From NCBI GenBank assembly GCA_018821305.1, contig JAHJMN010000177.1, positions 1 through 56,896 on the forward strand: a stretch of DNA of 56,896 bases, given 5' to 3'. The notes below the pieces were generated by a model that was given only the letters and a program-made list of their open reading frames with translations, made no database searches and had not been told where the DNA came from. Below, piece after piece: positions 1 through 56,896 of this stretch. The translations under genes and the position numbers were made by a program. The first letter of the stretch is position 1; each line of letters opens with the position of its first letter. Source of the DNA: Myxococcota bacterium (lineage in GTDB: Bacteria > Myxococcota_A > Polyangia > HGW-17).

Positions 1-225
1 TATAAACTTATAGATTTATTCAATATACTAATCCAATTCTTCAATGCACCAATTAAATATTATTGGTCAAGGATATTTCGAAGTCAGGATTTCGGTAATA
101 CATTGGCAGTTTTTATTTACCAATTGTATTTTTACTTTGGTACATTGGTATTATATTTTAGCATATTATATTTTTTGTCTATTTTGAATGTTTTCGAATT
201 GTAAATTTGCAGGAGGAATGCGGGA
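1..225. other. AT-rich intergenic stretch
   Basis: No convincing gene was found. The stretch is AT-rich with several CCAAT/ATTGG-type short inverted matches around 48-65 and 120-150, and it lies downstream of the peroxiredoxin gene. It could hold a terminator or regulatory DNA of a gene outside the window. Nothing specific can be assigned. Confidence 0.3.
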
Positions 226-897
226 TTATTTCAATTTTTTGAAGCAAAGGAACCAGTCTACGCAGCGGATATCTTCATCTTTTGTTTCCACTCGTTCTTT
301 TGCAGCGCCACAGGATCCCGGAGGCGGTACGATGACTTCTTCACCGGGTTCCCAGTCCGCGGGAGTTGCAACTTTGTATTTATCTGAAGTCTGCATGGCG
401 AGGAGAAGGCGTTTAATCTCATGGAAATTGCGCCCGTTTGACAGGGGATAATAAATGAGCGCGCGGATTTTGGAATCCGGATCGATGAAGAATACGGCGC
501 GTACGGCCTGAGTGTCACTGGCCTCGGGCATAACCATACCGAACTTCTTTGCCACGTCCATTTTAAGGTCTGCAATAACCGGGAATTTTACTTCCATGTT
601 TTCCATGTCGCGGAATTTTACTTTTTCCTTGATGGTGCGAAGCCATGCGATGTGGCTGTAGTGAGAATCAATGGAAAGCCCGATAAGTTCGCAGTTGAGG
701 GCTTTGAATTCATCTTCCATTTTAGCAAAAGTCATGAATTCCGTGGTACACACGGGGGTAAAATCCGCGGGATGCGAAAACAGAATAACCCATTTTCCTT
801 TATAATCTTCCGGGAAATTGATAGGTCCCTGGGTTGTGGCAGCGGTAAAAGAAGGAGCTGTTTCTCCGATTAAAGGTATACGTACATCATTTTCCAT
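226..897 (-). CDS. Peroxiredoxin, Prx6 family (archaeal-type 2-Cys)
   Basis: A 223-residue thiol peroxidase that reduces H2O2 and organic peroxides in the cytoplasm. The peroxidatic Cys50 sits in PADFTPVCTTE and the conserved Arg in QAVRAVFF (Arg133). The long C-terminal arm typical of the Prx6 group is present. The C-terminus carries Cys212 and Cys218 in RCVDWFLC, resembling the resolving-cysteine arrangement of archaeal-type Prx6 enzymes (C50/C207/C213 in Aeropyrum), so it probably cycles through a disulfide rather than as a strict 1-Cys enzyme. An extra Cys196 lies in PPGSCG. The start is supported by an AAAGGAA Shine-Dalgarno. A GTCCTG palindromic element lies 22 bases upstream of the start, with a promoter-like pair beyond it (1081-1108). 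Confidence 0.93.
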   Translation of the reverse strand: MENDVRIPLIGETAPSFTAATTQGPINFPEDYKGKWVILFSHPADFTPVCTTEFMTFAKMEDEFKALNCELIGLSIDSHYSHIAWLRTIKEKVKFRDMENMEVKFPVIADLKMDVAKKFGMVMPEASDTQAVRAVFFIDPDSKIRALIYYPLSNGRNFHEIKRLLLAMQTSDKYKVATPADWEPGEEVIVPPPGSCGAAKERVETKDEDIRCVDWFLCFKKLK

Positions 898-919
898 TTG
901 TTTAATTCCTTTCGTTTTT

Positions 920-1052
920 TAGTTACTGTCCTGAAATACCGAAAATCAAATTTTTCACCGATTTATTGCTCAGGACAGTAACCGCAAGGTGCTCAATTTA
1001 TTACTAGTGGCCTGTTAGGATTTTTAATAAAATCCTAACAGGCCACGAACTA
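920..1052 (-). repeat. GTCCTG element, copy A1 (5' leader of prx)
   Basis: A palindromic element with TA at both ends. The outer arm TTACTGTCCTGA (923-934) pairs with TCAGGACAGTAA (970-981). A second, perfect 18-bp hairpin follows: GTGGCCTGTTAGGATTTT (1007-1024) with its complement at 1029-1046. The end is CCACGAACTA. The linker CCGCAAGGTG is shared with the copies at 12.4, 22.1 and 56.6 kb. It occupies most of the gap upstream of prx. Confidence 0.85.
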
Positions 1053-1080
1053 TTTTAGACTCGTCTAACGGTCGAATACT

Positions 1081-1108
1081 ATCTTAATCCCCGAGTTTTA
1101 ATTGTCAA
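1081..1108 (-). promoter_or_regulatory. Candidate sigma-70 promoter for prx
   Basis: On the minus strand, a perfect TTGACA -35 box (1103-1108) is followed after 16 bases by TAAGAT (1081-1086). It reads toward the peroxiredoxin gene through element A1, giving a predicted leader of about 175 bases containing both hairpins. Based on box match only. Confidence 0.5.
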
Positions 1109-1188
1109 CGGCCCATTACAAAATTTTTCGGAAAAAAAACTCCATTATAGTTTTATTGCGGATATGCTTAAGATTAACTCATAGTTAA

Positions 1189-1593
1189 TCACCTGTACTT
1201 TTTTTTATCTTTGAGTTTTTTTCTAATTAACATATATCCTGCTAGTATTAAAAAAACTAGAATTGGAGCGATGGCTATTCTTAGAAGCCAAAACCATGGA
1301 GAAAAAACCATATCTTTATTTCCACATATATGGCCCTCTTTATCCGGACTTTTTTTACATCCTGGATAATACCCGCTTTCTAAACTGCAAAAACACCCGG
1401 CCATTGATTTACTTCCCTGACCATTTCCCCCACGCAGGGCTATTTTAATAAACTTGCCGCCAGATTTTTTGCAAATATTCTCACATCTTGCTTCGGCATA
1501 ATACTCATGGGCACTGCACTGACCAAAAAGAATTGCAATACATACACAAACGACGAAAACGTCTTCTATTTTTTCGAAAATATTCCTTTTCAT
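1189..1593 (-). CDS. Hypothetical Cys-rich membrane protein
   Basis: 134 residues. The N-terminus has a hydrophobic segment (about 12-27) that could be a signal peptide or membrane anchor. The middle is cysteine-rich (motifs CENICKKSGG, GCFCSLESGYYPGC, HICG). A second hydrophobic segment (about 99-122) is followed by a Lys-rich tail that would be cytoplasmic. The cysteine-rich part would lie in the periplasm and probably forms disulfides. No family was recognised and no good Shine-Dalgarno precedes the start, but the membrane topology is coherent and no competing ORF is better. Confidence 0.6.
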   Translation of the reverse strand: MKRNIFEKIEDVFVVCVCIAILFGQCSAHEYYAEARCENICKKSGGKFIKIALRGGNGQGSKSMAGCFCSLESGYYPGCKKSPDKEGHICGNKDMVFSPWFWLLRIAIAPILVFLILAGYMLIRKKLKDKKKYR

Positions 1594-1685
1594 ATTTAAT
1601 AATACTAGACCACAATCGGTTTGAATGAAAGAAAAAATTTATGTTTTTATTGTTATTTTCAGGAAATAAAGCCCACTGATAAGTT

Positions 1686-2837
1686 TTAACGATGGAGGAT
1701 GGATTCGGCGATTTCCCGGAGTTCCATGACGGAGCGGGTTCTTATGAGGTAGCGATAATGTCCCATGGCAGCGCGGTAGAGAGGAAGGTTTTCCTCAACG
1801 GAGATGACGGCATCCCCATAGCGGGCTTTAATTTCCTCCCCGGAGGGCGGATTTTCCATTCTCACGGGGGAGATATAACCGCAGTAATAACTTTTTTCCG
1901 GGGGAACAATGGGGGTTTTCCCTGCCATCATTTCCGCATAAATACGATAAAGATCCGTATCTGAGGACCAGTTCATCATATCCAGAATCACTCCACCGGG
2001 AGGGCGGGCATTGATTTCAATGGGAATATATCCATCGGGAGTGAAGAAAAACTCGAAATGAAAGAATTTATTACGTATTCCAAAAAGTGAAGCGATTTTG
2101 CGCCCTACAGCACGCAGAGACTCGGGAATGAGACGATCCGTGTAAAAGAGAATGTTTTCGCCCTGTATATAATCAAGAATTCCCGCACTGAGAATCAGGG
2201 AGTTTTCAAAAATTACGTTACCGCTTGCATCGCAAAGCCCGTCATAAGTGTGGATCGGGCCATGAATGAACTCTTCAAGGATGTATTTCTCATTAAGCGA
2301 CGGCCAGATCTTTTCGAGTTCATCCTCGCTGGTAATTTTATGCACACCGACTCCGCCAACTCCCGTATCGGGTTTTAAAATAACGGGATATCCTATGCGT
2401 CGGGCAAGGGAAATGGCATCTTCAAAACTGTCCACAAGACCACCGGCAGCTACTTTGAGACCACCACCGGAAAAGATCTGCTTCATGCGGGATTTACGTT
2501 TTATCCGGCAGATATTATCTTTATTAAATCCACTTATACCGAATTCGCTGTTCAATGCAGCTTCAAGTTCCAGCCAGTATTCGTTGTGACTTTCCACAAA
2601 ATCGAAACTGCCTCCTTCAAGGCAGTGGTCCTTTATATGATGGGCGGCGCGGATAACTTCTTCTGTGTTTTTAAGATTGACCCGTTCGTACCAGCGCAGA
2701 GCGTCCCGGACGGCGATGGGAAGTTCGAAAAAGTCCGCTTCACCAACGCCGAAGACATCTACACCCTGAGCACTGAGATTTATTATAAAGTTTTGAAAAT
2801 TTGGAGGAAATTCCGGGGATATATACAGAAAATTCAT
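1686..2837 (-). CDS. ATP-grasp domain protein
   Basis: 383 residues from the chosen ATG, which follows CAGGAG; a longer reading from 2885 lacks this signal and crosses a hairpin. ATP-grasp enzymes join a carboxylate to an amine or thiol via an acyl-phosphate. The N-terminal pre-ATP-grasp part starts NFLYISPEFPPNF. The central nucleotide-binding part contains GYPVILKPDTGVGGVGV, and the EEFIHGP and PIEINARPPGG segments supply the expected metal and ATP ligands. The overall pattern resembles stand-alone D-ala-D-ala/carbamoyl-phosphate-like ligases of unknown substrate. No neighbouring biosynthetic gene identifies the substrate. Confidence 0.85.
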   Translation of the reverse strand: MNFLYISPEFPPNFQNFIINLSAQGVDVFGVGEADFFELPIAVRDALRWYERVNLKNTEEVIRAAHHIKDHCLEGGSFDFVESHNEYWLELEAALNSEFGISGFNKDNICRIKRKSRMKQIFSGGGLKVAAGGLVDSFEDAISLARRIGYPVILKPDTGVGGVGVHKITSEDELEKIWPSLNEKYILEEFIHGPIHTYDGLCDASGNVIFENSLILSAGILDYIQGENILFYTDRLIPESLRAVGRKIASLFGIRNKFFHFEFFFTPDGYIPIEINARPPGGVILDMMNWSSDTDLYRIYAEMMAGKTPIVPPEKSYYCGYISPVRMENPPSGEEIKARYGDAVISVEENLPLYRAAMGHYRYLIRTRSVMELREIAESILHR

Positions 2838-2848
2838 AAAAACTCCTG

Positions 2849-2880
2849 AAAAAACCGATTCGAAAGGGAAACGGTTTTTG
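2849..2880 (-). promoter_or_regulatory. Hairpin with T-run just before ATP-grasp SD
   Basis: On the minus strand AAAAACCG pairs with CGGTTTTTT across a 14-base loop. The run of T is followed within a few bases by the Shine-Dalgarno of the ATP-grasp gene. It looks like an intrinsic terminator placed in a leader, so either upstream transcription stops here or it attenuates the gene. Confidence 0.4.
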
Positions 2881-2993
2881 GTCAATGGACCAGCGTCGGA
2901 GAAATATATATATGATATTACGCAGGAAAAAAAGGGGAAAAATCACAATTCTTCATACAGCACACTTTTAGAGCAATATGATAGTTGTAATTA

Positions 2994-3176
2994 TACCGCT
3001 TCGTGAGTAATACGATTGTTACTCATTTTGAAAGAAATGCTTCAGGAAAGAGCCCCTGATTCTCCTGTTTCTGCTACTGATTTCCTGTATCCCTGTTAAA
3101 AAAATCAGGAACAGAATCAGAAAAATCAGGTAGGCAACTTCGCGCAGGCTCAGGTGCGAACATTTCAATATCTATG
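2994..3176. repeat. GACCGCTT/CCTG element, copy C1
   Basis: It begins TACCGCTTCGTGAGTAATACGATTG and contains a core of CCTG motifs, then a CCCTGTTAAAAAAATCAGG turn, then CAGG motifs. The far end resembles the TTCAATATCAATG end of the other copies at 17.7, 17.9 and 47.1 kb. It fills the gap between the ATP-grasp gene and the Arg/His-rich protein gene. Confidence 0.75.
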
Positions 3177-3195
3177 CAGATTGAAAAAAAGAGGA

Positions 3196-4029
3196 TTAAC
3201 GTTTGTGGCGGGGGCGTTTTTCTTCGCGACGGGGAGGAGTGCGCTTCTCGACTTTACGGGGTGGTGTGCGTTTTTCAACTCGACGGGGAGGAGTGCGAAC
3301 ATGTTTTACAACGGTTTTACCCGGGCGATTGTGATGTTTTACTACTACGCGATCGGGGCCGCGGTGATGAACATGTTTTACAACGGTTCTTCCCGGAGTG
3401 TGGTGGTGACGATGAACTACTCTGGTGCGGGGTGTGTGATATCTTGTGTGATATCTTTTAACATGTCTGTGGTTGGGATATCTCGTGTGGAATGAGCGAT
3501 ATCTTGTTCTGTAAAGATTGTCGAGATAAATATAGTGTGATGGGTTTGAATAACCATATGCGGCTATGTCAGCGTTAACACGGGCGATACAAGCGTTGCG
3601 GTGACGACCATAGAGGTGATCACAGGAAACGATATAGAGGTGATCTCTGATAATGTTGTAACGGGCCCGGCTCAAACAGTTCACATAAGCATTCTGCTGC
3701 TGGTATTCTGAGGGAAATACAAGTTGAGAAGCGTGCGCTCTGCAGGTGTTTACAATTCTGGCACGGCGATGGGGACTGCGTACAAACCGATAACGGTTGT
3801 TTTCCAGGCAATTGCCATATTTTACATTGTAGGTAGTGCTATCCGGGGCTACGAGAGCTTCTGAAGCGGACCAGCAGGAATTGTAATGGTCGTCCGTGAG
3901 ATAATTAACATCATACCCTGTTGTCCAGCGGGTGTGAAGTCGAAGACGACGGTTGGCGTCGGCAGTTCCGGAAAAACCAGCGGCGACGGTGAAAAAGGCC
4001 AGTGCTGTTAGTAAAAAACGATTGAACAT
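3196..4029 (-). CDS. Secreted Arg/His-rich protein with C-terminal repeats
   Basis: 277 residues with a clear signal peptide (about 1-26, cleaved after a TADA-like site) and a GGAGG Shine-Dalgarno. The folded part (27-175) has six scattered cysteines and many Arg/Tyr residues. From about 180 onward the chain is extremely basic: RYHTRYHTPRTRVVHRHHH, then three VVKH-type repeats, then three copies of TPPR(R/K)(V/E)EKR. The exported location with a basic, low-complexity tail suggests binding to an anionic partner such as LPS, teichoic-like polymer, DNA or metal (His clusters). No family was recognised, so function is unknown. Confidence 0.75.
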   Translation of the reverse strand: MFNRFLLTALAFFTVAAGFSGTADANRRLRLHTRWTTGYDVNYLTDDHYNSCWSASEALVAPDSTTYNVKYGNCLENNRYRFVRSPHRRARIVNTCRAHASQLVFPSEYQQQNAYVNCLSRARYNIIRDHLYIVSCDHLYGRHRNACIARVNADIAAYGYSNPSHYIYLDNLYRTRYRSFHTRYPNHRHVKRYHTRYHTPRTRVVHRHHHTPGRTVVKHVHHRGPDRVVVKHHNRPGKTVVKHVRTPPRRVEKRTPPRKVEKRTPPRREEKRPRHKR

Positions 4030-4186
4030 CTAATAACCTCCGATTACTGCAGTGCAGTTTGATTGTAAATCCACCAATTCGTTTGTCAGCATGAAAAGAC
4101 TGACTGGTATATGTTAGTCGCTCAGACGGACTCTTCCCAGAGGAAATTCACTTTTTTTTATTTTTTTTGTTTCAAGAGTTTGAAAG

Positions 4187-5623
4187 TTAGAGCTTTCCTT
4201 TTAAAATGAAGGCTGCTGTATCTTTAATGACGCCTTCAAAAACATTGGAAGGTTTCATGTATTCTTCCGGGGAGGGTTTTCCTTTTCCTTCAATAAACAG
4301 ATGGTTTAAAGCCGGATAACTTTTGAAAATTACATTCTTTGATTTTCCAAATTCCTTTTTCCAGATGGCAAAATCTTCTTTGAATGTAACCTGATAATCT
4401 CGTTCCCCCTGAAGAATCAAAACTGGTTTCTTTACAGTTTTAAGGGTTTTAATGGGATCGTATTTGCGAAGATGCATCCAGTAGTAGGGGCGTCCAATAC
4501 CAAAAGGCAGTTTTGTGGATGGAGACTTTTCGTTAAGTTCCTTTGATTTAACGTAGCGGAGTTGCTGTTCAATTTCTTTGATTTTTGCGTGTTCTTCACT
4601 CGTAAGTTCTTTTTTAAGAGAAGCGAGATACTTCACCTGCTGCAGGGAAAGATCTTCTATGGGACGCGCGTTACCTGCCATCATTACAAAACCTGCTGCA
4701 TCGGATTTCTGCGCAATAAGCGGCATGGCATAAGCTCCGAGACTGTGACCTATAATGAAGATTTTTTTAGCGTCAATTCGCTTATCTATTTTCAACAGCT
4801 CAGCGGCACTGACAGCATCATCAACGGTTTCCTCTTCCAGTGTGAATTTTGCTTCTTTAGTGACCGCCAGACCGTGAAGTTTGGTGCGTTTATTGTAACG
4901 CAAAACCGCAATACCCATGGATGAAAGCCCATAAGCTATGTCACGGAACACTTTATTGGGACCAATACTTTCATCAAGATCATTGGGGCCGCTGCCATGC
5001 ACTAAGACCGCCGCAGGAAAGGGACCTTTACCTGCAGGGATAGTAAGTTCCCCCGTAAGTTCCCACTTTTTACCTTTGTTAACCAGAACCAGTTCCCGTT
5101 TAAAGGCATCCTTTTTAACGTAGGATGCATCTTTGAAATTTTTATACTCAACTGGTCGGGGAGACAGGAAAAAGCCAATGACTTTTTCATCAAGGTTCCA
5201 GGCCACTTTGAAGTCCATTTTTATTTTTTCAAATTCCGCATGGACGAGATATCGTCGAAAAGTACCCTTGTCTACTATGGTAACACCTGAAATCTGCTTG
5301 AATTTTCCTAAATCCTTCTTGACTGAATCCCATCCGCTTTTCATTTTCTCAACGGTGAGCATGGACTGAACTTTTTTATCTAGAAGCTTGCTTACATCTT
5401 CGTATTTACCTTCCAGATATAGATTGACAAGTTCTTTGGATTTATCCGTGAGATCCCTGCGCTGAGGTATTTTTACCGTTTTGGGATCGTCGCTTTTTAC
5501 CGCTTTTTTATTGTCGGGCTTTACGGTTTTTGGGGCAGGATTTTTATCCTTTTCCGTTTCTTTTTTTGAACACCCGGCAAGGAAAACTGCAGTTATCAGA
5601 AGTATTATTGAGGGAACTCTCAT
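4187..5623 (-). CDS. Lipoprotein with DUF3887-like and alpha/beta hydrolase domains
   Basis: 478 residues from an ATG after AAAGGAG. A longer frame begins inside palindromic repeat B1 and is rejected. The lipobox FLAGC gives a lipidated Cys18. A charged linker is followed by a DUF3887-like domain (about 55-155) and an alpha/beta hydrolase domain (about 175-475). The nucleophile is Ser294 in GHSLG. The acid is probably Asp409 in GERDYQV and the base His441 in PALNHLF; the oxyanion-region motif HGSGPND is also present. DUF3887 often precedes such hydrolases. It should act at the membrane surface facing the periplasm on an ester or peptide-like substrate. Candidate promoter at 5800-5828 and the B1 element form its leader. 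Confidence 0.88.
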   Translation of the reverse strand: MRVPSIILLITAVFLAGCSKKETEKDKNPAPKTVKPDNKKAVKSDDPKTVKIPQRRDLTDKSKELVNLYLEGKYEDVSKLLDKKVQSMLTVEKMKSGWDSVKKDLGKFKQISGVTIVDKGTFRRYLVHAEFEKIKMDFKVAWNLDEKVIGFFLSPRPVEYKNFKDASYVKKDAFKRELVLVNKGKKWELTGELTIPAGKGPFPAAVLVHGSGPNDLDESIGPNKVFRDIAYGLSSMGIAVLRYNKRTKLHGLAVTKEAKFTLEEETVDDAVSAAELLKIDKRIDAKKIFIIGHSLGAYAMPLIAQKSDAAGFVMMAGNARPIEDLSLQQVKYLASLKKELTSEEHAKIKEIEQQLRYVKSKELNEKSPSTKLPFGIGRPYYWMHLRKYDPIKTLKTVKKPVLILQGERDYQVTFKEDFAIWKKEFGKSKNVIFKSYPALNHLFIEGKGKPSPEEYMKPSNVFEGVIKDTAAFILKGKL

Positions 5624-5640
5624 GATTTTCTCCTTTTGCA

Positions 5641-5796
5641 TAGTTAGTGTCCTGTAATACCGGATTCTTAGATATAGAACGATTTTCACACAGGACATTA
5701 AAAATGAAGACTCAGAAATTATTGGAGTGTTCTGAATAGCATGTTTTCTTAAACATGCTCAATTTTGACAAAAATTGATTTTCAGGACAGTAATTA
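5641..5796 (-). repeat. GTCCTG element, copy B1 (5' leader of hydrolase)
   Basis: It starts TAGTTAGTGTCCTG and ends CAGGACAGTAATTA. The left hairpin pairs TTAGTGTCCTGT (5644-5655) with ACAGGACATTAA (5690-5701). The right half has AGCATGTTT/AAACATGCT (5738-5759) and TCAATTTT/AAAATTGA (5759-5778). It is related to copies at 22.3, 36.8, 54.9 and 56.8 kb. It starts 17 bases upstream of the lipoprotein hydrolase start. Confidence 0.85.
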
Positions 5797-5799
5797 TGT

Positions 5800-5828
5800 A
5801 ATTTACATCTTGCGAAAGTTTCTGTCCA
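5800..5828 (-). promoter_or_regulatory. Candidate sigma-70 promoter for the lipoprotein hydrolase
   Basis: Minus strand TGGACA (5823-5828), a 17-base spacer, then TAAATT (5800-5805). The predicted start of transcription falls at the outer edge of element B1, so the whole element would be in the 5' untranslated region. Confidence 0.5.
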
Positions 5829-5879
5829 CCATCATTATAACTAATGGAAATATTGTTTTTCCGGAAGGTTCCAGGTGAA

Positions 5880-6551
5880 ATGAACAGACGAACATTTCTG
5901 AAATACGGCTCATTTTCTTTTCTTCTCTCGCAGATCGGCTGCCGAAGTGTCGACCATACAGGCACTTTAAAAAACCATGAAAAACAATTAATTGACAGCA
6001 ATCCGAATATTGTGACTGTAGGGCCTGAAAATTCCCGGGGCGATACGTCCCTGAGACGCAAATCCCACCGCGCTGCCCATCTTACATCTGCAGAGCTCAT
6101 GAAAATCGATCATGTGATGAGGGCACGGCTGAAGAAAAGTGGAGGCGTCGGTCTGGCGGCTCCTCAAATCGGGCTTAACCGCAGGATTTTCCTTGTAATG
6201 CTCCAGAATCAGAAAAAGGAGATCATTACCTGTATCGATCCTGTGATAGTGGAAAAAAGCGTCGAAAAAGAAGACGGTTACGAAGGTTGTCTGAGCATTC
6301 CTGGTTTCGGAGCCCTCGTTCCCCGTCACAGTTCACTGAAAGTCACGTTTTCCGATCGCAAAGGCACCCCAAAAACCCTCTCGGTAAAAGGTTTTGAAGC
6401 ACGCATTTTCCAGCATGAATACGATCACCTTGAAGGAGTGCTCTATATCGATAAAATCAAGGGAAAACTCCTCCCCTGGGAAGAAGTAAAACGCCTGAGA
6501 AGTCAAACCGCCAGCGTGGAACGCCCTGATGACCCCCACATCCTGATTTAG
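5880..6551 (+). CDS. Peptide deformylase with twin-arginine signal
   Basis: 223 residues. The ATG at 5880 is chosen because the protein then begins MNRRTFLKYGSF, a near-ideal Tat motif (RRxFLK), followed by a short hydrophobic stretch and a Cys at 21 (SQIGC, an imperfect lipobox). All three deformylase motifs are intact: GVGLAAPQIG (about 89-98), EGCLS with metal ligand Cys137, and QHEYDHLEG with His179, Glu180 and His183. The family removes N-formyl groups from nascent proteins in the cytosol, usually in about 170-190 residues without a leader. Here about 65 extra residues precede the domain. It may act outside the cytoplasm, loaded with metal before Tat export. No fmt or other translation gene is adjacent. 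A cytosolic start at a later codon cannot be excluded. Confidence 0.87.
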   Translation: MNRRTFLKYGSFSFLLSQIGCRSVDHTGTLKNHEKQLIDSNPNIVTVGPENSRGDTSLRRKSHRAAHLTSAELMKIDHVMRARLKKSGGVGLAAPQIGLNRRIFLVMLQNQKKEIITCIDPVIVEKSVEKEDGYEGCLSIPGFGALVPRHSSLKVTFSDRKGTPKTLSVKGFEARIFQHEYDHLEGVLYIDKIKGKLLPWEEVKRLRSQTASVERPDDPHILI

Positions 6552-6600
6552 ACCCAATGCTGTTCGGTTAGCGAATTTTGGAAAGAATCAATTAATAAAT

Positions 6601-6890
6601 ACAACATCGTATAATAATTACAGGAAAACAGGAAGTCAGGAAAACAGGGACAGGAGCAGGGCGTTTACTTTGAAGGTAAGTGTTTTTGTGGCATAAAGAC
6701 CGCTTTCGTATGCGGTCAAGACCGCTTTCAGAGTAATACGATAGTAAATTAATTTAATGAAATACTTCAGGAGAAAGCCCCTGATTTCCCTGTTCCTGCT
6801 ACTGATTTCCTGATTTCCTGCCTGCCTGTTTAAAAATCAAGCCATGGGACTGGCAATCAATCCCTTAACGAAGCGCAAGCCCAGGTAAAC
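6601..6890. repeat. Two abutting GACCGCTT/CCTG elements, copy C2
   Basis: A CAGG-rich half (6621-6660) leads to GGGCGTTTACTTTGAAGGTAAG, which recurs in reverse at 47.35-47.4 kb. GACCGC (6698-6703) and GCGGTC (6712-6717) form a small palindrome at the junction. The second unit starts AAGACCGCTTTCAGAGTAATACGATAG and continues with a CCTG-rich tract to about 6815. The region between peptide deformylase and the thioredoxin lipoprotein holds no gene. Confidence 0.7.
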
Positions 6891-7381
6891 TATAGATATC
6901 TTTTGAGGGATTTGAGGAGGTCGGAAGCGTTGGACAGGCCTCGATGAACTTCACGGATCTGACCTTTTTTATCAATAATCAGGGTATGGGGAATTCCCCT
7001 GGGTTTGAAACGATCAGGCATTTCAGCCATTTTTGCCCAGAGAGTTTTGTCATCCAGACATACTTTGATGTTTTTGTGATTAATTTTCGCTTTGACTTTA
7101 TCTGCCACAGCAACACCGCCGCGAGCGTGGACACTTAAAATGGCAACCTCTGCAGGATTGATTTTTTCCGCAAGGATTTGAAGTTCGGCAGCCTGTTTAA
7201 TGCAGTAAGGACATGATAATGACCACAGTTCAAGTAAAACGACTTTTCCTTTTTCCCCACTGAGGGTGCATTTTGAACCGTCAGCGGCGGGAATATCAAA
7301 GTCAGGAGCTTTGTGGGGTTTGGGTTTACTGCAGGAAAAAGCAGTGATGGAAAGGGCAAGTAATACAATAATTTTCTTCAT
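6890..7381 (-). CDS. TlpA/ResA-like thioredoxin lipoprotein
   Basis: 163 residues with lipobox TAFSC (Cys17) and a Shine-Dalgarno AAAAGGA. The thioredoxin fold carries the redox motif SCPYC (Cys57, Cys60) and the cis-proline segment RGIPHTL. Such membrane-anchored periplasmic oxidoreductases reduce disulfides, for example during cytochrome c maturation. It is a close relative of the C-terminal domain of the next gene (7448-8485): shared ADGSKC/DDGAKC, CPxCxKQA and LS(I/V)H features point to tandem duplication. No cytochrome maturation gene is nearby, so the client is unknown. Confidence 0.88.
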   Translation of the reverse strand: MKKIIVLLALSITAFSCSKPKPHKAPDFDIPAADGSKCTLSGEKGKVVLLELWSLSCPYCIKQAAELQILAEKINPAEVAILSVHARGGVAVADKVKAKINHKNIKVCLDDKTLWAKMAEMPDRFKPRGIPHTLIIDKKGQIREVHRGLSNASDLLKSLKRYL

Positions 7382-7447
7382 TAGTTTTCCTTTTCGTCCA
7401 CCAGGTGGAATTTATTGGTTAAAATCGTTTCAGATCCGCCTTTTTAT

Positions 7448-8485
7448 TCAGCGGCTGACAAATCTGGAAAGTTGTCTTTCAATATAATCTGATGTTTTGT
7501 AGCCGCGGATAACACTGCGGATAACACCGTGCTGATCGAGAATCAGCATATGAGGAACTCCACGCAACCTCTGATATTTTGGGAGTTTACTGTAAACCCG
7601 GGAAACAGTTCCATCATCGTAGCAGAGCTTAACCTTCGGGTTTGTCATAACAGCCTTTGCACCACCCTGGGCACGAAGACCCCCGGAAGTGTGAATACTT
7701 AAATAAGTTACTTTATCGCCGAATTTCTCTACTACTTTATCAAGTTCCTTCGCCTGCTTACGGCAATGAGGACAGGTAGTGCGCCAGAATTCAATGAGAA
7801 CTGTTTTGCCTTTTTCAGCTTTAAGATCGCATTTAGCCCCATCATCGGAGGGTAATACAAACTCGGGAGCTTTAATGAAATATGGCATTGAGGAAATTGC
7901 GGGATACCACACTACGCCAACTAAAGCAGCGGCAACGATTATGGACCAGCCGATGGAAAAGGGTTTTTTAATGGGCGACTCTTCTCCGGGGTCTTTACGT
8001 CTGCCGAAGTAATGATTCATGATAATCGCGAGGGCGATAAGGCCCTGACCATAGGCCACAGCCTGGGGAATTTCCATGTACGGAAGGGGATAGTAAATAA
8101 GTTTTGGAAAAAGCCTCGGAACGGCTTCGAGAAAAGTACGGATAAGAATCGCACTCATCCAGGCACTCATGGTAATTTCGAACCTTTTTCTCACTGACAG
8201 CTTTTTAACTGCCAGTAAAGATACGAAAATAATCAATAAAGGCATAAAATCTTTTATAAAAAATACTTTTACAATGTACCATAACTCCGGAAAGATAGCA
8301 CCGGCACCGACTTTTGATACAATTTCGCCCATCTGCACAAAATTAAAGGCATAAGCTCCGAGAAGAATTAGCGCAATAAATAAAAGCAAGCAGGAAGTGA
8401 AACTGGATTTTTCATTATCCACATCGGAAATTTTGCGATCCAGTAGAAAACAGGAATTAAGAAAATCTACACATATATATTTCAT
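7448..8485 (-). CDS. Multi-spanning membrane protein with periplasmic thioredoxin domain
   Basis: 345 residues. The N-terminal half has about five hydrophobic segments (roughly 31-51, 69-93, 105-120, 142-160, 178-197), an arrangement that recalls Yip1-type membrane domains, though that is uncertain. The C-terminal half (205-345) is a TlpA-like thioredoxin domain with TTCPHC (Cys238, Cys241) and a cis-proline in RGVPHML. It is a paralogue of the neighbouring lipoprotein fused to a membrane domain, and both probably serve the same periplasmic redox task. Only 66 bases separate them. The start has no strong Shine-Dalgarno and could be a few codons off. Confidence 0.83.
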   Translation of the reverse strand: MKYICVDFLNSCFLLDRKISDVDNEKSSFTSCLLLFIALILLGAYAFNFVQMGEIVSKVGAGAIFPELWYIVKVFFIKDFMPLLIIFVSLLAVKKLSVRKRFEITMSAWMSAILIRTFLEAVPRLFPKLIYYPLPYMEIPQAVAYGQGLIALAIIMNHYFGRRKDPGEESPIKKPFSIGWSIIVAAALVGVVWYPAISSMPYFIKAPEFVLPSDDGAKCDLKAEKGKTVLIEFWRTTCPHCRKQAKELDKVVEKFGDKVTYLSIHTSGGLRAQGGAKAVMTNPKVKLCYDDGTVSRVYSKLPKYQRLRGVPHMLILDQHGVIRSVIRGYKTSDYIERQLSRFVSR

Positions 8486-8504
8486 AGGCTTATACTACCA
8501 CTCC

Positions 8505-9623
8505 TTATCTTTTTTTATCGGCATTTCTTATTTTGTTTGCCGCCGCCTGACGTACAACCTGAGCGACGTTACGTGAACGTGATATTGATTTGAGATCCGT
8601 GGCCCGCAGGGAATTTAAAAGTAAAAGAGCTGTGGGCACCGGTGTTTTGGGGTTATTTACAAGGTTAATTTTTATCCGGTAACTTTTCAACCAGTCTTTC
8701 CGGCGACAAATATACCTGATAATTTCTTCGCTTATCTGCCGGTTTTTAGAGTATTCCTCTACTTCAGCGTCGGTAATGGCAGGGCTTTTTATAACTGCCA
8801 TGGATACCACCTTGTTGGCATCCCGGATTAGTTGAGATCGATGGAATTTTGTACCGAGCTGAGCGAGGCGGATGCGGGCACTTACGGGTAACTGGCTCAG
8901 AATTACACCCTTCTTTTTCAGTTCCTGTTCCACTTCCTCATCGGATGAATCCTCCGCAGTTTCTAAAAGTACCTGCTCGGCATTTTTAAACTGCTGATCG
9001 AGCTCTTCTGCCCGGAGTGCTGCATCAATGGGATCTTCTTCTTCCGGCGGATCAAGATCCAGGGCCTTTTTCATTTCATCATAGGCTTCCAAACTGAGTT
9101 CCAGATTGTTACGAGCTGCAAGTTCGATAATTCGTGCCGCCGTACTCATTGGAGTAGCGCGGTTTAAATAGAGATTTTCAATAATCTGAGGAAATCGAAT
9201 GAGTCTATGCTGGTTGTCCGCAATAATGTTGGCAAGTTTTTCATTACAGGTTTTTGCAATACGGGCAAATGTAGTGTCTGCCGTTGCTTTATTTGAAAGA
9301 ATCACCTCATGATACTTCTTACCAAAGGGATAATACGCAATAAAGTCAATGACAAGCGGGTGAAGATCACCGGAAATTGCCGAAGTGAAAATGTTTTCCG
9401 GTAATCCCGTCAGCGTCTGCTCAATATTGTCGCACAGTTCATCATATTTTACCGCAAGTTGGTAGAGCCCTGTAAAAAGTTGAACGGGATCAAACCCCGG
9501 TGCAAGTCCACGTGAAAAAGCGGTACGAATTTTTTCAGGAGCAGATTCTGCTGTGATTTTAGCAATTTTCATCCCCAGTTCTTCATCACTGAGGGGTACA
9601 TGGTTGGGAGAAATGATTTTCAT
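8505..9623 (-). CDS. Helical-repeat protein (HEAT-like), function unknown
   Basis: 372 residues, predicted almost wholly alpha-helical, without signal peptide. Repeating helix pairs are visible: NRATPMSTAARIIELAARN, SPAITDAEVEEYSKNR, NNPKTPVPTALLLLNSL and SRSRNVAQVVRQAAANKI. These have the look of HEAT-type repeats in conserved hypothetical proteins of delta-proteobacteria. An acidic segment PPEEEDPIDAALRAEELDQQ (about 194-213) and a second one (about 222-236) split the two halves. It ends 19 bases before the membrane thioredoxin gene and is probably cotranscribed. A scaffold or interaction role is inferred, not demonstrated. Confidence 0.78.
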   Translation of the reverse strand: MKIISPNHVPLSDEELGMKIAKITAESAPEKIRTAFSRGLAPGFDPVQLFTGLYQLAVKYDELCDNIEQTLTGLPENIFTSAISGDLHPLVIDFIAYYPFGKKYHEVILSNKATADTTFARIAKTCNEKLANIIADNQHRLIRFPQIIENLYLNRATPMSTAARIIELAARNNLELSLEAYDEMKKALDLDPPEEEDPIDAALRAEELDQQFKNAEQVLLETAEDSSDEEVEQELKKKGVILSQLPVSARIRLAQLGTKFHRSQLIRDANKVVSMAVIKSPAITDAEVEEYSKNRQISEEIIRYICRRKDWLKSYRIKINLVNNPKTPVPTALLLLNSLRATDLKSISRSRNVAQVVRQAAANKIRNADKKR

Positions 9624-9626
9624 TAA

Positions 9627-9682
9627 TACCGCTTTCGGTTTAAAAGTATCGAAAAATTAAACACATACATTGAAACGGTCTA
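9627..9682. repeat. Short GACCGCTT element, copy D3
   Basis: TACCGCTTTC at 9627-9636 faces GAAACGGTCTA at 9672-9682, matching the TAGACCGCTTTC ends of the other elements with one base missing on the right. The 56-base unit overlaps the stop codon of the outer-membrane protein gene and reaches to 3 bases from the start of the helical-repeat gene. It is a minimal internally deleted copy. Confidence 0.5.
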
Positions 9683-10894
9683 TTCAAGCCTGTAATTTCC
9701 GCCGATACCGGCAAAAGCCATGGTGGAAGTCTGAAAAACCGGTTGATGACCGATGACAGTATATTGTCTCGCCCCCCGAAGAAAAACAAAAAAACTCCTG
9801 CTGACTTTCAGCCGACTTTCCAGAGCAAAAATGAAATTCTCCTCGTCCGAAAATGCACTATAAAAAGACAACTGAAAACCCTTTTTAACAAAAATAAGGG
9901 ATGATAAGTGGAAAACATGATTCCCACCCGCAGTTCTGATACCTCCTGAAACGGTCATTTTATTCCCGTAAGATGCGGTAAAATCGGCACTCCCACCGGC
10001 GGAGGTCATTGTTTTGTTTTTAAGGCCTGAAAGTAATGAATTTCCGCTCGCCATATTTAAATAAAAGTTTCGAACGAGATAAAACTGGTCCACAGGGGCA
10101 TACGTGAAGCCGGAACCTCCAGCGGCACCCCGGAGTTTAAAATCAAGTTTCCATTTTTCCCTGGTATATCTGAAATCCGCTGAAAAGACCCCGCCCCAAC
10201 CTCTGATATCTGATGGATCGAAACTTACCGCCTGAGCAGTAGCAGAAAACCAGGATGCTGGTTTGTAAGTTAAAAATACCGATGTTCCAACAAGGTTTCC
10301 CGTTTCCCAGGGAATAATTTTGCGAAGTTTTGTATCCACCTGAGTTATGCCCATGGGATCTGAAATGTGCAAAACTGCCTGAGTATCAAGAAAAAAACTT
10401 GTTCCTGCAGACAGATAATCGGTAAATAAAAACGTAAGATCTCCACCACCAAAACGTGGTTCAACAAAATCATTCACAAAACCATTGAGTCGAAAATGGG
10501 TGTTTTCAAAATAGATTCGAAGAGCAGAATGGTTTCGAAACAGTTCACTTGTTAGAGTCAGATTTTTTACAAGAGCTCCAGTTCCTATAGTTATGTCATT
10601 TTCATTGCCGATGCGGACAGCAGCTCTTAACTCTTCACTTTTTCGATACCAACTGAGGTAACGAATGGCACTACCAAAGTCGCTTCCCTCATCCCACATG
10701 GATTTGTAAAACCCACCCTCATGGTTAAAGGCAAATGGCAGTGAAATACCAAGACTCAAACTTTTATCAACTACATCAAAACCAAGTTCGAAAACGCCAG
10801 CCCCCTTTTCATCCAGTATTCCCCCTCCGGCCAGAGCTTCAACTTTTGCCTGAGAAGAAAAAATATTTAAAAATACTACAAAAAACAATGTCAT
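9680..10894 (-). CDS. Probable outer-membrane beta-barrel protein
   Basis: 404 residues with an N-terminal signal-like segment (1-22). The remainder alternates polar and hydrophobic residues in short strands rich in Gly, Ser, Phe and Tyr, for example SAIRYLSWYRK, NAGGNHVFHLSS-type and FALESRLKVSRSFFVFLRGARQ. This is typical of barrel proteins of 14-18 strands. No named family was recognised. It lies at the end of a minus-strand run with a TPR membrane protein and a DUF4395 protein. A small GTGTCCC/GGGACAC inverted repeat lies upstream at 10935-10977. Confidence 0.68.
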   Translation of the reverse strand: MTLFFVVFLNIFSSQAKVEALAGGGILDEKGAGVFELGFDVVDKSLSLGISLPFAFNHEGGFYKSMWDEGSDFGSAIRYLSWYRKSEELRAAVRIGNENDITIGTGALVKNLTLTSELFRNHSALRIYFENTHFRLNGFVNDFVEPRFGGGDLTFLFTDYLSAGTSFFLDTQAVLHISDPMGITQVDTKLRKIIPWETGNLVGTSVFLTYKPASWFSATAQAVSFDPSDIRGWGGVFSADFRYTREKWKLDFKLRGAAGGSGFTYAPVDQFYLVRNFYLNMASGNSLLSGLKNKTMTSAGGSADFTASYGNKMTVSGGIRTAGGNHVFHLSSLIFVKKGFQLSFYSAFSDEENFIFALESRLKVSRSFFVFLRGARQYTVIGHQPVFQTSTMAFAGIGGNYRLE

Positions 10895-10934
10895 TTTTGA
10901 AAACCCATCATGAAAGGCTGAATCTGATTACTAT

Positions 10935-10977
10935 GTGTCCCACTGTTTGTATCTAAAAGTATTAAAAAACGGGACAC
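10935..10977. repeat. Inverted repeat GTGTCCC/GGGACAC
   Basis: Seven-base perfect arms separated by 29 bases lie in the gap upstream of the beta-barrel gene. The geometry resembles the GTCCTG elements but the arms differ (GTCCC rather than GTCCTG). It may be a diverged relative or an independent operator. Confidence 0.4.
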
Positions 10978-10993
10978 TACCGTTATAAGATGA

Positions 10994-11770
10994 TCATTCA
11001 GATCTGACAAAATTCGGAGGCAATTCCCGGGCAAGAGCAGCATCAAGATCCGGAGGTAGTTCGTCTAAAAGCACTTCAGCTTTAAGGAGATGATCCTTGG
11101 AATAATCAATGTGACCAAGAGCTTTCCACACAATACCGAGGAAAAGGTAGCACTGACCAAGGAGGATTATATTGTTTGAATTCATTGATTTTATTCGGGC
11201 ATTTTCAAAGCTCTTCAAAGCTTCCTTGTATTGTTTGTTTTTCAGCAGAACTATTCCACGAATGTACCAGCCCCGTTCACTGGAATTCTGACTCAAAGCA
11301 CTCTCAACAAAATCGAGTAATTTATCCGTGTTCCCGGACTGAATAAGTAAAAGCCTTGAGTATGCAAAAACGCATTCTGGCTCAGTTGTCAGAACATTTT
11401 CTGGAAGAGCACTCAAAAGCATTGAAGCTGATTGAAGCCGATTCTTGTCCGTAAAAATCCATGACATATCTGAAATTATTTTCCTTTTGCCCGAGAATCC
11501 CGGATAGAACAGAATATACCAACTGTATAAAATAAGTGCCCAGTTGCCAATTCCTCGACTGGCATACCAACGGGCAGCGGCAGGTATAGTTAACCAATCA
11601 CTGACAAGTGCAGTAAAAAAAATAGTGGATCCAACATAAATATTGAGATTACCATTCAATACCGGAATAGTGATGAAAATTCCAATTATCGAAAATATCA
11701 GTAAAGTTCTCAATATCCCGGCGGCGGTAAACATAAACTGCAATGTGCCACAACCGAAGGCCCAAAACAA
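10994..11770 (-). CDS. Membrane protein with TPR-like tail
   Basis: 258 residues. The N-terminal half has about three membrane segments (roughly 10-34, 44-63, 75-92). The C-terminal half contains TPR-like helices, best seen in GWYIRGIVLLKNKQYKEALKSF and NNIILLGQCYLFLGIVWKALG. The reading frame opens with a TTG codon and no clear Shine-Dalgarno, so the start is uncertain; Met13 is an alternative. It follows the DUF4395 gene by 13 bases, suggesting one transcript. TPR segments usually bind partner proteins. No specific role is visible. Confidence 0.65.
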   Translation of the reverse strand: MFWAFGCGTLQFMFTAAGILRTLLIFSIIGIFITIPVLNGNLNIYVGSTIFFTALVSDWLTIPAAARWYASRGIGNWALILYSWYILFYPGFSGKRKIISDMSWIFTDKNRLQSASMLLSALPENVLTTEPECVFAYSRLLLIQSGNTDKLLDFVESALSQNSSERGWYIRGIVLLKNKQYKEALKSFENARIKSMNSNNIILLGQCYLFLGIVWKALGHIDYSKDHLLKAEVLLDELPPDLDAALARELPPNFVRSE

Positions 11771-11783
11771 TGTTTTTCTGTTA

Positions 11784-12224
11784 TCAGATTATTCCACGGT
11801 TTTTAAGAGGAACAATAAACCATGAATAAACTTTGCAGCCCATGCAGAAATTCAGGAAACATTCCATAAATGAAAACATACCAAGAGTTGCAATGACGCC
11901 CGCAGCGGCAATTGGACTGATAAAAGTCAGGGTGAATGCCGTTAATGCAAATACAAACCCGGTTTTAGCCGCAAAGATTTTTGGTGCGCGGTCGATAAGA
12001 AGGGGTTTTACTTTCATTAATTTAATAATTTCTTGTCCAGCAAAGGAAAAGGGGCTTTTGTATCCGAATGCACGAAGGGAAAAATCAAATAGTATATATC
12101 CGTAAATAAATATATTCCCCGTTACCACAGCGGCTACAGTGGATAAAACTGTAAAAAAGGCGGACATCCTTACGGCATTTCTATCAACATATTCAAAAGA
12201 AACAGGGCATGTATCCTGAGTCAT
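11784..12224 (-). CDS. DUF4395 family membrane protein
   Basis: 146 residues from the ATG that follows AAGGAGG; a start nine codons upstream has no such signal. The N-terminal CPVSFEYVDRNAVRMSAFF and the DFSLRAF motif are typical of DUF4395. About three to four membrane segments follow, and cysteines occur at the start (TCP) and near the end (CFLNFCMGCKVYSW). DUF4395 proteins are often found near thioredoxin or rhodanese-like genes, which fits the two thioredoxin-fold genes a few kilobases away. The biochemical role of the family is not established. Confidence 0.82.
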   Translation of the reverse strand: MTQDTCPVSFEYVDRNAVRMSAFFTVLSTVAAVVTGNIFIYGYILFDFSLRAFGYKSPFSFAGQEIIKLMKVKPLLIDRAPKIFAAKTGFVFALTAFTLTFISPIAAAGVIATLGMFSFMECFLNFCMGCKVYSWFIVPLKNRGII

Positions 12225-12407
12225 AATAATCCTCCTTGCGTTCTTTATCAACTAAACCATAAAAGAACTACACTTCTATTATAAGACATCTCTAACAAAT
12301 ATCAACTGGGGGAGAAGTTTTTTCTTATTTTCCCTGGATGAGTTTTTTCAGTTTCTCTGGAATAAAATATGTATAAATTATATTCTCTCTGATTCTGAAG
12401 GCGTTAT

Positions 12408-12553
12408 AAGTGAAAGTCCTGTAATTCGCTTCGCGAAGAAATTTATTAAAATTTCTAACAGGCCACTAGTAATATTTTCAACACCTTGCGGTTACTGTCC
12501 TGAGCAAAAATCGGGCGAAAAATTTGATTCTGGGTATTTCAGGACAGTAACTA
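12408..12553 (+). repeat. GTCCTG element, copy A2 (5' leader of exbB)
   Basis: This is copy A1 in the opposite genome orientation, and therefore the same orientation relative to its gene. An imperfect hairpin at 12416-12466 ends in CTAACAGGCCAC and carries a CTTCGCGAAG palindrome. The linker ACCTTGCGG follows, then TTACTGTCCTGA (12492-12503) pairs with TCAGGACAGTAA (12539-12550). It ends CTA 18 bases upstream of the exbB start. Confidence 0.85.
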
Positions 12554-12571
12554 GTTATTCCGGAGAATAAT

Positions 12572-13204
12572 ATGAAATTATTTGAGTTTTTAGCCCGCGG
12601 CGGTATTTTAATGATTCCAATAGGCCTGGCTTCCATGGCTGGTCTTGCTCTGGTTTTAGAAAGACTATTTGCAATCCGGAGATCCATAATCATTCCTGAA
12701 GACCTGAAAAAACGCCTTCGAAAATCCGTACAGGATGGAGATCTTGAAAATGCCCGAAGGATTACGGAAAATCATTCGAGTCCCCTTGGCCGACTTGCTT
12801 CAAAGCTTTTTGAAAACGATGAGATTCAAGAACGTTCTGAACTTAAAGAAATTCTTGAAGAAAGAGGGCGAAAAGAAGTTCATCACCTCAATCGCAATGT
12901 CGAAATAATTGGTGTAATTGCCGCCGTAACTCCCCTCATGGGTCTTTTGGGTACCGTAACGGGTATGATTTCCGTTTTCCGTAATGTTATGAATCAGGTT
13001 TCCAGCCGGGGAGTAAACCCGGCCCTCCTTGCCAGCGGCATTTGGGAGGCTCTCATAACCACAGCGGCGGGGCTGAGTGTCGCTATTCCTCTGTATCTTG
13101 CATACCGATATCTCAGTTCACGCAGTGAAACCCTTGTTATCGATCTCGAAGAGGAAGTTCAGCATCTGACGGATGCCATGCTTAAACAAGGATCCGTAAA
13201 ATGA
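12572..13204 (+). CDS. exbB: ExbB/TolQ/MotA-family proton channel subunit
   Basis: 210 residues. An N-terminal membrane segment (about 13-33), a cytoplasmic helical loop, and two further membrane segments (about 110-135 and 150-175) match ExbB/TolQ topology. The conserved region PLMGLLGTVTGMISVF and GIWEALITTAAGLSVAIP is intact. With ExbD it forms an inner-membrane proton channel that energises an outer-membrane or envelope partner. The Shine-Dalgarno is CCGGAG. The gene overlaps exbD by four bases (ATGA). No tonB gene or TonB-dependent receptor follows in the window, so a Tol-like or other partner remains possible. Confidence 0.92.
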   Translation: MKLFEFLARGGILMIPIGLASMAGLALVLERLFAIRRSIIIPEDLKKRLRKSVQDGDLENARRITENHSSPLGRLASKLFENDEIQERSELKEILEERGRKEVHHLNRNVEIIGVIAAVTPLMGLLGTVTGMISVFRNVMNQVSSRGVNPALLASGIWEALITTAAGLSVAIPLYLAYRYLSSRSETLVIDLEEEVQHLTDAMLKQGSVK

Positions 13205-13623
13205 AGTTTACTTCACCAAAAAGCCGCTCGTTTGCCTCCGTAGTCATCGATATGACTCCCCTCATCGACATTGTTTTCCTTCTCCTTTTGTTTTTTCTTC
13301 TTACTACGGCCCCAACTCCGGATCCCACTCTGAATGTAAGTCTCCCGAAAGTGGAAAATGCTGGCGTGGATCGAGTCAGTGAACACATTGATATAACAGT
13401 TAAATTGGACGGAACTGTGTATCTTGTAAATGTTCCAATAAAAATGGAGACTCTTGAAAAAGAACTTCGGGAAATCAGCAAAAATGTAAAAGGTATGAAG
13501 GTTGTTTTAAGAGCAGACGGGAAGATTTATTACGAGACTTTCATGCGGATTTTAGAAATAGTAAACAAACTGAACCTGCCCCTTGCCGTAGCTGTTGACG
13601 AGAAAAACATCGAAAAGAAATAG
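13201..13623 (+). CDS. exbD: ExbD/TolR family protein
   Basis: 140 residues. A short cytoplasmic N-terminus, one membrane segment (about 21-38) with the functional Asp23 in MTPLIDIVFLLL, then a periplasmic domain. It pairs with ExbB to couple proton flow to work in the envelope; Asp23 is the proton-carrying residue in this family. The periplasmic part (VVLRADGKIYYETFMRILEIVNKL) has the typical ExbD fold signature. It overlaps exbB, so translation is coupled. It is convergent with the outer-membrane protein gene downstream. Confidence 0.92.
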   Translation: MKFTSPKSRSFASVVIDMTPLIDIVFLLLLFFLLTTAPTPDPTLNVSLPKVENAGVDRVSEHIDITVKLDGTVYLVNVPIKMETLEKELREISKNVKGMKVVLRADGKIYYETFMRILEIVNKLNLPLAVAVDEKNIEKK

Positions 13624-13647
13624 TTTTATATTTTTGAAGTCAGGAGA

Positions 13648-14583
13648 TTACCAGTCCCAGCCAATGCTGAGAGTGTAGGTCTGCTGGAGTTTGGAAGCGT
13701 CTTTAATCTGCTGGGTAGCATTGGTTGAAGCGTTAACAATAACTTCGTCTGTAGATGTACCTGCAAGGGAGAAAACGCCTTCAAGGGTAAATACAAACTT
13801 GTAATAGTTAAGGCGGGCCCCGAAGAAAACCCGGTGACGAATAATAGTGTCCTGATCGTCAAAAATCACATCGCCATAAGTTCTAGTACCCTCTACCCAT
13901 TTTTCCCCAACGATAACACGGGAATCGGAAATGATCATGAGGGCATTGTAACCCGCATAGGGAGTGAGATTGATGGTGGACTGGATACCGAAGGATTTGG
14001 AAATACTTACATCCACGGAAGCAATTGTGATGTCAACGTCTGTGGAACCCATAACCCGGATACCGTGACCGCGAACGGCCAGAGCGGGAAGGGGCCATTT
14101 AAAATAACCTTCCGCAAGGGCGAGTTTTGCAAAAACATAAGGAGCATACATGTGGCTCTGAAGGACATATTTTACACCACCGCCGATTTCAAAACCGGGC
14201 AAGGGAAGCCACATGCCTTTACGAAATTGAAGCCCCATGGTTTGCACAACAGAAGATGGAGTACCGTCCACACCGTTTTTCCAGTAATCTTCGTTAGCAG
14301 AAATTGTTGAAACCCCGTACATGAGATCAAGAGCAAAACCCATGTAACCGAGGGTTTCCGCCGGGGCCATGAAGGACGGGGCAAAGAGGATTCCCATTTC
14401 ACTCATGAGTTTTCGATAAAGGGTATTTCTCTCAATATCAGTCTCAGTATCGTTGGCAGTCGTGGATGTCCTGCTGTTCCAGAGCTTTGAAAAATTGGTG
14501 TCATATCTGTATTTTCCGTGACTAACGGAGACAGAAGCCATAAGTAGACTCAGAGATATCAATAAATTAATTAAGATTTTCAT
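13648..14583 (-). CDS. Probable outer-membrane beta-barrel protein
   Basis: 311 residues with a signal peptide (1-23, ending SHG). The mature part has many short amphipathic strands and ends in SIGWDW, the aromatic C-terminus favoured by the BAM assembly machinery. Segments such as FFGARLNYYKFVFTLEGVF look like adjacent barrel strands. The Shine-Dalgarno is AGAGGAAA. Related proteins are common hypothetical outer-membrane proteins in delta-proteobacterial genomes, but no ligand or function can be given. It lies next to exbB-exbD in convergent orientation; that may or may not be functional. Confidence 0.68.
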   Translation of the reverse strand: MKILINLLISLSLLMASVSVSHGKYRYDTNFSKLWNSRTSTTANDTETDIERNTLYRKLMSEMGILFAPSFMAPAETLGYMGFALDLMYGVSTISANEDYWKNGVDGTPSSVVQTMGLQFRKGMWLPLPGFEIGGGVKYVLQSHMYAPYVFAKLALAEGYFKWPLPALAVRGHGIRVMGSTDVDITIASVDVSISKSFGIQSTINLTPYAGYNALMIISDSRVIVGEKWVEGTRTYGDVIFDDQDTIIRHRVFFGARLNYYKFVFTLEGVFSLAGTSTDEVIVNASTNATQQIKDASKLQQTYTLSIGWDW

Positions 14584-14733
14584 CAGTTTCCTCTAGACCG
14601 AAAAACCGAGGGGATTTGCGTCCCGTAAAAAATATAAATTCCTGACCACTAAGAGATTATCAGGACAATGGCTTCAGATCAAGTAGACACTATCCTGAAT
14701 TACAGTTTTTTCAAGTATTCGTTGGATTTTCAC

Positions 14734-15240
14734 TCAGAACATGGGGAGGAATATCAGAAAAAGACCAATAGCAGCTTCTAAAATGCCGACGCCTATGGCC
14801 CCCAGACTGTGAAGAGTTTTGAATCCGAAGGGAAGCATGAAGAAAATCGGCCCCATAAAACCATGAGCTGAAATTGCAAGGCCACCTATTGTCATGGGCC
14901 AGGCAACAAAGCCTTTCCCTGAGTGACCGGGAATAACGAGTGCTGTAACTAAAAGTACAAGCATTAAAAGACCGTAAGCGAGGACAAAACTGCCCTTGAT
15001 TGTCCTGCGTACAGTGATGGTTCCCGTTTCATGTATCTGGCTTCCGCATTTGGGGCATTTAATTGTAAAAGTGTGTACTTCCGTCGAACATTTCGGACAC
15101 TTCTTGTATTGCGAAGCCATGGGCCCATGATCGCCTGCCTCAAAAAAACATTTTTTGCATTTGGAAATACCTGCGTAAGTATATGTATTATCTGCAGTAA
15201 GTTCTGCCCCGCAGGTGCATTTCAGATTATCTGTGGCCAT
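14734..15240 (-). CDS. Zinc-ribbon membrane protein
   Basis: 168 residues with an AAGGAGG Shine-Dalgarno. The N-terminal 75 residues hold four Cys pairs (CTC, CKKC, CPKC, CPKC) that probably form two zinc ribbons facing the cytoplasm. Four membrane segments follow (about 84-104, 110-126, 128-143, 146-167). The last helices are small-residue and Phe/Leu rich. No catalytic signature was recognised. It stands alone between the outer-membrane protein gene and dCMP deaminase; 115 bases separate it from the latter, so cotranscription is possible. Confidence 0.75.
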   Translation of the reverse strand: MATDNLKCTCGAELTADNTYTYAGISKCKKCFFEAGDHGPMASQYKKCPKCSTEVHTFTIKCPKCGSQIHETGTITVRRTIKGSFVLAYGLLMLVLLVTALVIPGHSGKGFVAWPMTIGGLAISAHGFMGPIFFMLPFGFKTLHSLGAIGVGILEAAIGLFLIFLPMF

Positions 15241-15355
15241 GGACTACCTCCTTGCCGGCTTTTGAAAGTGCCCGAAAGTTGCTAATTGTTCAAGTAAAAA
15301 ATTGAACTACCCTCCCGGACCTCAGCTCTCAGAGATGGTTACTTATTTTTAAATG

Positions 15356-15805
15356 TCAAGTGCCGCTCGGATCCAATGGAGGAACATGAACAAGATCAAC
15401 ACCAAGTTTTCCCGCCCATTCCAGTGTTCGTTCGTCCCGATAAAATTCACCGTAACATATACGGCTGATTCCGGCATTTACTATCATTTTAAAACAGTTC
15501 CAGCAGGGAGAAGCTGTCACGTAAATGGAAGCGCCGTCTGTGGCAACGCCGTGCCGGGCCGCGTGAATTATTGCATTGGCTTCCGCGTGAATCGTTGCGA
15601 CGCAGTGACCGTTTTCCATCATACAACCCACATCTTGGCAATGAGGCGCCCCGCGAAGAGAGCCGTTATAACCCGTGGAAAGAATAGTATTGTTTTTCAC
15701 GATAACTGCGCCAACAAACTTACGGGGGCATGTTGATCGTTGAGAAACAACAGAAGCGATGCTCATAAAGTATTCATCCCAACTGAGTCTGCTGTTTGTA
15801 TCCAT
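15356..15805 (-). CDS. Deoxycytidylate (dCMP) deaminase, ComEB type
   Basis: 149 residues. It converts dCMP to dUMP for thymidylate synthesis in the cytoplasm. The zinc site is complete: HAE with His73 and the proton-shuttling Glu75, and PCWNC with Cys101 and Cys104. The N-terminal WDEYFMSIA and GYNGSLRGAPHC segments are diagnostic of the ComEB/dCMP deaminase family rather than cytidine deaminase. The GGGAGGA Shine-Dalgarno supports the start. It is divergent from lspA with a 100-base gap that should hold both promoters. Confidence 0.92.
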   Translation of the reverse strand: MDTNSRLSWDEYFMSIASVVSQRSTCPRKFVGAVIVKNNTILSTGYNGSLRGAPHCQDVGCMMENGHCVATIHAEANAIIHAARHGVATDGASIYVTASPCWNCFKMIVNAGISRICYGEFYRDERTLEWAGKLGVDLVHVPPLDPSGT

Positions 15806-15905
15806 TTTTAGTCTTCCTCCCTGTATGTTTTCTGATATAAGGTAGGAAGCTGAAAAAACAAAGCTGAATATCTGCTATTCATCATTTTTCAGTGGGAGGA
15901 TACTT

Positions 15906-16439
15906 TTGGATAAAAAAAAGAAACTTATAATTTTTCTAGCCATTGCCCTCAGTTCCTTTGCCGTTGACATCGGCAGCAAACTCTGGGCTCAGAAGGCTGT
16001 AGCCCAAAAATACATGAATCCGGACAGTCAGAGTTCCTTTTCTATAAATTTCAATTTGGCTTTCAATAAGGGCTCAGCTTTCAGTTTTCTTTCCGGAGTA
16101 TCCGGAAGTCGCTGGATTCTCACTGTAATCAATTTTTTTGCTCTTGGTTTCATCTATTATCTTTATCGCCGGAAGGAATCGGAAGATCGCATTTTTCTCA
16201 TCGGTCTTGCTTTTATCACCGGTGGTGCTCTCGGCAATATGATTGACCGAATAATATTTGGTCACGTTACTGATTTTATTCAATTCTGGGGTTTTAAATC
16301 CGTTAAAATGATGTGGCCCTGGCCCACGTTCAATGTGGCGGATATAGTCCTTGTAATCGGCGTTGGACTCATGCTAATATATTCATTCAGAGCGGATGCT
16401 GCAGAAAAAAAGGATAAAAAGAAAACGGTTAAAGCATAA
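15906..16439 (+). CDS. lspA: Lipoprotein signal peptidase (signal peptidase II)
   Basis: 177 residues starting at TTG after GTGGGAGGA. This inner-membrane aspartyl peptidase cleaves signal peptides from prolipoproteins after lipidation, serving the many lipoproteins in this window. Four membrane segments are present. The catalytic aspartates are Asp123 (GHVTDFIQF) and Asp146 (FNVADIVLV); the conserved NxxDR (GNMIDR) and FN motifs are intact. It overlaps the next gene by one base (TAATG), so the two are translationally coupled. Confidence 0.94.
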   Translation: MDKKKKLIIFLAIALSSFAVDIGSKLWAQKAVAQKYMNPDSQSSFSINFNLAFNKGSAFSFLSGVSGSRWILTVINFFALGFIYYLYRRKESEDRIFLIGLAFITGGALGNMIDRIIFGHVTDFIQFWGFKSVKMMWPWPTFNVADIVLVIGVGLMLIYSFRADAAEKKDKKKTVKA

Positions 16440-17641
16440 TGTATCTCGGAGGTTTCATACACCGCGACAGACTTTTTAAAATCGCCATGAGATGGCTGGG
16501 GGATCACCTCGAACCCGATGATGCCTGGAATGTAACCGAAATCTTCGCTTATGAGGGCTTTGTATCCTCAAATCCCATAAAAACTTTTCTTGCGGGGTTT
16601 TTGCAGGAGCTTCACGGTGAGCCCATTGAACACCGGGCGGTTTCGTATAAACATCAGGTCAAAGAAGCTGTTGTCCGGCACATCCCTGATATTGACCATC
16701 GCACGGAATTTTTAATTAAAAACTTCAAGTCCCGACCGGAAGAATACTTCCCGAGAGCCCCATTTAACGGGCTCATGCTCTATACCGAATCAAACGATCT
16801 CGTCGGGATGTACCGTATTAAGCGTGCCCGCCGCGTAGCTGAAAAAGTTTCCCGCCGCATGGCAGATCTCATTCTGGACAGCATCCGGAATCACGCAAAA
16901 CGCCTCGCCGAAGCCCGTGCAAGTATGCTCGGTATCCCGTTCAACATGCTCCTCACTTCTGACGAAGAAATGGTCAACGAGTTCGAACAGGCCGAGCGCC
17001 GGTTAGCTGAACAGTTTACTTTAGGTGAAATTCCCTTCGGCCCCAATGATATTGCCCTGCACGATGCCATTGGCATCAAAATCATCGGCAAGCCCGATCT
17101 CCTTGAAAAAGCGGAAAAACTTCTCATGACTCACCCGGACATAGCCTGGGTAGAGCGAGAAATCCACTCGGGGTCTTACAATGCTGTCAACATTCAGGTT
17201 GATCTTAAACTTCCGCCACCGGAACAAATCATTGACCGGGTTTTAAACCGCATAGTACCTCCTTTCCCTACGACCAGAGGAATTTCCCTTGATAATCTCC
17301 TCGAAGGTTTCCCCCTCTATGTGGAAAGCGGAGCACGTACAATTCGTCTTGAAATTATTCTCACAACATATCCGGAACTCATTGAATCGGAAATCGGCCG
17401 CTCTGTTCATGAAGAACGCACACTGAAGCAGCGTAAACAGCGTGAATATACCGGGCGCATCGCGAAAAACGCGGAATTCATCATTGAATACCTTCTTTCC
17501 GTTGCTTTCAGCCCCAAAACCGACATCAATTTCATTCCCGTAAAATTGTCAGGACACTACCTGCCGGAAACCATATCTCACGCCATCCGCAGACTCTACG
17601 GCATGGAAGAAAACGCCCTCTTCTCAAACATAACTTTCTGA
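16439..17641 (+). CDS. Unknown protein, possible divergent RelA/SpoT-fold domain
   Basis: 400 residues, no signal or membrane segment. The N-terminal 130 residues are helical and unassigned. From about 180, spacing of motifs recalls the (p)ppGpp synthetase fold: ALHDAIGIKII (Asp209; DxxGxRxI in RSH proteins), SGSYNAVNIQV (Tyr247; NGYxSLH region) and TIRLEIILTTYPELIESEIG (Glu305; EIQIRT region), then a helical segment. The Asp, Tyr and Glu that matter in synthetases are kept, but the basic ATP-binding residues are not clear and there are no HD, TGS or ACT domains. The resemblance was seen by eye only. The start codon overlaps the lspA stop. It may instead be a conserved hypothetical with a nucleotidyltransferase-like fold. 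Confidence 0.72.
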   Translation: MYLGGFIHRDRLFKIAMRWLGDHLEPDDAWNVTEIFAYEGFVSSNPIKTFLAGFLQELHGEPIEHRAVSYKHQVKEAVVRHIPDIDHRTEFLIKNFKSRPEEYFPRAPFNGLMLYTESNDLVGMYRIKRARRVAEKVSRRMADLILDSIRNHAKRLAEARASMLGIPFNMLLTSDEEMVNEFEQAERRLAEQFTLGEIPFGPNDIALHDAIGIKIIGKPDLLEKAEKLLMTHPDIAWVEREIHSGSYNAVNIQVDLKLPPPEQIIDRVLNRIVPPFPTTRGISLDNLLEGFPLYVESGARTIRLEIILTTYPELIESEIGRSVHEERTLKQRKQREYTGRIAKNAEFIIEYLLSVAFSPKTDINFIPVKLSGHYLPETISHAIRRLYGMEENALFSNITF

Positions 17642-17643
17642 TT

Positions 17644-17869
17644 AAACCGCTTCATTATTAAAAGAATTGAATGGGAACTTTAATTAAAAATTACGTTTTT
17701 TTAATTATGCATTGATGTTAAATGGTTACGCCCTGATCCTGACCCTGATCCTGACCCTGATCCTGTCTTCCTGTTAAAAAATCAGGAAACAGGAAATCTG
17801 TAGCAGCAGCAGGACAATCAGGTTCTTTAACCTGAAGTTTTTCTTTGAATTAATTTACTATCGTATTAC
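17644..17869. repeat. GACCGCTT/CCTG element, copy C3a
   Basis: It begins AAACCGCTTCATTATTAAAAG three bases after the preceding gene and ends TTTACTATCGTATTAC. The core contains three tandem copies of a 12-mer CCCTGATCCTG(A/T) at 17731-17766, a CCTGTTAAAAAATCAGG turn, then CAGG motifs. It is followed directly by a second copy. Confidence 0.8.
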
Positions 17870-18036
17870 AATTATTATTTGATATTGAATGGTTACGTCC
17901 TGTTCCTGAACCTGTTTACCTGACTTCCTGATTCCCTGTTAAAAAAATCAGGTATTCAGGAAATCAGTAGCAGCAGCAGGAAAACAGGGGGCTCATTCCT
18001 GAAGCATTTCTTTAAAACGAGTCACAATCGTATTAC
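17870..18036. repeat. GACCGCTT/CCTG element, copy C3b, inserted in a gene
   Basis: A second unit of the same family: GATATTGAATGGTTACG, CCTG motifs, a CCCTGTTAAAAAAATCAGG turn, CAGG motifs, GGGGGCTCATTCCTGAAG, and the end ACGAGTCACAATCGTATTAC at 18036. The last 15 bases supply the final codons and stop of the truncated gene to its right. Confidence 0.85.
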
Positions 18037-18246
18037 ACAGTGATTTCCGAAGCAGTAGGCTATGTTCCAGAAAAAACCAGTTCCTGTGCCATATTTAAAA
18101 TCCCCGTATTCATTTTTCAGAAAACCACCATTTCCTGAGACTCCGAACTCAAGAAACGCACTGTCTTTAACCCTTTTTTCCTGTGCTTGTACAGAGCATG
18201 AAAAAACTGATACTAAAATAAAAAATAGAACCTTACTAAAAATCAT
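18022..18246 (-). pseudogene. Truncated copy of the neighbouring secreted protein
   Basis: 74 codons. After a signal peptide, residues 33-69 match the upstream paralogue (18248-18799) through GGFLKNEYGDFK and GNHC. Immediately after GNHC the homology stops and the frame reads VIRL and a stop, which are encoded by the end of repeat C3b (GTAATACGATTGTGA). The intact paralogue continues for about 100 more residues, so this copy has lost its 3' part, apparently through element insertion or recombination at the element. The start follows the paralogue's stop after one base. It is probably non-functional, though a short exported peptide could still be made. Confidence 0.8.
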
Positions 18247-18247
18247 C

Positions 18248-18799
18248 TTAAAAAACGATGCCTGTAAACAGCGTAAAGCTTCCTATGACAAATTCAGAAC
18301 ATACAATGAGACCAGCGGAAGCTCCCACGCGAAAAAACTCAAATTCTTTTGTTATGCCGCCCTTCACAGCTAATGCGAATTCCGTTTCAGAAGCTCCACT
18401 TTGAGACCTCTCTAGAAAATATAAATGCGGCATCACCTCAATAAAAAACGGTTTAATAAGATAGCGATAACCGAAGGGAGGCAAACTAACATGAATGACG
18501 GAGACATCCCCGGGCCTGTAATAGTTTCCTGTATCTCCTTTAAATGCACCTCCAACCTCCAGTACAAGACCAAAACAGTGATTTCCCCAGCATAAAAACC
18601 ATTTCAATGACCCACCACCGCCATCAGCGAACTTAAAATCACCGTATTCATTTTTTAAAAATCCACCTTCAACGGACAAACCAAACTCGATAAAACCGTT
18701 ATTTCTCATGATTTTATACGGATTATCGGCCTGAGCCTGAGCTTTTGTTGAAAAAATTACAGTAAATAAAACAAAGGAAGTAATAATTATTTTTTTCAT
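18248..18799 (-). CDS. Exported protein, probable small beta-barrel
   Basis: 183 residues with a signal peptide (1-23, KAQAQA) and an AGAGG Shine-Dalgarno. The mature chain consists of Gly-rich amphipathic strands (FIEFGLSVEGGFLKNEYGD, FALAVKGGITKEF, FRVGASAGLIV) and ends SFTLFTGIVF with a C-terminal Phe. This suggests an eight-stranded outer-membrane barrel. Two cysteines, in LCWGNHC (about 69-74), could form a disulfide. It is the intact member of a tandem duplication; the other copy downstream is truncated. No named family was recognised. Confidence 0.7.
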   Translation of the reverse strand: MKKIIITSFVLFTVIFSTKAQAQADNPYKIMRNNGFIEFGLSVEGGFLKNEYGDFKFADGGGGSLKWFLCWGNHCFGLVLEVGGAFKGDTGNYYRPGDVSVIHVSLPPFGYRYLIKPFFIEVMPHLYFLERSQSGASETEFALAVKGGITKEFEFFRVGASAGLIVCSEFVIGSFTLFTGIVF

Positions 18800-18856
18800 T
18801 TGGGCCTCTTTATTTATATATAATATTTTTTTATTTCTGCAAATAGTAGATTTATT

Positions 18857-19558
18857 CTATTCGGTTTTGCGGGGGACAAAGGATAATGTGGCTTTTCCAT
18901 CTTTGATTGCAATTTTAATTTCTACTTCGTTGCAATCATATGTTTTTTTAACAATGGGGATTTTCTGGGCAAGGGTCGCCTGGAAACGTTCAGGCGTGAT
19001 GCCCTCAAGACTTTCACCGGTTTTGAGGCGGGCCCGAACGAAGGCTTCGTAGGCAGCCCTCAACTGAGTATCAATTACTTTTGGTTGGGAACCCGTTGGA
19101 GAAGAACCATGAGCCGGTGTCGGATCTGAAGAAGGTGCTTTTTGACTCGCCTTTTCACGCATTGATGCAAGGGAAGCCATGGCGGCTTCAAGTTCGCCCT
19201 TAGTACGAATATTATCGAGCATTTCCGAGGATAATCCTTCCCGTTCCACCTGCCTTTTTAACTTGGAAATCTGCCGGTGATAAACACCATCTTCGATTTC
19301 CCGGAGAATACGGTTCCAGTACTGTTCATAAGTTTTGTACTTGGTGTCAGTTTTATTAAGTAGAAACTTCTGAGCTGTGTTGGTGGGAGGATTTTCCCGC
19401 ATATAACGGAGCTCATTTTTAACTTCCCTGCGCAAATTTACCGGTTCAAATTTCTCAATTCCCATGAAAAACTGTTCGTAAAGCACCCTGAGTTTATCAA
19501 TGGACTGATCAAGAAGAGTTATTCTTTGTTGAAAATTCCTGTTTTCTTCAAGACCCAT
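18857..19558 (-). CDS. Coiled-coil protein, MXAN_5187 C-terminal-like
   Basis: 233 residues. A helical N-terminal half (1-135) contains YEQFFMGIEKFEPVNLRREVKNELR and a YEQYWNRILREIEDGVYHRQI segment. A Ser/Pro-rich linker (about 137-160) leads to a C-terminal domain AYEAFVRARLKTGE...LTP-type...VEIKIAIKDGKATLSF. This layout matches conserved proteins of myxobacteria described as MXAN_5187 C-terminal domain proteins; the match is from memory of the pattern, not a search. The gene overlaps pgsA by 11 bases. Function is unknown, but the operon with pgsA hints at an envelope link. Confidence 0.78.
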   Translation of the reverse strand: MGLEENRNFQQRITLLDQSIDKLRVLYEQFFMGIEKFEPVNLRREVKNELRYMRENPPTNTAQKFLLNKTDTKYKTYEQYWNRILREIEDGVYHRQISKLKRQVEREGLSSEMLDNIRTKGELEAAMASLASMREKASQKAPSSDPTPAHGSSPTGSQPKVIDTQLRAAYEAFVRARLKTGESLEGITPERFQATLAQKIPIVKKTYDCNEVEIKIAIKDGKATLSFVPRKTE

Positions 19559-20360
19559 TATCGGTTTTTTCCTTCCAGTCCGCTACTTTTACTTCAACTT
19601 CGTGTTCTTCACAGACTGGCAATTGCGGATCCGAGGCCAGTTCGCGTGGTAAACCGGCATCAATAACCGCCTGCTCTAGCATTTTCTGCCTGTTACGGTT
19701 CTTTCGTTCAACTGTTTCGCGGAAAAGAGCAAAATACTCAAAAGCAGAAAACAGGGAAAGAACCAGACTCAAATATAGAATATAGAGTCCCATGCGGTGA
19801 AAATCCAGAACAATATCAGTTCCAATAAGATAATATGGATAATGTACCAGCAACCAGGTTATCCCGATAAATTGAAATGCCGTTTTGCTCTTACCTGAAT
19901 GAGAGGCCGAAATAACTACTCCCTCGCCCATGGCAATTGTTCGCAGACCCGTTATGGCAAACTCGCGGAAAAGCATGAGAATCAGAAGCCAACCGGGAAC
20001 CAACTGCATAATTGCAAGATAAACAACCACACTCAGAGTTGTAAGTTTATCTGCGAGAGGATCCAGAAACTGACCCAGCAGCGTTATTTTATTGTATTTT
20101 CTTGCAAGATAACCGTCAATGCCGTCTGTGATGCCTGCCAGAACAAAAAGAAAAGCTGCAATATAGCTCCCCATGATTGTTCCTTTGGAAGTAAAGTACA
20201 GAATTATCGGGATCAAGGCCATGCGGGACGTGGTGAGTATATTTGGAAGATTGGTAATTTCCTCGCCTATACTTTGTATCCGGAAATCCTTGAGTGTTTT
20301 ATATTTTATGAATCGGAGTCTTAAAATCCCCGGAGAATCAGGTTTTTTTGTAAATTTCAT
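19548..20360 (-). CDS. pgsA: CDP-diacylglycerol-glycerol-3-phosphate 3-phosphatidyltransferase
   Basis: 270 residues from the ATG two bases after the upstream stop; an earlier in-frame start lies inside the preceding gene. It makes phosphatidylglycerol phosphate, the committed step to phosphatidylglycerol and cardiolipin, in the inner membrane. The CDP-alcohol phosphatidyltransferase signature is complete: DGIDGYLARKYNK followed by GQFLDPLADKL. Several membrane segments follow. Compared with typical PgsA (about 180-200 residues) it has about 35 extra residues in front and about 50 charged residues at the end (RKNRNRQKMLEQ onward). Confidence 0.92.
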   Translation of the reverse strand: MKFTKKPDSPGILRLRFIKYKTLKDFRIQSIGEEITNLPNILTTSRMALIPIILYFTSKGTIMGSYIAAFLFVLAGITDGIDGYLARKYNKITLLGQFLDPLADKLTTLSVVVYLAIMQLVPGWLLILMLFREFAITGLRTIAMGEGVVISASHSGKSKTAFQFIGITWLLVHYPYYLIGTDIVLDFHRMGLYILYLSLVLSLFSAFEYFALFRETVERKNRNRQKMLEQAVIDAGLPRELASDPQLPVCEEHEVEVKVADWKEKTDNGS

Positions 20361-20362
20361 GT

Positions 20363-21598
20363 TTATCTGGTCAGCAGTATGTGCCCCTTCCCAGCGGCAT
20401 GTATTGTGCTCGAAGTCTGGTACTGGGCGACAACGTATCCGTCCCATCCGACGAGCCGGTCGATGGGGGCTAAAATGAGCTCTTCATCAGGCATTTCCAC
20501 GCTGTAAAGCGGGCCCTTCAATTGAATGAAAACTTTGCCTCTACCACGGAAACTGATCATTGCAAGTTTCCGGTCGTCTCCACGCAACCAACCGTTTTCC
20601 CACTTCAGATTACCCTGAAAACTAACTATGAGTTCTTCCCGGATATAAAGCGGAGTATTATCAATGTCAAAACCAAAGAATTTATGTTCCGGCTGTGGCT
20701 GCAGAAGTACACTGCCTCGACCTTTACATTCCAAAAGCCGACCTAAAACAGTGTCAGCAAGGGGTTTTTCCGTAACATTCCCTCTAAAACGCTGAGTTGC
20801 CACGGAAACGTTGAAATCCATAAACCAGCACAGAAGGTTGTTTTCACGTAAAAACCAGGTGACTTCGAGGGGAAGTTTGAGAAAAAGTGGTGAAAAAGCA
20901 AAAGACCCATAACTGTTCATATTTATTTCAAAAACATCAGGATGAGCAGGTTTTTCCGGTAATTCCGGAGGTAAATCTACGGGTTTTTGCAACTCATCCG
21001 GGGCCGGTATCCGGGGCCAGTCAAATCCACTTTCAATATGCTTTACAAGAACATCTCCTTCGGTGGAATTTTTAAAAAATTCACCGCCGGTAACTATTTC
21101 CCCCGTATTAACCTGAATTTTCTCACCGTCACTTACGGAATTCTCTCGAACATAAGTAACGACTTTTTTATAAAGCTCAAGCAGATCGCCTTCAAGTACA
21201 TCTTCAGGAATATCTGTATCCTGCATAAATCCTATCTCTGTTCCAACCAGAGAGCGGAAAATGGCCCATTCCTCATTTTCAGGATCTAGACCACAGGCCT
21301 GAGCTACCTCTTCAAACCCGATGGAAAGTTCACCCATATGAAGATACTCACAGCCAAGACGAAAGTGCAGAGCAGGTTCGTCGGGAAATTCCCGCAAAAG
21401 CTGGTTGTATATGGCACTGGCTCCCGTATGGTCCTTCTGAGAATTCAGAATATTGGCCAGCAGGGTCAGGGCTCTGGGCTCTCCCGGTTTGCGCGCAAGG
21501 GCCTTATCGATTTTGGAACGGGCTTTGTTGAGATCTCCTTGAAAAAGAAAATCCGTTGCCTCAAGCAATAATTTATCAAACGTGACATCCATAGACAT
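20363..21598 (-). CDS. TPR protein with C-terminal AIM24 domain
   Basis: 411 residues. The N-terminus has about three TPR units (MSMDVTFDKLL through GLDPENEEW, 1-110) with the typical A-x3-P/DPENE spacing. A linker with several Pro-rich segments (about 185-220) leads to an AIM24-type beta domain: GRGSVLLQPQ, LYIREELIVSFQGNLKWENG and GRGKVFIQLKGPLYSVEM. AIM24-domain proteins are named from yeast mitochondria, and the bacterial role is not known. It sits in an operon with pgsA and the coiled-coil gene. The start lacks a strong Shine-Dalgarno; the second ATG two codons later is equally possible. Confidence 0.82.
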   Translation of the reverse strand: MSMDVTFDKLLLEATDFLFQGDLNKARSKIDKALARKPGEPRALTLLANILNSQKDHTGASAIYNQLLREFPDEPALHFRLGCEYLHMGELSIGFEEVAQACGLDPENEEWAIFRSLVGTEIGFMQDTDIPEDVLEGDLLELYKKVVTYVRENSVSDGEKIQVNTGEIVTGGEFFKNSTEGDVLVKHIESGFDWPRIPAPDELQKPVDLPPELPEKPAHPDVFEINMNSYGSFAFSPLFLKLPLEVTWFLRENNLLCWFMDFNVSVATQRFRGNVTEKPLADTVLGRLLECKGRGSVLLQPQPEHKFFGFDIDNTPLYIREELIVSFQGNLKWENGWLRGDDRKLAMISFRGRGKVFIQLKGPLYSVEMPDEELILAPIDRLVGWDGYVVAQYQTSSTIHAAGKGHILLTR

Positions 21599-21674
21599 GA
21601 GTGTTATTGTACACGAAATGGAGTTCTGATTAACATTTTTTTTTGCTATATTATTTTATGGAGTTTTTTTTCTC

Positions 21675-22097
21675 ATGATACTGATAACATTTATGTTTTT
21701 TATCACTTCCAATCCTGCAGTGGACTATCTCGGTGAAATGGTAGGAAGAAATTTTCTCGATCAGACCGTAAATAAAGATCACACAAGGGCATCACTACTG
21801 TGTGCAGAGACCGTTAATTTTGACGGAACAATTGTAAAAGGAACTGACAAAATTGCAGCCCATCTTAAAACCATTTTCAGTTCCCATCCTGCTGATATTC
21901 ATTTTAAAAAAATATTAACCATGCCTGCTAAACTTGCAGTTGAAAAATTTGGTCCTTTCCCTGTCAGACTTGGTAAAATAAATATAGACAAGGCACTTGT
22001 GGTATTTGGCCGTCGAAAATCCGGGGGCATCGCTGTTATTCTTGAGGAGGATAAGACTATTGCTGGGCAATATAGAGTAGTTGCCTTAACTGATTGA
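21675..22097 (+). CDS. Hypothetical protein, possible NTF2/SnoaL-like fold
   Basis: 140 residues. A short hydrophobic N-terminus (MILITFMFFITS) could be a weak signal peptide. The middle (TVNFDGTIVKGTDKIAAHLKTIFSSHP) resembles the opening of SnoaL/NTF2-like domains, in which small dimeric cone-shaped proteins bind or isomerise ligands. The end forms beta strands (ALVVFGRRKSGGIAVILEED). GGAG lies 11-12 bases upstream of the ATG. Fold assignment is tentative. It stands between the TPR-AIM24 gene and the Crp-family regulator; the Crp leader repeats begin just after its stop. Confidence 0.6.
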   Translation: MILITFMFFITSNPAVDYLGEMVGRNFLDQTVNKDHTRASLLCAETVNFDGTIVKGTDKIAAHLKTIFSSHPADIHFKKILTMPAKLAVEKFGPFPVRLGKINIDKALVVFGRRKSGGIAVILEEDKTIAGQYRVVALTD

Positions 22098-22122
22098 CTT
22101 TGTAACCGTTGATTTTTACACT
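22094..22122 (+). promoter_or_regulatory. Candidate sigma-70 promoter for the Crp-family gene
   Basis: TTGACT (22094-22099), a 17-base spacer, then TACACT (22117-22122). It overlaps the stop codon of the preceding gene. Transcription would begin near 22130 and run through both palindromic elements A3 and B2, giving a leader of about 340 bases before the crp-type start at 22470. Confidence 0.45.
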
Positions 22123-22142
22123 ATCTTAAGTATTACATTAAA

Positions 22143-22288
22143 TAGTTACTGTCCTGAAATACCGGAAATCAAATTTTTCGCCGATTTTTTGCTCAGGACA
22201 GTAACCGCAAGGTGTTGAAAATATTACTAGTGGCCTGTTAGGATTTTTAATAAAATCCTTCGCGAAGCGAATTACAGGACACGAACTA
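22143..22288 (+). repeat. GTCCTG element, copy A3
   Basis: TAGTTACTGTCCTGA at the left pairs with TCAGGACAGTAA (22193-22204). The linker CCGCAAGGTG is followed by a second hairpin (22230-22282) containing CTTCGCGAAG, and the end is GGACACGAACTA. It is joined to copy B2 through ACACGAACTAAATAGTTCGTGT, a 22-base palindrome made of the two element ends. Confidence 0.85.
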
Positions 22289-22290
22289 AA

Positions 22291-22446
22291 TAGTTCGTGT
22301 CTTGAAATTCAATTTTTATCAAAATTGAGCGTGTTTACGAAAACATGATATTCAAAACACTATTACAATTTCAAGGTCTTCATTCTTAATGTCCTGTGTA
22401 TAAATTTGGTGTAAACTTGAAAATTTGGTATTACAGGACATTAACT
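22291..22446 (+). repeat. GTCCTG element, copy B2 (5' leader of crp-type gene)
   Basis: Reverse-orientation copy of B1: TAGTTCGTGTCTTGAAATTC, a TCAATTTTT/AAAATTGA hairpin, AAGGTCTTCATTCTTAATGTCCTG, and the end TATTACAGGACATTAACT. It ends 23 bases upstream of the Crp-family start. The only recognisable signal in that gap is the GAGG Shine-Dalgarno. Confidence 0.85.
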
Positions 22447-22469
22447 GAATATTTCATTCTGAGGTTTTT

Positions 22470-23147
22470 ATGAAAAAAAATTCCACTACTTCCTTCTTTG
22501 AAAAGATTTTCAACAACCGTGAGACAGCTGAGAAACTCGCCTCAAAAGCCACAATTCGGCGTTATCTAACCGAAGATGTCATCTACATACCGGGAGATCC
22601 TGCTGATGAGATTTATTTTATCATTAAAGGTATAATCTCTCTTCTCAGAGTAACTCCAAATGGACGGGGAATTTTTCTTGATTTTGTTGAAGAAAACCGA
22701 TTTTTTGGGGATGAGATATTACTTGATCGAACAACGGGGCGAATGGAACTTGCTGAAGTTAAAAAAGAAGTTCAACTTGCAGCTATTTCTGCTTCGGATT
22801 TCAGGGAAATGGCCTTCAATGATACGGTTGTTGCCAGATACCTTATAGAATATACGGCGAATCAAACAAGAAATCTCACGGACAGACTTGAAATACTTCT
22901 CCACCGTGAAGTACGGGTTCGTCTTGCAGCCCTGCTTTTAGATCTTGCAAAAACTCATGGCGTACGCACAAAAAATGGTATTTTGCTCAATTTGAACATT
23001 CCTCATCATGAACTTGCCCGATTTATTGGAGCCACCAGAGAGACAGTAAGTGCGACGATTTCGTCATTCAAAGCCTCGGGAGCCATCACATCCGATGGGC
23101 GACGCCTTGTAATTTCCGATTATGATGCCCTCGAATGCCTGGTTTAA
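22470..23147 (+). CDS. Crp/Fnr family transcription regulator
   Basis: 225 residues. A cyclic-nucleotide-binding-type beta-roll (about 25-120; YIPGDPADEIYFIIKGIISLL, FFGDEILL) is followed by the dimer helix and a Crp-type winged helix (about 165-215) with recognition region HHELARFIGATRETVSATISSFKASGAI. No Fnr-type N-terminal cysteine cluster is present, so it is not an iron-sulfur oxygen sensor. Typical cAMP contacts are not clearly conserved and the ligand is unknown. It is the first gene before the Gld-like ABC operon, 225 bases away, and is a candidate regulator of it. Its own leader contains two palindromic elements. Confidence 0.9.
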   Translation: MKKNSTTSFFEKIFNNRETAEKLASKATIRRYLTEDVIYIPGDPADEIYFIIKGIISLLRVTPNGRGIFLDFVEENRFFGDEILLDRTTGRMELAEVKKEVQLAAISASDFREMAFNDTVVARYLIEYTANQTRNLTDRLEILLHREVRVRLAALLLDLAKTHGVRTKNGILLNLNIPHHELARFIGATRETVSATISSFKASGAITSDGRRLVISDYDALECLV

Positions 23148-23248
23148 ATTCTAAATCAGTTACATTTTTAAATATACTATTCAAGTCTTGAAAATCGCAG
23201 GGTTGCTTTTTTGTATAAAATAGTTACAAATGCAGTTTTCTGAAATAA

Positions 23249-23269
23249 TACCGCATATCGAGCGGTTTA
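23249..23269. repeat. Small palindrome TACCGC...GCGGTTTA
   Basis: TACCGC and GCGGTTTA face each other across seven bases in the gap between the crp-type gene and the ABC operon. The arms match the ends of the GACCGCTT elements and could be a collapsed remnant. They could equally be an operator. Confidence 0.3.
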
Positions 23270-23372
23270 TGGTTTTTGCCACTCAAGTGGACAACAATAT
23301 CCCGGTTTAAGTATTTGATAATAAATCAAATAAATTCTTTCTGCTGGATATTGAAAAAAAGGTAGGTTGAAA

Positions 23373-24323
23373 GTGATAAAAGTTGAAAATGTTTCCAAGT
23401 TTTATGGTTCTTTCAAAGCACTCGACAATGTGAGTTTCCGCATAGGAAAAGGTGAAGTTGTGGGTTTTCTTGGACCAAATGGGGCAGGAAAGACCACAAC
23501 TTTGAAAATCCTGACGTGTAATTCATATCCCCATTCAGGAAATGTTATGGTGGCGGGAAATGACGTTTTATACGATGAAATTGGTGTACAGAATTCCATC
23601 GGCTATCTTCCTGAATCCGCCCCAGTTTACAAAGACATGCTGGTGTGGGAATACTTGCGTTTCATGGGAAGTGCCAGAGGGTTACACGGTAAGGAACTCA
23701 ATACTGCCATTTTACGTGTTGCATCAGAAACAGGAATTTCCGATCGACTCAAAACACCTGTAGCTCACCTTTCCAAGGGCTACCGTCAGAGAGTCGGTCT
23801 TGCTCAAGCTTTGATTCATTCACCACGGGTTTTGATTCTGGACGAACCATATACCGGTCTTGATCCCATTCAGATAATTGAAATCCGCAATCTCATTAAA
23901 GAGTATGGAAAGACTCATACAGTTCTCCTTTCTTCTCATATTTTGCAGGAAGTAGAAGCCTCCTGCAGCAGAGTTTTAATTATTAACCGGGGAAAAATCG
24001 TTGCGGACAGCCCAACAGATGAACTGCTGAACAAAAATACAGTTCATGCTTGTATTTCAGGCCCGGATCCTGAAATCAGAAAGACTTTTCAATCAATGAC
24101 AGGCGTTATTTACCTCGGTGACAGTAACGTATCATCAACAAAGGGAACTTATTTCAATATTCGCCTCAAATCGGAGAAACTATCCAGAGAAGAGCTTTCA
24201 GAAACAGTGTTTAATAAAGTTACTGAAGCGGGCTGGAAACTTATTTCTCTGGGAGAGGGTAGTGTAACGTTTGAAGATCTCTTCATTTCCTTGACTAAAA
24301 AAGAAACTGAGGAAGAAAAATGA
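23373..24323 (+). CDS. ABC-2 type transporter ATPase (GldA-like)
   Basis: 316 residues from GTG, chosen because AGGTAGG lies six bases upstream; a TTG two codons earlier abuts the Shine-Dalgarno. ATP-binding subunit with Walker A GPNGAGKTT (34-42), signature LSKGYRQ (133-139), Walker B VLILDEP (153-159) and the H-loop in LLSSHILQ. The start IKVENVSKFYGSFKALDNVSF is typical. It powers the permease encoded next; the set resembles the gliding-associated GldA-GldF-GldG group found also in non-gliding bacteria. It overlaps the permease gene by four bases. Confidence 0.92.
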   Translation: MIKVENVSKFYGSFKALDNVSFRIGKGEVVGFLGPNGAGKTTTLKILTCNSYPHSGNVMVAGNDVLYDEIGVQNSIGYLPESAPVYKDMLVWEYLRFMGSARGLHGKELNTAILRVASETGISDRLKTPVAHLSKGYRQRVGLAQALIHSPRVLILDEPYTGLDPIQIIEIRNLIKEYGKTHTVLLSSHILQEVEASCSRVLIINRGKIVADSPTDELLNKNTVHACISGPDPEIRKTFQSMTGVIYLGDSNVSSTKGTYFNIRLKSEKLSREELSETVFNKVTEAGWKLISLGEGSVTFEDLFISLTKKETEEEK

Positions 24324-25216
24324 GCGATAAAAATAAAAATACCGGTGAAATCAAAGAATTGGACCAGAAAAAGTCCGGTTCAAATAAAACTATGGAACCC
24401 GATAAGAAAAAATCTGCCGAGTTAAAAACGACAACAAAAGATGCCAGAACAGGTGAAGTTGCCGTATACAGGAAAGCTTGTGGTTTTTCTTACCATTTTC
24501 GTTCCTTTCTTACTATTCTGGGCAAAGAAACCCGTTCTTTTTTTAATACGCCCATGGCATATATCATTCTCTCTGGTTTTGTGCTCCTGACATCATGGCT
24601 TTTCTTTGAAACATTCTGGCTTCGGAATGAAGCCAGCGCAAGACCTCTTTTCGACGCCCTCCCGAAGATTTTCCTGATCATTACGCCCCTTGTTACAATG
24701 AAAATGTGGGCGGAGGAATATTCTACAGGAACCCATGATCAACTCATGAGTCTACCTGTAAATCCAGCCATCACGGTAATGGGAAAGATTACAGCCTGCC
24801 TTTCTATAATTTTAATGGCACTCATACTCACACTTCCGTACCCAATTGTAGCATCAGTGTATGGCAATCTGGATTGGGGGCCCGTTTGGGGAGGCTACCT
24901 CGGGGCACTTTTACTCGGCCTTGCTTATGCTTCCGTAGGTTTGTTTATATCGAGTCTCACTAGAACTCAAGTAGAAGCGGCTTTTGTAACACTTTTCGTA
25001 GCTGGCTTTTTCTATTTCATAGGTGAATCCAATGTATTGGAGAATTTCAGTTCTTCAAATACAACTTATATACTCGGTCAAATAGGTCTTGGCTCAAGAT
25101 TCCGTAATATCAGCAGAGGTGTTCTGGATATCAGGGATCTTGTTTACTACGCCAGTTTTTCAGCACTTTTCATAGTTGTTAACGTTGCTGTTCTCAGACA
25201 CAGAAAGTGGATGTAA
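24320..25216 (+). CDS. ABC-2 transporter permease (GldF-like)
   Basis: 298 residues. A long charged N-terminal extension (about 1-50, Lys/Asp/Glu repeats such as EPDKKKS) precedes the membrane domain. About six membrane segments follow, with the conserved KETRSFFNTPMAYIIL entry and the MKMWAEEYSTGTHDQLMSLPV cytoplasmic loop that is typical of GldF-type permeases. It works with the ATPase encoded upstream. The stop is 12 bases before the gldG-like gene, which has its own AAGGA Shine-Dalgarno. The basic/acidic extension is unusual for this family and could be a linker to a cytosolic partner. Confidence 0.9.
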   Translation: MSDKNKNTGEIKELDQKKSGSNKTMEPDKKKSAELKTTTKDARTGEVAVYRKACGFSYHFRSFLTILGKETRSFFNTPMAYIILSGFVLLTSWLFFETFWLRNEASARPLFDALPKIFLIITPLVTMKMWAEEYSTGTHDQLMSLPVNPAITVMGKITACLSIILMALILTLPYPIVASVYGNLDWGPVWGGYLGALLLGLAYASVGLFISSLTRTQVEAAFVTLFVAGFFYFIGESNVLENFSSSNTTYILGQIGLGSRFRNISRGVLDIRDLVYYASFSALFIVVNVAVLRHRKWM

Positions 25217-25228
25217 AGGACGAAAACG

Positions 25229-27286
25229 ATGAACAGAAAATACATTTTTTTAATTAATACTTGGGCAACGGTTCTCCTTTTAGGAGCAAACCTTTTACTT
25301 TTCAATGTTATCTTTTCAAGATTCACCGCCGGCAGAATTGACATTACACAGTATAAGGAACATTCCCTTTCTCCTCATACGTTAAAAACCATCCGTGGAC
25401 TGCCAGACAAAGTCGAAATTATCGGTGTTTTTTCCACAAATACTCACAGGCTTTTAAAGCCATTAATCCCGAGAATCCGTGATTTACTGGAGAGTTATGC
25501 TCAAGAGTCAAGTGGTCATGTCGCTGTAGATCTCATGAATCCATCTTCCGATAAGACTATCAAGCATCTCTATGAGGAATTTGGAATAAAACCCTTCCCT
25601 GTTCCCCTGGAGTCTAAATATAAAAAAGAAGTAAAAAGCATTTATTTCAACATTATAATCAAGTACGGAGATCAAACAGTAAAGTATGTTCTTGATGACA
25701 TGATTGATGTTTCTGAAACCGCAGGTGAACTTACGGTAAAACTAAAAGATATGGAGCAATTGCTTACAAAAGGAATTAAGAAGGCCTCCACCAGTTTTAC
25801 CAGTATTGACAGTGCTCTTGCCGCTGCGGCCCAACCAGTTTCTATAACTTTTTACCGTGTTCCCAAAGAATTTCTGACTCAAATCCCTGAAAAAGATCGT
25901 AAATCCATTGATGAAGCAGGGGTTAAGCTAAAAAAAGCCATTGAAAAATATGGTAAAAATACGATTCAATATAAAGAGGAAGAAACTAAACTGCGAGATA
26001 AAATACTCAACGTCGAAATTTCATTTCTTAAAAAGAAGGTTATGTTCCCACTATTTTTAGAAACAGCTGATGTTTCCAAAAGTGATGTAGCTGAAAACCT
26101 TGAAGCAGGCTTGAAAAGAGTTCTCCCGGGTTTCACCAGAACTCTGGGTCTTGCCCTTCCCCCTCCAGATTTTGATCCTCAAATGGCCCGATTTGGAAGG
26201 CAACCTCCTCCATCAGAATTTGCTGCTCTTGAAAGCCTCCTGCAAAGTGAGTACGAAGTTAAAAATATTGATCTTTCCTCAGGCAAACCGCCTATCGAAG
26301 TTGAAGTTCTTCTAGTTGCAAGACCAGAAAACTACAAAGAAAAAGAATTGTTTGCCATTGATCAGTATATTATGCTTGGTGGGCGCGTTATTTTCTTCAT
26401 GGATTCCAGTAAATTGGATATTCAGGCTTTACAAGCAGGCAAACTTTCAATTAAACCTGTAAAATCTGGTTTGAATGAGATGCTTGAAAGTTGGGGTGTA
26501 AAAGTTGTAGATCAGGTCCTTTCCGATGAAAACAATTACCCATATCCTCTTCCAAGAGAAATTCAACCAGGCCTGCCTGTCATCGAAGAGGTTCCTTATC
26601 CTTACTTTGTAAAAATTGTGGCGCCCAAGGGTCATGGGGCAGTCAATAATCTTGCAGAGCTGTACTTTTTATGGCCTGCAGTTCTTGAAACTAAAAAAGT
26701 CTCCGGACTTACAATCAAATCAATGGTTGAAAGTTCATCCAAATCCTGGCTTCAGCCGATAACAGGAAAAGGTCTTGACGTTACGCCCAGTCACGGGATG
26801 AAAAATTCATCAAATATTGCAACAAAACCTTACACACTGGCAGTTTCTGTATCCGGAAAATTCACGTCTTTCTTTAAAGGGAAGTCATCGCCTCTTGATA
26901 AAAAAGGCGGCCCAGAAGATAAGCGAAATCCAAAGACTGACAACAAAACGTCAAAAGAAAGCGTTAAACCTGAAGGCCGACGGGATGAAAGTTCAAATAG
27001 CAGGATAATTGTCGTTTCTGATTCAGATATCATAAGTGAAGTAGCAATGAAGATCCTTGAGCGAAGTTATCAGTTTAATCTGAAATTCCTGTCAAATCTT
27101 CTTGAATGGATTCAAAGCGATGATGAAGAATTTGTGACATCTGCAAAGGGTCTTCCAAGACCGCTTCAAGAAATGTCTGAAAGTAAGAAGTCATTTGTCC
27201 AGCATTCTATCTGGATTGGGTCTTTATTGTTTTTAATTTTACTATTCCTGATTACCCACATTCTCAGAAGGAGGGTAAACTTATGA
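25229..27286 (+). CDS. GldG-like ABC-associated protein
   Basis: 685 residues. One N-terminal membrane segment (about 6-27), a large periplasmic part and a final membrane segment (about 660-681) before a basic tail RRRVNL. The start RFTAGRIDITQYKEHSLSPHTLKTIRGL and the VEVLLVARPENYKEKELFAIDQYIMLGGRVIFFMD segment match the GldG/ABC_transp_aux family. In gliding bacteria it is part of an ABC complex needed for motility and secretion; elsewhere its role is not settled. A Lys/Pro-rich insert (about 545-590) lies near the C-terminus. It overlaps the DUF4340 gene by four bases. Confidence 0.9.
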   Translation: MNRKYIFLINTWATVLLLGANLLLFNVIFSRFTAGRIDITQYKEHSLSPHTLKTIRGLPDKVEIIGVFSTNTHRLLKPLIPRIRDLLESYAQESSGHVAVDLMNPSSDKTIKHLYEEFGIKPFPVPLESKYKKEVKSIYFNIIIKYGDQTVKYVLDDMIDVSETAGELTVKLKDMEQLLTKGIKKASTSFTSIDSALAAAAQPVSITFYRVPKEFLTQIPEKDRKSIDEAGVKLKKAIEKYGKNTIQYKEEETKLRDKILNVEISFLKKKVMFPLFLETADVSKSDVAENLEAGLKRVLPGFTRTLGLALPPPDFDPQMARFGRQPPPSEFAALESLLQSEYEVKNIDLSSGKPPIEVEVLLVARPENYKEKELFAIDQYIMLGGRVIFFMDSSKLDIQALQAGKLSIKPVKSGLNEMLESWGVKVVDQVLSDENNYPYPLPREIQPGLPVIEEVPYPYFVKIVAPKGHGAVNNLAELYFLWPAVLETKKVSGLTIKSMVESSSKSWLQPITGKGLDVTPSHGMKNSSNIATKPYTLAVSVSGKFTSFFKGKSSPLDKKGGPEDKRNPKTDNKTSKESVKPEGRRDESSNSRIIVVSDSDIISEVAMKILERSYQFNLKFLSNLLEWIQSDDEEFVTSAKGLPRPLQEMSESKKSFVQHSIWIGSLLFLILLFLITHILRRRVNL

Positions 27287-28494
27287 AAAAAATTAATATT
27301 ATTCTGATTGCTGTTTTAGCCGTACAGATTATCATATGGACACTTCTTCCTTCAAGAAATGCCGTTTTCGGAGCAAAGAAAGTATCCATTGTTACAGACT
27401 TGGATTCGAAATCTGTTGCACGCATAGTAATCGCAAAACCTGGTACAAAAGACAGGGTTACTCTTGTGAAAAATGGAAAAAAATGGCAGATAGTTGAAGC
27501 CTTTAATTTCGATGCAGATCAGACAAAAATATATGAAATTCTTGCTGTTATTCCCAATCTCAAGTCGGCGCAGATAGTAAGTGAAAATAAATCCATGTTC
27601 ACCAATTATGGCCTTGGCGACAACCCCGAATGGGAAATTGTATTTTCCGATGCCGCAAATAAAGAACTGGTGAACCTCTATGTTGGCAAATCTCTGGTGA
27701 AAGGCACTTTTGTCCGACGTAAAAATGAGGAGCGCATATACCGCATATCCGGCTCCCTGAGCAGCAATTTATACAGTAAAGCAAAAGATTTCTTTGAAGA
27801 CACTAACCTGAAACTGCCCCCGGTGAAAGATCGGGAATCAATTAATGTGTCTTTCAACAACTCATCAATAACACTTAAAAAAACAAAAGCTGGTGGGGCC
27901 TCCGTTGGAATAGACGGCCAACTGACCAATGTTCAGGATGAATGGTCTTTACTTAATGAATCTCTGCAGATTGATCCTACAGGAGATTCAACAAAGATCC
28001 GTGAGTTTGTCAGTAGTTTTGATTCCATCAATTTTGAAGGCGTCGAAGGTACAACTCCTTCACCTGCCATGGGGCTTACAAACCCATACCTGACAATTGT
28101 AATAACCGGAACTGGCGAAGTAACCAAAAAGGCCGTTTCACTTACTATTAAAATTGGAAGTATTAAGAGCGGAAATAAATCAAAAGCTCGATACGCATCC
28201 ATTTCAAACAGCGAGTTCATTTATCTTCTGGATCCCCTCGTATTTGAAAAATGGACGACAAAAAGATCTGAACTCACAGGCAAACCCAAACCGACAGCGG
28301 AAGAAGATCTGAACAAAAAAATCGGAGATATGAAAATTCCAGAAACCAAACTTGACCTTAAAACTCCGGTTCCCGATACTAAAGATGCGGAAAAATCAAT
28401 AATTCGTCCGGCAGTTATGGCACCTCCCCCAGTTAAAAATCCTGCAGTTATGGCACCCCCAGCAGGAAATCCCCCCCCAATGGCAACAAAGTAG
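27283..28494 (+). CDS. DUF4340 domain protein
   Basis: 403 residues. An N-terminal membrane anchor (about 4-20), then DUF4340-type beta domains: VARIVIAKPGTKDRVTLVKNGKKWQI and NYGLGDNPEWEIVFSD. The C-terminus is Pro-rich with near repeats of PAVMAPP and NPAVMAPP. DUF4340 proteins usually follow GldG-like genes and are thought to belong to the same membrane complex. It is the last gene of a four-gene run with ATGA overlaps, so all four products are made together. The long gap that follows contains a palindromic element. Confidence 0.9.
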   Translation: MKKINIILIAVLAVQIIIWTLLPSRNAVFGAKKVSIVTDLDSKSVARIVIAKPGTKDRVTLVKNGKKWQIVEAFNFDADQTKIYEILAVIPNLKSAQIVSENKSMFTNYGLGDNPEWEIVFSDAANKELVNLYVGKSLVKGTFVRRKNEERIYRISGSLSSNLYSKAKDFFEDTNLKLPPVKDRESINVSFNNSSITLKKTKAGGASVGIDGQLTNVQDEWSLLNESLQIDPTGDSTKIREFVSSFDSINFEGVEGTTPSPAMGLTNPYLTIVITGTGEVTKKAVSLTIKIGSIKSGNKSKARYASISNSEFIYLLDPLVFEKWTTKRSELTGKPKPTAEEDLNKKIGDMKIPETKLDLKTPVPDTKDAEKSIIRPAVMAPPPVKNPAVMAPPAGNPPPMATK

Positions 28495-28520
28495 TAGTTG
28501 TTTCAATCAACCTTACTCGT

Positions 28521-28790
28521 ACCGTTTCCTGAATAAAAGGATCGAAACGGGAAAAGCACTTGTTTTCATCCTGCCATTTGTAATTATGCATTGATTTTGC
28601 AATGTTTAACCGCTGATCCTGAACCTGTTTTCCTGACTACCCGAATCCCTGCTAAAGAAATTCAGGAAAGCAGTAGAAGGAACAGGGAGGCAATTTTTGC
28701 TTTGCAAAAATGCAAGAGGAGAATCAGAGTCTTTTTCCTTAAGGTTTTCTTTAAATATATTCACAATCCTTTTCCTAAGGAGGTTGTTTA
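28521..28790. repeat. GACCGCTT/CCTG element, copy C4 (diverged)
   Basis: A CCGTTTC/GAAACGG inverted repeat (28522-28528, 28544-28550) with AAAAGGATCG between matches the left end of the copy at 47.1 kb. Then come TTGTAATTATGCATTG, CCTG motifs (GATCCTGAACCTG), a CCCTGCTAAAGAAATTCAGG turn, and CAGG/GGAACAGGG motifs. The right end is weak. The rest of the gap (28791-28928) shows no gene. Confidence 0.65.
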
Positions 28791-28928
28791 GTGGCCTGAT
28801 ATATTATAATAAATTTTCACACTGAATATTTACAGGCACCAACTTACTTGAAAAACCTTAAAACTGTTGAAATTGGCCTTGACACTGGCATTGAAAATTG
28901 CTTTGTTCAGATCAAACCGGGGTAAGAT

Positions 28929-29072
28929 ATGAACACTCTTGCAGTTCCGAAATCAACAACCACAGAATCTGAAGATTGCGGATTTTTTTCATACAATTTC
29001 CGATACTTTTATTATTATAACTACAAAAATTCTTTTTTTTACATAACCACACCCATATATTTGGGTAACTGA
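28929..29072 (+). CDS. Possible 47-residue aromatic-rich peptide
   Basis: An ATG with GGGGTAAG upstream opens 47 codons ending 15 bases before the iorA start. The N-terminal half is polar (NTLAVPKSTTTESEDCG), the C-terminal half very rich in Phe and Tyr (FFSYNFRYFYYYNYKNSFFY). TTGACA at 28879-28884 lies upstream but its -10 partner is poor. The composition could be a chance product of an AT-rich leader. It is listed because it is intact and sits just before an oxidoreductase operon, as a leader peptide might. Confidence 0.3.
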   Translation: MNTLAVPKSTTTESEDCGFFSYNFRYFYYYNYKNSFFYITTPIYLGN

Positions 29073-29087
29073 CCAAGGGAGGCAAAA

Positions 29088-30677
29088 TTGGAAAATCAGA
29101 AAGTTCTTCTTTTAGGTGATGAAGCTATTGCTCAGGGAGCCATCGATGCCGGTGCAAGCGGATTCTATGCATATCCTGGAACTCCTTCCACTGAAATTAT
29201 GGAATATGTTCAGCATTCCAAAGAAGCTGACGAAGGAAATATTCATCGTCAGTGGAGTGCCAATGAAAAAACCGCTGTGGAATCTGCTCTTGGCATGAGT
29301 TACGCTGGGAAACGCACAGTAGCCTGTATGAAGCATGTTGGTGTAAATGTTGCGGCAGATCCTTTTGTCAACAGTGGTGTTACCGGAGCAAACGGTGGAT
29401 TAATCGTTGTTGCAGCGGATGATCCAAGCATGCATTCCTCGCAAAATGAGCAGGATTCGCGGTTTTTTGCCAATTTCAGTTTAATTCCATGCCTTGAACC
29501 ATCTAATCAGCAGGAAGCATATGATATGATGTTCTACGGTATGGATTTCAGTGAGAAATTTAAAACCCCCCTACTCATGCGCATTACTACACGACTAGCT
29601 CATAGTCGTAGCGGCGTCGTTCTTAAATCAAAACGACCTCAAAATTCACTTAAACTTCCAGAAGACGGAAGACAATTCGTGCTTCTACCTTCTATTTCAC
29701 GTAAACGTTACAAACTTCTTCTTGAAGCTCAGACAAAATTCGTCGAAGAATCTGAAAACAGTCCTTTTAACGTTTATACTGATGGAGCCGATAAATCTCT
29801 TGGCGTTATTGCCTGCGGCATAGGTTACAATTACTACATGGAAAACTTTCCCAGTGGCAGTCCTAATCCAGTGCTTAAGATAGGCCAGTATCCTGCCCCT
29901 CGTAAATTGATTGAACGTATGGCAAAAGAATGTAAAACGATTCTTGTAATTGAAGAAGGAATGCCTCTTTTAGAAGAAAATCTTCGTGGATTCATGAATG
30001 CTCCTCTGGAAATCAAGGGCAGACTTGATGGAACACTTCCCCGGGATGGCGAACTTAATCCTAATCTTATCCGCATTGGTCTTGGCCTGAGCGATAATAC
30101 AGGTAATGATGTACCCGAAGTGGTCAAACTTCGTCCGCCAGCGATGTGTACAGGTTGCTCACATATCGATACCTATAAAGCTCTCATTGAAACAGTCAAG
30201 GATGTTTATGGCGATGGTCATGTGTTTTCTGATATCGGTTGCTATACCCTTGGTGCTTATCCTCCCTATGAAATTATCAACTCCTGCGTTGATATGGGGG
30301 CATCGGTCACAATGGCAAAAGGTGCTGCTGATGCAGGTCTCTTCCCGTCTATTGCAGTTATTGGCGATTCAACCTTTACTCACAGCGGAATGACAGGGCT
30401 TTTGGATGCAGTAATCGAAAACACCAATATGATTCTTTTTATCCTCGATAACAGCACTACCGCCATGACCGGTGGTCAGAAGAGCCACGCTTATGGCAAA
30501 ATTAAAGATATATGTATTGGCCTGGGAGTAAATCCAGAACACGTCAGAGAGGTTGTTCCACTGCCAAAGAATCATTCAGAATTTGTTAATATAATCAAAG
30601 AGGAACTTGAATACAATGGACTGAGTGTAATCATTCCCACAAGAGAATGCATTCAGACTATCGGTAAAAAGAAATAG
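29088..30677 (+). CDS. iorA: Indolepyruvate:ferredoxin oxidoreductase alpha-like subunit, ferredoxin tail missing
   Basis: 529 residues from TTG after AAGGGAGG. It belongs to the 2-oxoacid:acceptor oxidoreductases that oxidise aryl pyruvates to acyl-CoA using thiamine diphosphate. Seen: the pyrimidine-binding part at the N-terminus (GAIDAGASGFYAYPGTPSTEI), CTGCSH (about 352) and the TPP/Mg region GDSTFTHSGM...DNSTTAMTGG (about 425-460). Typical IorA is about 600-650 residues and ends with two 4Fe-4S motifs; here the chain stops at IQTIGKKK and no CxxCxxC cluster is present. The electrons must leave by a separate ferredoxin or flavin partner not encoded next door. Substrate cannot be deduced. 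Confidence 0.88.
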   Translation: MENQKVLLLGDEAIAQGAIDAGASGFYAYPGTPSTEIMEYVQHSKEADEGNIHRQWSANEKTAVESALGMSYAGKRTVACMKHVGVNVAADPFVNSGVTGANGGLIVVAADDPSMHSSQNEQDSRFFANFSLIPCLEPSNQQEAYDMMFYGMDFSEKFKTPLLMRITTRLAHSRSGVVLKSKRPQNSLKLPEDGRQFVLLPSISRKRYKLLLEAQTKFVEESENSPFNVYTDGADKSLGVIACGIGYNYYMENFPSGSPNPVLKIGQYPAPRKLIERMAKECKTILVIEEGMPLLEENLRGFMNAPLEIKGRLDGTLPRDGELNPNLIRIGLGLSDNTGNDVPEVVKLRPPAMCTGCSHIDTYKALIETVKDVYGDGHVFSDIGCYTLGAYPPYEIINSCVDMGASVTMAKGAADAGLFPSIAVIGDSTFTHSGMTGLLDAVIENTNMILFILDNSTTAMTGGQKSHAYGKIKDICIGLGVNPEHVREVVPLPKNHSEFVNIIKEELEYNGLSVIIPTRECIQTIGKKK

Positions 30678-30690
30678 AAAGGACATACCC

Positions 30691-31275
30691 ATGAAACGCG
30701 ATATTATTCTTGCCGGTGTTGGAGGACAGGGTATTCTGTCCATTGCCACTGTAATCGGCTTTGTAGTTGTTGATCAGGGACTGTATCTCAAACAAGCTGA
30801 AGTTCATGGAATGAGTCAGCGTGGGGGCGATGTTCAGTCCAACCTGCGTATATCCTCAGACCCAATTTATTCTGACCTGATTCCTGCCGGACAGGCGGAC
30901 CTCATTATCAGTGTTGAGCCTATGGAATCTCTGCGATACATCCCATTTCTCAGCAGGACCGGGTGGCTCATTACTTCTACCGCTCCTTATGTAAATATTA
31001 CTGATTATCCGGAAAATGACGTTTTAATGAATGAAATCCGCAAAGTTAAGAACCATATAGCAATCCCTGCGGACACAATTGCAAAAGAAATTGGTAGCCC
31101 ACGCTCATCTAATATCGTCATGCTCGGTGCAGCCAGTGCCTATCTGGATCTTCCTTTTGAAAAGCTCGAAGAAGGCATTCAGAAAATTTTTGGGAAAAAA
31201 GGCGAAAAAATCGTTGAATCCAACTTGAAAGCACTTCATGCAGGCAGAGATTTTGCCAAATCATACATAGCATAA
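30691..31275 (+). CDS. iorB: Indolepyruvate oxidoreductase beta-like (gamma-domain) subunit
   Basis: 194 residues with AAAGGA upstream. It is the pyruvate/ketoisovalerate oxidoreductase gamma-domain type: GVGGQGILSIATVIG at the start and EVHGMSQRGGDVQSNLRIS, then EPMESLRYIPFL. It forms a complex with the subunit encoded 13 bases upstream and binds coenzyme A in this family. Its length is normal. The pair together lacks the iron-sulfur module. Confidence 0.9.
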   Translation: MKRDIILAGVGGQGILSIATVIGFVVVDQGLYLKQAEVHGMSQRGGDVQSNLRISSDPIYSDLIPAGQADLIISVEPMESLRYIPFLSRTGWLITSTAPYVNITDYPENDVLMNEIRKVKNHIAIPADTIAKEIGSPRSSNIVMLGAASAYLDLPFEKLEEGIQKIFGKKGEKIVESNLKALHAGRDFAKSYIA

Positions 31276-31354
31276 TATTTTCAATAACTTCCCCCGACAA
31301 TAGTTTATTATACACTGCAAATGCATAAATCACTTTATTAACCAGACAACCCTA

Positions 31355-31383
31355 TTGACATATGTTTATTTGTAATATATATT
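31355..31383 (+). promoter_or_regulatory. Strong sigma-70-like promoter for the EEP gene
   Basis: TTGACA (31355-31360), 17 bases, then TATATT (31378-31383), in an AT-rich gap. The EEP-fold gene starts at 31446 with an AGGAGG Shine-Dalgarno, leaving a leader of about 55 bases. This is the best promoter match in the window. Confidence 0.7.
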
Positions 31384-31445
31384 TCTTTTTGTTAATGGTT
31401 TTATTTTTTCAATAACCGCTGCAAATTGCAGCACAGGAGGCTCCA

Positions 31446-32576
31446 ATGAAGAAGTCATACAAATTCATGACATTTATTACTGCTGTATTCTCCTTGATAC
31501 TTCTACTTCCTCAAGGAGCCTCAGCAAAAATAAAGCATGGAAAAGTCAAAGCAATGAGTCGCAACCTGTACCTCGGAGCTGACATTTTCAAAGTAGTTGA
31601 AGCAGCTATGGATACAACAAACCCTTACGCTGTTCCCGCTGCGGTGGCAACAGTCTTCCAGACTGTTCAGTACACCAATTTTCCGGAGAGAGCTCAAGCA
31701 CTGGCAGATGAAGTACTCGAAAACAATCCCGATGTAATAGGTCTTCAGGAAGTCACTGAATATTTCATGCAAGCCCCAGGCGATTTTCTTTATGGAAACC
31801 CCATAACGGCAGACATGGTTGTGATTGATTTTCTGCAAGTTTTCCTTGCAGCTCTAGAAGAAAGAGGCATGAATTACTCTGTTGCATCAGTTTCTTACAA
31901 CGCAGATATTGAACTACCAATGTTTGCCGGGTTTACGCCGGAAGGTTATCCCATCCTTAACGATCTTCGTATGCTTGACCGCGATGTGATTTTAGTAAAA
32001 AACAATGTTCATGTTACATCGGAAAGCAATGGTAATTATTACTATAATGTCGCAATGGATCTTGGTGGTGTAAACGTTGAATTCACTCGTGGCTGGACTT
32101 CAATTAATGCAGTAATCAGAAATCAGGAATACCGCATTGTGAACACTCACCTTGAAGTAGGAGGAGATCCAACTTCTCCTTTTGCCATGATTCAGGCAGC
32201 TCAGATGCAGGAATTAATGGGCCTGCTAGCAAGTGAAACAAAAAATACAATTTTAATTGGTGATTTCAACTCATCTCCAGAAAATGTTCAAACTCAGCCC
32301 TACCATCAGGCAATTGCTGCTGGATTTGTGGACAGTTGGACCATGACCCATTACTGGAATCCCGGGTATACGTGCTGCTTCAATGAAACCGTAAACGATC
32401 CAGATTCCGAACTGTATGAAAGAATTGATCATATTTTCTTCCGGTTTGGTCCACGGGCCCTTCCTTTTGCTTTGACATGGAGAACTGGAATTGATGATAT
32501 TGACATGACACCCAATGGTTTATGGCCTTCGGATCACGCGGGAATGTACGCTCTTATCAGTTTCCTCTCCTGGTAA
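31446..32576 (+). CDS. Secreted endonuclease/exonuclease/phosphatase-fold protein
   Basis: 376 residues with a signal peptide (1-27, GASA). The EEP fold hydrolyses phosphodiester or phosphomonoester bonds with a divalent metal. Catalytic residues visible are Asn40 (MSRNLYLGAD), Glu102 (GLQEVTEY), His235 (VNTHLE), Asp273/Asn275 (IGDFNSS) and Asp363/His364 (PSDHAGM). The substrate could be nucleic acid, phosphoinositide or sphingomyelin; members with the SRNLYLGAD start are common secreted EEP proteins. Only one disulfide candidate is seen (CC in YTCCFN). It is convergent with a lipoprotein gene 26 bases away. Confidence 0.9.
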   Translation: MKKSYKFMTFITAVFSLILLLPQGASAKIKHGKVKAMSRNLYLGADIFKVVEAAMDTTNPYAVPAAVATVFQTVQYTNFPERAQALADEVLENNPDVIGLQEVTEYFMQAPGDFLYGNPITADMVVIDFLQVFLAALEERGMNYSVASVSYNADIELPMFAGFTPEGYPILNDLRMLDRDVILVKNNVHVTSESNGNYYYNVAMDLGGVNVEFTRGWTSINAVIRNQEYRIVNTHLEVGGDPTSPFAMIQAAQMQELMGLLASETKNTILIGDFNSSPENVQTQPYHQAIAAGFVDSWTMTHYWNPGYTCCFNETVNDPDSELYERIDHIFFRFGPRALPFALTWRTGIDDIDMTPNGLWPSDHAGMYALISFLSW

Positions 32577-32602
32577 AAGCCTGTGAGTAAAGATTATTCT
32601 CT

Positions 32603-34534
32603 TCAGTTAAATAATCCAAAATTCAGGGGTTCTGACCAATCCACAAACGTTGTATTGGCCCAGGTCTGAGTAACTATAAACTCCATTCCCGTGGTCACAT
32701 TCTCACATCCTGTGCATGATTCGGTTTGGACAGTTGTGGAATTTAGAGTACTGAATACCCCGCTTGCAACCGGTGGATCTTCATCATCGGCGGAAGGATC
32801 ACGAACAACAAAACTGAATGATGCCATTTCAGGAAGTTCATCCGTATCCAGAGTAAAATTGTGATTTGCGCCGGCATTCGCCATGGCAGTAATAGAATAA
32901 TCAAGAGGAGAACCCCACAAATTGTATCCTCGATGAAGCCATAATTGCTCACCGGAGAAAATAATAATGTCATCAGGTAAATTAAGGACATAACTTATGT
33001 GTTCATGGGCTCCTGGAGGAGGCTGAAGTGAGCCGGCTGGAAGATCTCCAGCTGTGAAAGAACCACTTCCATCAACATCCTGATAATAAAGAGGAAAAAT
33101 CAGCAATTGCTGAACCATATGACCAGCGCCAACATCAAATTCCTGTTTCCATTCATCAAGTTGCGCAGCGCTCAATACAGCCATGGGATCTTCTGCATCT
33201 CCTGAATAGTTCCCTGCACTGTCCACAGGAGTATCAAGCAGAGAGTAACTGTACTGAGGATTTGAAAAAATTGTCCAGAAATCCGGCGTTTCCATTACAT
33301 TTTCCAACTCTGTCGCAGAAACAGCGATAAAAGCAATTCTCTTGCTTGTATAATCTGTATCTGTAACAGATCCTGCAAAAACAGGAAATCTAACGGGGGC
33401 GTTATAAATTACAATATCCAAATCAAGATGATTCGTATCCCAATCAAGAAAAACTGGATTATCTGCAAGTTCTTCCATAAGCATCCAACCTACGCTTTCC
33501 CCTGTATCAGGAGCCATAAAAACCGGGAGGCCCCCTGTAAGTTTTGCCGCAATAAGGTATTCTTCCCCTTCGTCAAAGATTTCATTTTCGTTAAGATCGT
33601 CGAAAATGACAGGCAGCGTGAGGGCTGCTTCGCCCCCATCCACTGAAAACATCATGTCCTCCGGAGGTATTATTGGAAGATTAAGTTGCCAATTTGCATC
33701 CAAATCCATTGGAGAAACAGGAACGGAGTTTTCAATTGTCCCCGTGAGGGTAATCGTATTTTCCCCTGGAATTATACCCATTGCAGTCACCCGAGGATGC
33801 GTCATATGAGCATAAGATAAACCAACGGAAAGATCTCCACCTATCTCGGGACCATAAAACAGAATGCTCAAAGGAAAAGGATCTACAATTCCAGCGATGG
33901 AGATATCAAAGTCACTGTATCCAGACAAAGCCGTTGTAGACTTAGTAACAAATAAACCTGATTCATCAGTTATCCCAGTAGCGTCTTCGGTAGTTACACC
34001 TGAAGGAGAAGTTATATCAATTAAAGCACCTTCCACTGCTCCCTGAGAATCACTTACACTAAAAGCAACATCAAAAATGGCCCCGGAATGTGAATATTCC
34101 GGTGCGAGAGCCTCCCCTGAAACTGTGAGTGAGAAGGACACCACCTCTGTTGCATCTACGGTAACCGCTGTTTCAGAGGCCACATAATCAGAAATCTGAG
34201 CTGTAATGGTAGCGTCGATTATATTGTGTGAAATCAGGTTTATTACAGCTGTTCCCTGAGCATCCGTTAATACATTTGAAGCATCTGAAGTTACAAGTTC
34301 CGATGTAGAAATAATATTCACATATCGACCTGGTAGAGGATTTCCCTGGGCATCGGAAGCAGTCACTGTAACTGCAGCAAACAGATGTTCATTTTCCGCA
34401 CTGTACAATACGTCGGAAATCTCCATTGAAGACTGCTGGGCACTTACTGGGGTAACTGATGAAGAATTGTCATCATCACAACCGGCAAATGCCAGTAAAG
34501 TCAGGGACATTAAAATAAATAATAGTTTTTTCAT
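32603..34534 (-). CDS. Large lipoprotein with Ig-like (Big) domains
   Basis: 643 residues from the ATG eight bases after AAAGGAG; an earlier ATG sits too close to it. Lipobox LAFAGC gives lipidated Cys19, followed by an Asp/Ser-rich stretch (DDDNSSS) often seen in exported surface lipoproteins. Two invasin-like Ig domains are visible (about 35-125 and 130-220; DAQGNPLPGRYVNI and DSQGAVEGALIDI, each with a following TDxxGxA motif). The remaining 420 residues have no recognised domain. It probably sits on the outer membrane. It is convergent with the EEP gene. A promoter is proposed at 34577-34604. Confidence 0.82.
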   Translation of the reverse strand: MKKLLFILMSLTLLAFAGCDDDNSSSVTPVSAQQSSMEISDVLYSAENEHLFAAVTVTASDAQGNPLPGRYVNIISTSELVTSDASNVLTDAQGTAVINLISHNIIDATITAQISDYVASETAVTVDATEVVSFSLTVSGEALAPEYSHSGAIFDVAFSVSDSQGAVEGALIDITSPSGVTTEDATGITDESGLFVTKSTTALSGYSDFDISIAGIVDPFPLSILFYGPEIGGDLSVGLSYAHMTHPRVTAMGIIPGENTITLTGTIENSVPVSPMDLDANWQLNLPIIPPEDMMFSVDGGEAALTLPVIFDDLNENEIFDEGEEYLIAAKLTGGLPVFMAPDTGESVGWMLMEELADNPVFLDWDTNHLDLDIVIYNAPVRFPVFAGSVTDTDYTSKRIAFIAVSATELENVMETPDFWTIFSNPQYSYSLLDTPVDSAGNYSGDAEDPMAVLSAAQLDEWKQEFDVGAGHMVQQLLIFPLYYQDVDGSGSFTAGDLPAGSLQPPPGAHEHISYVLNLPDDIIIFSGEQLWLHRGYNLWGSPLDYSITAMANAGANHNFTLDTDELPEMASFSFVVRDPSADDEDPPVASGVFSTLNSTTVQTESCTGCENVTTGMEFIVTQTWANTTFVDWSEPLNFGLFN

Positions 34535-34576
34535 ACCCATTTCTCCTTTAAGGTTTAAGTGAACTGTTCACAAAGA

Positions 34577-34604
34577 AATGTAGCATAAAAAAAACAAATG
34601 ACAA
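34577..34604 (-). promoter_or_regulatory. Candidate promoter for the Ig-like lipoprotein
   Basis: Minus strand TTGTCA (34599-34604), 16 bases, TACATT (34577-34582). The leader would be about 35 bases. The gap to the divergently ordered sigma-54 activator gene is short, so this pair is well placed. Confidence 0.45.
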
Positions 34605-34640
34605 ATATATATTATTATATTTTGCCCAGAGTATAAAATT

Positions 34641-36029
34641 CTATCCTTCAGAAGTATCTGTTTCAGATAAGAATTTCTTTTTACGGAGTTTTTCGACTAG
34701 AGTAGTTCGGTTCATACTGAGTAGTGAAGCTGCTTTATTGCGATTACCACCGGTCATATCAAGGGCCTGAACAATCATGTTGTTTTCAAATTCCTCAAGA
34801 GCTTCCCGAAGATTGACACCCTGATCCGTGAGTTTCATAGAAAATCCGGAACCCATTTCCAGAGAATTATCCATTGAACCTGCCATGTATACTGGAAGAT
34901 CCTGAGAGCATATATTTCCACTTCTTTTTATAATTACAAGTCTTTCAACAAGATTTTCCAGTTCCCTGATATTTCCTGGCCATTGATATGACATTAAAAT
35001 CTTTTCAACTTCTTCTGTTATTCCTTCGATTTCTCTTCCTGTAGCTGAATTGAATCTTTTCCTGAAAAAATCGAAGAGAAGCAATATATCATAAGGCCGT
35101 TCCCTCAATGCTGGTAGTTCAATAGGAATAACATTCAACCTGTAGTAGAGATCATTTCTAAAATTACCGGATTTTATTGCTTCCTCCAGATTAATATTCG
35201 TCGCTGCAATTATTCTGACATCCGCTTTTTGAGGTCTGGCTTCCCCAACAGGATTAAACTCCTTTTGCTGCAAGACTCGCAGGAGCTTCACCTGAAGACT
35301 TGGGGTCATTTCACCTATTTCATCTAGAAAAACTGTTCCACCACTGGCCTGAGCAAACACACCTGGTCTTGAAGCAATTGCTCCTGTAAATGCACCTTTT
35401 ATGTGTCCGAATAGTTCACTCTCAAGCAAATTATCAGGAATAGCACCACAGTTTACTGGAATGAAAGGTCCCATATTTCTAAGACTTTTTTCATGGATAT
35501 AGCGGGCTATTACTTCTTTTCCAGTCCCTGTTTCACCGGTAATTAGTACGGTTGAATCGGTATCGGCTACACTCTGGGCCATTTCCAGAACTTTAAGAAA
35601 AGAAGGATCTTCTCCAATAATCCCGGTTTCTACTGAAGTACTTTTTTGTTTTCTTTCTTGTTTTTCCGTTTTTGGTTTAATACCAAGCGCTTTTGCTTTT
35701 ATGATCTGCTCGACATCGGATCTTTTCAGCGGTTTAACAAGGGCGTTTGCAGCCCCGGATCTTAAAGCGTCCCGGACTTCTTCCCATTCAAATTTTTTTC
35801 CCGTAAAAACAACTGGAATATCAACCTCAAAATCATTAATAAAACCAACGGCACCTGAAATATTTTTATCAATGAAAACAATCTCTATTTCATATTCATT
35901 TTCAATGATTTCGATAATTTCAGCCGTATCTACAGCAGTTATTACATCAAAACCTATAGTTCTGAGCAGCCGTGATAATGGTTCTCTATCGTGATAATGT
36001 GAATCAGCTACAATTGCACGGGGTGCCAT
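34641..36029 (-). CDS. NtrC-family sigma-54-dependent response regulator
   Basis: 462 residues. The receiver domain (1-115) keeps phospho-acceptor Asp54 (FIDKN), Thr76 and Lys99 (VKPLK), though the N-terminal acidic pair is partly replaced (VADSHYHD). The AAA+ domain (about 138-370) has Walker A GETGTGKE (165-172), the sigma-54-contacting GAFTGA (212-217) and Walker B VFLDEIGE. A Fis-type helix-turn-helix ends the protein (MTGGNRNKAASLLSMNRTTLVEKL). It activates sigma-54 promoters when phosphorylated. No histidine kinase gene is adjacent, so it is an orphan regulator here. Confidence 0.94.
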   Translation of the reverse strand: MAPRAIVADSHYHDREPLSRLLRTIGFDVITAVDTAEIIEIIENEYEIEIVFIDKNISGAVGFINDFEVDIPVVFTGKKFEWEEVRDALRSGAANALVKPLKRSDVEQIIKAKALGIKPKTEKQERKQKSTSVETGIIGEDPSFLKVLEMAQSVADTDSTVLITGETGTGKEVIARYIHEKSLRNMGPFIPVNCGAIPDNLLESELFGHIKGAFTGAIASRPGVFAQASGGTVFLDEIGEMTPSLQVKLLRVLQQKEFNPVGEARPQKADVRIIAATNINLEEAIKSGNFRNDLYYRLNVIPIELPALRERPYDILLLFDFFRKRFNSATGREIEGITEEVEKILMSYQWPGNIRELENLVERLVIIKRSGNICSQDLPVYMAGSMDNSLEMGSGFSMKLTDQGVNLREALEEFENNMIVQALDMTGGNRNKAASLLSMNRTTLVEKLRKKKFLSETDTSEG

Positions 36030-36170
36030 ACGTACCTTCCTGTCTCAAGTAACTGTTATCGGCTCCCTTCGGTCTTTTTTTACCTCTTAAATTTTTTTAA
36101 TCATAAGATATGATCTTTTTCATAGTCATTGATTAATTTAATTATTTGTTTTTACAGATATATTTTAATT

Positions 36171-36785
36171 TCAAGAATCGCTCGGAGGATTCCATGGAAG
36201 AACAGTAACGTCCGTAGGGTCTGCGAAACCAAACTCCTGCCGAGTGCCGCTGTCTCCAACGATCAGATGTTCTATTTCTGTCAGAAAATCAATGCATAAA
36301 TGAATTGCATCCATTCGGCCGGCAAAACTGAAATATTCATCCTCGGATACCTGATGTACATTTCCAAGCATCTGACTAAGTGCTTCCTGCCGAAGTGGAT
36401 TTACAATAATTGAAGAGGCTGAGTCGTCTCTAAAAATGATCTCAAAAGCAGCAGCAACAGGATAAACAGCAAATGGACAACTATGAAATCTAACCTGCCA
36501 GAGATCCGGTGTATTCTGCGGATCTACATACCACTCCCCGCCGAATGTACGGCGCAATACTTCACCAAAATAACTACCCGTGGTAACTGCTACAAGATCT
36601 TTGAAATCATCCCCAGTTTTAATCAGGCTTTTTATATAATGATCGAGAACACTAAGAGTATCTGAAGATAATTCCAGTTCAAAACTGCAAGCGACTTTGA
36701 CACTGTCCAGTGTCATAGCTACATTATCCCTTATTTTTATCGGGATTGAAGGATCTGATAGAAATGCCTGAATCTCAGGATTCAT
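36171..36785 (-). CDS. Hypothetical cytosolic protein
   Basis: 204 residues, soluble, with CAGG upstream of the ATG. The segment VTTGSYFGEVLRRTFGGEWYVDPQN and the following YPVAAAFEIIFRDDS are recognisable as a pattern seen in conserved hypothetical proteins, but no named family can be given. No catalytic signature was found. It lies between the sigma-54 regulator and rpmB on the same strand, with a 141-base gap to the regulator. A partial GTCCTG element lies upstream (36818-36891). Confidence 0.6.
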   Translation of the reverse strand: MNPEIQAFLSDPSIPIKIRDNVAMTLDSVKVACSFELELSSDTLSVLDHYIKSLIKTGDDFKDLVAVTTGSYFGEVLRRTFGGEWYVDPQNTPDLWQVRFHSCPFAVYPVAAAFEIIFRDDSASSIIVNPLRQEALSQMLGNVHQVSEDEYFSFAGRMDAIHLCIDFLTEIEHLIVGDSGTRQEFGFADPTDVTVLPWNPPSDS

Positions 36786-36817
36786 ATAGTACCTGATTAA
36801 ACCAATTTGAGTTAATT

Positions 36818-36891
36818 TGTTAATGCCCTGAATAACAAATATTCTTAAACATGCTCAATTTTATTAAAATTGAACTTCAGGACACGAACTA
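36818..36891. repeat. GTCCTG element, partial copy B3
   Basis: TTGTTAATGCCCTGAATAAC to TTCAGGACACGAACTA, with TCAATTTTATTAAAATTGA (36855-36873) inside. It is the right half of the B-type element only (compare 5728-5796). It lies 32 bases upstream of the hypothetical gene and downstream of the rpmB side. Confidence 0.75.
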
Positions 36892-36946
36892 CTTATAAAA
36901 CAGTGGGAGTTAAAAAAACATAAAGTTATTTTAAACCAAATGTGGT

Positions 36947-37135
36947 TTAGAAAGCAGGGCGTTCAATTTTAATAAAACAACTTGTGCAAACACGAACTCT
37001 TCTGGATTCACCATTTACAAGTATCCTGACGCGTTTGAGATTAACTTTTTGAACGCGTTTTGTTTTTATATTTGAATGGCTAACATTATTTGCAACCACG
37101 GTACCTCTGGAACAAATTTCACAACTGCGGGACAT
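36947..37135 (-). CDS. rpmB: 50S ribosomal protein L28
   Basis: 62 residues from the ATG that lies seven bases after AAGGAG; two upstream in-frame ATGs are too close to or before it. L28 is a structural protein of the large ribosomal subunit. MSRSCEICSRG, NNVSHSNIKTKR and RVRVCTSCF are typical. The paired CxxC motifs show the zinc-binding (C+) form. A TAAACCA/TGGTTTA stem overlaps the stop codon. It is monocistronic, not joined to rpmG as in many bacteria. Confidence 0.94.
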   Translation of the reverse strand: MSRSCEICSRGTVVANNVSHSNIKTKRVQKVNLKRVRILVNGESRRVRVCTSCFIKIERPAF

Positions 37136-37244
37136 TTTCATACTCCTTATGAAGGTCAATTACCTTCAGCTAGTGAGTGTTTAGTTTATAAATGAAAAGA
37201 GATCAAGTAAATTCTTCTGAAAAGGGATAAAAACCGACGGGGGA

Positions 37245-38426
37245 TTATTTGTCGCCTTCGCCTTCTTCGCCTTCTTCGCCTGTTCCACCAACGTCAACGT
37301 TAACATCTGCAGATGGAGCAGCCTTTTTCTTTACAAGACTTGTTAACTTATTTGCTTCTTTCTTCATGGCTGCATCAGCATTGGAAGTTTTACCCATACT
37401 TACAAGACCAATGGGAAGGAGAGAAAGAACAAGAGCGATGAAACCAAGAATGAACAGTGTTTCACCGATACCCGTATGTTTCATACCCATTTTTTCGAAT
37501 TTGGTAGCCTCATTAGAATCAAGAGCCTCCGAGGGAACTGGAGCTTCTTTTACGGAGCCATCAACAACATAGTCTCCAGGAGTAGCATCCGGTATTGTTC
37601 TGGCTGTTCCGAGTTTACCTTCTTTGGATACGGCAATAATTACCATGGGAACAGCACCAATGAGGGAAAGCATTAAAACAACAATATCGCCACTGTAGAA
37701 GCCTGCAACATAGTATCTATAAATATAGGCAACAAAAATACCAATCAGGAAAACACCAGTAATATGGATATAGCCTTCACGGTTTTTCTTATGAGCAAAG
37801 AAACTTGCTCCCGTCATAATAACGAGCAGAAGAATAACTATCAGGATTGTAAATGCCAAGTCGGTAGTCAGAGTTGAAGGACTCAAACTATTGAGAGCAC
37901 TCATCTTCTGAACGTCCATTGGAGGCATTTCCATGGGATCGGGTTTTTTCGCGGATTTGATCTTTGCCTTCATGATCTCAGCTGTAGCATAGCATTTGAG
38001 ACCCTTCTGGTTTTTGACTTTATCAGCAAGTTTCGCACAGTCGTCATACTTGCCTGGGTTTTTAGTTTTGAAATCTTCACTCCCAATGGCGCCAATCATC
38101 TTGCAAGTGAGGAATTCTGATTCCATGAAGAATACTGAAGGTGTACAGTCAGATGGAGCTGCAACAACAACGCATTCCCCCTTCTTTTCCATTCCGGGAG
38201 TACAAGGAGTGGGGCTTCCAATTTTATAGAGACCCAGTGGAACCAGAAGGGTCATAACTCCGAGCATTAATACAATAGCAACCTGCAGACCAGAAACGGA
38301 TTTAACGTTTCCTGCTGGAATATCATATGATGACGGTGGTGTATAGGAAGGTGCCGGTGGCAGATTAGCACTGTTTCCGGGATTCTGATTAGGATCCAAT
38401 GGAGGAAGGCCATTGTCAGTATTCAT
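37245..38426 (-). CDS. Hypothetical multi-spanning membrane protein
   Basis: 393 residues with AGGAGG six bases before the ATG. A Pro/Asn-rich N-terminal tail (1-45) precedes membrane segments at about 48-67, 187-210, 220-240, 245-262 and 322-343. The 69-185 part would be periplasmic with six cysteines (PTPCTPG, GECVVV, SDCTPS, FLTCKM, YDDCAKL, LKCYAT) that may form three disulfides. The C-terminus is charged and ends in an acidic Gly/Glu tract (GEEGEEGEGDK). No family was recognised. Confidence 0.72.
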   Translation of the reverse strand: MNTDNGLPPLDPNQNPGNSANLPPAPSYTPPSSYDIPAGNVKSVSGLQVAIVLMLGVMTLLVPLGLYKIGSPTPCTPGMEKKGECVVVAAPSDCTPSVFFMESEFLTCKMIGAIGSEDFKTKNPGKYDDCAKLADKVKNQKGLKCYATAEIMKAKIKSAKKPDPMEMPPMDVQKMSALNSLSPSTLTTDLAFTILIVILLLVIMTGASFFAHKKNREGYIHITGVFLIGIFVAYIYRYYVAGFYSGDIVVLMLSLIGAVPMVIIAVSKEGKLGTARTIPDATPGDYVVDGSVKEAPVPSEALDSNEATKFEKMGMKHTGIGETLFILGFIALVLSLLPIGLVSMGKTSNADAAMKKEANKLTSLVKKKAAPSADVNVDVGGTGEEGEEGEGDK

Positions 38427-38802
38427 ATTGAAAACCTCCTGTAGGTAGCAAATACATAACCTTTAAACGGTTCCTAAGTCAAGAATTACTTTATTGAATA
38501 TTCTTTTCAAAATGAAAAAAATTGGAATCACAGTAAAAATTTCGATTTCCCTCATATTCGACGAGCAAAATCATCTATTTCAACTGATTTTAAAGTCTCT
38601 ATTGTTAGAGCATTTTAACTGATTGATTTATAACAAATATTTTAGTAGGGTTTTTGTATTTACCGAGTTACTCCGAAATATCTTGAAATAAGGAAGGCAC
38701 TTATTTTAAAATCTCAAAGCACTTAAGAGATCTCTTCCTTAAAAACATGTCTGCAAGGACATGCTTGTACTTGTAAATAACCGTTGTAAGGGAGCGGATT
38801 CC
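38427..38802. other. Intergenic region without gene
   Basis: About 375 bases between the membrane protein gene and the degenerate GACCGCTT element. It is AT-rich and holds no ORF with a Shine-Dalgarno. A GAGATCTC palindrome lies near 38727. A nine-codon ATG ORF at 38745 is considered chance. Promoters for the divergent membrane-protein and radical SAM genes are likely here but no convincing box pair was found. Confidence 0.3.
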
Positions 38803-38871
38803 TGGACCACTTTCGGATTAAGAGGATGTCAAATTAACTGATATTAGTAAGATTTAACACAATCGTATTAC
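38803..38871. repeat. GACCGCTT element, partial copy D2
   Basis: GGACCACTTTCGGATTAAGAGGATGTCAAA at the left and TTTAACACAATCGTATTAC (to 38871) at the right match the reverse of the complete copy at 54992-55096, with the middle shortened. The right GACCGCTT arm is lost. It lies 36 bases upstream of the radical SAM gene. Confidence 0.55.
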
Positions 38872-38907
38872 TTGATGTTTTAACAAAAGCCTGAAAGGAT
38901 AAAAATC

Positions 38908-40008
38908 ATGCTTAAACTTATAAATAAATTAGGTTATTTTCCAAAAACCTGTGTATGGGAACTGACTCTTGGTTGTAATCTTAGATGTTTTCACTGCGGC
39001 AGCAGAGCCGGAACTCCAAGAAATGATGAGCTTTCCCTTGAAGAAATGCTTGCAGTATGTGACGAACTGGCAGATCTCGGTTGTGAAAGAGTAACCCTGT
39101 CCGGTGGCGAACCAACAACTCATCCCCATTGGGACACGGTTGGAAAAAGATTAGTGGATAACGGCGTTCAAGTTAACATGATATCAAATGGTATTTCCTG
39201 GGATGATGCCAGTGCCATCAGGGCAAAAAACGCTGGCTTCTCCTCTGCAGCATTTTCCATAGATGGCTTTGAAGAAAGTCATGATTTTATACGTGGTGTT
39301 GCTGGCGCCTACAAAAGTGCTCTTAATGCCGTCAGGGTCTGTGTCCGCAATAATCTTCCTGTAAGTATTGTTACTACTATCTACCGGAAAAATCTTCATG
39401 AACTCAAACAACTGGGAGACATGCTAGCATCTGAAGGCGTAGTTTCATGGCAACTTCAAATCGGAAATCCAGCGGGAAACATGAAAGATCACAGAGAACT
39501 CGTTATTGAACCGGATGATCTCCTGGAAATTGTTCCTCTGCTTGCAGAAATGCGAAGATCTGGTCAAAAACCACGAATGTATATCGGCGACAACATTGGA
39601 TATTTTGGCCCCTATGAAGAAGATCTACGTGGTACTGGAAAAGAGATTGACTTCTGGCTTGGTTGTCGAGCTGGAATGCAGGTTATGGGTATTGAAAGCA
39701 ACGGAAATATTAAGGGATGTCTGTCACTTCCAAGTGAAATGAATCGGGAAGATCGATTTCTCGAAGGTAATATTAGAGAAAAATCCCTTACGGATATCTG
39801 GTGTAACCCGGATAATTTCAGTTTTAACCGCCAATTTACGGTAGATCGCCTTGGAGGCTTCTGTCGAACCTGTGCATACAATGAAATCTGTCGAGGCGGT
39901 TGCCTCTGGACTGCTTTTTCTAATACAGGAGATCAATTTGACAACCCATTTTGCTGGTATAGAGTAGCGGTAGAAAAAGGTCTTATCGAACCTGAAAATC
40001 AGAGCTAA
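38908..40008 (+). CDS. Radical SAM/SPASM domain protein
   Basis: 366 residues with AAAGGA upstream. The radical SAM cluster motif is CNLRCFHC (Cys23, Cys27, Cys30), followed by SGGEPTTHP and the SAM-binding strands. The C-terminal SPASM part has GCRAGMQVMGI, KGCLSLP and CRTCAYNEICRGGCLW for auxiliary Fe-S clusters. Family members modify peptides (RiPP maturases), install quinone cofactors or act as sulfatase maturases. Neither a short precursor peptide nor a sulfatase was found nearby, so the substrate is unknown. The next gene, an L,D-transpeptidase, follows after 28 bases and is probably cotranscribed. Confidence 0.9.
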   Translation: MLKLINKLGYFPKTCVWELTLGCNLRCFHCGSRAGTPRNDELSLEEMLAVCDELADLGCERVTLSGGEPTTHPHWDTVGKRLVDNGVQVNMISNGISWDDASAIRAKNAGFSSAAFSIDGFEESHDFIRGVAGAYKSALNAVRVCVRNNLPVSIVTTIYRKNLHELKQLGDMLASEGVVSWQLQIGNPAGNMKDHRELVIEPDDLLEIVPLLAEMRRSGQKPRMYIGDNIGYFGPYEEDLRGTGKEIDFWLGCRAGMQVMGIESNGNIKGCLSLPSEMNREDRFLEGNIREKSLTDIWCNPDNFSFNRQFTVDRLGGFCRTCAYNEICRGGCLWTAFSNTGDQFDNPFCWYRVAVEKGLIEPENQS

Positions 40009-40036
40009 CAATCGGTAGTAACCTAAATAAAATCAA

Positions 40037-41275
40037 ATGCTTTTTCTTTTTCTATTTAATCTTTCGTTATCTCATGAATTACTATTCAATGGTTTTGAAT
40101 GTGCCGTTTCATCAGAGTCTGGTACAGCAACGGAAAAACCCGGAAACAGAGAAATTGCCGGTACGATCAAGCCGGATTTCTGCATTCCAATATTAAAAAA
40201 GACTGATAAATCATGCACCAACGGTTACTTCTGGATCGTTTCCGGTTCTTACTCTATTTGCTCCTCCGGTTTTAAATCCAGGGCTGTAAATTTCAGAGAA
40301 TTTTTCCATAAAATTCTGGCGCCACATCCTCTATTTAAAGTAAATCACCGCAAAGCTATAAGAGAGTGCTACGGATACGAAAGTACAAAGCACGCAAAAG
40401 AGAATAAAAGGGGCTACCTTTATCCTAAAAACACATACTTTGCTCCTAACGGGCAATATGGACGTGTTTTTAATAAATGGTATTTTTTAAATTCTCAAGA
40501 TATTCTTATTGATCCGTCCTGCACATCAGTTGGAAATTATTACGACTTTAAAGGAAAGAATTTTATTGATTCGAAATCATTAAAATTGAATCATGCCTGG
40601 GTATATGGGATGAAAGGAACTCCTGTTTATGACGGATTTCTTAATCCCACAGGAAAGCGAATCAAACATCATGAGGCTTTGAGAGTTTACTCGCGCGTTT
40701 TTAAGGAAAAAAATGGAATACGTTATATTAAGTCTGAAATGGGTTTTTATATTCCGGAGACCCACCTGAGGATTGCGACAATAAGTCCTGCACCCTCTTT
40801 TTTGAAATCCACATCGGAAAAATGGATAGAAGTAAATAAAAGTCAGCAGACTATGGTGGCCTATGAAGGAAACAATCCTGTATTTGCAACTCTTGTTTCC
40901 ACTGCTCGAAAGGGACATGAAACTTATCCCGGAGTCTATAGAATATTTTATAAACGAGTCTCTCAAGATATCTCTAGCAGAATTGGAAAGAAATATACCA
41001 GTCGCTATGAGAACGTACCCTGGATTCAATTTTTCGATGGGGACCGTGCCATTCATTCAAGTTTCTGGCATAACGAGTTCGGGTCAAGAAACAGCAGAGG
41101 TTGCGTTGAAATGAGCCTGTCTGATTCCCATTTTCTTTTCAACTGGACCACACCTCATGTACCCATGGGTTTTTATAAAATGAACCAATCTGCTGCATCC
41201 CCAGGTACATATATCAGAATTGTTGATTATCAGGGACAGAAGGTTCCTTTTCGAAGCAATGTTTTTTCCGAATAA
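40037..41275 (+). CDS. L,D-transpeptidase (YkuD family)
   Basis: 412 residues. The start lacks a Shine-Dalgarno and has a weak signal-like segment (MLFLFLFNLSLS). A long N-terminal region (to about 260) with many cysteines and Tyr/Phe residues precedes the catalytic domain. The catalytic motif is HSSFWHNEFGSRNSRGC: His340 and Cys356, with His345 in between, as in ErfK/YbiS enzymes. It makes 3-3 peptidoglycan cross-links or attaches lipoproteins to peptidoglycan in the periplasm. The wall link agrees with mpl and the M15 peptidase elsewhere in the window. Confidence 0.87.
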   Translation: MLFLFLFNLSLSHELLFNGFECAVSSESGTATEKPGNREIAGTIKPDFCIPILKKTDKSCTNGYFWIVSGSYSICSSGFKSRAVNFREFFHKILAPHPLFKVNHRKAIRECYGYESTKHAKENKRGYLYPKNTYFAPNGQYGRVFNKWYFLNSQDILIDPSCTSVGNYYDFKGKNFIDSKSLKLNHAWVYGMKGTPVYDGFLNPTGKRIKHHEALRVYSRVFKEKNGIRYIKSEMGFYIPETHLRIATISPAPSFLKSTSEKWIEVNKSQQTMVAYEGNNPVFATLVSTARKGHETYPGVYRIFYKRVSQDISSRIGKKYTSRYENVPWIQFFDGDRAIHSSFWHNEFGSRNSRGCVEMSLSDSHFLFNWTTPHVPMGFYKMNQSAASPGTYIRIVDYQGQKVPFRSNVFSE

Positions 41276-41277
41276 AT

Positions 41278-42828
41278 TTATTCCCAGTCTTCAATTTTTC
41301 TTAGACCATTTTCATCATACTTATCCATTACAGATTTTTTCGGAATAATGAGAATTTTACTTTTATGTACTGCAGGTTTTGCTGATTTTTTCTTTATTAT
41401 TGATGGCATGACAACATTTTGATTTTTTGTCACTTCAGGATTCCCGGATGGCTTCTTTATATTTTTTTCCGTTTCCTGAACAGGTTTAATATAAATCAAC
41501 TTTACTTCTTTCATTTCCGGTGGATTTTCCAGTTGTATCTTTTTATCAGGCTTGGAATCCAAAGTATGCTCAATAGATGAAGCAGAATCTTTCGCCGACT
41601 TTTTTCTATTTTTATCCTTTAACTTGAATAAAAAGATCCCTCCAGCAACCAATGTTATTGATATAATTATTAATAATCCAAACAGCCCAAACTTCTTCCA
41701 ACTGAATTTTTTTTCCTGTACCGAAGGTTCCTGTTTTTTTATTCCCGGAACTGTAATGGTTCCTGTTTCCTCCGATACTTGAGAAATCGCATCCTTAGGT
41801 ACCAGGGCTGTCGGTTCAATTGGATGGACAAGGGTTTGCTGCATATGAATATCTTCATCCAGTATGGATAAATCTGTACTTGCAGTAAAAAATTCACGAA
41901 CTGGTAAAACTGGTTCCTCTCCAACCGTTGCAAAACGATCGCAGATGGAACTGCAAATATTTCCTAAAAAGGCAGTTTCATCAGAGTTTATTATTTTTTC
42001 GATTTCTGTGACAGCCTCCGCTGCAGAAGAAAATCGATTTGCCGGATCCGGCGCGAGGAAGCAATAAAGAAGTGCATCAATGCTGCTGTCAAGGTCTGAT
42101 CTTAACTTTGAAGGAGGAACATAATATCCTGAAATAATCTCCCCGTATACATCCTGTCCCTTTTTAATATAGCGTTTTTGACCTGTCAGCATTTCCCAGA
42201 GCACCAATCCCAGAGAAAAAATATCACTCCGGGCATCAAGTTCTTCTCCTCTGGCTTGCTCAGGGGAAAGATAATGAAGCTTTCCTCTCACCATATTTGA
42301 CTTTGTATAACTCACAGCATTTTTAAATTTTGCTATTCCAAAATCTGCCAACTTCACTTCTCCATTTCTGGAGATCATTATGTTGTGAGGACTAATATCT
42401 CTGTGAATAAGCTCCAGACGAGATCCGCAGTCATCCAGAAAGTTCCAGGCATAGTGCAATGCTCTCAAAATTTGCTTTCCGATAAAAAATACTTGAGGAG
42501 GAGACAAAACACCGGTGTTACTGGATATTAATTTTCTGAGATCTATACCGTCAATAAATTCCATGGCAATATAGTGAAAACCCTCAGTAACTTGATTAAA
42601 TTCATAGACTTTAACAATACATGGATGATCAAGAAGAGCTGCAAGTGCTGCTTCTTTCTTAAACATTTCAACAAATTCAGGTTCACTTAGAAGGGATGGA
42701 GAAATAACCTTCACCGCAAGATGTTTGCGAAAGCCATCTGGGCCGTGAAGCCAAGCACGGTATATATTTGCCATTCCACCAGAGGCAATTTTTTCAACAA
42801 GTTCAAATCTCTCAGATAACGAATACAT
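41278..42828 (-). CDS. Membrane-anchored Ser/Thr protein kinase
   Basis: 516 residues. The kinase domain (about 8-282) has the glycine-rich loop ASGGMANIYRA, Lys40, HRDISPHN with catalytic Asp144, DFG (162-164) and SPEQARG (188-194). The DISPHN variant is common in myxobacterial kinases. A linker (283-380), one membrane segment (381-402) and a Lys/Pro-rich periplasmic tail follow, without a recognised sensor domain such as PASTA. It phosphorylates unknown targets. It is convergent with the L,D-transpeptidase gene, whose stop lies two bases away. Confidence 0.92.
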   Translation of the reverse strand: MYSLSERFELVEKIASGGMANIYRAWLHGPDGFRKHLAVKVISPSLLSEPEFVEMFKKEAALAALLDHPCIVKVYEFNQVTEGFHYIAMEFIDGIDLRKLISSNTGVLSPPQVFFIGKQILRALHYAWNFLDDCGSRLELIHRDISPHNIMISRNGEVKLADFGIAKFKNAVSYTKSNMVRGKLHYLSPEQARGEELDARSDIFSLGLVLWEMLTGQKRYIKKGQDVYGEIISGYYVPPSKLRSDLDSSIDALLYCFLAPDPANRFSSAAEAVTEIEKIINSDETAFLGNICSSICDRFATVGEEPVLPVREFFTASTDLSILDEDIHMQQTLVHPIEPTALVPKDAISQVSEETGTITVPGIKKQEPSVQEKKFSWKKFGLFGLLIIISITLVAGGIFLFKLKDKNRKKSAKDSASSIEHTLDSKPDKKIQLENPPEMKEVKLIYIKPVQETEKNIKKPSGNPEVTKNQNVVMPSIIKKKSAKPAVHKSKILIIPKKSVMDKYDENGLRKIEDWE

Positions 42829-42989
42829 AATTCACCAATAGTATTCTATTTTCCTTCTTATGCAAAGACGGTTGCATTTTTATGTGTTTTTTTTTCTTCT
42901 TCGCAAGAAAAAAATTTAAATATTTCTTTTCCTGTCAGGAATTTCGGGGAAATTATAAGCAAAATATTGTTTTAACTTTTTTCTGATAC

Positions 42990-43018
42990 TTGACTTGGAA
43001 CTGCCAAAAATGCACAAT
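42990..43018 (+). promoter_or_regulatory. Possible promoter before trmB region
   Basis: TTGACT (42990-42995), 17 bases, CACAAT (43013-43018). If real, transcription starts near 43025, which would force the small coiled-coil ORF to begin at or after its own second ATG. The two assignments therefore compete. Confidence 0.3.
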
Positions 43019-43183
43019 GCACTAATGGAAACTAATTTTGAGAATTCAGATAAACTTGTGGATGAAATAAAAAAAATACATGATCAATTTCTGCGAACTA
43101 TAGCGAAATTGACCATCCTTCAGAGCGAAATTTCGTCTATCCGAGAGGATCTCGCCCGATTAAAAGAAATTCTCAAATCCTGA
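43010..43183 (+). CDS. Small coiled-coil protein
   Basis: 57 residues from the first ATG; a second ATG lies five codons on. The sequence is one long amphipathic helix (NSDKLVDEIKKIHDQFLRTIAKLTILQSEISSIREDLARLKEILKS) with heptad spacing, so a coiled coil is likely. No strong Shine-Dalgarno is present. It lies 36 bases upstream of trmB. Function is unknown; it may pair with itself or another coil. Confidence 0.5.
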   Translation: MHNALMETNFENSDKLVDEIKKIHDQFLRTIAKLTILQSEISSIREDLARLKEILKS

Positions 43184-43219
43184 ATTAAATCATACGTCTG
43201 ACAATATAACAGGAATGAT

Positions 43220-43840
43220 ATGTCCAAGCGAATACGGCACCATGTAAATCCCCTTTCCATGAGTTATCTGGATTTTGAGATCTCTCCCCCTGAACTTTCT
43301 GGTCATTTTACTGAAGTTGAAATCGGTTGTGCCGAAGGCGAATTCTTGTTTGAAAGATACGGGGACTGTCCGGATCATCAAGTTATTGGCCTTGAAATAA
43401 GGAGATCTCTCGTAGACGAAATAAATGATAAATCGCGAAATTTTGGTCTCAAGGGAATAAGTGCCGTTTTTTGCAATGTTAATACACATATGACTGAACT
43501 ATTTCCTGCAGGAAGTGTTGATAGATTTTTTGTAAATTTTCCAGACCCCTGGTTTAAAAAAGATCATCACAAACGAAGAATAGTAAGTCCCGCACTGGTT
43601 GCCGATCTCATCTCGTGTCTGCGAAGCGGTGGTGAAATTTTTTTCCAGAGTGATATATTTGATCTTGCCATGGACGCCATGGCTGTTTTTGAGGAAAATG
43701 GTCCTCCACAAATCCGAAACGTTTCCGGCGAATGGTCTTTTATGAAGGAAAACCCCTTTAAAACCATGAGTCGAAGAGAGCGTTTCGTCACGGAAGAAGG
43801 CCTCCGCGTATGGCGAATGCTTTATCGATTATCCTGCTAA
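43220..43840 (+). CDS. trmB: tRNA (guanine-N7-)-methyltransferase
   Basis: 206 residues with AGGA upstream. It methylates G46 in the variable loop of tRNA using S-adenosylmethionine. Seen: SAM-binding VEIGCAEGEFLF (34-45), GLEIRRSLV, and the diagnostic FVNFPDPWFKKDHHKRRIV. The length is normal. Its last 31 bases overlap the start of the transglutaminase-like gene, implying coupled translation of two unrelated products. Confidence 0.94.
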   Translation: MSKRIRHHVNPLSMSYLDFEISPPELSGHFTEVEIGCAEGEFLFERYGDCPDHQVIGLEIRRSLVDEINDKSRNFGLKGISAVFCNVNTHMTELFPAGSVDRFFVNFPDPWFKKDHHKRRIVSPALVADLISCLRSGGEIFFQSDIFDLAMDAMAVFEENGPPQIRNVSGEWSFMKENPFKTMSRRERFVTEEGLRVWRMLYRLSC

Positions 43841-45207
43841 CGATTCTTTTATCTCAAACTCGGGTTCTACATGTTCCATTTGATGAGGAAGCTTTCAAAA
43901 AAAGCCTTCTTAATAAATCATCAGGCAACTCCTCAAGTGGAACCGACAATAAAAATTCTTCAAGTTCAAACTCATCAAACTCATCAGGGCCGTCTTCGCC
44001 AATGATGTCTCATGAGAATCATGCGGGCATTCAGGATGCCATAATGAAAATAATTACCCGCCAGAGCAGTAGAATTGAGAAAAAAATTGATAAAAAATCT
44101 CATACAATGCCTCTGGATCAATTTACTGATAAATGGACTCCTCCACGAACACCCACGGAGTCCGTTTTTGAGCCACCAGTTTACCCCTGGGAACGAATTT
44201 ATGTACATAATATAGTCAATATTAAAGATTATAGAAAAAATCCTTCAAAAGCATATATTTATACTGCATCTGAAACAAATCCTCTCCGGAGTGTGACTTT
44301 AACAAAAATCCAAACACCGGAGAAATTCAGTTTTTTTTGGGCTGACTACAAATTCAAATATCCCGGAAACTATCAGGTTTTGCCTGGAGTCGCCCCAAGG
44401 ATGTTTTTTACTGAGCTCATTTCCGGCAGAATTGAACCAGAAACAAGACTCTGGAAGGACTCCAATGACATTTACTATATTGGCCCGCTGGAATCTGTAT
44501 CTCTTAAAATCAGAATGAGAATTGCCGCTGATAAATCTTACTTCGAAAAATATCGCATTCGCGATACTCCAATTCCAAATGGATCCTGGTATGATGGAGA
44601 TCATATCATAAGGTCCGCTGTTAAACGTCACATTGGAAATTTCCGAACGCGAAAAAAACTCGTAGATTCTTTATTTAAATATTTTCACAGTTTTAAAGTT
44701 GAGCCACTCACTGCAGGACCCTCCAGACTTCCGGTTTTCGAACGAATTCTGATTGAAAAACGTGGTGTCTGTCGTCATCGAGCAATACTTTTCACTGCTA
44801 TTTTAAAAGCATATGGTTTTAAAATACGTATGGTTTTTAATGATGTTCATGCTTTTACGGAGCTCTTTGATGATCAGGGACGCTGGGTTCGGGTAGATCT
44901 CGGCGGTGCAGTTTTACCAGACATAAATCCCAATAACAGCGATGCACAAAGACGATCTCAACCAAAGCCCTATCAGTGGATTCTTACGGGAAATACCATT
45001 TTAAAATCAGGAATGAAAACCACTGTGCGCATCGAACATGTTACAACCCCTCCAGCTTTTTTCTGGTTAGCCCTGGTAAATGAAAAGAAAAAAGTAATTC
45101 AAAAATATGAAGTAGTACCGGTAAAAGATTCTTCCGAGGATCCAATTGAAGTTTTAATACCAACACTGAAACCAGGCAACTACACATTCACTGTATTAAC
45201 ACAGTAA
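43810..45207 (+). CDS. Exported transglutaminase-like protein
   Basis: 465 residues. The N-terminus has a signal-like segment (1-16), then a Ser/Asn-rich low-complexity stretch (36-62). The transglutaminase-like fold has a Cys-His-Asp triad at Cys321 (RGVCRHRAILF), His347 (DVHAFTEL) and Asp363 (VRVDLGG). Such proteins act as cysteine proteases or peptide cross-linkers. The N-terminal 200 residues contain Trp/Tyr-rich strands without a named domain. The start overlaps trmB by 31 bases; its location outside the cytoplasm is inferred. Confidence 0.84.
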   Translation: MANALSIILLTILLSQTRVLHVPFDEEAFKKSLLNKSSGNSSSGTDNKNSSSSNSSNSSGPSSPMMSHENHAGIQDAIMKIITRQSSRIEKKIDKKSHTMPLDQFTDKWTPPRTPTESVFEPPVYPWERIYVHNIVNIKDYRKNPSKAYIYTASETNPLRSVTLTKIQTPEKFSFFWADYKFKYPGNYQVLPGVAPRMFFTELISGRIEPETRLWKDSNDIYYIGPLESVSLKIRMRIAADKSYFEKYRIRDTPIPNGSWYDGDHIIRSAVKRHIGNFRTRKKLVDSLFKYFHSFKVEPLTAGPSRLPVFERILIEKRGVCRHRAILFTAILKAYGFKIRMVFNDVHAFTELFDDQGRWVRVDLGGAVLPDINPNNSDAQRRSQPKPYQWILTGNTILKSGMKTTVRIEHVTTPPAFFWLALVNEKKKVIQKYEVVPVKDSSEDPIEVLIPTLKPGNYTFTVLTQ

Positions 45208-45210
45208 CTA

Positions 45211-46998
45211 TTAATTTCCTAATAACTTTAACGAATTAACATGTTTTTCCAGTACCAAAGATCTTTGACAGGAAGGCTTATGACCTAATTTGCATGCTAT
45301 TTTGTATAGAGTCGAAGCCCATTTTAATTTTTTTTGACCAAAAACTCCGTTTTCAAAAAAATATGCAAGTGTTGCGCATGATAGTTGGCCTGCCTCTCCA
45401 TCACCCCACTCACATCCAATATCAAGGTATTTCTTAATATGCAGATAGTCTGATAGTGTTTTTGCTGTTTTTATCTTTCTATATGAATATTGAAAACAAG
45501 CTGGAGCATGCCTGCTTCCACATGATCGCTTAAGTAATTTTTCTGCCTTACTGATACTTTCAAAATAATAATTACCGGTAAGTATTTCAGATGCAAGTTC
45601 AGTACATCCGGTATCGTTCATAAAGTGGCAAGCTTTCTTAAGATATGGAATTGCTTTATTTTTGTCTTTTTTTCCACTTGCATTGGTACGATACAAGAGT
45701 CCTAATAAAGCACAACTATGATGATTATTATAAGAGCACTGTTTCTCAAGCATCGTTTTTGCTATAAAAACATTCTGCTCTGTCCCGACCCCCGTTACTA
45801 TAGATTTTGCCACCATTGAGCATGCAAACATATTGCCTTTTTTGCAGGATTTCTGAAAATATTGGAACCCTAATTTTTCCTTATCTGCTTGTTTTTCTTT
45901 CATGTATATTGATGCAAGATTATTACAGGAAATTGAATACCCTTTATCACAGCCTGCCTTAAATAATTTTATGGCCATCTCATGGTTTTTTGCTACCCCA
46001 TTTCCCCAATAATATATCCAGCCCATACTTATACATGCTTGGTTCATCCCCCTTGAACAAAAATAGTCCAATTTTTTAAAAGATTTGCTTCTTTCTTTAT
46101 TAACGCCTCTACCAAAATATAAAGATACATTCTTTGAAATGCATGCTCTAATTGAACCCATTTTACATGCTCTTTCATACATCTTATAACTTCTTGAAAA
46201 ATCATAATCTTCAAAATATCCTCCTATCAGAAAATCACCAATAACTTTGCAACTCGTTGAAATTCCTTTTTCACAACTATATTTATGAAGAATAAAAGAT
46301 TTTTTTAAATCGTATTCTCTAAAGGTGGCATCGAAATAAAAATTAGCTAAATTATTACAAAATTCCGGGTTCCCCCTTTTACATAGTTTGACAACTGTCG
46401 GGATATCCTCAATGGAAAAAAATTGATATCCACTCTGTTTTACCTTTATAAACTCGGCCCTTTTTACAACATGCTGTTCATAATCGGCACAACTTTCAAT
46501 ATCTCCTTTATCGCAAAGCTTTTTAAGCAGTTGAATTCCTACATTGAAGTTTTCTATAGTATCCGTTTTATGGCTATAGGCGAATACACGACATGAATAA
46601 ATATTGCCATTATTACATTGTGTCTGAAGTGTGTTTTTTATTTTCTGAAAGTTTTCGTCAAAATCTAGATAACTAGATTTTTTTGCATATTCAGTACATG
46701 ATTTCTTATTTCCACCCGAGCATCCTTTTAATAATAATTCCATGCCTTTTTTTAAATCTACTGGAGTTCCATCAATGCCACCTGCATATGACATTCCAGC
46801 TTTATAGCAACTGGAATAATTTTTATTTCCACAAAGATAAGTGTGTTTTCCGCGCTCAAGATACCCTTTTTCAGAATGAATAAAATTAATATCCAGAGAA
46901 AAACTGAGTTTTTTTCCTCCAACTACTAAGTCATTATTCTGTAAAAAAACACATGAAGTTAACAAGGGAACTAAAAGAAAAAAATAACCTGATTTCAT
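45211..46998 (-). CDS. Sel1-repeat lipoprotein, Cys-rich
   Basis: 595 residues with a GAGG Shine-Dalgarno and lipobox LLTSC (Cys16). About a dozen Sel1-like repeats follow, of the pattern A-x-x-L/Y-x-x-x-C-x-x-G-x2-x-S/A-C (for example LKKSCHF-type, FKAGCDKGYSISCNNLAS, YFQKSCKKGNMFACSMVA). Each repeat pairs two cysteines, as in Helicobacter Hcp proteins, so the periplasmic or surface domain is held by many disulfides. Sel1 proteins bind other proteins or peptidoglycan. Codon use is very AT-rich. It is convergent with the transglutaminase-like gene (3 bases apart). Confidence 0.88.
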   Translation of the reverse strand: MKSGYFFLLVPLLTSCVFLQNNDLVVGGKKLSFSLDINFIHSEKGYLERGKHTYLCGNKNYSSCYKAGMSYAGGIDGTPVDLKKGMELLLKGCSGGNKKSCTEYAKKSSYLDFDENFQKIKNTLQTQCNNGNIYSCRVFAYSHKTDTIENFNVGIQLLKKLCDKGDIESCADYEQHVVKRAEFIKVKQSGYQFFSIEDIPTVVKLCKRGNPEFCNNLANFYFDATFREYDLKKSFILHKYSCEKGISTSCKVIGDFLIGGYFEDYDFSRSYKMYERACKMGSIRACISKNVSLYFGRGVNKERSKSFKKLDYFCSRGMNQACISMGWIYYWGNGVAKNHEMAIKLFKAGCDKGYSISCNNLASIYMKEKQADKEKLGFQYFQKSCKKGNMFACSMVAKSIVTGVGTEQNVFIAKTMLEKQCSYNNHHSCALLGLLYRTNASGKKDKNKAIPYLKKACHFMNDTGCTELASEILTGNYYFESISKAEKLLKRSCGSRHAPACFQYSYRKIKTAKTLSDYLHIKKYLDIGCEWGDGEAGQLSCATLAYFFENGVFGQKKLKWASTLYKIACKLGHKPSCQRSLVLEKHVNSLKLLGN

Positions 46999-47065
46999 TT
47001 TATCCTCAACGTATAAATTTTCCTTTGACTTTGTATTCTTTCTTTAATCTATTTGCAAGTTTTAT

Positions 47066-47310
47066 TAGACCGCTTCATTAGTAAAAGGATCGAAATCTAA
47101 AGAGTGAATACTTGCTTTCGGTCTTTGTAATTAACCATTGATATTGAATGTTTATGACCTGAGCCTGAGCCTGATTGCCTGACTGCCTGAGTCCCTGTTT
47201 AAAATTTCAGGGATACAGGTAAGCAGTAGCAGGAACAGGAAATCAGGGGGCTCATTCCTGAAGAATTTCTTTAAAACGAGTCACAATCGTATTACTCAGG
47301 AAGCGGTCTA
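47066..47310. repeat. GACCGCTT/CCTG element, complete copy C5a
   Basis: 245 bases with perfect 11-base ends: TAGACCGCTTC at 47066-47076 and GAAGCGGTCTA at 47300-47310. Inside are GTAATTAACCATTGATATTGAATG, a CCTGAG array, a CCCTGTTTAAAATTTCAGGG turn, a CAGG array and ACGAGTCACAATCGTATTAC. The terminal TA on both sides may be a target duplication. This is the best-defined copy. Confidence 0.88.
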
Positions 47311-47534
47311 GAACGCTTCAATAAAAATATGATAGTTCTTTATGCCTCAAGAACACTTACCTTCAAAGTAAACGCCCCTGCTCCCTGACTCCCTGTTTTG
47401 CTGCCTTCCTGGCTACCTGAAATAGATTAATTTATATAGTAATACTCTGACTCAACCAAAGTGGGCATCGCTGTAAAACCACGCTGGAGCTTTACTTTAA
47501 AACGAGTCACTATCTTATTGCTCAGGAAATGGTC
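47309..47534. repeat. GACCGCTT/CCTG element, degenerate copy C5b
   Basis: It starts TAGAACGCTTCAATAAAAAT directly at the end of C5a. It then carries ACCTTCAAAGTAAACGCCC (reverse of part of 6.66 kb), a CCTG-rich tract (CCCTGCTCCCTGACTCCCTG), and ends AACGAGTCACTATCTTATTGCTCAGGAAATGGTC just before recN's stop. No gene lies in the 536 bases between the Sel1 gene and recN. Confidence 0.7.
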
Positions 47535-49250
47535 TCAGTAAACAGCGGGGTATGCGGACTTTAAATCTGAATTTTTGATCATTTTTTCCGCTAGACTGAG
47601 GGATTCCGGGGAAACGCCACCCATCATGCGAGCAATTTCTTTAATGCGCTCATCAAGAGAAAGGGCGCGAACAGTTGTACTTGTAGTTCCATCGACAATT
47701 TCTTTGGAGACAACAAAATGATGATCTGCAAAAGCCGCTATCTGGGGGAGATGTGTTATACAGATAAGTTGTCGGGATAACGCAACTGTTTTCAATTTCA
47801 AACCAACCGCATTTGCAGTTGTCCCACCTATTCCCGCATCCACTTCATCGTAAATAGAGGTAAGTTGGGGTGAAGAACTTACACAGGCACATTTAATTGC
47901 AAGGTGAATTCGGCTGATTTCGCCACCGGAAGCACTTTCTGAAACGGGACGAAGAGCAAGACCGGGATTAGCGGAAAATAAGAAAGACGCTTTATCACTT
48001 CCTGATGGAGTCAGAAATGCTCCATTATATAATTTCCAATCTTCAGCATTTGCTGGTGCTTTTTTTGGTGTTATCTCAATGCGAAAAACTGCCCCGGTAA
48101 AACCAAGATGCCCCAGTTCCTGTGATACGCGCTTTTCCAGATCCGACGCAGCTTTATGACGTAATTCCGTCAATTCAACACAAAGATCAGCTGTTTCCTT
48201 GCGAAGAGATAAAACTTGCTTTTCCAGTTTTTCAACACCGAAAGAAACTTCGTTCAAAGAGGCAAACTCATCTTCCAGAGCCTGCATGACGGAAATGAGT
48301 CTATCCGCATCTTCAACTCCATGCTTGCGTATAAGCTTTTCATAAGAATGAAGTCTGGCCTCCACAAAATCAGGATCTGCGTCCGCATCCTCAAATTCAC
48401 CGAGATTGCGAAAAATTCCTGCGGCTTCGGTGCACAGAATCCGGGCTTCCTCCAGAATATCAGATACATGCTCCATTTGAGGCTCGGATTTGGCAAGAGC
48501 TCTTGCTTTGCGGATAATTTCAAAAAGGCTCCCTGAAACACTTGAGTCTCCCGAATAGAGCAATTCTTCTGCCCACAGGGAAGTAGATAAAATATCCTGC
48601 ATCGAAGCCAGTTTGCGTCTCAACTTCAGAAGATTTTCGTACTCACCAGCTTTGGGGGAAACTGATCTAAGCTCTTCTAATAAAAATTCAAGGTTTTCCA
48701 TACGTGAGGTTCGGTTAGCAAGCTTTTGTTTTAAATCATCTAAATTTCGTGCGGCTTTTTCCAGAGATTCATAACTCATTCTCAAATTTTCGAAAACATC
48801 GGTCTGAGAAATTATTGAATCAACCATGCTTATATAACTGGCACTTGAAAGCAGTTTCTGATGATCGTGCTGACTTGTGAGTTCAATAAGTTCTCCCGTT
48901 AACTCCGCCAATGTTTGTATATTTGATAATGATCCCTGAATACGAACTCGACTTCTTCCCTGCGTTGTAAGTGTTCTCTCGATAATTATCTCATCCCCAT
49001 TTTCATCAGAAAACTCTTCTAAACGACCAAGAATATCAGTTTGAGTAATTGTAGCTCCTACTTTAGCATTATCCTGACCCGTTCGAATCCATTGAGAGGA
49101 TGCTCTCCCACCCCGGAGCATCTCCAGAGCCTGCACTATCATGGATTTACCCGCCCCGGTTTCCCCCGTTATAACGTTGAGCCCTGGACCAAATTCTATT
49201 TCCACGTCGCTTATAACTGCAAGGTTGGAAATTGAAAGGTATTCAAGCAT
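47535..49250 (-). CDS. recN: DNA repair protein RecN
   Basis: 571 residues. An SMC-like ATPase that acts in recombinational repair of double-strand breaks. Walker A is GETGAGKS (29-36), then a long coiled coil (about 155-365), then the C-terminal ATPase half with SASGGEISRIHLAIKCA and SIYDEVDAGIGGTTA. The start overlaps nadK by eight bases (ATGCTTGA). Order asnS-nadK-recN; nadK next to recN is common in bacteria. Confidence 0.95.
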   Translation of the reverse strand: MLEYLSISNLAVISDVEIEFGPGLNVITGETGAGKSMIVQALEMLRGGRASSQWIRTGQDNAKVGATITQTDILGRLEEFSDENGDEIIIERTLTTQGRSRVRIQGSLSNIQTLAELTGELIELTSQHDHQKLLSSASYISMVDSIISQTDVFENLRMSYESLEKAARNLDDLKQKLANRTSRMENLEFLLEELRSVSPKAGEYENLLKLRRKLASMQDILSTSLWAEELLYSGDSSVSGSLFEIIRKARALAKSEPQMEHVSDILEEARILCTEAAGIFRNLGEFEDADADPDFVEARLHSYEKLIRKHGVEDADRLISVMQALEDEFASLNEVSFGVEKLEKQVLSLRKETADLCVELTELRHKAASDLEKRVSQELGHLGFTGAVFRIEITPKKAPANAEDWKLYNGAFLTPSGSDKASFLFSANPGLALRPVSESASGGEISRIHLAIKCACVSSSPQLTSIYDEVDAGIGGTTANAVGLKLKTVALSRQLICITHLPQIAAFADHHFVVSKEIVDGTTSTTVRALSLDERIKEIARMMGGVSPESLSLAEKMIKNSDLKSAYPAVY

Positions 49251-50103
49251 TTGTGGACTCCCGGATCCCCCAACTCAGTTTATGTCTGAGGACATTAAAA
49301 ATCGAGTAATCCTGAGGCAAAATAACTTGAAGAGGTAATGCACTGTGGGAAACATGAAGTTCGTCGCCGCAGCGGACAGGAAGACCACGCTGACCATCAA
49401 TAGTAATATATCCGTCATTTTTCAACTCAACACGAAGACATGATGCTGCAGGTATAACCATGGGCCGCTGGGTTAACTGATGAGGACAAATTGGAACAAT
49501 ACTTATACAGTCCATTCCAGGATATAGCACAGGTCCCCCCGCTGCGAGAGCATAGGCAGTCGAACCCATTGGCGTTGATATAATAAGTCCATCACTCTTC
49601 ATATTTGTCATAAACATATTATCAACATGACAATTAATTTCTAAAAGTCTGGCCATATTCTGGTGATTAATAACACAGTCATTTGCAGCAATGGAATGAA
49701 AAATCCTTTCTCCATTCCGGAAAACCCCTGCATCCAGACGCATTCTTTCGCGTATTTCAAGCTTACCTTCAAGAGCAGCTTCTATCCCAGTATGGCTGGT
49801 CACATGAGTAAAAGGAGTAAGAAATCCAAGAGATCCCATGTTTATGCCAATAATTGGAATTGTCTGAGTGTCCATAAGAGATGCGGCATGTAAAAAAGTC
49901 CCATCTCCACCGGAAACAATCATCAGTTGAGCATTTGAAATAAGTTCCGCCCCGGGGAGTGGTTTTGCAGATGATATATCCACACCATGTTCACAGAAAA
50001 CTGTAACATTCAGGGTTGAAAGCCAGGCAGTAACTTTCCTTGCGAAATCAAGAGCTTTAGTATCACCCTTTTTTACTATAAGGACTACATTGGATATACT
50101 CAT
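49243..50103 (-). CDS. nadK: NAD kinase
   Basis: 286 residues from the ATG one base after the asnS stop; an upstream in-frame start lies within asnS. It phosphorylates NAD to NADP in the cytosol. GGDGTFLHA (65-73), NMGSLGFLTPF, the SDGLIISTPMGSTAYALAAGGP block and DGQRG are all intact. It is translationally linked to recN and asnS on one transcript. Confidence 0.95.
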   Translation of the reverse strand: MSISNVVLIVKKGDTKALDFARKVTAWLSTLNVTVFCEHGVDISSAKPLPGAELISNAQLMIVSGGDGTFLHAASLMDTQTIPIIGINMGSLGFLTPFTHVTSHTGIEAALEGKLEIRERMRLDAGVFRNGERIFHSIAANDCVINHQNMARLLEINCHVDNMFMTNMKSDGLIISTPMGSTAYALAAGGPVLYPGMDCISIVPICPHQLTQRPMVIPAASCLRVELKNDGYITIDGQRGLPVRCGDELHVSHSALPLQVILPQDYSIFNVLRHKLSWGIRESTNA

Positions 50104-50104
50104 T

Positions 50105-51484
50105 TTAGAAATCAGCCAATTTGGGTGCCCTTGGGAACGGGATAACATCCCGGATGTTTGACATTCCGGTTACAAACTGAACCATCCGCTCAAATCCAAG
50201 ACCAAAGCCGGCATGGGGAATAGTTCCGTATTTGCGGAGATCAAGATACCACCAGTAATCTTCAATATTAAGACCCATGGTTTTTATTTTGTCTACCAGA
50301 ACATTATATCGTTCTTCTCTCTGGGATCCGCCAATTATTTCACCAACTCTAGGCATGAGAAGATCCATGGCAGCAACTGTTTTTTCATCCTCGTTGAGCC
50401 TCATATAGAACGCTTTGATATCTTTAGGATAATCCGTTACAAAAACAGGTCCATTGAATATTTTTTCCGTAATAAAGCGTTCATGCTCTGATTGCAAATC
50501 AATGCCCCAGGACGGTTTGAACTCAAAGGAATCCGCATGTTTTTCCAGTTCCGTCATGGCATCGGTATATGTAATTCGTTCAAAAGGAGCATCAGCAAGA
50601 CGTTCCAGATTAGCTTTCAGACCTTTTTCGATGCGGTCGTCGAAGAAATCCAGATCATCGCCACCCCTTGAGAGTGCTGCTTTAAACAGGTAACGGACAA
50701 AATCTTCCGCTACGTTCATATCTTCTTTAAGATCTGCAAAAGCAATTTCCGGCTCGATCATCCAGAACTCAGCTAGATGACGTGAGGTGTTTGAGTTTTC
50801 TGCCCGGAAAGTAGGGCCAAATGTATAGCAGTTACCAAGTGATGTAGCGAAAATCTCTGCTTCAAGCTGCCCGGAAACGGTCAAAGAAGCGGCTTTTCCG
50901 AAAAAATCCCTCGACCAGTCAATTTCATTTTTATCATTGCGTGGAATTTTTTCCGGATCAAAGCATGAAACACGGAACATTTCCCCGGCACCTTCGCAGT
51001 CACTTGTGGTAATTATGGGACTGTTGAGATAGACATACCCACGACTCTGAAAAAACTCATGAACTGCAAAAGAAAGTATATTTCGCATACGGAAAACTGC
51101 TCCAAAGGTATTTGCCCTTGGACGAAGATGAGCTATTTCCCGTAGAAATTCAAAACTGTGCCTTTTTTTCTGTAAAGGGTAATCAGATTCAACAGAACCA
51201 ATTATTTTAACTGTATCTCCAGCAAGTTCAACAGCCTGACCAGCTGCAGGACTCTGAACAAGGTTGCCCATGACTGTAACACTTGTACCTGTGCCGAGAG
51301 CTGAAAGAATTTCGCTGTGATTAGATGCATCCAGTGTAACCTGCAGGTTTTTAAAACAACTACCATCGTTAAGTTCAATGAAAGTGACTGTTTTGGAATC
51401 CCTTCTGGTTCGGATCCATCCGGATGCAGAAATTAATTCTCCCACTTTCCCGTTTTCAAGTATTTCTTTAATTCTTATAGTCAT
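50105..51484 (-). CDS. asnS: Asparaginyl-tRNA synthetase
   Basis: 459 residues, class IIb. The N-terminal OB-fold anticodon-binding domain (1-110; ISASGWIRTRRDSKTVTFIELNDGS) is followed by the catalytic domain with motif 2 (FRAENSNTSRHLAEFWMIEPE) and motif 3 (GFGLGFERMVQFVTGM near the end). The ending PFPRAP is characteristic of AsnRS/AspRS. AAGGAA precedes the ATG. A short GTCCTG element (51504-51566) lies 19 bases upstream. It charges tRNA-Asn with asparagine. Confidence 0.95.
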   Translation of the reverse strand: MTIRIKEILENGKVGELISASGWIRTRRDSKTVTFIELNDGSCFKNLQVTLDASNHSEILSALGTGTSVTVMGNLVQSPAAGQAVELAGDTVKIIGSVESDYPLQKKRHSFEFLREIAHLRPRANTFGAVFRMRNILSFAVHEFFQSRGYVYLNSPIITTSDCEGAGEMFRVSCFDPEKIPRNDKNEIDWSRDFFGKAASLTVSGQLEAEIFATSLGNCYTFGPTFRAENSNTSRHLAEFWMIEPEIAFADLKEDMNVAEDFVRYLFKAALSRGGDDLDFFDDRIEKGLKANLERLADAPFERITYTDAMTELEKHADSFEFKPSWGIDLQSEHERFITEKIFNGPVFVTDYPKDIKAFYMRLNEDEKTVAAMDLLMPRVGEIIGGSQREERYNVLVDKIKTMGLNIEDYWWYLDLRKYGTIPHAGFGLGFERMVQFVTGMSNIRDVIPFPRAPKLADF

Positions 51485-51503
51485 TTCAAATTCCTTTTTC
51501 TTT

Positions 51504-51566
51504 TAATTACTGTCCTGAGATTCGCTTTGCGAAGAGGTTTTTTAAACCCTGACAGGACACTAAAAT
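51504..51566 (-). repeat. GTCCTG element, short copy A4 (5' leader of asnS)
   Basis: TAATTACTGTCCTGAG at the left pairs with CTGACAGGACACTAA at the right; TTCGCTTTGCGAA (51521-51533) lies inside. Only 63 bases long, it has the ends and one hairpin of the longer copies. It begins 19 bases upstream of the asnS start. Confidence 0.75.
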
Positions 51567-51578
51567 AAATTAAACTAT

Positions 51579-51615
51579 ACCGCTCACACAGAGAAGTGCG
51601 GTCACTGTCCTGAAA
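51579..51615. repeat. Element-like remnant overlapping a stop codon
   Basis: ACCGC (51579-51583) faces GCGGT (51598-51602), and TCACTGTCCTGAAA (51603-51616) resembles an arm of the GTCCTG elements. On the minus strand that arm (CAGGACAGTGA) supplies the last codons and stop of the lipoprotein gene. No matching second arm was found. Confidence 0.45.
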
Positions 51616-52009
51616 CAAATTTTCCCTGGGGAAGAGATACTTTCCACAAACCCTTTTCCCGTACAACCTTCAGTTGAATTTTATTTTTTTCACCGGCTCC
51701 AACTGAAATGATTTTGCCCGTATCATCGGAGGATAATGTTTGGATTTTTTTAGCGCCGGACCATTTTTCTCGTGCCTGAGGTGCTATTACCAGCATTTCC
51801 CAGGGTTTCACTGTTCCTGACTTATCCACAGAAGCAAGTTTTTCAAGCCTCCCTCGAGAATCCTTATCAAGCAACTTGAAGGCTTCCTCGGGCATATCAC
51901 TTAAAATATAAGATGTGAACTCCGTAGCAGTCTCTTCAGCCCCTTTTTTTTGAGAAGAAGAGCAGGACAAAAAAGCCACACTAACAAAAAATAATACTAA
52001 TCTATTCAT
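51602..52009 (-). CDS. Small lipoprotein, DUF4878-like
   Basis: 135 residues with lipobox FLSC (Cys16) and a following KKGAEETATEF. The rest resembles NTF2-like DUF4878 lipoproteins: FKLLDKDSRGRLEKL and IQLKVVREKGLWKVSLP. The start overlaps the thiS stop (TGATG), so its translation is coupled to thiS. The C-terminal VSGQ and stop are encoded by a repeat-like arm. Function is unknown. Confidence 0.75.
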   Translation of the reverse strand: MNRLVLFFVSVAFLSCSSSQKKGAEETATEFTSYILSDMPEEAFKLLDKDSRGRLEKLASVDKSGTVKPWEMLVIAPQAREKWSGAKKIQTLSSDDTGKIISVGAGEKNKIQLKVVREKGLWKVSLPQGKFVSGQ

Positions 52010-52200
52010 CAGCCGCCGCCTACAAAGGTCACTATTTCAAGGGAGTCACCCCCGGAAAGAACAGTATCCTCATCTGTAACAATTAATCCATTCAACTCTG
52101 TAACTAAAGCCCGATCATGCCCCTTAAGTTCCTCGGTAAAATGTCGGATTTTTGTTCCTTCAGTTATCAGTTTTTCTTCACCGTTTACAATTACTATCAT
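52009..52200 (-). CDS. thiS: ThiS-family sulfur carrier protein
   Basis: 63 residues from the ATG after GAGGTGCTC; a GTG two codons upstream is less well placed. It is a ubiquitin-like beta-grasp protein: MIVIVNGEEKLI, ALVTELNGLIV, LSGGDSLEIVTFVGGG. The C-terminal GGG is complete, and the terminal Gly would be thiocarboxylated by a ThiF-type enzyme to deliver sulfur for the thiazole ring of thiamine. No thiF, thiG or thiH gene is in the window; instead the next coupled gene is a lipoprotein. The sulfur target may therefore differ. Confidence 0.85.
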   Translation of the reverse strand: MIVIVNGEEKLITEGTKIRHFTEELKGHDRALVTELNGLIVTDEDTVLSGGDSLEIVTFVGGG

Positions 52201-52264
52201 GAGCACCTCACGGATTCACTTGTCGGTGTTTTTACTATTGTTCAGGGGTTTTTAAAAGGAAAAT

Positions 52265-53455
52265 CTATTTTATCTTGTAGATTTCAAGGGTTGTATTACC
52301 AATGGTCCAATTTTTATGGAGTCTCATTACTGCAACATAATTGCCACCAACGGACCAGCGGATCATATCTTCACCAGCCATTACTGCTCCAAGAGATGAA
52401 GAAGCCCCAGTTTTTCCGTTCAAAGTAAAAAAGTGAATATAGCGTTTTTCTGACTTCATCTGTTTTAAAATATAAGGATTTTGAGGATCAATAAGCATAG
52501 AATAGATCATCTCACCCGAGGAATTCAGGGTTCGCTGGTGCTTTAAAGAACTAAACTCAAAACGCCCAAGATTAAAGTCAGGATTTATTTTCTTCCAGGA
52601 TTGAATTCCGCTTCCAACTTCAAAACTACCGTTTGTTCCGGTCTGTGTCGCAACACCGTTGAGGCGAATAAGCCATGAAAGACCCTGATATTTTGCAAAA
52701 AGAATAGAATCTTTGTCCCACAGAGAGTTATTGGAAATCTCAACTCCCTTTACAAGAGCAGCTTTTTCCATATCCCAGATACCATTTGTATCGGGGAGTT
52801 TGGAGTCTGTTTTTTTATCATATTTTCCGATAACTTTGACATAAATTTTCATATAATCAGATGAAAAATATGCGATATCAAATGTTTCAGGTTTTGCCAC
52901 CCGTCCACGAACATCAGTATTCAATTTGAAGGATTTAATTGGCTTTCGTAAGTTAGATATATCATATATATCAACAACATGAGCCTGATTTGCCCCGGTT
53001 TTTGTAACAGTATAAGCGGTGAGGGTTTTCTTTCCACTGTAATTTGAAGAGAGAAGATCTGATACATTCAGAATCTCACCTTTTTTCACTGCATCGGTTC
53101 CAAATACGCCGAAATCAAATAACTCACTTCGTTTTCCTTCCCGGGAAACGAGAAGCACAGCGGAATCCGTTGAAAAACGCATATCCAGAGGCTCGGCAGT
53201 GAACTTGCTGATATCGCTGTTTTTCTCAGAACCGCTTGCAAGATCTTTGATTTTCAGAATAGATTTTCCATCCGTAGTTACGGTTATATATGCAAGGTGT
53301 GAACCGGAAGGAGAAATAGCAAACCGACTGTCGATATAACCGTCGGAAAAACTGACTACAGTGGACTTTTTAAGGATCCGATCCGCTGCTGTCCCTATGG
53401 AAGGAATTGCCAGAATCAGACACACAATCAGCATAGAAAAACGGGTAATTTTCAT
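52265..53455 (-). CDS. Exported beta-propeller-like protein
   Basis: 396 residues with a signal peptide (1-23, GTAA). Repeated strand units such as FAISPSGSHLAYITVTTDGKSILKIKDLASG, MRFSTDSAVLLVSREGKRSELF and SVGGNYVAVMRL resemble PD40/WD-type blades of a six- or seven-bladed propeller, as in TolB-like proteins. It probably lies in the periplasm. It is on the same strand as thiS, 64 bases away. No enzyme motif was seen. Confidence 0.72.
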   Translation of the reverse strand: MKITRFSMLIVCLILAIPSIGTAADRILKKSTVVSFSDGYIDSRFAISPSGSHLAYITVTTDGKSILKIKDLASGSEKNSDISKFTAEPLDMRFSTDSAVLLVSREGKRSELFDFGVFGTDAVKKGEILNVSDLLSSNYSGKKTLTAYTVTKTGANQAHVVDIYDISNLRKPIKSFKLNTDVRGRVAKPETFDIAYFSSDYMKIYVKVIGKYDKKTDSKLPDTNGIWDMEKAALVKGVEISNNSLWDKDSILFAKYQGLSWLIRLNGVATQTGTNGSFEVGSGIQSWKKINPDFNLGRFEFSSLKHQRTLNSSGEMIYSMLIDPQNPYILKQMKSEKRYIHFFTLNGKTGASSSLGAVMAGEDMIRWSVGGNYVAVMRLHKNWTIGNTTLEIYKIK

Positions 53456-53604
53456 GGTTAAAACCTTAAAGTTGATGTTACAAAGAGCCCTAAAACGTAT
53501 AAGAAATACTACTAATATTAGAAATAATCAAGGTTGAATTTTACTGCTTTTTTGACTTGCAGTAAAAGTGTTCTATTGTGGTGACATGTAGGAGGTTTTC
53601 CACC

Positions 53605-54852
53605 ATGTTCACCACATTATTTACAATCATGTTGCTTATGTCCCCCCCGGAAACTCTGCTTGTTTCAAGCATCACAAGTACACCGAAGGAGATCACAACC
53701 AAAAAAGTTAAAAAAACAACCGTTCGAAAGGGACGCAAGCCTGTTCTGAAAGCAAAAAAACAAAGTCGAGTTAAAAATCGACGAATAGCAACAACCCGGA
53801 AAAAAGCACTTAATATAAAGACCAGAAAGTCTGTCAGAAAAGTCGGAAAAGTTGCAGTATCTTCAAAAAAACACAAGACAGTAAAAAACCGTCGTCTTAA
53901 TACCGCTGGTAAAAAGATATCTGTAAAAAACCGGAAATTGACTGCCTCTAAAAAACTTAGAAAAAGATCTGCAAAAGTTCGAGTGGCAGCATTAAGCAAG
54001 ACCGGTACTTCTCAAAAGCTTAATCGCAGGAAACATTCAGTTCGCTCAAAAAAAGCGCTTGCTGGCAAAAAAAGAAGCTTGATCGCGGCTAAAACTATGA
54101 CCAGAACAAGAAAAAGAAGCCAGATCAGGATGTCAAAAAATCATGAGAGTTCTGAGCAGGCAAGCCTCGTAGAAACCACTGTAGTAAAAAAATCGGCATC
54201 TGTGAGACTTGTGTCAAGAAAAGCTGTCAAAGAAGTGCGTATTAAAATGGCAAAACCGGATAAAAGAAAAATCCGCCCTGCGGCGAAAAAATTGAATGAT
54301 CGTTATCCTGCCATACCCTTTTACAACCTTCATACAGGGGAAAGTGTAAAGATTAGACTGTACAATAAAAATGGTCTACTTCGAAAACAGGCTTTCCGGG
54401 ATTTCAACCGTATAACTCGGTGCCACAAAGAAAACCGTATAATGACCATGAATTATAGACTTTTAGTTGAGATATATGCTGCATGGATCCATTTCGGAAT
54501 GCCCCAGGTTTCCATATACAGTGGTTGCCGTTTACCTGATAAAAACAACGCTCATTACAAGTCAAAACACCACGTTGGAGACGCTGTTGATTTCACCTTC
54601 GATGGCGTGAATCGCCGTTCAATCGTCAAATATCTTTTAAAACGTCGCGATAAAAATGATGAGTATAAACTCGGTATCGGATACTACCCAAATCAATTCT
54701 ATGTACATCTTGATATAAGGAAAGAATCAAAATTCTGGGTGCAGTTGCAGAAACCTTTTCAGAAAATACAGTACGCTCAGAACCCTGTAAGATACTTCCA
54801 GGGTGAAACTCAGTTTAAAAAATCTGCATCCGCCAAAACCGTCCGTAGATAA
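53605..54852 (+). CDS. Lys/Arg-rich M15-type peptidase
   Basis: 415 residues from the ATG after AGGAGG; an upstream GTG reading is rejected. A signal-like segment (1-22) is followed by about 190 residues composed mainly of Lys, Arg, Ser and Thr (KKTTVRKGRKPVLKAKKQ type). The C-terminal domain is of the M15_3/DUF882 kind: SGCRLP, SKHHVGDAVDF (His322, Asp329) and YVHLDI (His368) supply the zinc ligands. It should cut peptidoglycan cross-links or peptides. The basic linker could hold it to wall polymers or LPS. It is divergent from the propeller gene. Confidence 0.84.
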   Translation: MFTTLFTIMLLMSPPETLLVSSITSTPKEITTKKVKKTTVRKGRKPVLKAKKQSRVKNRRIATTRKKALNIKTRKSVRKVGKVAVSSKKHKTVKNRRLNTAGKKISVKNRKLTASKKLRKRSAKVRVAALSKTGTSQKLNRRKHSVRSKKALAGKKRSLIAAKTMTRTRKRSQIRMSKNHESSEQASLVETTVVKKSASVRLVSRKAVKEVRIKMAKPDKRKIRPAAKKLNDRYPAIPFYNLHTGESVKIRLYNKNGLLRKQAFRDFNRITRCHKENRIMTMNYRLLVEIYAAWIHFGMPQVSIYSGCRLPDKNNAHYKSKHHVGDAVDFTFDGVNRRSIVKYLLKRRDKNDEYKLGIGYYPNQFYVHLDIRKESKFWVQLQKPFQKIQYAQNPVRYFQGETQFKKSASAKTVRR

Positions 54853-54993
54853 ATACGATCTTTTCAAGTTTACATCAATTTTTTACACAGGACCTTAAGA
54901 ATGAAGACCTTGAAATTATTGTAGTGTTCTGAATAGCATGTTTTAATAATCATGCTCAATTTTGACAAAAATTGAATTTCAGTACACGAACTA
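54853..54993. repeat. GTCCTG element, partial copy B4
   Basis: It starts ATACGATCTTTTCAAGTTTAC right after the M15 stop and ends CAGTACACGAACTA. It contains ACACAGGACCTTAAGAATGAAG, AGCATGTTTT...CATGCT and TCAATTTTGACAAAAATTGA as in B1. The left TAGTTAATGTCCTG end is missing. It directly abuts the D1 element through a shared TA. Confidence 0.75.
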
Positions 54994-55096
54994 GACCGCT
55001 TTCGGAGTAATACGATTGTGTTGAATTTCAGAAATATCATTCAATTTGAAACTCACCATAATTTGGTTTTGACTCTTTTATTCCGAAAGCGGTTTA
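54992..55096. repeat. GACCGCTT element, complete copy D1
   Basis: 105 bases with 19-base near-perfect ends: TAGACCGCTTTCGGAGTAA (54992-55010) and TTATTCCGAAAGCGGTTTA (55078-55096), two mismatches. It is flanked or ended by TA on both sides. The inside has TACGATTGTGTTGAATTTCAG and no CCTG core. It lies 31 bases upstream of mpl. Confidence 0.85.
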
Positions 55097-55127
55097 GATA
55101 AACCACCCTCAAAATCGGAGTAAATCA

Positions 55128-56522
55128 ATGAAACTGCACTTTATCGGAATTGCCGGAACTGGAATGGGTAACGCCGCGGGACTTTTTGCACGCATGGGCT
55201 TTGAAGTTCGAGGCAGTGATGAGGCAGTTTATCCACCGATGAGCGATGTACTTGATCATGCAGGAATTTCTGTTATGACTCCCTACAGCGCAGAAAACCT
55301 GAATTGGGCTCCGGATCTTGTTGTTGTAGGAAATATCTGTCGGAAAGATCATATTGAAGTTTTAGAAGCCCAGAGGCGAGGGTTACCACTCACCAGTTTT
55401 CCAGCTCTTTTAGGGAAAACAGTCCTGAATTCTTCTAATGTCACTGTCGTCGCTGGTACTCATGGAAAAACTACAACCTCATCCATGCTTGCCTGGATAA
55501 TGCATTTTGCTGGCGTAGATCCGGGGTATCTCATTGGAGGAGTTCCAAATGATCTTCCTGGAAGTTATGAAAAGGGTTGTGGTAATGGATTTGTTATTGA
55601 AGGGGACGAGTACGATACTGCGTTCTTTGATAAAAATCCGAAATTCATACACTACAGGCCTAAAAATGTCCTGCTGACGGGAGTCGAGTTTGATCATGCG
55701 GATATATATCGCGATCTTGACCACGTAAAAGAACAGTTTTACCGCCTGAGAGCACTTTGTCCACCGGATGGCGTCTTCATATCAGCTATTGAAAATGATT
55801 TTGCAGCAGATCTAGCCCGGAAAACCGGTGGAGTGACATACGGAATCTATGGTGAGGATGCACATTTCACGGGAGAAGTCATAGATGAAAACAAATCCTT
55901 CAGAACAGTAAGGTTCAGGAAAGGTTCCACAATTATTGGCGATTACCTCCTTAAACTGACGGGATTACACAATCTCCGAAACTCAATTGGGGCTTTAGGG
56001 TGTGCTGTTTCTCAGGAACTGGACCCTGAGTTATGTCTGAAAGCTGTCGGAGAATTCAACGGAGTGAAACGCCGTCAGGAAATTGTGGGCAGTGTCAACA
56101 ATATTACAATTATTGATGATTTCGGCCACCATCCATCCGCAGTAAAACTTACCCTGGAAGGTCTGCGCAAAAGATTTGAGGGTAGAATTATTTCCGTTTT
56201 TGAACCACGCAGTGCAACATCCCGACGAAAAGTCTTTCAAAAAGCCTACAGTGAAGCGTTTGACCTTTCTGATGCAGTATTCATCTCTGCTCCTTTTGAC
56301 CAAAGCCGGATAAGTGAAGATGATCGTTTTGATTCAGACAAACTTGCGACGGATCTTCGTGCAAGAGGACTGGACAGTTACATCGAAAAGGGGTATGAAA
56401 ATATAAGAGTCCGAATACTGAATTTCGTGGAGCCGGGAGACACAATCGTTTTTTTCAGTTCCGGGTCCTTCGGCGGTATAAGAACCGAGCTTTTAAATAA
56501 CCTTGAGAAAAAGTACTCTTAG
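55128..56522 (+). CDS. mpl: UDP-N-acetylmuramate:L-Ala-gamma-D-Glu-meso-DAP ligase
   Basis: 464 residues. It recycles the tripeptide released from old peptidoglycan by attaching it to UDP-MurNAc in the cytosol. The MurC-like N-terminal IGIAGTGMGNAAGLF, the ATP site GTHGKTTT (110-117), EGDEYDTAFFDKNPKF and HHPSAVKLTLEGLR are typical of Mpl rather than MurC. The length is normal (about 450-470). It implies DAP-type peptidoglycan in this organism. D1 and B4 elements occupy its upstream gap. Confidence 0.94.
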   Translation: MKLHFIGIAGTGMGNAAGLFARMGFEVRGSDEAVYPPMSDVLDHAGISVMTPYSAENLNWAPDLVVVGNICRKDHIEVLEAQRRGLPLTSFPALLGKTVLNSSNVTVVAGTHGKTTTSSMLAWIMHFAGVDPGYLIGGVPNDLPGSYEKGCGNGFVIEGDEYDTAFFDKNPKFIHYRPKNVLLTGVEFDHADIYRDLDHVKEQFYRLRALCPPDGVFISAIENDFAADLARKTGGVTYGIYGEDAHFTGEVIDENKSFRTVRFRKGSTIIGDYLLKLTGLHNLRNSIGALGCAVSQELDPELCLKAVGEFNGVKRRQEIVGSVNNITIIDDFGHHPSAVKLTLEGLRKRFEGRIISVFEPRSATSRRKVFQKAYSEAFDLSDAVFISAPFDQSRISEDDRFDSDKLATDLRARGLDSYIEKGYENIRVRILNFVEPGDTIVFFSSGSFGGIRTELLNNLEKKYS

Positions 56523-56605
56523 CAGTTTTCGGTTTCATAGGATCGAAAATAAATTATGGCCACAGTTAAATTCTACGAAATTTTTATAATTCAAAACAAT
56601 TATAT

Positions 56606-56816
56606 TATTTCGTGCCCGGAAATTCGCTTCGCGAAGAATTTTATTAAAAATTCTATCCGGCCACTACTAGTAAATTCAACACCTTGCGGTTACTGTCTAA
56701 AACGTATTTCCGCAGGAAATCGTCAAAGACGACAACTGTTTTCATCGAAAACAGTGAGAGTCCTGAGCAAAAAATCGGCGAAAAATTTGTTTTTGTGTAT
56801 TTCAGGACAGTAACTA
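56606..56816 (-). repeat. GTCCTG element, copy A5 with internal insert
   Basis: Reverse-orientation A-type copy: hairpin 56611-56664 with CTTCGCGAAG, linker ACCTTGCGG, TTACTGTC (56690-56697), then about 64 extra bases (56698-56761), then CCTGAGCAAAAAATCGG and TTCAGGACAGTAACTA. The insert holds three successive hairpins: ATTTCC/GGAAAT (56706-56720), CGTC/GACG (56721-56731) and ACTGTTTTC/GAAAACAGT (56735-56755). The other copies lack it. Confidence 0.8.
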
Positions 56817-56818
56817 AT

Positions 56819-56896
56819 TAGTTAATGTCCTGTAATACGGTCTTTTCAAGTTTACACCGGATTTTGACACAGGACATTAAGAATGAAGGCCTTGAA
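56819..56896. repeat. GTCCTG element, copy B5 (cut by window end)
   Basis: TAGTTAATGTCCTGTAATACGG pairs with ACACAGGACATTAAG, followed by AATGAAGGCCTTGAA at the window end. It is joined to A5 through AACTAATTAGTT. It matches the left half of B1. Confidence 0.8.

Follow-up and report, generated by a model that had tools for sequence, protein, structure and literature searches.

The gene at 5880..6551 (+) of the window, which is the whole stretch of 56,896 nucleotides of Myxococcota DNA that was analysed, encodes a peptide deformylase (PDF) of 223 amino acids that is very probably an exported lipoprotein. Deformylation is seen as a step that accompanies translation in the cytosol. The best overall explanation for this gene, with a chance somewhat above even, is a PDF that is exported, anchored in the cell envelope and unblocks formyl-peptides outside the cytoplasm. 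It also appears likely that some Myxococcota have a dedicated extracytoplasmic deformylation by an envelope-anchored PDF, which reaches its place through Tat or Sec and evolved more than once. If the clade of the window protein is truly committed to export, formyl removal also takes place outside the cytoplasm. Exported PDFs would then be a tangible entry point to the handling of formyl-peptides by bacteria; such peptides act as potent immune signals and are poorly cleaved by aminopeptidases.

The window protein is a member of the peptide deformylase family by every feature tested. The coordinates of the open reading frame were confirmed, and its product starts with MNRRTFLKYGSFSFLLSQIGC. A second in-frame ATG lies upstream at 5844, and its use would merely extend the n-region of the leader. 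The Pfam domain PF01327 matches residues 54-195 (6039..6464, +) with 142.6 bits against a cut-off of 22.8, and the NCBIfam model TIGR00079 scores 129.9 against a cut-off of 103.95. The required motifs G-phi-G-phi-AAPQ, EGCLS, and HExDH are found in the sequence and its alignment as GVGLAAPQ (motif 1, residues 89-96, 6144..6167, +), EGCLS (motif 2, residues 135-139, 6282..6296, +), which holds the metal ligand Cys137, and HEYDH (motif 3, residues 179-183, 6414..6428, +), which holds further metal ligands and the catalytic Glu180. The original prediction had described the metal and catalytic residues as intact, and Cys137, His179, Glu180, and His183 are indeed present and invariant in a 16-sequence alignment of relatives. 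The AF2 model of the protein has a mean pLDDT of 87, with the leader and the C-terminal tail poorly defined. A Foldseek comparison of this model with solved PDFs gave the PDF fold at E values of about 1e-14 and TMt up to 0.92 (for example 3uwa, TMt 0.92, rmsd 1.6), and the solved structures nearest in sequence are deformylases. Fold, metal site, and the three motifs are thus like those of Def (PF01327), as represented by the E. coli PDF 4az4 and the Synechococcus phage S-SSM7 PDF 3uwa. Judged from these sequence features, the protein is highly likely to be an active deformylase.

The leader peptide comprises residues 1-20 (5880..5939, +), in which an n-region of MNRRTFLK is followed by a short hydrophobic stretch, and it is conserved in the clade. 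It had been proposed that the protein starts close to the SRRxFLK consensus; the leader was confirmed, with the twin arginines at residues 3 and 4 (codons 5886..5891, +). MNRRTFLK is a close but imperfect match to the Tat motif (S/T)RRxFLK, with N before the arginine pair, and similar motifs occur in relatives (SRRNFLKF in L087, LNRRNFIKY in L086). The arginine pair is kept in the near orthologues L085, L086, L087, L089, L090, and L091. Tat is the export route that we infer for the window's lineage. The codon of Cys21 (5940..5942, +) marks the predicted lipidation site. Cys21, which had been named earlier as a possible lipidation residue, is an invariant column in the 16-member alignment, and a leader ending in a lipobox cysteine is found in 16/16 aligned relatives and in 31/31 clade members. 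The lipobox of the window protein itself (S-Q-I-G-C) is weak at position -3, where it has Gln. It falls short of the lipoboxes in related proteins and escaped the crude automatic leader rule, so the assignment of this protein as a lipoprotein leans on the orthologues. Lipidation, envelope location and the choice of membrane are accordingly put forward as predictions for this protein.

A start codon downstream of the leader would make the protein an ordinary cytosolic deformylase, and a GTG codon is present between the leader and the domain. This reading is hardly credible, since the leader features are kept at the protein level in diverged orthologues, the genome has separate leaderless deformylases, and a Shine-Dalgarno-like AGGTGA/GGAAGGT lies upstream of the ATG at 5880. 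A wrong start codon was rejected on leader conservation together with the separate leaderless PDFs. The original prediction of an exported deformylase is supported by the conserved leader, and none of the three results named against it was seen: the gene is not the only deformylase gene of its genome, the near orthologues do not lack the arginine pair, and orthology places the translation start upstream of this motif rather than downstream of it.

Orthologues with a twin-arginine leader in the same genus or family begin with MNRRIFLKYSMLSTVFAALSC (L085, 54% identical overall), LNRRNFIKYFGAASLAGLAVAC (L086), DSRRNFLKFFGTTTLGLAVAAC (L087), and LSRRNFISISLAGLFLPAC (L089). A leader is also found elsewhere in the class (MKRRDFLTITSTVGAAALVGC, L093). 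A plain Sec-type lipoprotein leader occurs within the window's own family (MSRLSCLLLPVFFFSC, L088), and further leaders of this type are MHAVRQVVGTLALLLLLGC (L097) and MRLVICALLGLLLVGC (L099). A maximum-likelihood tree of 94 rows was built from the catalytic domain alone, with leaders excluded. A simple rule gave each protein its leader label, and before the tree was made the labels of L083, L091, L111, L123, and L192 were changed manually; for L083, L111, and L192 the reason was that the automatic flag was considered to reflect upstream read-through. The 31 leadered Myxococcota PDFs form one clade with a support of 100/99, and no leaderless row falls inside it. All 31 members carry a hydrophobic leader that ends in cysteine. 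In control PDFs a leader is essentially never found, and the few automatic flags among them are upstream read-through, except for L126, L226, and L234. A leader in every clade member and essentially never in the controls is more than chance would give.

The twin-arginine motif is present in about half of the clade leaders, and the rest resemble Sec lipoprotein leaders. For the three labels (twin-arginine, Sec-type, and none), the tree requires 6 changes compared with 29.7 in shuffles. The interchange of twin-arginine and Sec leaders indicates that export itself is the retained trait, and the idea does not depend on Tat because the route switches while the lipobox cysteine stays throughout the clade. 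Most simply, export would be ancestral to the clade and retained, with the route switching between Tat and Sec several times. The predicted Tat signal therefore stands for the window's lineage and fails as a clade-wide trait, for which the lipobox cysteine is conserved instead; Tat as the conserved trait was dropped in favour of lipoprotein export in view of the Sec-type leaders inside the clade. The clade may be a useful system in which to study how lipoprotein leaders exchange Tat for Sec and back.

Lipoprotein PDFs also occur outside this clade. L126 (G104) lies within a leaderless group on the tree, suggesting that export arose independently in it. L126/L235 (G104:C12) and L226 (G316:C353) are lipoprotein PDFs of a different PDF subgroup, with a leader beginning MTRGAWVLGLVVVACGG; L226 resembles L126, and the tree included L126 and not L226. 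L234 (G035:C173:56300-59200, frame 637-1804, -) combines the lipoprotein leader MTHRYTDYTTFLCCLAIFWASSC with a long additional N-terminal region ahead of a diverged PDF domain, and a similar frame is found at G027:C115. L126, L226, and L234 are apparently genuine independent lipoprotein PDFs within the same phylum. On these sequences, G035 appears to have two kinds of exported PDF, and G027 probably does so as well.

When 379 genomes of the phylum were searched with a profile of the group, 12 of them scored about 180 bits or more, and below these the scores dropped to 145. In the class, a clade member is present in 24/318 genomes. The profile scores clade members from the phylum and class surveys at about 1e-50 or better, and no match at E 1e-48 was obtained in 398 genomes of Pseudomonadota (the phylum of a Methylobacter MAG). 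The view that the gene is a plain accessory PDF carried by a mobile element was rejected, as all plasmid matches are less than 60% identical. Among the plasmid matches listed, most begin at about residue 60, and the best one (Streptomyces, H1/L220) is without a lipoprotein leader.

The source genome has three PF01327 genes including the window gene. The other two are leaderless and start right at the domain, with MSILPVVKYPQPILQERS in L001 and MEILQFGEPRLREKTTEV in L003. This bears out the suggestion that a second, leaderless deformylase should be looked for, and the idea that the window gene encodes the sole deformylase of the cell was ruled out. Among the genomes with a leadered PDF, all 13 with a completeness of 90% or more and a contamination of 5% or less have two or three PDFs, so translation need not rely on the exported enzyme. 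A single PDF that is leadered was seen only in the incomplete genomes G004 (88%), G005 (73%), and G012 (65%). The source genome has one fmt gene, TatC and TatA, and several Lgt genes. The lipoprotein signal peptidase LspA, a further part of the lipoprotein machinery, is encoded in the window outside the PDF locus (15906..16439, +). Small exported proteins encoded at 1189-1593 (-) of the window and 996-1322 (-) of L003 share the cysteine pattern CENIC...GC.C; the one in L003 directly adjoins a leaderless PDF, and the one in the window lies about 4 kb from the exported PDF.

Aminopeptidases cannot act on a formylated N-terminus. At the ribosome, SRP prevents deformylation, and the formyl group can persist on N-out inner-membrane proteins (PMC5454389); the role of this retention, if any, is stated there as not known. 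Since N-formyl-methionine ends are expected outside the cytoplasm and the formyl group blocks aminopeptidases, the favoured role is to unblock formyl-peptides so that they can be turned over or scavenged. In the proposed mechanism, the PDF would leave the cytoplasm via Tat in the window's lineage, folded and with its metal bound, and would be lipidated on Cys21 and anchored in the cell envelope, most likely in the outer membrane. There it would strip formyl groups from N-formyl-methionine peptides or proteins. Its substrates, which we infer to be formyl-peptides outside the cytoplasm, may be pieces of exported or inner-membrane proteins that left the ribosome with their formyl group, as well as peptides from lysed neighbours. 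With the formyl block gone, exported peptidases and aminopeptidases could digest these peptides. Such a role in peptide turnover has roughly an even chance of being correct. The favoured ranking places unblocking for turnover first, maturation of N-out proteins second, other formylated compounds third, and resistance to inhibitors fourth.

In the second of these explanations, the enzyme would mature the cell's own N-out inner-membrane proteins by deformylating those periplasmic N-termini that SRP had shielded. Formylated N-termini of N-out proteins are documented (PMC5454389), and export would put the enzyme on the correct side of the membrane. The location within the envelope points elsewhere. 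By the E. coli sorting rule, Asp after the lipidated Cys speaks against the outer membrane. The residue after the leader Cys is Asp in just 1/31 clade members, which suggests an outer-membrane location of the clade proteins, as far as the E. coli rule, which may not hold here, can be carried over. By this analogy, an outer-membrane location would fit soluble peptides better than inner-membrane N-termini as substrates. The linker from Cys21 to the domain is only about 30 residues long in the window protein. Moreover, N-out membrane proteins are universal, whereas the enzyme is found in no more than 24/318 genomes of the class. Maturation is therefore considered unlikely.

The surroundings of the active site are divergent. 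Tyr134 precedes the Glu of motif 2 in the window protein, where E. coli has Glu87 (PMC12690207), and the equivalent of Arg97 is Gly144 (aligned through 3qu1), with mostly Gly at this position across the clade. These differences could fit a different substrate, such as an N-formylated sugar, lipid, or secondary metabolite of the envelope. Such a substrate is improbable, because fold and motifs match an ordinary peptide deformylase and there was no sign of sugar or secondary-metabolite genes among the tested neighbours. The Arg97 position also bears on protection from natural PDF inhibitors such as actinonin, for which the exported protein might act as an envelope decoy or as a resistant isozyme. 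Accessory PDFs can give actinonin resistance, and in V. cholerae Def2 the loss of Arg97 is the key change that lowers actinonin binding (PMC12690207). The Gly at this position in the window protein and most of the clade agrees with a resistant isozyme, yet an exported isozyme cannot replace the cytosolic PDF. Losing the Arg97 contact should also make a poorer decoy, and the catalytic residues, needless for a decoy, are all kept. Inhibitor protection is thus very improbable, and unblocking of formyl-peptides remains the preferred role.

The bacterial PDFs known so far work at the ribosome exit in the cytosol, whereas the window PDF has a predicted export leader and lipidation cysteine and occurs alongside leaderless PDFs. 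Accessory PDFs, among them V. cholerae Def2 and the PDFs of integrons and plasmids, likewise represent an extra def gene with Arg97 replaced, but those tested support growth from the cytosol (PMC12690207), in contrast to the predicted export of the window PDF. The plant enzymes PDF1A and PDF1B (1zxz, 3m6o) share with the window PDF a PDF domain behind an N-terminal targeting sequence. The plant PDFs are imported into an organelle that makes formylated proteins, whereas the window PDF would leave the compartment of translation. The largest recent survey of accessory PDFs covered copy number, plasmids, integrons, and inhibitor resistance in 5,042 genomes, and a text search of its main text found no mention of a signal peptide on a PDF or of an exported or lipoprotein PDF (PMC12690207). 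No exported, secreted, periplasmic, or lipoprotein PDF was found in the open-access literature that was searched. Within that literature, the Myxococcota proteins appear to be members of a known enzyme family that are new by their location.

The window PDF gene is alone on its strand and divergent from the gene at 4187..5698 (-), which encodes a lipoprotein with the leader MRVPSIILLITAVFLAGC, a DUF3887 domain, and an S9/S33-type alpha/beta hydrolase domain according to Pfam. G001 and G002 have this divergent pair too, and the DUF3887-S9/S33 gene is the only neighbour found in common between the G001 and G002 stretches and the first 16 kb of the window. In G046, the PDF start codon and the stop codon of an M2 (ACE-like) peptidase gene, which has a lipoprotein-like leader, overlap. 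In G012, a secreted Extensin-like_C protein is encoded directly downstream, overlapping the end of the PDF gene frame, and a similar protein is found directly downstream in G008 (the Pfam match was tested in G012). Genes for exported peptidases or hydrolases thus lie beside the PDF gene in several separate lineages. PDF neighbours differ among lineages, and other clade members have unrelated ones, including non-peptidases such as phosphofructokinase in L004/L145 and a helicase in L158. The neighbourhood supports, without proving, a link of the exported PDF with extracytoplasmic hydrolysis.

Several other genes near these PDFs were observed. Two adjacent exported or membrane thiol proteins of the TlpA/AhpC-TSA-like type (6890-7381 and 7448-8485, both -) lie beside the window PDF, and a DsbA-like lipoprotein adjoins the PDF of G002. 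A sigma-54 response regulator at 34641-36029 (-) of the window has a start nearly identical to that of a regulator in G001 (L144, 6282-7655); the latter directly adjoins the exported PDF, and the window counterpart is 28 kb away. An ABC transporter cluster at 23367-28494 (+), composed of an apparent ATPase, an ABC-2 permease, and ABC_transp_aux/DUF7088 and DUF4340 proteins, resembles the gliding-type Gld ABC modules. The gene at 3196-4029 (-) encodes a secreted protein that is rich in His and Arg, contains repeated KRTPPR-like units, and has no Pfam match.
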